Notes under the pieces: generated by a model | What the model saw: only the letters and a program-made list of their open reading frames with translations | The model's database searches: none | What the model was told of the DNA's origin: nothing | IMG/VR virus record: IMGVR_UViG_3300036719_002257 | Coordinates: 1 to 20,543 of that record | Length of the DNA stretch: 20,543 bases | Source: a virus | Direction: 5' to 3' (one strand) | Shown here: piece by piece, positions 1 to 20,543 of the stretch | How the letters are laid out: each line of letters opens with the position of its first letter | Numbering within the stretch: the first letter of the stretch is position 1 | Program-made: the position numbers and the translations under genes

Positions 1-1148
1 GCTTGCTCGCGCACGATCTGGACGGCGTTTTCCTCAGCCTCGCGGATAGCGCGCTCAAGCGCCTCGCCTGCAAGGTTTGCTTGCTGTGCGCCGGCGCGAA
101 CGGACTCAGCCGCATTACGCCGTGCGATCTCTTCCATGCCGCGCAGCAAGTCTTGCGCGGCGGCTTGGCGCTCTGCGATACGCTGAGCCCCGCCTGGCAA
201 ACGATCGGCCATCCAGTCGATTGCTTGGCGCGTTACCCCCGGCACGCGGCTAATGCCGTGCGCTACAACATTGCCCGCGCCTGCGCCCACGGTGGCGATG
301 GTCACGTCAACCGGATCAACGCCAGGCGCGCCTAGAGGCATGGACGCGGCTTGCCCGCTTGCCGTCGAGATGCCGCCGGCAGCCATCTCACGCGCGGTGC
401 TGGCGAGAAGCGGAGTAGTCGTTCCCGGTGCTGCGCGGCCACCGCCAGGGATCGCGCGACGGACAACCAGATAGCGCGTGATCTCGTTGGCGAGGGTCTG
501 CGCGTCTTCGGTCGAAGCGCCGGGGCGGTTGATGTAAGCCCAGGGCGTTGTCTCATCGAAGCGGACTTGGAGATTGCCGAACTCGTCGCGGCGAAACTGC
601 GACGACGGGATTTGCTCGCGGATGATCTCGGCGCGCTGGCCTTCGTTGGCGTTGAGGAAAAAGCCAAGGCCGATCGCGTTGGCGCGGCCCTGTGCGTCCA
701 GCCAAGTGCGCGCTTCGCGCGGCAAAGCATTGAGCGCTGGCGAGAGAAACCCACCCTCCCAGCGCACGTCTTCTTGCTCAGGGACGGACTGGTAAGCGAT
801 TTCGCCAACGCCTTCTTCGCGCTGGCCTTCACCGGAGAAAAAGCGCCCGACATGCGTTGCGGCTTGGCGATACCAAGGACCTTCAGGCTCTGGCAGTTCG
901 CGCACAACAGCTTGGCGCGCCGGGACCGTGCGAGACGGGAGCGTCGCCATTGGCGCGTTGGGTGAGATCAGTTCGCCCGACGCATCAAAGCGCGGGCGCT
1001 CTTGGACTTGCTGAGCTGCTTGGGCGCGGACGCCAGGGTTGGGATCGCGCAAGCGATCCTCGACCGGGCGCATCCTGCGGCCTCTCATGCCATAGGACGG
1101 GCGCGGCGTTTCCTCGATCAATTCCCCGTTGGCGTCATAGCGCGGCAT
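1..1148 (-). CDS. Putative ejection (internal virion) protein, C-terminus beyond the left edge
   Basis: An open frame runs from the ATG at 1148 to the left edge without a stop, giving at least 382 codons. The start overlaps the TAA of the upstream gene as TAATG, which fixes it. Visible parts are a duplicated short motif (PRYDANGELI at residues 2-11, PRFDASGELI at 52-61), a middle part containing YINRPGAS (205-212), a glycine/alanine-rich stretch with a weakly hydrophobic segment (about 255-300), and an alanine/glutamate-rich helical segment from about 320 to the edge. The NRPG-type motif and this architecture resemble large phage proteins released with DNA, such as the P22 gp7/gp16/gp20 group. 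This is from memory of the families; no catalytic residues can be named. It is the last visible gene of the ejection cluster, and because the end is missing, a C-terminal enzymatic domain cannot be excluded. I am sure of the reading frame and moderately sure of the role. Confidence 0.75.
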   Translation of the reverse strand, partial: MPRYDANGELIEETPRPSYGMRGRRMRPVEDRLRDPNPGVRAQAAQQVQERPRFDASGELISPNAPMATLPSRTVPARQAVVRELPEPEGPWYRQAATHVGRFFSGEGQREEGVGEIAYQSVPEQEDVRWEGGFLSPALNALPREARTWLDAQGRANAIGLGFFLNANEGQRAEIIREQIPSSQFRRDEFGNLQVRFDETTPWAYINRPGASTEDAQTLANEITRYLVVRRAIPGGGRAAPGTTTPLLASTAREMAAGGISTASGQAASMPLGAPGVDPVDVTIATVGAGAGNVVAHGISRVPGVTRQAIDWMADRLPGGAQRIAERQAAAQDLLRGMEEIARRNAAESVRAGAQQANLAGEALERAIREAEENAVQIVREQ

Positions 1149-2494
1149 TACGGATTGTCGCTTTCAAAGGTTTGCGTCTGCTCATCCCACACCCCGGACC
1201 TTTGCTGGCCGCGGCTGTCGGTCCATTGGTAAGACTCGCCGTCAACGCGCTCTGCGGCCGGCGGCAGACCGCCCCCAGCACCACCGCCGCCACCACCGCC
1301 GCCGCCTTGCGGGCGATAGCCCATCATCACGCGGGCAGGGTCATAGCCATATTGCTCAGCCGTGTAGCGATAGTCGGAAGCGATGCGCTCATATGCGTCG
1401 CGATAGACAGGCATCATCGCGCGCGCTGCGGCAATGAGATTCTCGCGCACCGCTGGCGGCAAGCGCGTGCGGCCTTGCTGCCATTGCGTCGGCAAGTTGC
1501 GGACTTGATCTAGAACGCTGGCGGCAGATTGCGTCAGCGCCACTTCGCCTTCGCGCGCGACCGAACCCGGATCAAGCATCTTGGTGAAGCCCACGACGAG
1601 CGCCAAATCGCCTGCTGAGGTGTTCTGGTTATACGCTGCCTCCAAGCGCCCCGCCTCTGTGCTGATCTCAGCCCAGTTATTGTAAACACTGCGCCAATCA
1701 TCAGCGAACGCTTGCTCATTGCCGATCTGTTCGTCGGTAAGCCCGGCGGTGCCATAGGTGCGCGGCCCTGGCACGCGATCGCGCGGGACCGGCACCGGCG
1801 TTGTGTCCACAACGACATTGCCTTGCTCATCGCGGCGCCGAACAATCCCGCCGCGCATTTGATAAGGACGCCCGTAGGCGTCGAGATCCCAGCCTTCGTT
1901 TTGCTGGTTCTCGCGACGAAGGTCCATTTCGGCTTGCTGCTGGGGAGTGAGCAACTGGTCGCGAAGTGTGCGCGCGTAGGTTCTGAAACCGTTCACGTAG
2001 CTTGGATTGAAAGCAGGCGGCGCGCTTTCGATTAAGCGGCGAAGCTCTGGATCCATGTCGGGGTTGCGTTGCAGAGCTTGACGCCCGCGAGCGATGAAGG
2101 CGTCGTAGCCCTCGCCATTGGCGGCCGCGATCTGCTCCAACTCGGAGAGGCCTTGGTTGGCGCCGCGCCAGAGTTCAAGGCGCTGCTGCTCAGTCACTTC
2201 TTGCTGAGCAGCGCGAGCGCCGGTGACGCCTTCTGCATCTCCCATCTTGCCCGCCACAGTCGCGGCGTCTTCGTAGTTTCCGCCGGCCAGTGCTTGCGCA
2301 TAGGTGCGCTGAGCGCCCTGCATCATGTCGCGGTCCTGGTTGCGACGCTGGCGATCAGCTAGGCCAGCATAGGTCTCGGCATTGTCAGGGTCAGCGCGCA
2401 TTGCGCCTTCATAGTCGCCAGCGCCAGCGCGTTGGCGACCTGCGCCGCGGCGAAAGCTGCCCATGATGTCTACGTAAGCGCGTTGTTCGGGCAT
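1148..2494 (-). CDS. Conserved phage internal virion/ejection-type protein (448 aa)
   Basis: The ATG overlaps the stop of the previous gene (TAATG), and the gene's own TAA overlaps the next start in the same way. The N-terminus is helical and TPR-like (GDYEGAMRADPDNAETYAGL at residues 26-45, then further alanine-rich helices to about 125). A conserved core at about 262-385 contains SAGDLALVVGFTKMLDPGSV (293-312) and REGEVALTQSA. This signature recurs in many tailed-phage proteins of unassigned function that are encoded with ejection proteins. A run of nine glycines and a further Gly-rich tract (397-409) link the core to a short C-terminal piece (SYQWTDSRGQQRSGVWDEQT, 421-440). The neighbours are two other putative ejection proteins, so an internal virion role is likely. 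The exact function is unknown and no enzyme motif is seen. Confidence 0.8.
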   Translation of the reverse strand: MPEQRAYVDIMGSFRRGAGRQRAGAGDYEGAMRADPDNAETYAGLADRQRRNQDRDMMQGAQRTYAQALAGGNYEDAATVAGKMGDAEGVTGARAAQQEVTEQQRLELWRGANQGLSELEQIAAANGEGYDAFIARGRQALQRNPDMDPELRRLIESAPPAFNPSYVNGFRTYARTLRDQLLTPQQQAEMDLRRENQQNEGWDLDAYGRPYQMRGGIVRRRDEQGNVVVDTTPVPVPRDRVPGPRTYGTAGLTDEQIGNEQAFADDWRSVYNNWAEISTEAGRLEAAYNQNTSAGDLALVVGFTKMLDPGSVAREGEVALTQSAASVLDQVRNLPTQWQQGRTRLPPAVRENLIAAARAMMPVYRDAYERIASDYRYTAEQYGYDPARVMMGYRPQGGGGGGGGGAGGGLPPAAERVDGESYQWTDSRGQQRSGVWDEQTQTFESDNP

Positions 2495-3888
2495 TAGCCA
2501 CCTTTTCCTACATGGCCAAAGCCGCTTCCGGCTGAGGTTATTACGCCGCCGCCGCCAGACTTGTCGGTTGACGGCTTGCGGTTGCGAATGGCGCTGTAAG
2601 CGCCACCGGCGATTTCAGCGAGATCGCCGTAAAGTTGCTGATTGATTTGGCCTTGGCGCGCATATGAGGCCTGCGCTGCGGCGCTGGCGCGGTTGTTGGC
2701 GGAGGATGCCATTGAGGCGTAGTCAGAGTTCCCGCCTGCAATGTTGTTGCGCGCCTGTCCGCCGCGCAGGATGCGGTTGTCAAGGAAGTCCGAATAGGCC
2801 GCGTAAGAGTTCAGCCTGTCGCCTGCGAACTGATTGTAGTTGTTCTGGCGCGATCCTGAGTAGGTATCAAACGCGCGCTGGCGGCGATCTCCGCGCAGCC
2901 CCGTTGCGTCAATGTAGAGGCTTCCGCGATCACCCAGAGCGGCGCCTTGGTCGCCCCAATGGGTGTTTTCTGCGCCCGTCACGTCGTTGTAGTAGGGATC
3001 GTAAGCGGCCTGTATGCCCTGAAGGCGACGGAGGTTGCGCTCCATCGCGGCGTCTTGCGTGGTCTGGCCAACGGCGCGGTGCATTTGGCCGACAAGCCCG
3101 GTCACACCGCCGCGCGAGAAATTGAGATTGATCGCGTCTTGCTCGGCCTGCTGAGACATTGGCAGCCAAGCGGCGTAGGAGTCTTCCTCAATGCCAAGGC
3201 GTGAGGTTAGGTTCTCTGTCGCAACATTGCGGCGGCCGACGCGGGCGCGGCCAGCCAAGTCCGTATCAGCCGCGAAGTTCTCATCAGCAACGCCGCGCAG
3301 TTCATCGTATTCTTGACCCAACAGCCCCAGAGCGCCCGCATAGGTCTCATCGGTCAGGTCTTCGCGCGCTGCAAAGTCCGTGTTTGCAAGCTGGGCAAGC
3401 GGCGTGCCCGCGATTTGGTCAAGAACTTCTCGGCGCGTGATTGTGATGCGGGGACCAGCGCCACCAGTCACGGTGTCGGTTGTTTGCCCGTTCGGGTGAG
3501 CCGCAACATACGAGATGAAGTCGTCATAGCGTTGGCCGTAAACGGTGCGGTCACCCTCCTGCCATCGGCGCAACTGACTTGGATTCGCGGCCTCAACTTC
3601 CGCCAAAGTCATTTCACGAGTGGTGCCGGCGATCTGCCCACCGGCGGCGTACGAGCCTTCGCCATACATGAGCGCGTCGGCGTAAGCCTTGGCCAGCGCC
3701 TCATCTTGGAGATAGTCGCGGAACAAAGCCTCGTTGGCCATGCGCGTTTCGCGCGCCAGAGCAGCGTCTCGCGTGGCGGCTTGCTCAGCCGATCGCGCTG
3801 CGTCGCGCGATGCGTTGCGCGCGCTATTCGATGAGACGACAGAGCCAACGACGCCGATAGCGGCCCCTGCGACTGCGTTAAAGGACAT
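2494..3888 (-). CDS. Putative DNA-ejection/internal virion protein (464 aa)
   Basis: The protein starts with a short glycine/valine hydrophobic segment (NAVAGAAIGVVGSVVSS, residues 4-20), followed by a long Ala/Arg/Glu helix (about 21-75). The remainder is rich in Asn, Gln, Tyr and Ala with little hydrophobic character and ends in a Gly/Ser/Lys tail. This layout, a membrane-active glycine zipper at the N-terminus followed by a long helical body, is typical of phage proteins such as P22 gp7/gp14 or T7 internal core proteins that leave the capsid with DNA. The start forms TAATG with the cupin gene and the end forms TAATG with the next gene, so translation is coupled. There is no recognisable catalytic motif. 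The role is inferred from architecture and neighbours. Confidence 0.75.
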   Translation of the reverse strand: MSFNAVAGAAIGVVGSVVSSNSARNASRDAARSAEQAATRDAALARETRMANEALFRDYLQDEALAKAYADALMYGEGSYAAGGQIAGTTREMTLAEVEAANPSQLRRWQEGDRTVYGQRYDDFISYVAAHPNGQTTDTVTGGAGPRITITRREVLDQIAGTPLAQLANTDFAAREDLTDETYAGALGLLGQEYDELRGVADENFAADTDLAGRARVGRRNVATENLTSRLGIEEDSYAAWLPMSQQAEQDAINLNFSRGGVTGLVGQMHRAVGQTTQDAAMERNLRRLQGIQAAYDPYYNDVTGAENTHWGDQGAALGDRGSLYIDATGLRGDRRQRAFDTYSGSRQNNYNQFAGDRLNSYAAYSDFLDNRILRGGQARNNIAGGNSDYASMASSANNRASAAAQASYARQGQINQQLYGDLAEIAGGAYSAIRNRKPSTDKSGGGGVITSAGSGFGHVGKGG

Positions 3889-4370
3889 TACGCGGCCTCC
3901 GAAATCTTATCGAGTTGATCGCCAGCGAGCGCAGGGTCATCGAAGGTCTTAGCGATCAAAGCCTCTTCGATCTTTTCGAGATCGCGCTCTTCGCCAACGT
4001 GATGAACCGAGTGCCAAATGACATCGGTGTGGCAGTAGCCGACGCGCTTCATGCCGGGTGCTGCCACAAGCGTCAGAGGGGCTTCGATAGTCTGCGAGCC
4101 CTCTTCGGTCGTGATCGTGATCTTGCCTTGGACCAGGATCGTGATGTGCGGCGCTTTGTGGATTTTGCCGATGACGATGTTGCCCGCCGGCACGATCATT
4201 TCGCGGACATAGACGCCGTTCGCAAAGTAGTGGTTCGTCACCGGCTCAATGCGATGCTCCGGCGCCATGTCGTTTTTCATGAACTCTTCAAGCGCACCGA
4301 TCTGGGCGCGGCGGTTTAGCCGCTCCTCTATGGGAAGCGCCTCGGGCGCGGCTGACTGGATTTCGGCCAT
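3888..4370 (-). CDS. Cupin-like phage protein (160 aa)
   Basis: I chose the ATG at 4370 (MAEIQSAAPE) because the in-frame extension to 4481 runs over the divergent lipoprotein gene and has a non-conserved, arginine-rich sequence. The C-terminal two thirds forms a single cupin-type beta barrel: REMIVPAGNIVIGKIHKAPH (residues 56-75), then ITILVQGKITITTEEG, then APLTLVAAPGMKRVGYCHTD (97-116) and VIWHSVHH (117-124). The spacing GKIHxxxH...QGK...APG...H matches a cupin family widespread in phage structural regions. His71, His75, His114 and His120 are possible metal ligands, though the classical cupin Glu is not obvious. It is the first gene after the moron island and is coupled by TAATG to the next ejection-type gene. 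The role in the virion is unknown. Confidence 0.85.
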   Translation of the reverse strand: MAEIQSAAPEALPIEERLNRRAQIGALEEFMKNDMAPEHRIEPVTNHYFANGVYVREMIVPAGNIVIGKIHKAPHITILVQGKITITTEEGSQTIEAPLTLVAAPGMKRVGYCHTDVIWHSVHHVGEERDLEKIEEALIAKTFDDPALAGDQLDKISEAA

Positions 4371-4455
4371 TTCATCCGCTTTGGCGGGAAGGGCGGAACG
4401 GCGCTTGCGGCTCTGATTAGTCCCGCCTAAGCGTGGTGGCCAGGAGGATCTCGCA
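4371..4455. other. Divergent intergenic gap between cupin and lipoprotein genes
   Basis: This 85-base gap separates two divergent starts, so each direction needs a promoter here or readthrough. An inverted repeat of 7-bp arms (GGCGGGA at 4383-4389, TCCCGCC at 4421-4427) flanks it. For the plus strand a weak pair TTGCGG (4405-4410) and TAAGCG (4428-4433) has 17-bp spacing. No convincing minus-strand promoter is visible, yet the upstream terminator at 4758-4789 makes one likely. Confidence 0.3.
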
Positions 4456-4746
4456 ATGCGGCTAAAAGTGCTCGCGCTCACTCTGGCGCTCTCATGCGCG
4501 GGATGCGCATCAAACTCGGGCGTCCAGCCCTACTCTGGCGATGTTCTATTCGTGGCTCGCCAAGGTGCGACGGCAGCGTCTAGCCCAAGCGATTTGCGGG
4601 GCGCGGCCATGAACCAAGCCCGAGAGTATTGCGAGGGCCAAGATGCGGCCTTCAGGCTTGTTGAGGTGATTGAGGTCGATCCGCCCTACATCTTTGGACG
4701 CTTCCCCCGCGCTGAGGTGCGCTTTCGCTGCGAGCCACGCGCTTAA
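4456..4746 (+). CDS. Small conserved bacterial-type lipoprotein (96 aa)
   Basis: The ATG is preceded by a strong ribosome-binding site, AGGAGG at 4442-4447, eight bases upstream. Residues 1-16 form a signal peptide (MRLKVLALTLALSCAG), and Cys17 in the sequence CAGC is the likely lipidated residue, although position -3 is Cys rather than Leu. The mature part carries FVARQGATAASS, a helix with EYCEG, and PPYIFGRFPRAEVRFRC near the end; the two Cys residues may form a disulfide. This pattern matches a small lipoprotein family of unknown function common on proteobacterial chromosomes. The gene is on the strand opposite to the late operon, has its own ribosome site and shares a terminator hairpin downstream, so it looks like a host-derived moron. 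Localisation is probably the outer membrane or periplasm; an effect on the lysogen surface is speculation. Confidence 0.8.
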   Translation: MRLKVLALTLALSCAGCASNSGVQPYSGDVLFVARQGATAASSPSDLRGAAMNQAREYCEGQDAAFRLVEVIEVDPPYIFGRFPRAEVRFRCEPRA

Positions 4747-4757
4747 GGCCCCAAACG

Positions 4758-4789
4758 AAAAAACGCCCCGGCTGTTAGACCGGGGCGTT
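4758..4789 (-). terminator. Intrinsic terminator (strong on minus, possibly bidirectional)
   Basis: A perfect 10-bp stem (AACGCCCCGG at 4762-4771, CCGGGGCGTT at 4780-4789) encloses an 8-base loop. Read on the minus strand it is followed by six T residues (plus-strand A run 4758-4763), the classical intrinsic form, 11 bases after the stop of the membrane-protein gene. The plus-strand lipoprotein gene ends 15 bases before it, and the hairpin could also end that transcript, though the T tract on that side is poor. Confidence 0.9.
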
Positions 4790-4799
4790 AAGTTGCGCG

Positions 4800-5573
4800 T
4801 CAGAAGTGAGCCGCAATCACGTTGTCTTCCGTGATGACGCTGCGGGATTGGGCCTTGCTGGATTTCCGTGCTGGCGCGCGCTTGGCGCGCATCGGCATGG
4901 AGAAGGCAGCGGTGAAGCCGGCCACGAGAATGTGGAAGAGCGCGGCTTTGGCCCAGAAGAGCAAACCGCCGTTCTCCCAAGCGAACATGACGGGGCGCGG
5001 GTTTGCGCCGTCGAGGCGTTCAGTCAGGAGATCACGTTCGGCGATGAAGTTCATGTACGCCGTCTCGGCGTTCGGGTTCATCGTTTCGTCCGCCAAGGCG
5101 TCAATGTGGCGATTGAGGCTGACAAGGCGGGCTTGATCGCTTTCAAACGTCGGGGCGGAGCGAACCGCCTCTGCCGTCATCTGGCTTTGCGCGTTGGCCA
5201 GCGTAGTCGAAAGGTTCCACACCGAAAGTGCGAAGCAGAACCAGACGATCTTCCAAGCCAGAGCGCGCTGCGTGGGCGAGCGGATGGAGCGGGCGACCAT
5301 GGGGCCGAACACCACGCCAAGGCTTGCCAGCACCGCACTGGAAACGAAGATGACCCCGGTGATGGGATCGGACGCCATGCGGTGGATCACGCCGGCCACC
5401 GAGACTTCGACCGCCACAAGGGCGACGAAAGCGGCAGCGCAAAGGATGAGAGCGACCCAGGGAACGCGGGCCGCAAAGCGAGACAAGGCTCTGAGGCGCT
5501 GTTGGATCGGTTTAGTCTTGCGAGTGCGCGCCGGTTGAGATTTGCAACGCGCGGGTTTATTCTTCTTGTTCAT
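4800..5573 (-). CDS. Four-helix integral membrane protein of unknown function (257 aa)
   Basis: The ATG at 5573 (MNKKNKPARC) follows GGAG with nine bases spacing. A longer in-frame start at 5717 would lie upstream of the predicted transcription start and is rejected. The N-terminus is strongly basic (residues 3-36), followed by four hydrophobic helices at about 38-63, 71-93, 105-124 and 203-226, and a basic tail (AKRAPARKSSK, 230-240). Both ends should be cytoplasmic by the positive-inside rule. The 78-residue segment between helices 3 and 4 (about 125-202) is polar and helical and should face the periplasm. I do not recognise the family. The gene is driven by its own promoter with paired palindromic operators, stands divergent to an RHH repressor gene, and ends at a strong terminator. 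Regulated membrane proteins at this position in P22-like phages include the superinfection exclusion protein SieA; a similar role here is inference, and a holin-like role is less likely given the long loop. Confidence 0.7.
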   Translation of the reverse strand: MNKKNKPARCKSQPARTRKTKPIQQRLRALSRFAARVPWVALILCAAAFVALVAVEVSVAGVIHRMASDPITGVIFVSSAVLASLGVVFGPMVARSIRSPTQRALAWKIVWFCFALSVWNLSTTLANAQSQMTAEAVRSAPTFESDQARLVSLNRHIDALADETMNPNAETAYMNFIAERDLLTERLDGANPRPVMFAWENGGLLFWAKAALFHILVAGFTAAFSMPMRAKRAPARKSSKAQSRSVITEDNVIAAHF

Positions 5574-5608
5574 CTCGGGGGTCTCCGGGATGCGGCTTGT
5601 CCGCCAGC

Positions 5609-5639
5609 GGGCCGAAGGTGTTGGTAGCGCCTTCGGCCC
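5609..5639 (-). promoter_or_regulatory. Hairpin in the leader of the membrane-protein mRNA
   Basis: A perfect 10-bp stem (GGGCCGAAGG at 5609-5618, CCTTCGGCCC at 5630-5639) with an 11-base loop lies about 36 bases upstream of the membrane-protein start, inside its predicted 110-base leader. No T run follows on the minus strand, so it is not a simple terminator. It may stabilise the message or take part in attenuation. Confidence 0.5.
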
Positions 5640-5660
5640 AAGCCTGTTTTCAAAGAGCAA

Positions 5661-5680
5661 TGATCCGGGCGGCTGGATCA
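5661..5680. repeat. Small inverted repeat near the predicted transcription start
   Basis: TGATCC (5661-5666) and GGATCA (5675-5680) form a 6-bp stem with an 8-base loop, just downstream of the predicted minus-strand start point near 5682. It would form the 5' end of the leader RNA or could be an accessory protein site. The signal is short and may be chance. Confidence 0.3.
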
Positions 5681-5688
5681 CAATGCAC

Positions 5689-5717
5689 AATATGGCTAGC
5701 CAGACTGGGCTTGTCAA
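5689..5717 (-). promoter_or_regulatory. Sigma70-type promoter for the membrane-protein gene
   Basis: On the minus strand a perfect -35 box TTGACA (5717-5712) is separated by exactly 17 bp from CATATT (5694-5689), which matches TATAAT at four of six positions. The predicted start is near 5682, about 110 bases before the gene. Both palindromic operator sites touch this promoter, one over the spacer and -10 box and one immediately upstream of the -35 box. Confidence 0.7.
5692..5704. promoter_or_regulatory. Operator site 1 (palindrome TGGCTAGCCA)
   Basis: The sequence ATGGCTAGCCAGA contains a perfect 10-bp palindrome (5693-5702). It covers the spacer edge and part of the -10 box of the minus-strand promoter. 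An identical 13-base copy lies 25 bp away, close to the start of an RHH protein gene, as expected for an autoregulated repressor. Binding is inferred. Confidence 0.65.
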
Positions 5718-5739
5718 TGGCTAGCCAGAGCGCTAGGGT
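5711..5739 (+). promoter_or_regulatory. Possible promoter for the RHH repressor gene
   Basis: TTGTCA (5711-5716) and TAGGGT (5734-5739) are spaced 17 bp apart on the plus strand. The -35 box almost coincides with that of the divergent promoter, because the bases TTGTCAA read as TTGACA on the other strand. The -10 match is weak (three of six). Transcription would start at or just before the ATG, so the message could be leaderless; AGGG at 5735-5738 could serve as a ribosome site only if transcription starts further upstream. Confidence 0.35.
5717..5729. promoter_or_regulatory. Operator site 2 (palindrome TGGCTAGCCA)
   Basis: This is an exact copy of ATGGCTAGCCAGA, with the palindrome at 5718-5727. 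It abuts the upstream side of the minus-strand -35 box and sits in the spacer of the possible plus-strand promoter. Occupancy of both sites would silence the membrane-protein gene and the repressor gene together. Confidence 0.65.
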
Positions 5740-5745
5740 GACAAA

Positions 5746-5922
5746 ATGGCAAAGCGACCACCCGCCCAGAAAGCCGCCGAAAGCACCTACCGCAGCAAGT
5801 TTGCGGCGTCCGTGCTCGTGCGACTGACCAAGCAGGAAGCCGCGGCGATCGACGCCAAGCGCGGCGAACTGACCCGCCCTGAGTACCTGAAAGCCAAGGC
5901 CCTTGAAGGAGCCCGAACATGA
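5746..5922 (+). CDS. Ribbon-helix-helix (Arc/CopG-type) repressor candidate (58 aa)
   Basis: A 58-residue basic protein starts at the ATG at 5746, with AGGG eight bases upstream. Residues 22-28 (SVLVRLT) form the beta strand that RHH dimers insert into the DNA major groove. KQEAAAIDAKRGE (29-41) and LTRPEYLKAKALEG (42-55) fit helices 1 and 2. The strand-helix-helix length matches Arc (53 residues) and CopG (45). The N-terminal arm MAKRPPAQKA is positively charged. The stop overlaps the start of the next gene as ATGA, so the two are co-translated. Twin palindromes just upstream are the natural targets, giving autoregulation and control of the divergent membrane protein. The fold assignment is strong from sequence pattern; the target is inferred. 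An antitoxin role is less likely, because the partner looks like a plain membrane protein. Confidence 0.8.
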   Translation: MAKRPPAQKAAESTYRSKFAASVLVRLTKQEAAAIDAKRGELTRPEYLKAKALEGART

Positions 5923-6134
5923 CTAAGCCCGTTCTCACCACCCGCTGCATAGGAATGGCCCCGGATGCTTCAGGACATCCTCTTGCGCCTATGGAATATG
6001 TTTATGAGTGCCAAGAGCCGCCGAAGGCCAGCCTACTCGATCGCGCCATCGGCATCTTCCTAGGCTCGCTCACGGTGTTTCTGTCCGTGGTTGGCGTGCT
6101 TGGGTTCGTCGGCATCCGCGTGATTAATCACTGA
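5919..6134 (+). CDS. Small single-pass membrane protein (71 aa)
   Basis: The start overlaps the stop of the RHH gene (ATGA), and GGAG lies upstream in CTTGAAGGAGCC, so the ribosome site is good. Residues 1-40 are soluble with Cys10 and Cys31. Residues 43-66 (AIGIFLGSLTVFLSVVGVLGFVGI) form one transmembrane helix with a glycine-rich face, followed by RVINH. The 3' end overlaps the 3' end of the giant late gene on the other strand by seven bases. The family is unknown to me. Coupling to the repressor suggests it is expressed when the repressor is made, as expected for a lysogeny-time or early membrane function. A membrane-bound toxin is possible, but nothing beyond size and the helix supports it. 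Confidence 0.65.
   Translation: MTKPVLTTRCIGMAPDASGHPLAPMEYVYECQEPPKASLLDRAIGIFLGSLTVFLSVVGVLGFVGIRVINH
6120..6131. repeat. 12-bp perfect palindrome at the convergent gene ends
   Basis: GTGATTAATCAC spans the point where the small membrane-protein gene and the giant late gene overlap tail to tail, and includes the TGA of the giant gene. It has no loop and no T tract, so it is not a terminator. It could be a protein site or the chance result of two overlapping ends. Confidence 0.4.
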
Positions 6135-9100
6135 GGCGCGGGCGCAAGCTCGTCCATGATTTGGCCCGCTGTTGCGCCGCCCAGGATCGCTGCGGCGATA
6201 ACCGGATAGCGCTCACGCAGCATCTGCATGAAGCTTGGATCCGCAGACGCGCGCTCGCGGATGGCGCGCATTGCAGCGGCACCCGTCTGGAACTCGCCAA
6301 CGCCCAATTCGCGCGCTGCTTCCACTTGTTGGCTTGCACTGCCGACGCGACGTGCTTGGCCGCTGGGGCTCAGCTCATCAAACGAGCGGCGCTGTTGGCG
6401 CGGCGGCGGACGGCGCCCTGCTGAACCAAAGAGCGGCTCACCTGTGCGCGGATCATAGAAGCCAATCGGGAAGGCATCATCGGGAAGCGCTGGCGGCGCG
6501 GGCGGGCCAAGGCGGCGCTCGCGTGCGCCTGCGGCGGCTTCGTCCAAGCGCCCCATTCTTCCCGCCAGACGCTCGTTCTCGCGCTCCATCCATGCGTATT
6601 GCTCAGCGGGCGGCAATTCGAGGAATTGCTCGCGCGGGCTCGGCGCCGTGGCTTCGAGGTTTCGCGCCAAGCCCTGCTCGACTACTTCGGCTTGCGGGAC
6701 TTCAAGACGCAAACCGCCAGCACCCATCGGAATGTCGCCGCGTGGGTTCATGGCGCGCTCGACTGGCGCGATGTCTGAGAGCATGTCGGCAAACGCATCG
6801 CGTTGCGCTCTGAAGGGCTCGCTGCGAATGAAGGACTCGTGCGCCATGTTATCGCGGATAGCCGGGACGCCAAAGCGGAGACCGAGCGCGCCAGCGGCCG
6901 CCAAGACAGGCTCGGCATCTTCACCGCCCATGAGATAGTCCGCGCCCAAGCCAGCGGTGACAGCCGTTGTGCCAGCCACACGCGGACGGCCACGAATGCG
7001 CGACGCCAGCAGAGCGCCAATGCCTGCGGCAAGGATGGGCCGCCCTGCAGCAGACCAGTCTTTATCTTGCGCGCCAATGCGGCGACCCTCAACGCTTGGC
7101 TCGCGGCCCTCGCCAGTGGGCTCTAGCTCGCCAAGGATTTGAAGGCTTGCGCTGGCGGGGTCCATGTACTCGCCGCCTGCTTCTTGGCGCTCAGAGCGAC
7201 CATAGAACAAGCGTCCAGTCACGCTGTCGCGAAGGATGACATACTCATCCTGAACGCTGATCGGGTCGAGCGTTTGCCATGAAGGGATGATGCCGCCGCG
7301 CGGAGCGACCACGCGCCACGATGGGCCGAAATAGTCCTGCTCGTAGCCGTAGGCGTCGAGCGCCTCTGCTGCAGTCATATCCTGAGCTTTAGCATCTCCT
7401 CCAAGAACTGAAAGAGCGCCGAGTCCGCCTGCGCCTATAGCTGCAGGAGCTGCAAGCGAGGTTAGAGGGTCGCTACGGCGAGCGCGGCGATCTGCTACTT
7501 CTTCGGCGGGCTGGAGGTTGGGTCGTCGCGCAGGTCCGCCGGCCAAGGCGTTCCCGTCAGCAGCTTGTTGAACGCCTCTCTCGACAAAGCGCCCGCGCCT
7601 TGCGGCGAGGTGGCCGAGGGCGACTTGGTCAACGCCGGGTTGGTTCCACCATGCTTGTCCTGTGGCATCTGTCACTCTGAAGTTAGGAGGCACGATCCTT
7701 GAGCCGGGACGCTTCACCTCGTTTATAAAAGCTCGGTATTCGGCAGGGCCAAACTCGTAGACGTCGCCTTGAGGCGTAGTGTAGTGAAAAAATGCTCCCG
7801 TGTCACGGTTGATGCCAAACTGGGTGCCGTATCCAAACGTGTCGTGCTGGCCCTCACGGGCTGTGACCCCTGCGAGAGGATCATTAGCGCCCTCAATGCG
7901 TCGAAGCACCGCGTCCAGCGAACCGTGAGAGGCTTCCTGCCCGCTGTCGCTTAGCCATGAACCCCAATGATATCGCCCGATCGACTGGTTCCCCAATCGG
8001 TTGGCCAACACACGCTCGAGGGCCTCGTAGATCATCAGCCCTCGGCTGCCATAAGTGATGTCGGCGAGACTTGTGCCAGTGACAGCCCTCCCGTTCACCT
8101 TGATCGGGTCGTATAAGTTGCGGCCGCCAAAGTACTCATCCGCGCCCCACAAGCGCCGGATTTGCACGCGGTCAAGCACCATAACGTCGTCACGGCCCGT
8201 GACCAGCAACGTGAACGACACCACCTTGTTGTCGATACCGACGCCTTGGCCAAACCGCAGGAACTCGCGCCGGATTTCCGGCCCGCTCATATCCGACGCA
8301 ATCATGTCGTGCAGGCGCTGTAGCGGGGTGACACCGTTCGCGTCTGGGCGCCCCATCTTCAGGAGGAAGTCCTCGCCAAACGAATTGAGATTATGCGTCG
8401 AACCCGCGCCGGGGAGACCCTCGTTGACCCCCCCCCTGAATATCGGGTTGCCTTCCCTGCTCAGTAGACCGCTGTCCACGCCTTTCGACCACGCGATGTA
8501 CGCGGGCAGATCGGCCTCAGTGAAAGCTCCTCGAGCCGCGCGCTCAATCCAGGGGTCTATGCCGTCGAAGGCCGCCAAGAATGCGCTTTCGTGCGGGAAG
8601 GGAGAAACGCCGCGCGACAGCATCGACCACATCATAACCCGCCCGGTGTCTTCCACCGTGGCGTTGCCGCTCCTGTAGTGGGCGCGCATGCGAGCTGCAG
8701 CGGCAAGGCCAGCATCGACTTGTTGAACCTGCTCTGGCGTTAGGCCGTCCCACATCGCCCTAATTTGCTCGGGCGTTTCATTCATAAACGCATACGGTGG
8801 CGCGGGCACCTCGCCTGGGTTGCCTGTGGCGTCGTTCCACATGCGCCCCCAATCCTCGACGGAGGCTGCGCCGTTCGGATGCGCTCTTGAAATGTCTTCT
8901 AGAATTGCGATCTGGCGACCAGAGTTTGCATTTGTCGTCTCTTGGGTCAGACGCTCCGCTTTAGGACGAACTGGCGCTTCGGGGTCCACAGGCGCACGGA
9001 CGCGCAGCGCAGGCTCAAGACCATGAATATTGCGCGCCTCGAGCGGCTCTTCCGGTGGTGCCGCAGTACGTCTCTGCGGTGGCAATCCCAATGAGCCGCG

Positions 9101-11851
9101 CGCTTCAATATCTCTTGGTTGGCGATCAAGGGCTGCAATAGAGCCCAGAGGATCAGAGGAATTGCGGGAGGCTTGGCGCTGTCTCCACCGAGCAGTGTCG
9201 AGCGCGGTTTGCGCTTGCTGTGGTGTGATGCCTAGGCGCTCGGCAATGATGGCGGCCGCGCCTCTGGTTTGCCCATTTGCGGCAAGCTCATCGGCAATGC
9301 GAACGGCGCGCTCGCCTATGCTTTGGCCGGTTGGCAAACGCCCTTGGCGTGAAGGACCGATCCGCTCTGAAATGTCTGGCGCGCGCGTCCGCAAGCGATT
9401 GAGCTGGACTGCAACCACGTTCGGGCTTATCTCGATGCCCTCTTCAAGCATCGCGTCAGCGATTTGCTGGTTGGTTCGGCCCGTCAGCGCCCAGCGGACA
9501 ATAGCGTTTTGCTGATCGCTTAGACGATCATCCCAGAAGCGTTCGGGCTCGCGTGCGTTGCCTGTTCCACGCAGTTGCGGAGAATCCGCATTCGTTCCCG
9601 CTCCGGTCCCGCTTTGCGCTGGGGCGTTGTTAACATCACTTACAGGGCTTCCGAGCCTGCGCTGAGGCATTCCAGAAGAAGCCCGCGCCTCTATGTTTCG
9701 AGGCTGGCTATCTCGAAGACCAGGCGCGATGTCGTCTAGGTTAGCCCCCCCATTGCCCGCGTCGAGCGCGCCCGTATTGGCTCCGTCAGGAGTGCGGGGG
9801 GCGGGATCCAACAAATCCCACTCAGCTTGCTCCGCCGCGCTCAATGGGGGCGGTGGCGGGCGCGCATCTAACTCAGCACGGCGCGCCGCCAGTGCAGCTT
9901 GTTGGCGCGCATCCCACAGCGCCCTCATGGGGTCTGCGCCCTCAGGGCCAAGCATCGCTTGCCACCCAGAGATAACATCAGGACGGCTCGAGTTTGGACC
10001 GCCCGCTCGCTCAGCAGTGCGCGGATAATGCACGGCAAGCTCTATCGTCTCGTCTCCGCGCCTGAGAACGTAACCGTAATCATCGGACTGAAACGGTCTG
10101 ACATAGTAGGCATCGACGCGCCAACCATCCGCCCCGCCGGGGGGGCGCCCTCTGCCGTCCACCGGGCCGCGCATCCGGGTGCCAATGGGCAGAGGAAGCA
10201 GCCCTCGCTCATGATACGCTTGCCCGATGCGGGCTTGGCTCTGAGGTGCATCAGTCAGCGCGCCTTGAACCTGTCTTATGAACGCCTCGCGTTCACGTTC
10301 CGAAGGTTGCCTGAAACTCCCTTGAATAACATTGTCGGCGTTTTGCCCCCCGCCCCCATTGCCCGCGTCGAGCGCTTGGGTCGGGCCAAGGCTACGCGGC
10401 AGTCCATCGCTCGGCCCTTGGGCATCAATAGAGCGAGGCTGGATATCATTCGGCCCCCGCACTCCTGCTAGGCGCAGAAGCTCCTCCTCTTCACGGAGGA
10501 GACGAATGCCATCTTCGCCCCGGGGTTCAGTGATTGGACGAATCTCGCCTTGGCCATTACGGCTTACGTCTAGCTCTTCGCCAATGCTGACGCCGCGCGC
10601 TGGCGCAACAGGCCGCGCTTCACGCGCTTGCACAGCCTGACGAGTGAGTTCCTGCCTGCGCTCCAGAATGGCGCGGCGCTCTGCCTCAAGGGCGGCGCGT
10701 TCGGCTGGGTCGTTGATGTGATTGTTGAGACGGCTTTCCAGTTGCGAAAGACGCGGGTTAGTCTCTCGCATGTCGTCTATGAGCGCTTGTCGAGCCTCGT
10801 TGTAGTCAGCTACGGGCACCTCTCGCGCTTCAACGTCGATAGGATCATCATAGCGTGACGTTGCAGGAGCGCCCTCAGACTGGCGGGGAGCATCGTCTGC
10901 GACTTCGCGCGCGACTTGCTCGCCAGCTTCTCTGCGGCCAAGGCGTGAGAGGAAGGCAACATCGCCCGGAGCGAACGCTGCATTGAGTGCAGCCCAGCCC
11001 GTCTCCGCATTTGCTGAGCCCGCAAGCTCATCAATGACTTCGCGATCATCAGAGAGCCCGCGATTGTAGCGGGCGCGCTCTCGTTCAAGCTCGCTCTGCA
11101 GACGATCTTCATTTTCCCAAGGGCCATAGGTGATAGCCCGGAGAATGTCGGGGCCGTACTCGGCCGCTAGGTTCACGCCGCCGCCGACGAACTCGCCAAG
11201 CGTCTCAGGCGCGTTTTCTTCAAGCCAAGCGTCGGCTGACTCAAGAGCATTGCCAGCCGAGCGAAGCGCGCTAGGCGTCGCCTCTGCGATTTGGCTCGGC
11301 AAACGCTGCACGCCGCGGACAGCGCCGCGCACGGCTTCGGCGTATCTCTCGGCATCGCCAAAGAAATATCGCTCAGTTGAGATCGGATTGTTCTCAACCA
11401 GCCAATCGCCAGCCTCTCCGATCATCTCGCCAAACTCACGGCGGCGATCTCGGTCGGTTACGAGGTTATTCAGCGGCGCCGTCACCATGCCAATGGCAGG
11501 CCCCATTGGGTGGCCCATGTCGCGATAACGGCGAGCTGCAAGCGCCTGGATGCGGTCTTGATCCGCCCAGTTGCCCAGCGTCTCGTCCATTGTAGGCGGC
11601 GCTTGCAGCGTTTCATTGAACGCAAGCGCCATAGCGGGATCGCGCGTACCTGCACGGCGCGGCCCCATCAGGCTATCGCCCGGAAGCTCAGGACGTTCCG
11701 GGTTCCAAGCCCAATCTTCAGGAAGCCAATCGGGCTCGCGCTGCTTTGACATCATCGGCTTCGCCAAGCCGCCAAAGGGATCAGCGCCCATTGGCGGCGC
11801 CATGGCCCCGCGCAAGATTGCTTGGAGCTTTGCGGCGTTCGCGCCAGCCAT
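6128..11851 (-). CDS. Giant modular phage virion protein, probable ejected protein (1907 aa)
   Basis: The start overlaps the stop of the gp4-like gene (TAATG). Module order: residues 1-460 are mostly helical and begin with GADPFGGLAKPM; 511-690 hold an unassigned alpha/beta module; 776-823 form a LuxR/sigma-type helix-turn-helix (LTGRTNQQIADA at 789-800); 850-890 form a second HTH-like segment (IIAERLGITPQQAQ at 868-881); 980-1300 are a conserved-looking globular module. In that module GQGVGIDNKVVSFTLLVTGR (1201-1220) followed by VLDRVQIRRLWG (1225-1236) fits the hairpin and catalytic-Asp pattern of HhH-GPD DNA glycosylases. Glycine-rich hydrophobic segments lie at 1467-1485, 1605-1643 and 1882-1893. 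Linkers share QPR-x-I-(D/E)-A. Size, hydrophobic C-terminal segments and position after the gp4 gene suit an ejected protein carrying host-acting domains, like the polyvalent proteins of other phages. Enzyme activity is unproven. Confidence 0.7.
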   Translation of the reverse strand: MAGANAAKLQAILRGAMAPPMGADPFGGLAKPMMSKQREPDWLPEDWAWNPERPELPGDSLMGPRRAGTRDPAMALAFNETLQAPPTMDETLGNWADQDRIQALAARRYRDMGHPMGPAIGMVTAPLNNLVTDRDRRREFGEMIGEAGDWLVENNPISTERYFFGDAERYAEAVRGAVRGVQRLPSQIAEATPSALRSAGNALESADAWLEENAPETLGEFVGGGVNLAAEYGPDILRAITYGPWENEDRLQSELERERARYNRGLSDDREVIDELAGSANAETGWAALNAAFAPGDVAFLSRLGRREAGEQVAREVADDAPRQSEGAPATSRYDDPIDVEAREVPVADYNEARQALIDDMRETNPRLSQLESRLNNHINDPAERAALEAERRAILERRQELTRQAVQAREARPVAPARGVSIGEELDVSRNGQGEIRPITEPRGEDGIRLLREEEELLRLAGVRGPNDIQPRSIDAQGPSDGLPRSLGPTQALDAGNGGGGQNADNVIQGSFRQPSEREREAFIRQVQGALTDAPQSQARIGQAYHERGLLPLPIGTRMRGPVDGRGRPPGGADGWRVDAYYVRPFQSDDYGYVLRRGDETIELAVHYPRTAERAGGPNSSRPDVISGWQAMLGPEGADPMRALWDARQQAALAARRAELDARPPPPPLSAAEQAEWDLLDPAPRTPDGANTGALDAGNGGANLDDIAPGLRDSQPRNIEARASSGMPQRRLGSPVSDVNNAPAQSGTGAGTNADSPQLRGTGNAREPERFWDDRLSDQQNAIVRWALTGRTNQQIADAMLEEGIEISPNVVAVQLNRLRTRAPDISERIGPSRQGRLPTGQSIGERAVRIADELAANGQTRGAAAIIAERLGITPQQAQTALDTARWRQRQASRNSSDPLGSIAALDRQPRDIEARGSLGLPPQRRTAAPPEEPLEARNIHGLEPALRVRAPVDPEAPVRPKAERLTQETTNANSGRQIAILEDISRAHPNGAASVEDWGRMWNDATGNPGEVPAPPYAFMNETPEQIRAMWDGLTPEQVQQVDAGLAAAARMRAHYRSGNATVEDTGRVMMWSMLSRGVSPFPHESAFLAAFDGIDPWIERAARGAFTEADLPAYIAWSKGVDSGLLSREGNPIFRGGVNEGLPGAGSTHNLNSFGEDFLLKMGRPDANGVTPLQRLHDMIASDMSGPEIRREFLRFGQGVGIDNKVVSFTLLVTGRDDVMVLDRVQIRRLWGADEYFGGRNLYDPIKVNGRAVTGTSLADITYGSRGLMIYEALERVLANRLGNQSIGRYHWGSWLSDSGQEASHGSLDAVLRRIEGANDPLAGVTAREGQHDTFGYGTQFGINRDTGAFFHYTTPQGDVYEFGPAEYRAFINEVKRPGSRIVPPNFRVTDATGQAWWNQPGVDQVALGHLAARRGRFVERGVQQAADGNALAGGPARRPNLQPAEEVADRRARRSDPLTSLAAPAAIGAGGLGALSVLGGDAKAQDMTAAEALDAYGYEQDYFGPSWRVVAPRGGIIPSWQTLDPISVQDEYVILRDSVTGRLFYGRSERQEAGGEYMDPASASLQILGELEPTGEGREPSVEGRRIGAQDKDWSAAGRPILAAGIGALLASRIRGRPRVAGTTAVTAGLGADYLMGGEDAEPVLAAAGALGLRFGVPAIRDNMAHESFIRSEPFRAQRDAFADMLSDIAPVERAMNPRGDIPMGAGGLRLEVPQAEVVEQGLARNLEATAPSPREQFLELPPAEQYAWMERENERLAGRMGRLDEAAAGARERRLGPPAPPALPDDAFPIGFYDPRTGEPLFGSAGRRPPPRQQRRSFDELSPSGQARRVGSASQQVEAARELGVGEFQTGAAAMRAIRERASADPSFMQMLRERYPVIAAAILGGATAGQIMDELAPAPQ
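8428..8436. repeat. Nine-base C/G homopolymer inside the giant gene
   Basis: A run of nine C on the plus strand (nine G in the message) encodes part of FRGGV (residues 1138-1142). It is the longest homopolymer I noticed in the window. A slip of one base would shift the frame just before the HhH-GPD-like part. Confidence 0.8.
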
Positions 11852-12570
11852 TAGTCGTTCCCGTTCAGAAAGTCGTTGAGCGTGCCAGTCGTGGCGCGGC
11901 GGTTGTAGCTTCCGCCGATCGAGCTGATCGCAGCATCAAACGCAGCCGCCGGCGGCTTGGCGTAACGCGCCCGGATGCGCTTGGCGCCCATGTCGGCGCG
12001 CTTTTCGTCGTCGCGCGACAAGCTCTGGCCATAGAGCGTCAGTCGGCGCGCAAGGTTGAGCGCGATCGCTTCATCAAAGTCTTCGGAGAACGGCAACGCA
12101 TCGGCAAGCGCCAGATCGTCCACCAGCTTCCAGTCGCCCAGATCGGCGCGGAACATAAGCCCTACGCTCGCACCATTGGTGTTGATCGTGTAGTCGGCGG
12201 CCGAGCCGTTGATCTTCCAGCCGTTGCGGGCAATAGTGATGTTGCTGGCCGCCGCAGTGCCGGCAACATCCACGATGTCAACGCGCATCCCGTCAGGGAC
12301 AGGCACGCCGCCGTCTCCCTTCGGGAGCGTGATCGTGTAGCCGCCCATGCACTGCAAACGCACAGCGGGCCAGCGCGTCGTTAGTTCGTAGTTGCCATCG
12401 GGGCGATAGTTTACGAACGTCAGCGAGCCTGAGAAGCCCGCAAGCTGGCGGATGTAGGAGTTGAGCTGGCGCAGCGCGTACTGATTGCGCGCGGTTGTTG
12501 GCTGCTGGCCCTCACCAAGCACCCGAAGCGCTTGAAGCGCTGCGACGATTGTTTCTTGCGCTGTGGCCAT
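11851..12570 (-). CDS. P22 gp4-like head-tail adaptor with inserted beta module (239 aa)
   Basis: The N-terminal helices (TIVAALQALRVLGEGQQPTT, residues 7-26, then ARNQYALRQLNSYIRQLAGF, 27-46) and the C-terminal helices (PFSEDFDEAIALNLARRLTL, 160-179, with GQSLSRDDEKRADMGAKRIR, 181-200) match the gp4 tail accessory factor of P22. That factor caps the portal after packaging and joins it to the tail. Between them, about 68-152 is a beta-rich insertion (YTITLPKGDGG, VDIVDVAGTAAASNITI, GWKINGSAADYTI, LGDWKLV) that resembles small phage surface modules. P22 gp4 is about 166 residues, so the extra length equals the insertion. GGGAGG six bases before the ATG lies in a hairpin (12571-12585). The gene precedes the giant gene and is coupled to it. 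The adaptor identity is a good family match from memory; the insert function is unknown. Confidence 0.8.
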   Translation of the reverse strand: MATAQETIVAALQALRVLGEGQQPTTARNQYALRQLNSYIRQLAGFSGSLTFVNYRPDGNYELTTRWPAVRLQCMGGYTITLPKGDGGVPVPDGMRVDIVDVAGTAAASNITIARNGWKINGSAADYTINTNGASVGLMFRADLGDWKLVDDLALADALPFSEDFDEAIALNLARRLTLYGQSLSRDDEKRADMGAKRIRARYAKPPAAAFDAAISSIGGSYNRRATTGTLNDFLNGND

Positions 12571-12585
12571 GAGGGGCCTCCCCTC
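12571..12585 (-). promoter_or_regulatory. Hairpin over the ribosome site of the gp4-like gene
   Basis: GAGGGG-AGG-CCCCTC is a perfect 6-bp stem with a 3-base loop. It fills the gap between the stop of the upstream gene (12584-12586) and the ATG at 12570 and contains the Shine-Dalgarno bases GGGGAGG. Folding would hide the site until a ribosome finishing the upstream gene opens it. Confidence 0.6.
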
Positions 12586-13027
12586 AGGGTTCGCGGTAAG
12601 GCATGCGTGGGCGGGTCGGCGGCATCGGACGCTGCGGGCGCGGACGCGGCGGCACAGGCGTCGGCGGCGCGTCCGTGTAGCCCTTCACCGTGGTATCGCG
12701 GCCGTATTGGTCAAACGCATCGTTCGGACGAAATGGACGAACCGGCGGCGTGTCCGTGTAGCCTTTGACGGTAGTGTCGCGACCGTATTGGTCGAAGGCG
12801 TCGTTGGGGCGAACCGGCGTGGTGTAGGAAGGCGAGCGGCCCACACCCATCGCAGAGGCGTAGCTATCGGGCGCCGCATTGGCGTAGCCACGCGGGCGCA
12901 AGCCGCCTTGCATCGCACCGTAAGAAAGAACCGGATAGCCGCCAGATGACATCGGGCGAGCATTCGCTCGCGCGGGGTTCACCAAGCCAGCGAAAGGATC
13001 GGAACCATAGGCCATGATCCGATCCAT
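12584..13027 (-). CDS. Proline-rich protein with duplicated 20-residue motif (147 aa)
   Basis: The reading frame is open well upstream, but the part before 13027 overlaps two other genes and has a random, arginine-rich sequence, so I start at MDRIMAYGSD. A second ATG at 13015 is as likely, and neither has a strong ribosome site. The N-terminus GSDPFAGLVNPA (8-19) resembles the start of the giant protein. Two exact copies of RPNDAFDQYGRDTTVKGYTD lie at 73-92 and 100-119, and the C-terminal 25 residues are almost all Pro and Arg. No transmembrane segment or enzyme motif is seen. Its place between tail genes and the gp4-like adaptor makes a virion-associated role likely. The family is not known to me. 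Confidence 0.65.
   Translation of the reverse strand: MDRIMAYGSDPFAGLVNPARANARPMSSGGYPVLSYGAMQGGLRPRGYANAAPDSYASAMGVGRSPSYTTPVRPNDAFDQYGRDTTVKGYTDTPPVRPFRPNDAFDQYGRDTTVKGYTDAPPTPVPPRPRPQRPMPPTRPRMPYREP
12669..12813. repeat. Two 64-base direct repeats, period 81
   Basis: Copies lie at 12669-12732 and 12750-12813. They differ at 12 of 64 positions. Eleven of these are third codon positions that keep the amino acid, and one changes Ala to Thr just after the motif. The duplication is therefore old and the peptide is conserved. Confidence 0.9.
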
Positions 13028-13056
13028 GCGCGCGCGTGCGGAATTGGGCTTACGTT

Positions 13057-13188
13057 TTAGAAGCGGCGGCCCTTTCGGCGCGTGAAGAAATGATAGATCG
13101 ACGCCGCCAACGCGATCTCCACCTCCCCTGTCCCGCTCCAATAGCCGGGGGCGAAGTAAGAGGCGTTGAAGTATGAGCCGGGAAACAT
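13057..13188 (-). CDS. Small aromatic-rich phage protein (43 aa)
   Basis: The ATG at 13188 overlaps the stop of the previous gene as TGATG, and the frame ends in TAA at 13057-13059. The sequence begins MFPGSYFNASYFAPGYWSGT, then EVEIALAASIYHF (22-34) and a basic end, FTRRKGRRF. Short proteins starting with repeated YF/YW motifs between tail genes are common in phage genomes, which supports that this is a real gene. The function is unknown. The aromatic N-terminal repeat suggests packing against another virion protein, but this is speculation. Confidence 0.75.
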   Translation of the reverse strand: MFPGSYFNASYFAPGYWSGTGEVEIALAASIYHFFTRRKGRRF

Positions 13189-13997
13189 CAGGCGAGATCG
13201 TAGGTGATGGCGGAGCGGTTGCCGTTGCTATCGACCGTAGCCACGATGCGATTGGCGCCATCAGCCACGGCGTTGCGAATGGTGATTGTGCTCGTGCCGC
13301 CGCCTGAGACTTTACCCGCCGTCGCCGCTGCAATGAGACGAAGCGCTTGGCGAAGCGTGAGGCCGGTTTCCACATCCTCTTCATCAAGGAGATAGGTGGA
13401 GAAGCCCGAGGCTTCCAGCGTAATCGGCTGCGCGAACGTGCCCGACAGTGAGCCCGTAGCGTAGCGCGTGGCGGTGAAGCTGGCGGAGGCCGAGAACGAC
13501 CCGCTCATGTGGCCCTTGGCCGTGACAGCGCCAGAGAATGACGCCACGCCCGCTGTGTTGCCGCTTGCAGCAAGAGCCGCAATGACGTTGCCGGTGAAGC
13601 TGCCTGCGCCTGCAAACGAGCCCGCGCCCGAGACAACAAGCTGGCCCGTTCCAGCGAACGTCGCAGCGCCTGAGAAAGACGCGGCAATGTTGCGGCCCTC
13701 AGCAAGAGCGCCTGTCCATGCGCCGACGCCATTGGCGGCGCTGTGCGACGAGAGACGCCCCGCCGTTACCGGCATCAGGTAGCCGGTCGAGCCGTAGCCG
13801 TCAGGGATCGACGTTAGCTCAAGTGCGTTGGTTGATCCTTCAGCCAGCGCGAAGTTGCGGCGCGCGCCCGCTCCGCCCCAGTTGCCCGGAAGCTGCGGCG
13901 AGAACTGCCCGATACCCGAGGCTACAGACGTGGAGTTGCCGCCGAAGAAGCGACCCGGCGACTTAGACGAGAGCGAGTAGTTGCCGAGCAGCGCCAT
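13188..13997 (-). CDS. Repeat-rich phage tail/structural protein (269 aa)
   Basis: The protein starts three bases after the previous gene. Residues 10-105 contain SPGRFFGGNSTSV (13-25) and STNALELTSIPDGYGSTGYL (55-74), typical of a conserved podophage tail protein. Residues 106-190 are built from short Gly/Ser/Ala/Phe repeats (SFSGAATFAG, GSFAGAGSFTG, SGSFSASASFTA, GSLSGTFA), which suggests a regular beta structure. The C-terminus LTLRQALRLIAAATAGKVSG (213-232) followed by TITIRNAVADGANRIVATVD is a module that recurs at the ends of phage tail proteins. It is coupled to the next small gene (TGATG). The identity as a virion structural protein is firm; its place in the particle is inferred. Confidence 0.8.
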   Translation of the reverse strand: MALLGNYSLSSKSPGRFFGGNSTSVASGIGQFSPQLPGNWGGAGARRNFALAEGSTNALELTSIPDGYGSTGYLMPVTAGRLSSHSAANGVGAWTGALAEGRNIAASFSGAATFAGTGQLVVSGAGSFAGAGSFTGNVIAALAASGNTAGVASFSGAVTAKGHMSGSFSASASFTATRYATGSLSGTFAQPITLEASGFSTYLLDEEDVETGLTLRQALRLIAAATAGKVSGGGTSTITIRNAVADGANRIVATVDSNGNRSAITYDLA

Positions 13998-14000
13998 GCA

Positions 14001-15161
14001 TCACGACCAGCCGAAATCAAGGTGTCCGTAGAATGCGCTGTTGTTCGGGATGGCTGCGCCCGCGTAGCAGAGCCAGCCCAGGCACGCGCCGTCAAACACG
14101 CGCGGCATGGACGGAAGCTGGTTCACCAAATCACGCTCCGCCGCCACGCCCAGTGTCGTCATTGGTAGCGTCAGCAGCGGCTTGGCGAAGACCATGTTGT
14201 AAACGCCTGTCGTGACGCCAGCCGAGCCGAGGATAATGTTGGTCACTTCGCGCACGCCGGAGTCGCCGCCAGCGAGCGGCATGAACGGGCCGAACTTGCC
14301 TGAGCCGGTGCCTGAATAGGGAATGGTCAGCAGCGGGCTCGTGGCTGTGTTCGTTGGCAGCGCAGGCGAGGATGGCGTGGTGCGCGAGCCGGTGCCCGCT
14401 TGGTTGGTGTAGGTAAGCTGAAACGTGCCGGTACCAGCCGTGCCCGCTGTGGACGCGACCAACAGCGGCATGACGCCCGCGCCGTCCGTGTAGCGAGGGT
14501 GGCGCACGAACATCGTGTTGGTGCCTGAGCCCGCATCGGTGAACGCGATAGCCGTGCTTGCAATGGCGTTTTGCAGCGTTGTGGCGAGGCGAGAGGTGGT
14601 CGCGCTGACGCGGATCGTCCAGTAGGTCGTTGCTGCAACGAGGCCGGTTGGAAGCGCGCCGGTCGTGGTGAAGCGAACCGGCGTGAATGTGTCGTAGTCT
14701 GCCGCCGTGGTCATCAACAGGCCCGACGAAGACGAGAATGTCACCGCCTCGGTGTTGACGAAGGTCTTGGTGCCAGCCGTCGAGATCGTAGCGTTGGTGA
14801 GCGTTGCGTAAGAAAGGAAATCACAGAGCATGAACACGGCAGGCATAGTCGTGGCCGCAGCGCTATAGGCGCTCGCATTCAGGAGCACCTTGTAGCCATC
14901 GTAAGCTGCGTTGACCGCGCCGCCATGCTGGATCGCGCCAGCCGTAGAGGTGAAGTCATAGAGCGGCTTCTGAACCAGCGTCACGCCAGAGCCTAGCTGT
15001 GTGTTTGCGCCGGGATTGCCCGCGCCGCCGAGCAGGCATTGCCACGAGCCCGCAATCACGGTGCCCGCCGTGGCGTGGTTCTTGTTCCAGTCTGAGCGGA
15101 AGAACTTGCCCGAGTTGGAGACGTTAGAGATCAGGTTATCAAGTGAGCTAAAGCCAGCCAT
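14001..15161 (-). CDS. Phage structural protein, paralogue of its upstream neighbour (386 aa)
   Basis: I start at the ATG at 15161 (MAGFSSLDNLISN), which forms TGATG with the upstream stop; the longer frame has an unrelated leader. The C-terminal core from RYTDGAGV (223-230) through GPFMPLAGGDSGVREV, YNMVFAKPLLTLP and MPRVFDGACLGWLCY to the end aligns with the core of the next gene upstream. Before this core sits an extra module of about 85 residues (124-217) with TPVRFTTTGALPTGLVAATT and an Ig-like or beta-sandwich look, a module often found in phage surface proteins. The protein is probably a tail or head decoration component. There is no enzyme motif. I am confident it is a virion protein but not of its position. 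Confidence 0.8.
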   Translation of the reverse strand: MAGFSSLDNLISNVSNSGKFFRSDWNKNHATAGTVIAGSWQCLLGGAGNPGANTQLGSGVTLVQKPLYDFTSTAGAIQHGGAVNAAYDGYKVLLNASAYSAAATTMPAVFMLCDFLSYATLTNATISTAGTKTFVNTEAVTFSSSSGLLMTTAADYDTFTPVRFTTTGALPTGLVAATTYWTIRVSATTSRLATTLQNAIASTAIAFTDAGSGTNTMFVRHPRYTDGAGVMPLLVASTAGTAGTGTFQLTYTNQAGTGSRTTPSSPALPTNTATSPLLTIPYSGTGSGKFGPFMPLAGGDSGVREVTNIILGSAGVTTGVYNMVFAKPLLTLPMTTLGVAAERDLVNQLPSMPRVFDGACLGWLCYAGAAIPNNSAFYGHLDFGWS

Positions 15162-16030
15162 CAGTTCCACACCGTTTCTATCGTGCCCATGATCTGGCCA
15201 GCTGCGAGCGTGCCCGATGGCAAGCAAATCAGGTTCAAGTAGGCGTCATCGTAAATGCGCGGCAGCGTCGCTGGATTGTCGGTGGCGAAGTCCTTTTCCG
15301 CAGGCGCGGTGATGTCGTAGACGCCGATGGTCGCTAGCGGCTTCACCAGCACGAGCGCGATGAGGCCAACGTCCGCGCCGAGCATGGTCAAGCTCTGGAT
15401 TGAACGGACGCCCGTGTCGCCTTGTTGCAGCGGCAAGAAGGGGCCAGCGCAGCCAAGCGTGGCGGCAGCCGTTGAAATGATCGTGCCGGTTGAGACTTGT
15501 GTGTTGCACCTCACTGTCGGCGTCACGCGGTTAGTGATGCCATCTGAATTGGTGTAGGTTGCGAAGAACGATTGGCCGCCGATCTGGGCTGCGACCTCAA
15601 CCGCCATGATCTGCACGCCTTCGCCATCGGTGTAGCGCGAGAGCGTTTCAGATTGCGTCATGTCCTGCTGATCGGTCGTGCCCATGTCCACGAACGAGTA
15701 GTAGAGCAGGTAGTCACAGAGGATCATCGGCAGCGGGACTGCCGTGGTCGGCGTCGAGACCAGCGCCGTGAAGCGACGCAAGTGCTTAGTGTATGAACCA
15801 CCGGGCGCTGCGCCATGAAAGATGCCGCCGTCGCTCGATTGCGTCAGCCGCTTCGATGCGAGCGGCGCAGCGGCGTAGTAGTTCGGGATCGGATTGCCTG
15901 GGCTCATGCTCAGATCAAACCAGATATTGGTCGCGGTCGTTTGCGTCGGCGCTTTGCGCCAACCGAACGTGGTCGTCTGCCCAGCCTCAACGGCTTCGAT
16001 TAGTTCGCGGTGATTGCGGAAGCCGGTCAC
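15161..16030 (-). CDS. Phage structural protein, first of a tandem pair (289 aa)
   Basis: The start is GTG at 16030, overlapping the stop of the small zinc-type gene as GTGA. The sequence MTGFRNHRELIEAVEAG opens a short N-terminal helix, followed by a mostly beta protein: PLPMILCDYLLYY (99-111), RYTDGEGVQIMAVEV (132-146), GPFLPLQQGDTGVRSIQSLT, LVLVKPLATIGVYDI, LPRIYDDAYLNLICLPSGTL. The same order of motifs occurs in the next gene, so the two are paralogues that have diverged strongly. Such proteins are common next to tail genes in podophages and lack a named function. The product is likely a multimeric virion component. Confidence 0.8.
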   Translation of the reverse strand: MTGFRNHRELIEAVEAGQTTTFGWRKAPTQTTATNIWFDLSMSPGNPIPNYYAAAPLASKRLTQSSDGGIFHGAAPGGSYTKHLRRFTALVSTPTTAVPLPMILCDYLLYYSFVDMGTTDQQDMTQSETLSRYTDGEGVQIMAVEVAAQIGGQSFFATYTNSDGITNRVTPTVRCNTQVSTGTIISTAAATLGCAGPFLPLQQGDTGVRSIQSLTMLGADVGLIALVLVKPLATIGVYDITAPAEKDFATDNPATLPRIYDDAYLNLICLPSGTLAAGQIMGTIETVWN

Positions 16031-16161
16031 TCGGTCGCCTCCGGCTCAGCCTCGTATGGCTCTACGCAGGCGCACGCCTTGTAGGGCGCGCCTTCTTCTG
16101 CGCGCACCTCAATGCCGCAGGTTGGGCAGCGATAGCGGATGATAACCGGGGTGTCGGTCAT
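16027..16161 (-). CDS. Small putative zinc-binding protein (44 aa)
   Basis: A 44-codon frame fits exactly between two structural genes, with TGATG at its start (16161) and GTGA at its end (16030-16027). The protein has CPTC at residues 12-15 and CAC at 30-32, so four Cys residues in a CxxC...CxC pattern could bind one zinc. Residues 5-11 (PVIIRYR) look like the first strand of a zinc ribbon and the C-terminus is acidic (EPYEAEPEATE). Such mini zinc ribbons are frequent in phage tail operons without known role. The gene is supported by the double overlap and clean frame. Confidence 0.7.
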   Translation of the reverse strand: MTDTPVIIRYRCPTCGIEVRAEEGAPYKACACVEPYEAEPEATE

Positions 16162-16592
16162 CAGTCCTCCGTGCCGTCAAGCTCGCCTGCTCCGAATTGC
16201 GGTTGGATGCCTGAACTAATCGCCAGCGACGCAGAGAGCGCGCCCTTGTAGAGAACCTTGCCGGTCGAGCTTGCCGCCGTGCCAATGGCGAAGTGTGTGG
16301 CCGTTTCAGAACCGCCCGTGCATTGCGGAAACTGGATCAGCGCCGCATTGGTGACGGCGTTGCCCGTGACCGTCCAGCCGGAGCCGGAGCGGGCTACAGC
16401 GACGCGCGCATACGAGGTGTAAGCGCACTCGTTGCTTGTCTGATTGCCAGCCTCGCCAGGATCGCCCGTGTGCAGCGAAACGTGAAGGTTGGTCAGCGGC
16501 GATGACGAGGCGTTGTCCGCGATGTTTGCGATGCCTGTTGCGGTGAAGATCAGCAAAAGCAGATCGTTTTCAAAAGCGTTCGATTTAGACAT
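16161..16592 (-). CDS. Tail-fibre-like phage structural protein (143 aa)
   Basis: The ATG at 16592 (MSKSNAFENDLLLLIFTATG) is preferred to the one at 16685, because conservation of this phage family begins here and GGGG lies upstream. Key stretches are LHVSLHTGDPGEAGNQTSNE (36-55), YTSYARVAVARSGSGW (58-73), FPQCTGGSETATHFAIGT (88-105) and LYKGALSASLAISSGIQPQF (114-133). This pattern belongs to a family often labelled tail fibre or structural protein in siphophages and podophages. It is short and beta-rich, with no catalytic motif. A 123-base gap precedes it, so it may have some expression of its own. Confidence 0.8.
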   Translation of the reverse strand: MSKSNAFENDLLLLIFTATGIANIADNASSSPLTNLHVSLHTGDPGEAGNQTSNECAYTSYARVAVARSGSGWTVTGNAVTNAALIQFPQCTGGSETATHFAIGTAASSTGKVLYKGALSASLAISSGIQPQFGAGELDGTED

Positions 16593-16715
16593 GATGTGCG
16601 CCCCGAATGTTGTATGCTCTCCCCGTTGCCGTAGAAACTGAGAGTTGTTTGTTTTGGCCGAATGGCAGATGGCGTTGCGGCGCATAGCCGAGCTTGAGGG
16701 GCGATAGCCCCTTGC
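16593..16715. other. Longest intergenic gap inside the head-tail operon, with a hairpin
   Basis: No gene fits this gap. A 6-bp stem AGGGGC/GCCCCT with a GATA loop on the plus strand lies at 16697-16712, directly after the stop of the coiled-coil gene, but no T run follows on the minus strand. The middle is richer in A and C (minus-strand AAAACAAACAACTCTC). A weak internal promoter is possible, but I see no clear -35/-10 pair. Confidence 0.4.
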
Positions 16716-17243
16716 TCATGCGACCGCTCCCAGCGTGCGCTTGAAGGCGGCGAGTTCAGCGCGGGCGCGGTCAAGCTCAGCCATGACGCCGGCCGTTTCC
16801 TGCTTTGCGGCTTCGGCGGCCTTGGCCTCTTTCGCCTGAGCGGCGCGATACTCTGCGATCGTCGCCTCAAAGCTTTGCTTGGCGGCCGCGATGTCAGCTT
16901 CAGCGCTTCTCTTAATTTCAGCGACCTCAGACCGAGCGCCGGCAACGATGCTGTTGGCCTTTTGCGTGGCGGCTGAGACGGCATCGGCCGCGGCTTTCTC
17001 GGCCTCAGCTTGCGCGGCCTTCGCGGCAAGCGCCTTGTCGCGCGCTTCTTTCGCCAGATTGTCTTCAGCAAGGCGGACGGCCTTGGCCTTTTCGGCAGCG
17101 GCCAAGGCTTCGCGGCTGATCTGCTCAGCGCTTTGCGCCGCAGCGATCACCTCGGATGCCTTCGCGAACGTGCGAATAAACTGGCCCCACTGGGCAACGA
17201 CGGCAGACGCCTCATCGAGCGTCATGTCTTTTGGCTGGCTCAT
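16716..17243 (-). CDS. Alanine-rich coiled-coil protein (175 aa)
   Basis: The ATG overlaps the previous stop as ATGA. After a short N-terminus (MSQPKDMTLDEASAVVAQWG) the rest, about residues 28-170, is one long helix rich in Ala, Glu and Lys with heptad-like spacing (AEQISREALAAAEKAKAVRL, AEAEKAAADAVSAATQ, AELDRARAELAAFKR). There is no signal peptide or membrane segment. Long Ala/Glu/Lys helices in this region may be structural rods or scaffold-like chaperones of tail parts. Composition makes homology hard to judge, so the function stays open. Confidence 0.7.
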   Translation of the reverse strand: MSQPKDMTLDEASAVVAQWGQFIRTFAKASEVIAAAQSAEQISREALAAAEKAKAVRLAEDNLAKEARDKALAAKAAQAEAEKAAADAVSAATQKANSIVAGARSEVAEIKRSAEADIAAAKQSFEATIAEYRAAQAKEAKAAEAAKQETAGVMAELDRARAELAAFKRTLGAVA

Positions 17244-17614
17244 CGCTGAGTTCTCCGGGCATAGATGCGAGCGCGCAGATTGCAGCCCGCGCCTGCGCCA
17301 GTGACGATGGCGCGCGTGCGGTACGGCGTTTCGAGAATGACCTTGAGGCCGGTTGCGGCGCCTGAGCTGGTGAACGTCAGGAGGTTGCCGAACACGTCAT
17401 GCAGCGTGAACCAATCTTGGTTTGGCTCACCGTCAAGGCTGTTGGTGCCTTGGAGCGTGACCGTTGCGCCGTCGAACGTGCCCGCCACCGTAGCGCAGCG
17501 ATCGCCCATAGCCGACGCGAAGATGGCGTCACCCTCACCGTCGCCGGTGAAATTCCAGCCCTCAAGCAGGCTGGTTCCAGCCTCATAGGGTTTGACCTTA
17601 GCGACCGTTGCCAT
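17240..17614 (-). CDS. Conserved phage virion-type protein (124 aa)
   Basis: AGGAG lies six bases before the ATG at 17614. The small protein looks all-beta: a leader MATVAKVKPYEAG, then VAGTFDGATVTLQGTNSLDG (43-62), QDWFTLHDVFGN, LTFTSSGAATGLKVILETPY, and a basic end RARIYARRTQR. The motif of a measured value compared with a reference (GATVTLQGTNSLDG) is seen in small phage proteins encoded after the coat gene. It ends in ATGA overlap with the coiled-coil gene. It could be a decoration or minor head protein; this is inference. Confidence 0.7.
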   Translation of the reverse strand: MATVAKVKPYEAGTSLLEGWNFTGDGEGDAIFASAMGDRCATVAGTFDGATVTLQGTNSLDGEPNQDWFTLHDVFGNLLTFTSSGAATGLKVILETPYRTRAIVTGAGAGCNLRARIYARRTQR

Positions 17615-17660
17615 TTGCGCTCCTGAGCGTCACGTCATCATCGAAATATTGGAACCTGGC

Positions 17661-18107
17661 TTACGCCTTGCCCTTGCCGGCTTTCTTGGCGGGCTTTGCC
17701 GCCTTCTCGTCACCGCCAAGGAGCGCATCGATCGCTTCCTTCAAAGCGGGCGGGCAGTTGGGATCTTCGCCAACGCCCGCGATGAACTCTTGCAGCGCAA
17801 GAATCTGATCGCCTTGGGCTTGGATCACGTTGTCCTTGGCGACGATCATCTCATCCTTGGAGGCCATCGAGCCTTGAGCGGCGTTGAGCTTTTCGATGAG
17901 GGCCAGCATCTCTTTGCTGTTGGCAGCGTCTGGCTTGGCGGCGGCCACTGGCGTAGGCGCTTTCGCGGCTTCGGCCACCGCGGCGCGACGATCGCCCCAG
18001 CCTTCAGCCATTGCAGCGTCCAGCGCCGCTTGTGTCGTCACAACGAAATGCACAACCGCAGCGCCCTCGGCGCGATAGAGCATCTTGGGAAATTCTTGCA
18101 CGCTCAT
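17661..18107 (-). CDS. Small phage protein with FPKMLY motif and lysine-rich tail (148 aa)
   Basis: The true start is probably the ATG at 18107, which forms ATGA with the glycosyltransferase stop and has GGAG eight bases upstream; an ATG 30 bases earlier adds residues without a better ribosome site. The N-terminal motif FPKMLYRAEGAAVVH (6-20) with AAMAEGWGD (31-39) is a small module that recurs in phage proteins near coat genes. An Ala/Pro linker (about 42-62) leads to a helical coiled region (63-112), then a conserved-looking DPNCPPALKEAIDALL and a Lys/Ala tail (134-148). The function is unknown; an accessory head protein is a fair guess. Confidence 0.75.
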   Translation of the reverse strand: MSVQEFPKMLYRAEGAAVVHFVVTTQAALDAAMAEGWGDRRAAVAEAAKAPTPVAAAKPDAANSKEMLALIEKLNAAQGSMASKDEMIVAKDNVIQAQGDQILALQEFIAGVGEDPNCPPALKEAIDALLGGDEKAAKPAKKAGKGKA

Positions 18108-18769
18108 GCTGCTCGCTCCATGCGCCGGCGAAGCCATGCGCCAATGTTGCCCCAGTGGTGACGCCCTGCTGCGTCCACATGGTTCAGGTTAAGAAGAGGA
18201 TCGAGCCAGACCTCCCCGCCGATCGCGCGCCACTCAGCGCAAAAGCGACCGTCTTCACCCCAGCCAATCGGCTGGTGGAAGTAAGCGTGGAAGACGTGGC
18301 CCTCGTGGGCGTAGGCGCGGTCTGGGTGGGCCTCACGCAGTTTGGTGAACACATCGCGCGACAGGCTGAGGAAGCCGCCAGGCAGCGCCGACACTTCGAT
18401 CAAGCCCGTCTCTTCATCGCTCCAAAGTTCATCGCGCTCAGCGATCCACTCAATCGGGTAGGTTTCTTCGTCGCGCTTGTGGCGATAGCAGCCGCCGACG
18501 AAATCAGGTTTTGCGGTGGCGATCTTCAACAGCGCGCCGGGCTCCCAGGCCACGTCTGCATCAATGAAGACGAGCCGGTCGGCGTCGCTTTCCAGAAACT
18601 CGCGCACGAGCTGATTGCGCGCCTTGTCCACATAGCATGAGCCGGGGAGAAAGCAGACTTGCATCTCAATCCCCGCCGCGTTGGCGACCGCCTGCTCACT
18701 GAGCAAAGCGGTCGCCGTTTCGCAGCAGATTTTCCGGTCATAGGCCGGGATGGCTACGAAGACTCTCAC
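18104..18769 (-). CDS. GT-A-type glycosyltransferase (221 aa)
   Basis: I choose GTG at 18769, one base after the previous stop, because the conserved fold begins directly with VRVFVAIPAYDRK. The ATG at 18835 would add 22 unlike residues inside the neighbour. The nucleotide-sugar fold is shown by AIPAYD (6-11), the helix with KARNQLVREFLES (49-61), and LVFIDADVAWEPG (66-78) with the metal-binding DxD Asp70-Ala-Asp72. Further on, FVGGCYRHK, the acceptor-side motif GWGEDGRFC (169-177) and LNLNHV (193-198) fit small phage glycosyltransferases related to GT2 and Anp1 types. It should transfer a sugar from a nucleotide donor. Its place among head genes points to glycosylation of a virion protein or of host surface glycan; the substrate cannot be read from sequence. 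Confidence 0.85.
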   Translation of the reverse strand: MRVFVAIPAYDRKICCETATALLSEQAVANAAGIEMQVCFLPGSCYVDKARNQLVREFLESDADRLVFIDADVAWEPGALLKIATAKPDFVGGCYRHKRDEETYPIEWIAERDELWSDEETGLIEVSALPGGFLSLSRDVFTKLREAHPDRAYAHEGHVFHAYFHQPIGWGEDGRFCAEWRAIGGEVWLDPLLNLNHVDAAGRHHWGNIGAWLRRRMERAA

Positions 18770-18770
18770 G

Positions 18771-19067
18771 TTATGCGGAGCCCTTGATGAGGCCCAAGTT
18801 GACCAGCGCCGTTCGAACGGCGGTCTGGTGGGCAATGATCGTCGCCAGAGCGTTGGCGATGATGGTCGAGTTGTAGGTCGCGGTCAGCGCTGCAACGCCA
18901 GTGGTGAGGTTTGCAGTACCGCCCGAGGCGTCGGTGATGGCGCCTTGGTTCGCCGCAGAGGGCTGAACAATCGGGGTGGAGCCATAGAAGGCAACCTTGT
19001 CGCTGGCCGATTGGCCAAGACGCTGGCCATCTTCGCGGCCGTCAGAGTGTTGATAGATGTCAGACAT
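18771..19067 (-). CDS. Small head-fibre-like phage protein (98 aa)
   Basis: This is the first gene after the coat gene. The motif SDKVAFYGSTPIVQPSA (22-38) is typical of small phage proteins and of the C-terminal parts of head fibres or head decoration proteins; it is followed by GAITDASGGTANLTTGVAAL (42-61) and a helix (YNSTIIANALATIIAHQTAV, 65-84) that probably forms a trimeric coil. AGGGA lies eight bases before the ATG, inside a small palindrome (GGGATGATCCC, 19068-19078). The likely role is a capsid surface protein; family membership is from recognition of the KVxFYGxTPxVQPS pattern. Confidence 0.75.
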   Translation of the reverse strand: MSDIYQHSDGREDGQRLGQSASDKVAFYGSTPIVQPSAANQGAITDASGGTANLTTGVAALTATYNSTIIANALATIIAHQTAVRTALVNLGLIKGSA

Positions 19068-19105
19068 GGGATGATCCCTATTCGATGTTGAAACACTGAG
19101 CGTTC

Positions 19106-19129
19106 GCGGGGAGAGTCGCCCCTCCCCGC
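19106..19129 (-). promoter_or_regulatory. Strong hairpin after the capsid gene
   Basis: GCGGGGAG (19106-19113) and CTCCCCGC (19122-19129) form a perfect 8-bp stem with an 8-base loop, and outer AGCG/CGCT bases (19099-19102 and 19134-19137) may extend it to the stop codon. No T tract follows on the minus strand. It probably protects the coat message from 3' decay or lowers readthrough to the next genes. Confidence 0.55.
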
Positions 19130-19136
19130 TCTACGC

Positions 19137-20387
19137 TTAGGCGGTGCCGCTGAGGCGGGTCGCCAGACGCGCGTCAAGGCCTTGGGCGCCGTAGATGATG
19201 TCGTAGCGATGGTTGTGCTCATCGTTGCGACCATCCGAGTAACGCCAGTAGCGGAGCGACAGGCCCGAGTCGGCGTCGCGCTCGATCGCGGCTTCACCAT
19301 TGAACGGCATCGGCAAGTCGGCCGAGACCAGAACATAAGCTTCACGGTGGAAGACAAGGTTCTGGGCGTAGCTCAAGCCGCCCGAGCCAACCAGCGTGAT
19401 CGCGGCATTGTCTGCCGGCGCTGCGTCCACGTTCTGATACGCGCCCGAGATGATGATCGGGGGCGAGATCGTGATCGACAGTTCCGAAGCGCCACCCGTC
19501 GAGAAAGTCGCGTTGGCGCTGGTGACAACGAACTGTTGATCGTAGTCCAGCACTTGCTTCGTGCGCGGGTTGACAGCCTTCACGTTGGCGATGGTGATGA
19601 CATCGCCCTTCTTGACCGTGGCGCCGTTGTTCAGGTCATCGATCAGGAGGCTTTGCGTGTAGGTCGTCATCACTGACGAGTAGGCCGAGACTTGGTTGGC
19701 GCCCTTAACGAGCGCGCCGCCTGCCCAATCGCCATTGGTGTGGTTGACAACCGACTGCGACCACACCGGATCAACGTCCGCAACCATCGGGATCTTGGCG
19801 CGCTCAACCGCGGCCTTGGTCATGTCCGATTGGAAAGCGGAGCCCGCCGTGAACGAGCCCGCCAGAGCGTAGCCGTCACGAACCGACAGAACGCCGTGGC
19901 GATCGGTCATCGGCACGGCCATGTCCGTCAGACGCTCCGGGCCTTTGAAGAAGTCCGTTGCGCTGTTGATGGTTTGGCCCGGCGTGCCAGCCCACGAATA
20001 GGTGGACTGATAAGCTGCCGTGAAGATGTCGGTGTCCACTTGCTGAGCAAGCTGGCCCATCGCGGCGTTGAGCGCCTTGTCGAGCAACAGCGTGTCCAGG
20101 CTGAGGGCCGCTTCGATGGAGGTGAACTTGTAGTCCACGCCCTTCTGCGTGCCGAGAGTGATGGACACTTCGCCTTCGAGCACGTCTTGAACGTCCGCGA
20201 CGCGGCCGTCACGAACGGTGAACTCCGGGTGACGCTTGGCCTTAACGGTTTGACCCGCTTTGGCGCCGACGCGAGCGTACTCAGACGAATATTGGCTCGA
20301 CACTTTGCGAGCCATGACGAGGTTGTTCTTGAGGAGGGCGAGGCCCGCCTTCGCGAACACCGTAGGTGTTGCAATAACGTTAGACAT
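19137..20387 (-). CDS. Major capsid protein, P22 coat (gp5) type (416 aa)
   Basis: The sequence MSNVIATPTVFAKAGLALLK, the motif HPEFTVRDGRVADVQDVLEG (53-72) and SITLGTQKGVDYKFTSIEAA (75-94) follow the P22 coat pattern, as do the central ADVDPVWSQSVVNHTNG part and the C-terminal AAIERDADSGLSLRYWRYSD. The length is close to the 430 residues of P22 gp5. It would form the T=7 shell in the HK97 fold with the extra P22-type insertion domain. GGAG/AGGT lie just before the ATG at 20387. The gene follows a partial frame that probably encodes the scaffold, as in P22. Strong expression is expected, and a hairpin follows the stop. Confidence 0.9.
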   Translation of the reverse strand: MSNVIATPTVFAKAGLALLKNNLVMARKVSSQYSSEYARVGAKAGQTVKAKRHPEFTVRDGRVADVQDVLEGEVSITLGTQKGVDYKFTSIEAALSLDTLLLDKALNAAMGQLAQQVDTDIFTAAYQSTYSWAGTPGQTINSATDFFKGPERLTDMAVPMTDRHGVLSVRDGYALAGSFTAGSAFQSDMTKAAVERAKIPMVADVDPVWSQSVVNHTNGDWAGGALVKGANQVSAYSSVMTTYTQSLLIDDLNNGATVKKGDVITIANVKAVNPRTKQVLDYDQQFVVTSANATFSTGGASELSITISPPIIISGAYQNVDAAPADNAAITLVGSGGLSYAQNLVFHREAYVLVSADLPMPFNGEAAIERDADSGLSLRYWRYSDGRNDEHNHRYDIIYGAQGLDARLATRLSGTA

Positions 20388-20408
20388 TTACCTGCTCCGG
20401 GGTCGGGC

Positions 20409-20543
20409 TCAGCCGCCCCATGAGGCCGCACGCGTCGCTTGGAGTGCCCTTAGGCGTGCCTCCACTTCGGCGGGCGTTGCGGTCTCCGCGTTAAACTGTG
20501 GCGCAGCCCCTGACGGTGTGACCGTAGGGATTGGCGCCGGTGA
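20409..20543 (-). CDS. C-terminal end of the gene upstream of coat (probable scaffold), partial
   Basis: A minus-strand frame enters from the right edge and ends in TGA at 20409-20411 after 44 residues, 21 bases before the coat start. The visible part is a Pro/Ala/Thr-rich linker followed by a charged helix, TPAEVEARLRALQATR (24-39), and ASWGG at the end. In P22-like phages the gene before coat encodes the scaffolding protein, whose charged C-terminal helix binds coat; this fits, but only position and helix support it. The rest of the gene is outside the window. Confidence 0.55.
   Translation of the reverse strand, partial: SPAPIPTVTPSGAAPQFNAETATPAEVEARLRALQATRAASWGG

Follow-up and report, generated by a model that had tools for sequence, protein, structure and literature searches.

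Two copies of a perfect palindrome lie between divergent genes in a virus genome record, and the question raised by this locus is whether the pair is a regulatory element and, if so, which protein reads it and which promoters it controls. The record, which was analysed at its full length of 20,543 bases and is called the window here, encodes on its plus strand RHH58 (5746 to 5922), a 58-residue ribbon-helix-helix (RHH)-like protein and the proposed repressor. The next gene, TM71 (5919 to 6134, plus strand), overlaps the RHH58 stop codon by 4 nt (ATGA) and specifies a 71-residue protein with one predicted membrane helix. On the minus strand lies mem257 (4800 to 5573), the proposed regulated gene, whose 257-residue product has three to four hydrophobic helices. 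The earlier note regarded the arrangement as a compact switch for the RHH gene and the membrane gene. As described below, the reading as an operator pair for a local switch has strong comparative support, whereas the RHH identity and the plus-strand promoter are weaker than was stated.

The palindrome pair

The two copies of ATGGCTAGCCAGA are present base for base at 5692–5704 and 5717–5729, exactly where the earlier note had placed them, and each contains the perfect palindrome TGGCTAGCCA, with the reported centre-to-centre distance of 25 bp. The palindrome of the first copy (5693 to 5702; putative operator site 1) starts at −53 from the RHH58 ATG, and that of the second (5718 to 5727; candidate operator site 2) starts at −28, both with the exact sequence. 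The window holds no further exact copy, as had been noted. When the count was extended beyond the window, TGGCTAGCCA was found to be absent from the 37.6-kb contig G002, which overlaps the window end (98.3% identity over 5.9 kb, window positions 14665 to 20543); the site is thus not scattered across the genome. The pair is unique in approximately 52 kb from this phage type, taking the window together with G002, which may be a sibling strain rather than the same genome. The nearest copies with one mismatch are at position 4553 of the window, within a gene, and at position 20156 of G002.

A single palindrome means little, because perfect 10-bp palindromes are not rare (the window has 19). The occurrence of one 10-bp palindrome twice within 50 bp, as part of a match of at least 13 bp, was seen in 15 of 5000 first-order Markov windows, or about 0.3% per window. 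CTAG is under-represented approximately fourfold in both the window and G002 (L022, L023), with 18 occurrences in the window against 70 expected, which makes the pair less likely still by chance. We conclude that the pair is very probably a real regulatory element. The sequence between the sites includes GGGCTTGTCA (5707 to 5716), a possible, weak match that agrees with the site at 7 of 10 positions; we do not claim it as a third, central operator, since about 3% of random spacers reach such a match by chance. The titles listed by a literature search with the letters of the site belonged to unrelated papers.

The putative divergent promoters and the predicted mem257 transcript

The minus-strand promoter of mem257 (5689 to 5717) is composed of TTGACA (5717–5712), a 17-bp spacer and CATATT (5694–5689). 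It agrees with the consensus at 10 of 12 positions and, as a sigma-70 match, ranks first among the four promoter-like sites of the window. The coordinates bear out the proposal that the first palindrome covers the spacer and −10 element of this promoter, in that site 1 overlaps the spacer by 8 bp and the −10 by 2 bp. Transcription is predicted to start near 5682, which would give mem257 a leader of 109 nt up to its ATG at 5573, with a ribosome site, GGAGA, at 5582–5586 (minus strand). The predicted leader contains a 10-bp perfect inverted repeat, GGGCCGAAGG/CCTTCGGCCC (5609 to 5639, minus strand), and folds better than shuffled sequences (z −2.6); the repeat is possibly an attenuator or stabiliser. 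Just beyond the mem257 stop codon is a strong intrinsic terminator on the minus strand (4762 to 4789), an 11-bp stem followed by a T run, which ranks first among the terminator-like sites of the window.

The plus-strand promoter proposed for RHH58 (5711 to 5739) consists of TTGTCA (5711–5716), a 17-bp spacer and TAGGGT (5734–5739). The bases TTGTCAA, which had been taken as the −35 box of both strands, are indeed shared by the two promoters, but the plus-strand promoter is poor by consensus (5/6 in the −35 and 3/6 in the −10) and falls under the threshold of the scan that found the four promoter-like sites. Two features of this promoter had escaped the earlier note, namely that site 2, which adjoins the minus-strand −35, lies inside the plus-strand spacer, and that transcription would start at the RHH58 ATG. 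The −10 element lies at −12 to −7, counted from the RHH58 start codon at 5746, which implies a leaderless RHH58 transcript predicted to begin at about 5746, on the A of the ATG. Counting against the leaderless model is a possible ribosome site, GGTGA (5737–5741), which overlaps the −10 and would be wasted if the transcript had no leader.

RHH58 and its neighbours

The designation of RHH58 as a ribbon-helix-helix protein finds support in one match, in which residues 22–53 align without gaps to the part of a Komagataeibacter MobC protein that is of the RHH type (16 of 32 residues identical, 50%). The aligned stretch takes in the strand, both helices and the intervening turn that an RHH fold would be expected to have. 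Its database E value is 0.3, and MobC itself weakly matches the Pfam NikA-like and MobC families. On the other side, RHH58 has no match in Pfam, NCBIfam or the PDB sequences, and PHROG 26444 is reached only at an E value of 0.04. MobC is the sole relative that we found, with none in IMG/VR, none in phages and none in 84,980 genomes. A single-sequence structure model (pLDDT 74) has helices at residues 6–39 and 44–56, with a break at the expected turn and no strand; it gave no PDB match, and the fold prediction is not decisive and of no use for the assignment. From the position of the strand in the MobC alignment, Ser22, Leu24 and Arg26 would be the DNA-facing residues. The protein ends right behind the second helix, with no toxin-binding tail.

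Like RHH58, neither TM71 nor mem257 has a match in Pfam, PHROG or NCBIfam. Relatives of mem257 were absent from IMG/VR, from plasmids and from the 84,980 genomes. Distant DNA searches with the locus returned only chance matches in phages, and the window yielded nothing from Rfam and nothing from PADLOC.

The same site upstream of Arc/Mnt-like genes

IMG/VR was scanned for two copies of TGGCTAGCCA separated by 5–35 bp, and four contigs matched. Three of these (L004–L006) were rejected because they carry one and the same repeat inside coding sequence. In the fourth, L003, a contig of 71% G+C, the pair lies between divergent genes and represents the only two copies in 131 kb. The second copy starts exactly at −28 from the ATG of a 58-residue protein that matches a PHROG 'Arc-like repressor' family (E 0.005). 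At the same place (L003, 7280 to 7344), the distal copy is likewise 19–28 bp from the divergent ATG.

With relatives from plasmids and IMG/VR, the L003 protein belongs to an actinobacterial family of Arc/Mnt-like RHH proteins, of which 12 members were compared; the plasmids are those of Mycobacterium, Gordonia, Prauserella, Amycolatopsis and Streptomyces. The sequence TGGC(A/T)AGCCA is found at −27 to −29 from the ATG in nine of the 12, and another member agrees with it at 8 of 10 positions, also at −28. In most of the site-bearing members a further copy is located at −64 to −66, about 36 bp upstream of the first, and members with one site only (L047 and L048) have kept it at −28. The family members L056 and L057 have no site and also no promoter-like spacing. 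Averaged over pairs of family members, the site is 94% identical, the DNA between the sites 31% and the first 120 nt of the gene 55%, which points to selection on the site as an operator rather than to common ancestry of the region in its entirety. The family profile matches the Mnt repressor of P22 (E 0.005) and single members match Arc families; structure models of the L003 family did not match any fold decisively.

The locus in the window resembles these upstream regions (L003, L045–L050, L052, L054 and L055) in several respects. Site 2, at −28, lies at the family offset, and for a 9/10 site match to fall at one of three given offsets the chance is approximately 1 in 10,000 per gene. A second copy is positioned upstream, and a divergent gene is present in L003 and L055. 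A −10-like element at −12 to −7 is also common to both, as is the placement of the operator within the promoter spacer; in the family alignment, A and T occupy the second and sixth positions of a hexamer located there or one base further out, and TAGGGT in the window has the same two bases at these positions. The differences are that the family sites often extend to GGTGGCAAGCCACC, that the spacing in the window, 25 bp, is about one helical turn less than that in the family, mostly 35–37 bp, and that the family proteins have no detectable relation to RHH58 (hhalign probability 0.1%; alignment scores within the shuffled range). Because of this last result, the shared operator must reflect convergence, chance or a very old relationship.

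We consider this unexpected operator match to a distant RHH family to be the most interesting feature of the locus. One interpretation, which we advance as a possibility and only tentatively, is that unrelated clades of tiny RHH repressors, one in a proteobacterial-type phage and the other on actinobacterial plasmids, have converged on TGGC(A/T)AGCCA and on one architecture. The architecture, which belongs to the same reading and is put forward just as tentatively, would have one operator at −28, within the spacer of a promoter that gives leaderless transcripts, and a second copy, closer in or further out by about one helical turn, that controls a divergent gene. If this is true, the arrangement would be a portable and apparently undescribed regulatory cassette of mobile elements.

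The motif itself is not exclusive to RHH proteins, as pairs of TGGCTAGCC also occur beside helix-turn-helix (HTH) regulators in L035 and L039. In L039 (431 to 472), an array of TGGCTAGCC-like sites is located directly upstream of a 174-residue protein that resembles an HTH/coiled-coil regulator, and the motif may serve other regulators too. In L035 (1709 to 1747), two copies of a direct repeat of about 30 bp, ending in TTGGCTAGCC, lie upstream of a small Cro/YdaS-like gene.

A proposed two-promoter switch and the alternatives

The best explanation of the locus appears to be a switch, a reading strongly backed by the occurrence of the same palindrome at the same offset before Arc/Mnt-like genes elsewhere. 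We think it likely that the palindromes are operated by RHH58, and, a little more cautiously, we favour the fuller proposal that RHH58 binds both sites and controls its own promoter as well as that of mem257. According to this proposal, an RHH58 dimer or small multimer would bind each copy of TGGCTAGCCA. Occupancy of site 2 would fill the spacer of the RHH58 promoter, so that RHH58, together with TM71, would be autorepressed. At site 1 the protein would lie over the −10 and spacer of the strong promoter on the other strand and so repress mem257. As the promoters overlap at TTGTCAA, a protein on either site would be expected to hinder polymerase at the other promoter also. Since site 1 overlaps the stronger of the two promoters, mem257 should be silent when RHH58 is present and should respond as RHH58 falls. 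With its own promoter, operator and terminator, mem257 would be an accessory gene under independent control, a moron, that is plausibly expressed when RHH58 is scarce.

One could ask whether a protein other than RHH58, either a phage regulator of the CI/Cro type or a host factor, uses the sites, in which case mem257 would be tied to lysogeny or host state and RHH58 would have another role. The two Cro/CI-type proteins encoded by G002 and the TGGCTAGCC pairs near the HTH genes of L035 and L039 are consistent with such an arrangement. However, the absence of TGGCTAGCCA from G002 extends to its divergent repressor region, the sole pair adjoins RHH58, and the phage encodes no relative of the HTH proteins found in L035 and L039, so that we regard this explanation as unlikely. 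Operators of the CI/Cro region were rejected as a source of the palindrome, no related site being found there. Ribbon-helix-helix antitoxins autoregulate from palindromes, and the ATGA overlap of RHH58 with the gene for a small membrane protein, TM71, would suit an autoregulated operon of the toxin-antitoxin style, served exclusively by the palindromes and with the control of mem257 incidental. This seems improbable to a greater degree, given that no antitoxin, toxin or defence family was matched, that RHH58 lacks the tail with which a toxin would be bound, and that site 1 is on the −10 of mem257 and not on the RHH58 promoter.

The remaining alternatives require no DNA-binding protein. The two copies are mutually inverted and could pair into a 10-bp stem closed by a 15-nt loop, either as RNA or as extruded DNA; the predicted DNA fold has −11.9 kcal/mol and a z of −2.3. 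Any two copies of a palindrome would fold in this way, however, and the pair is upstream of both predicted starts and would therefore be missing from the local transcripts. The single-site members L047 and L048, in retaining their site at −28, fit protein binding and not a stem, and we find a role as nucleic-acid structure highly improbable. We would assign the same very low likelihood to a duplicated palindrome that arose by chance, or persists as a relic, with no present function. The abundance of 10-bp palindromes in the window leaves some room for it, and the locus is known from one sequence, with no second one to show conservation; against it stand the rarity of such pairs in the simulated windows, the position over the best promoter and between divergent genes, and the conservation of the offset in another RHH family.

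For the proposed switch operated by RHH58, the analysis provides a testable two-promoter model that is linked to a footprint conserved in sequence and position before an uncharacterised actinobacterial RHH family. If RHH58 does bind, then one operator word could be readable by very different RHH proteins, and the locus would offer a direct test of how freely the RHH fold evolves specificity. Binding would also make mem257 a candidate lysogenic-conversion gene, for example for superinfection exclusion, in a phage group of which this analysis found no studied member.

Genomic setting and comparison with known systems

The coat protein of the phage is of the P22 type (PF11651). G002 encodes a terminase, portal, scaffold, tyrosine integrase and RecT in addition to the two Cro/CI-type proteins, and the presence of the integrase, RecT and the Cro/CI-type proteins on this linked contig suggests that the phage is most likely temperate. 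The locus is positioned in the structural gene cluster, between the genes for a 1907-residue protein and a tail-fibre-like protein. No IMG/VR relatives were found for a 464-residue protein or for the C-terminus of the 1907-residue protein. mem257 and RHH58 are placed between a lipoprotein gene and the TM71 gene. In G003, the single relative available for comparison (coat protein 82% identical), a homologous lipoprotein (28% identity, E 3e-6) has a small membrane gene directly next to it, and mem257 and RHH58 are missing; the small membrane gene of G003 does not align with that of the window. On this one comparison, the best reading of mem257 and RHH58 is as an inserted module of the late gene cluster, bounded by the first-ranked terminator-like site at 4762–4789.

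P22-like phages carry the ant moron (immunity I), which encodes SieA, an exclusion protein, along with the repressors Mnt and Arc; it occupies a similar place in the late operon and is highly variable between relatives (PMC2629481). The parallel with the present locus is close in position and components: a small, RHH-like putative repressor is encoded by a phage that has a P22-type coat and is most likely temperate, and the locus is similar also in its location within the late structural cluster near a tail-protein gene, in its variability (one relative compared) and in the inclusion of a membrane protein in the module, SieA in the case of P22. It differs in that no homologue of ant, mnt or arc was found in Pfam, PHROG or NCBIfam, one repressor-like gene is present, the operator is a repeated 10-bp palindrome, and no family found is related to the membrane protein. 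By analogy, the locus would work in part like the P22 moron, and we do not file it as a member.

MobC of RA3 is an RHH autorepressor that binds a palindrome between the −35 and −10 of its own promoter (PMC4175270), the position that site 2 has here, although the RA3 operator differs in sequence (AGCGTCTG..CCGCCGCT). Among the MobC/NikA relaxosome proteins, MobC of the Komagataeibacter plasmid pGXY040 is the sequence closest to RHH58 over the 32 aligned residues; unlike it, RHH58 has none of the remaining part of MobC, and no relaxase was seen nearby. AmrZ of Pseudomonas aeruginosa, also an RHH protein, recognises two GGC half-sites in inverted orientation through Lys, Val and Arg, which occupy alternating positions of its strand (PMC3325190). 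Such half-sites are also present here (GGC-TA-GCC), and Ser22, Leu24 and Arg26 would correspond to the Lys, Val and Arg of AmrZ. The half-sites are 2 bp apart in the window, compared with 5 bp in amrZ1, and AmrZ is larger and controls several genes.

Two minor observations concern other parts of these genomes. The hexanucleotide (CTTGCT)n at L022:16325–16385, in the open reading frame after the Cro-like gene, encodes an Ala-Leu run and could slip. In the window, between 14001 and 16030, the 408- and 289-residue products are related (37% over 144 residues), representing a tandem duplication of structural proteins.
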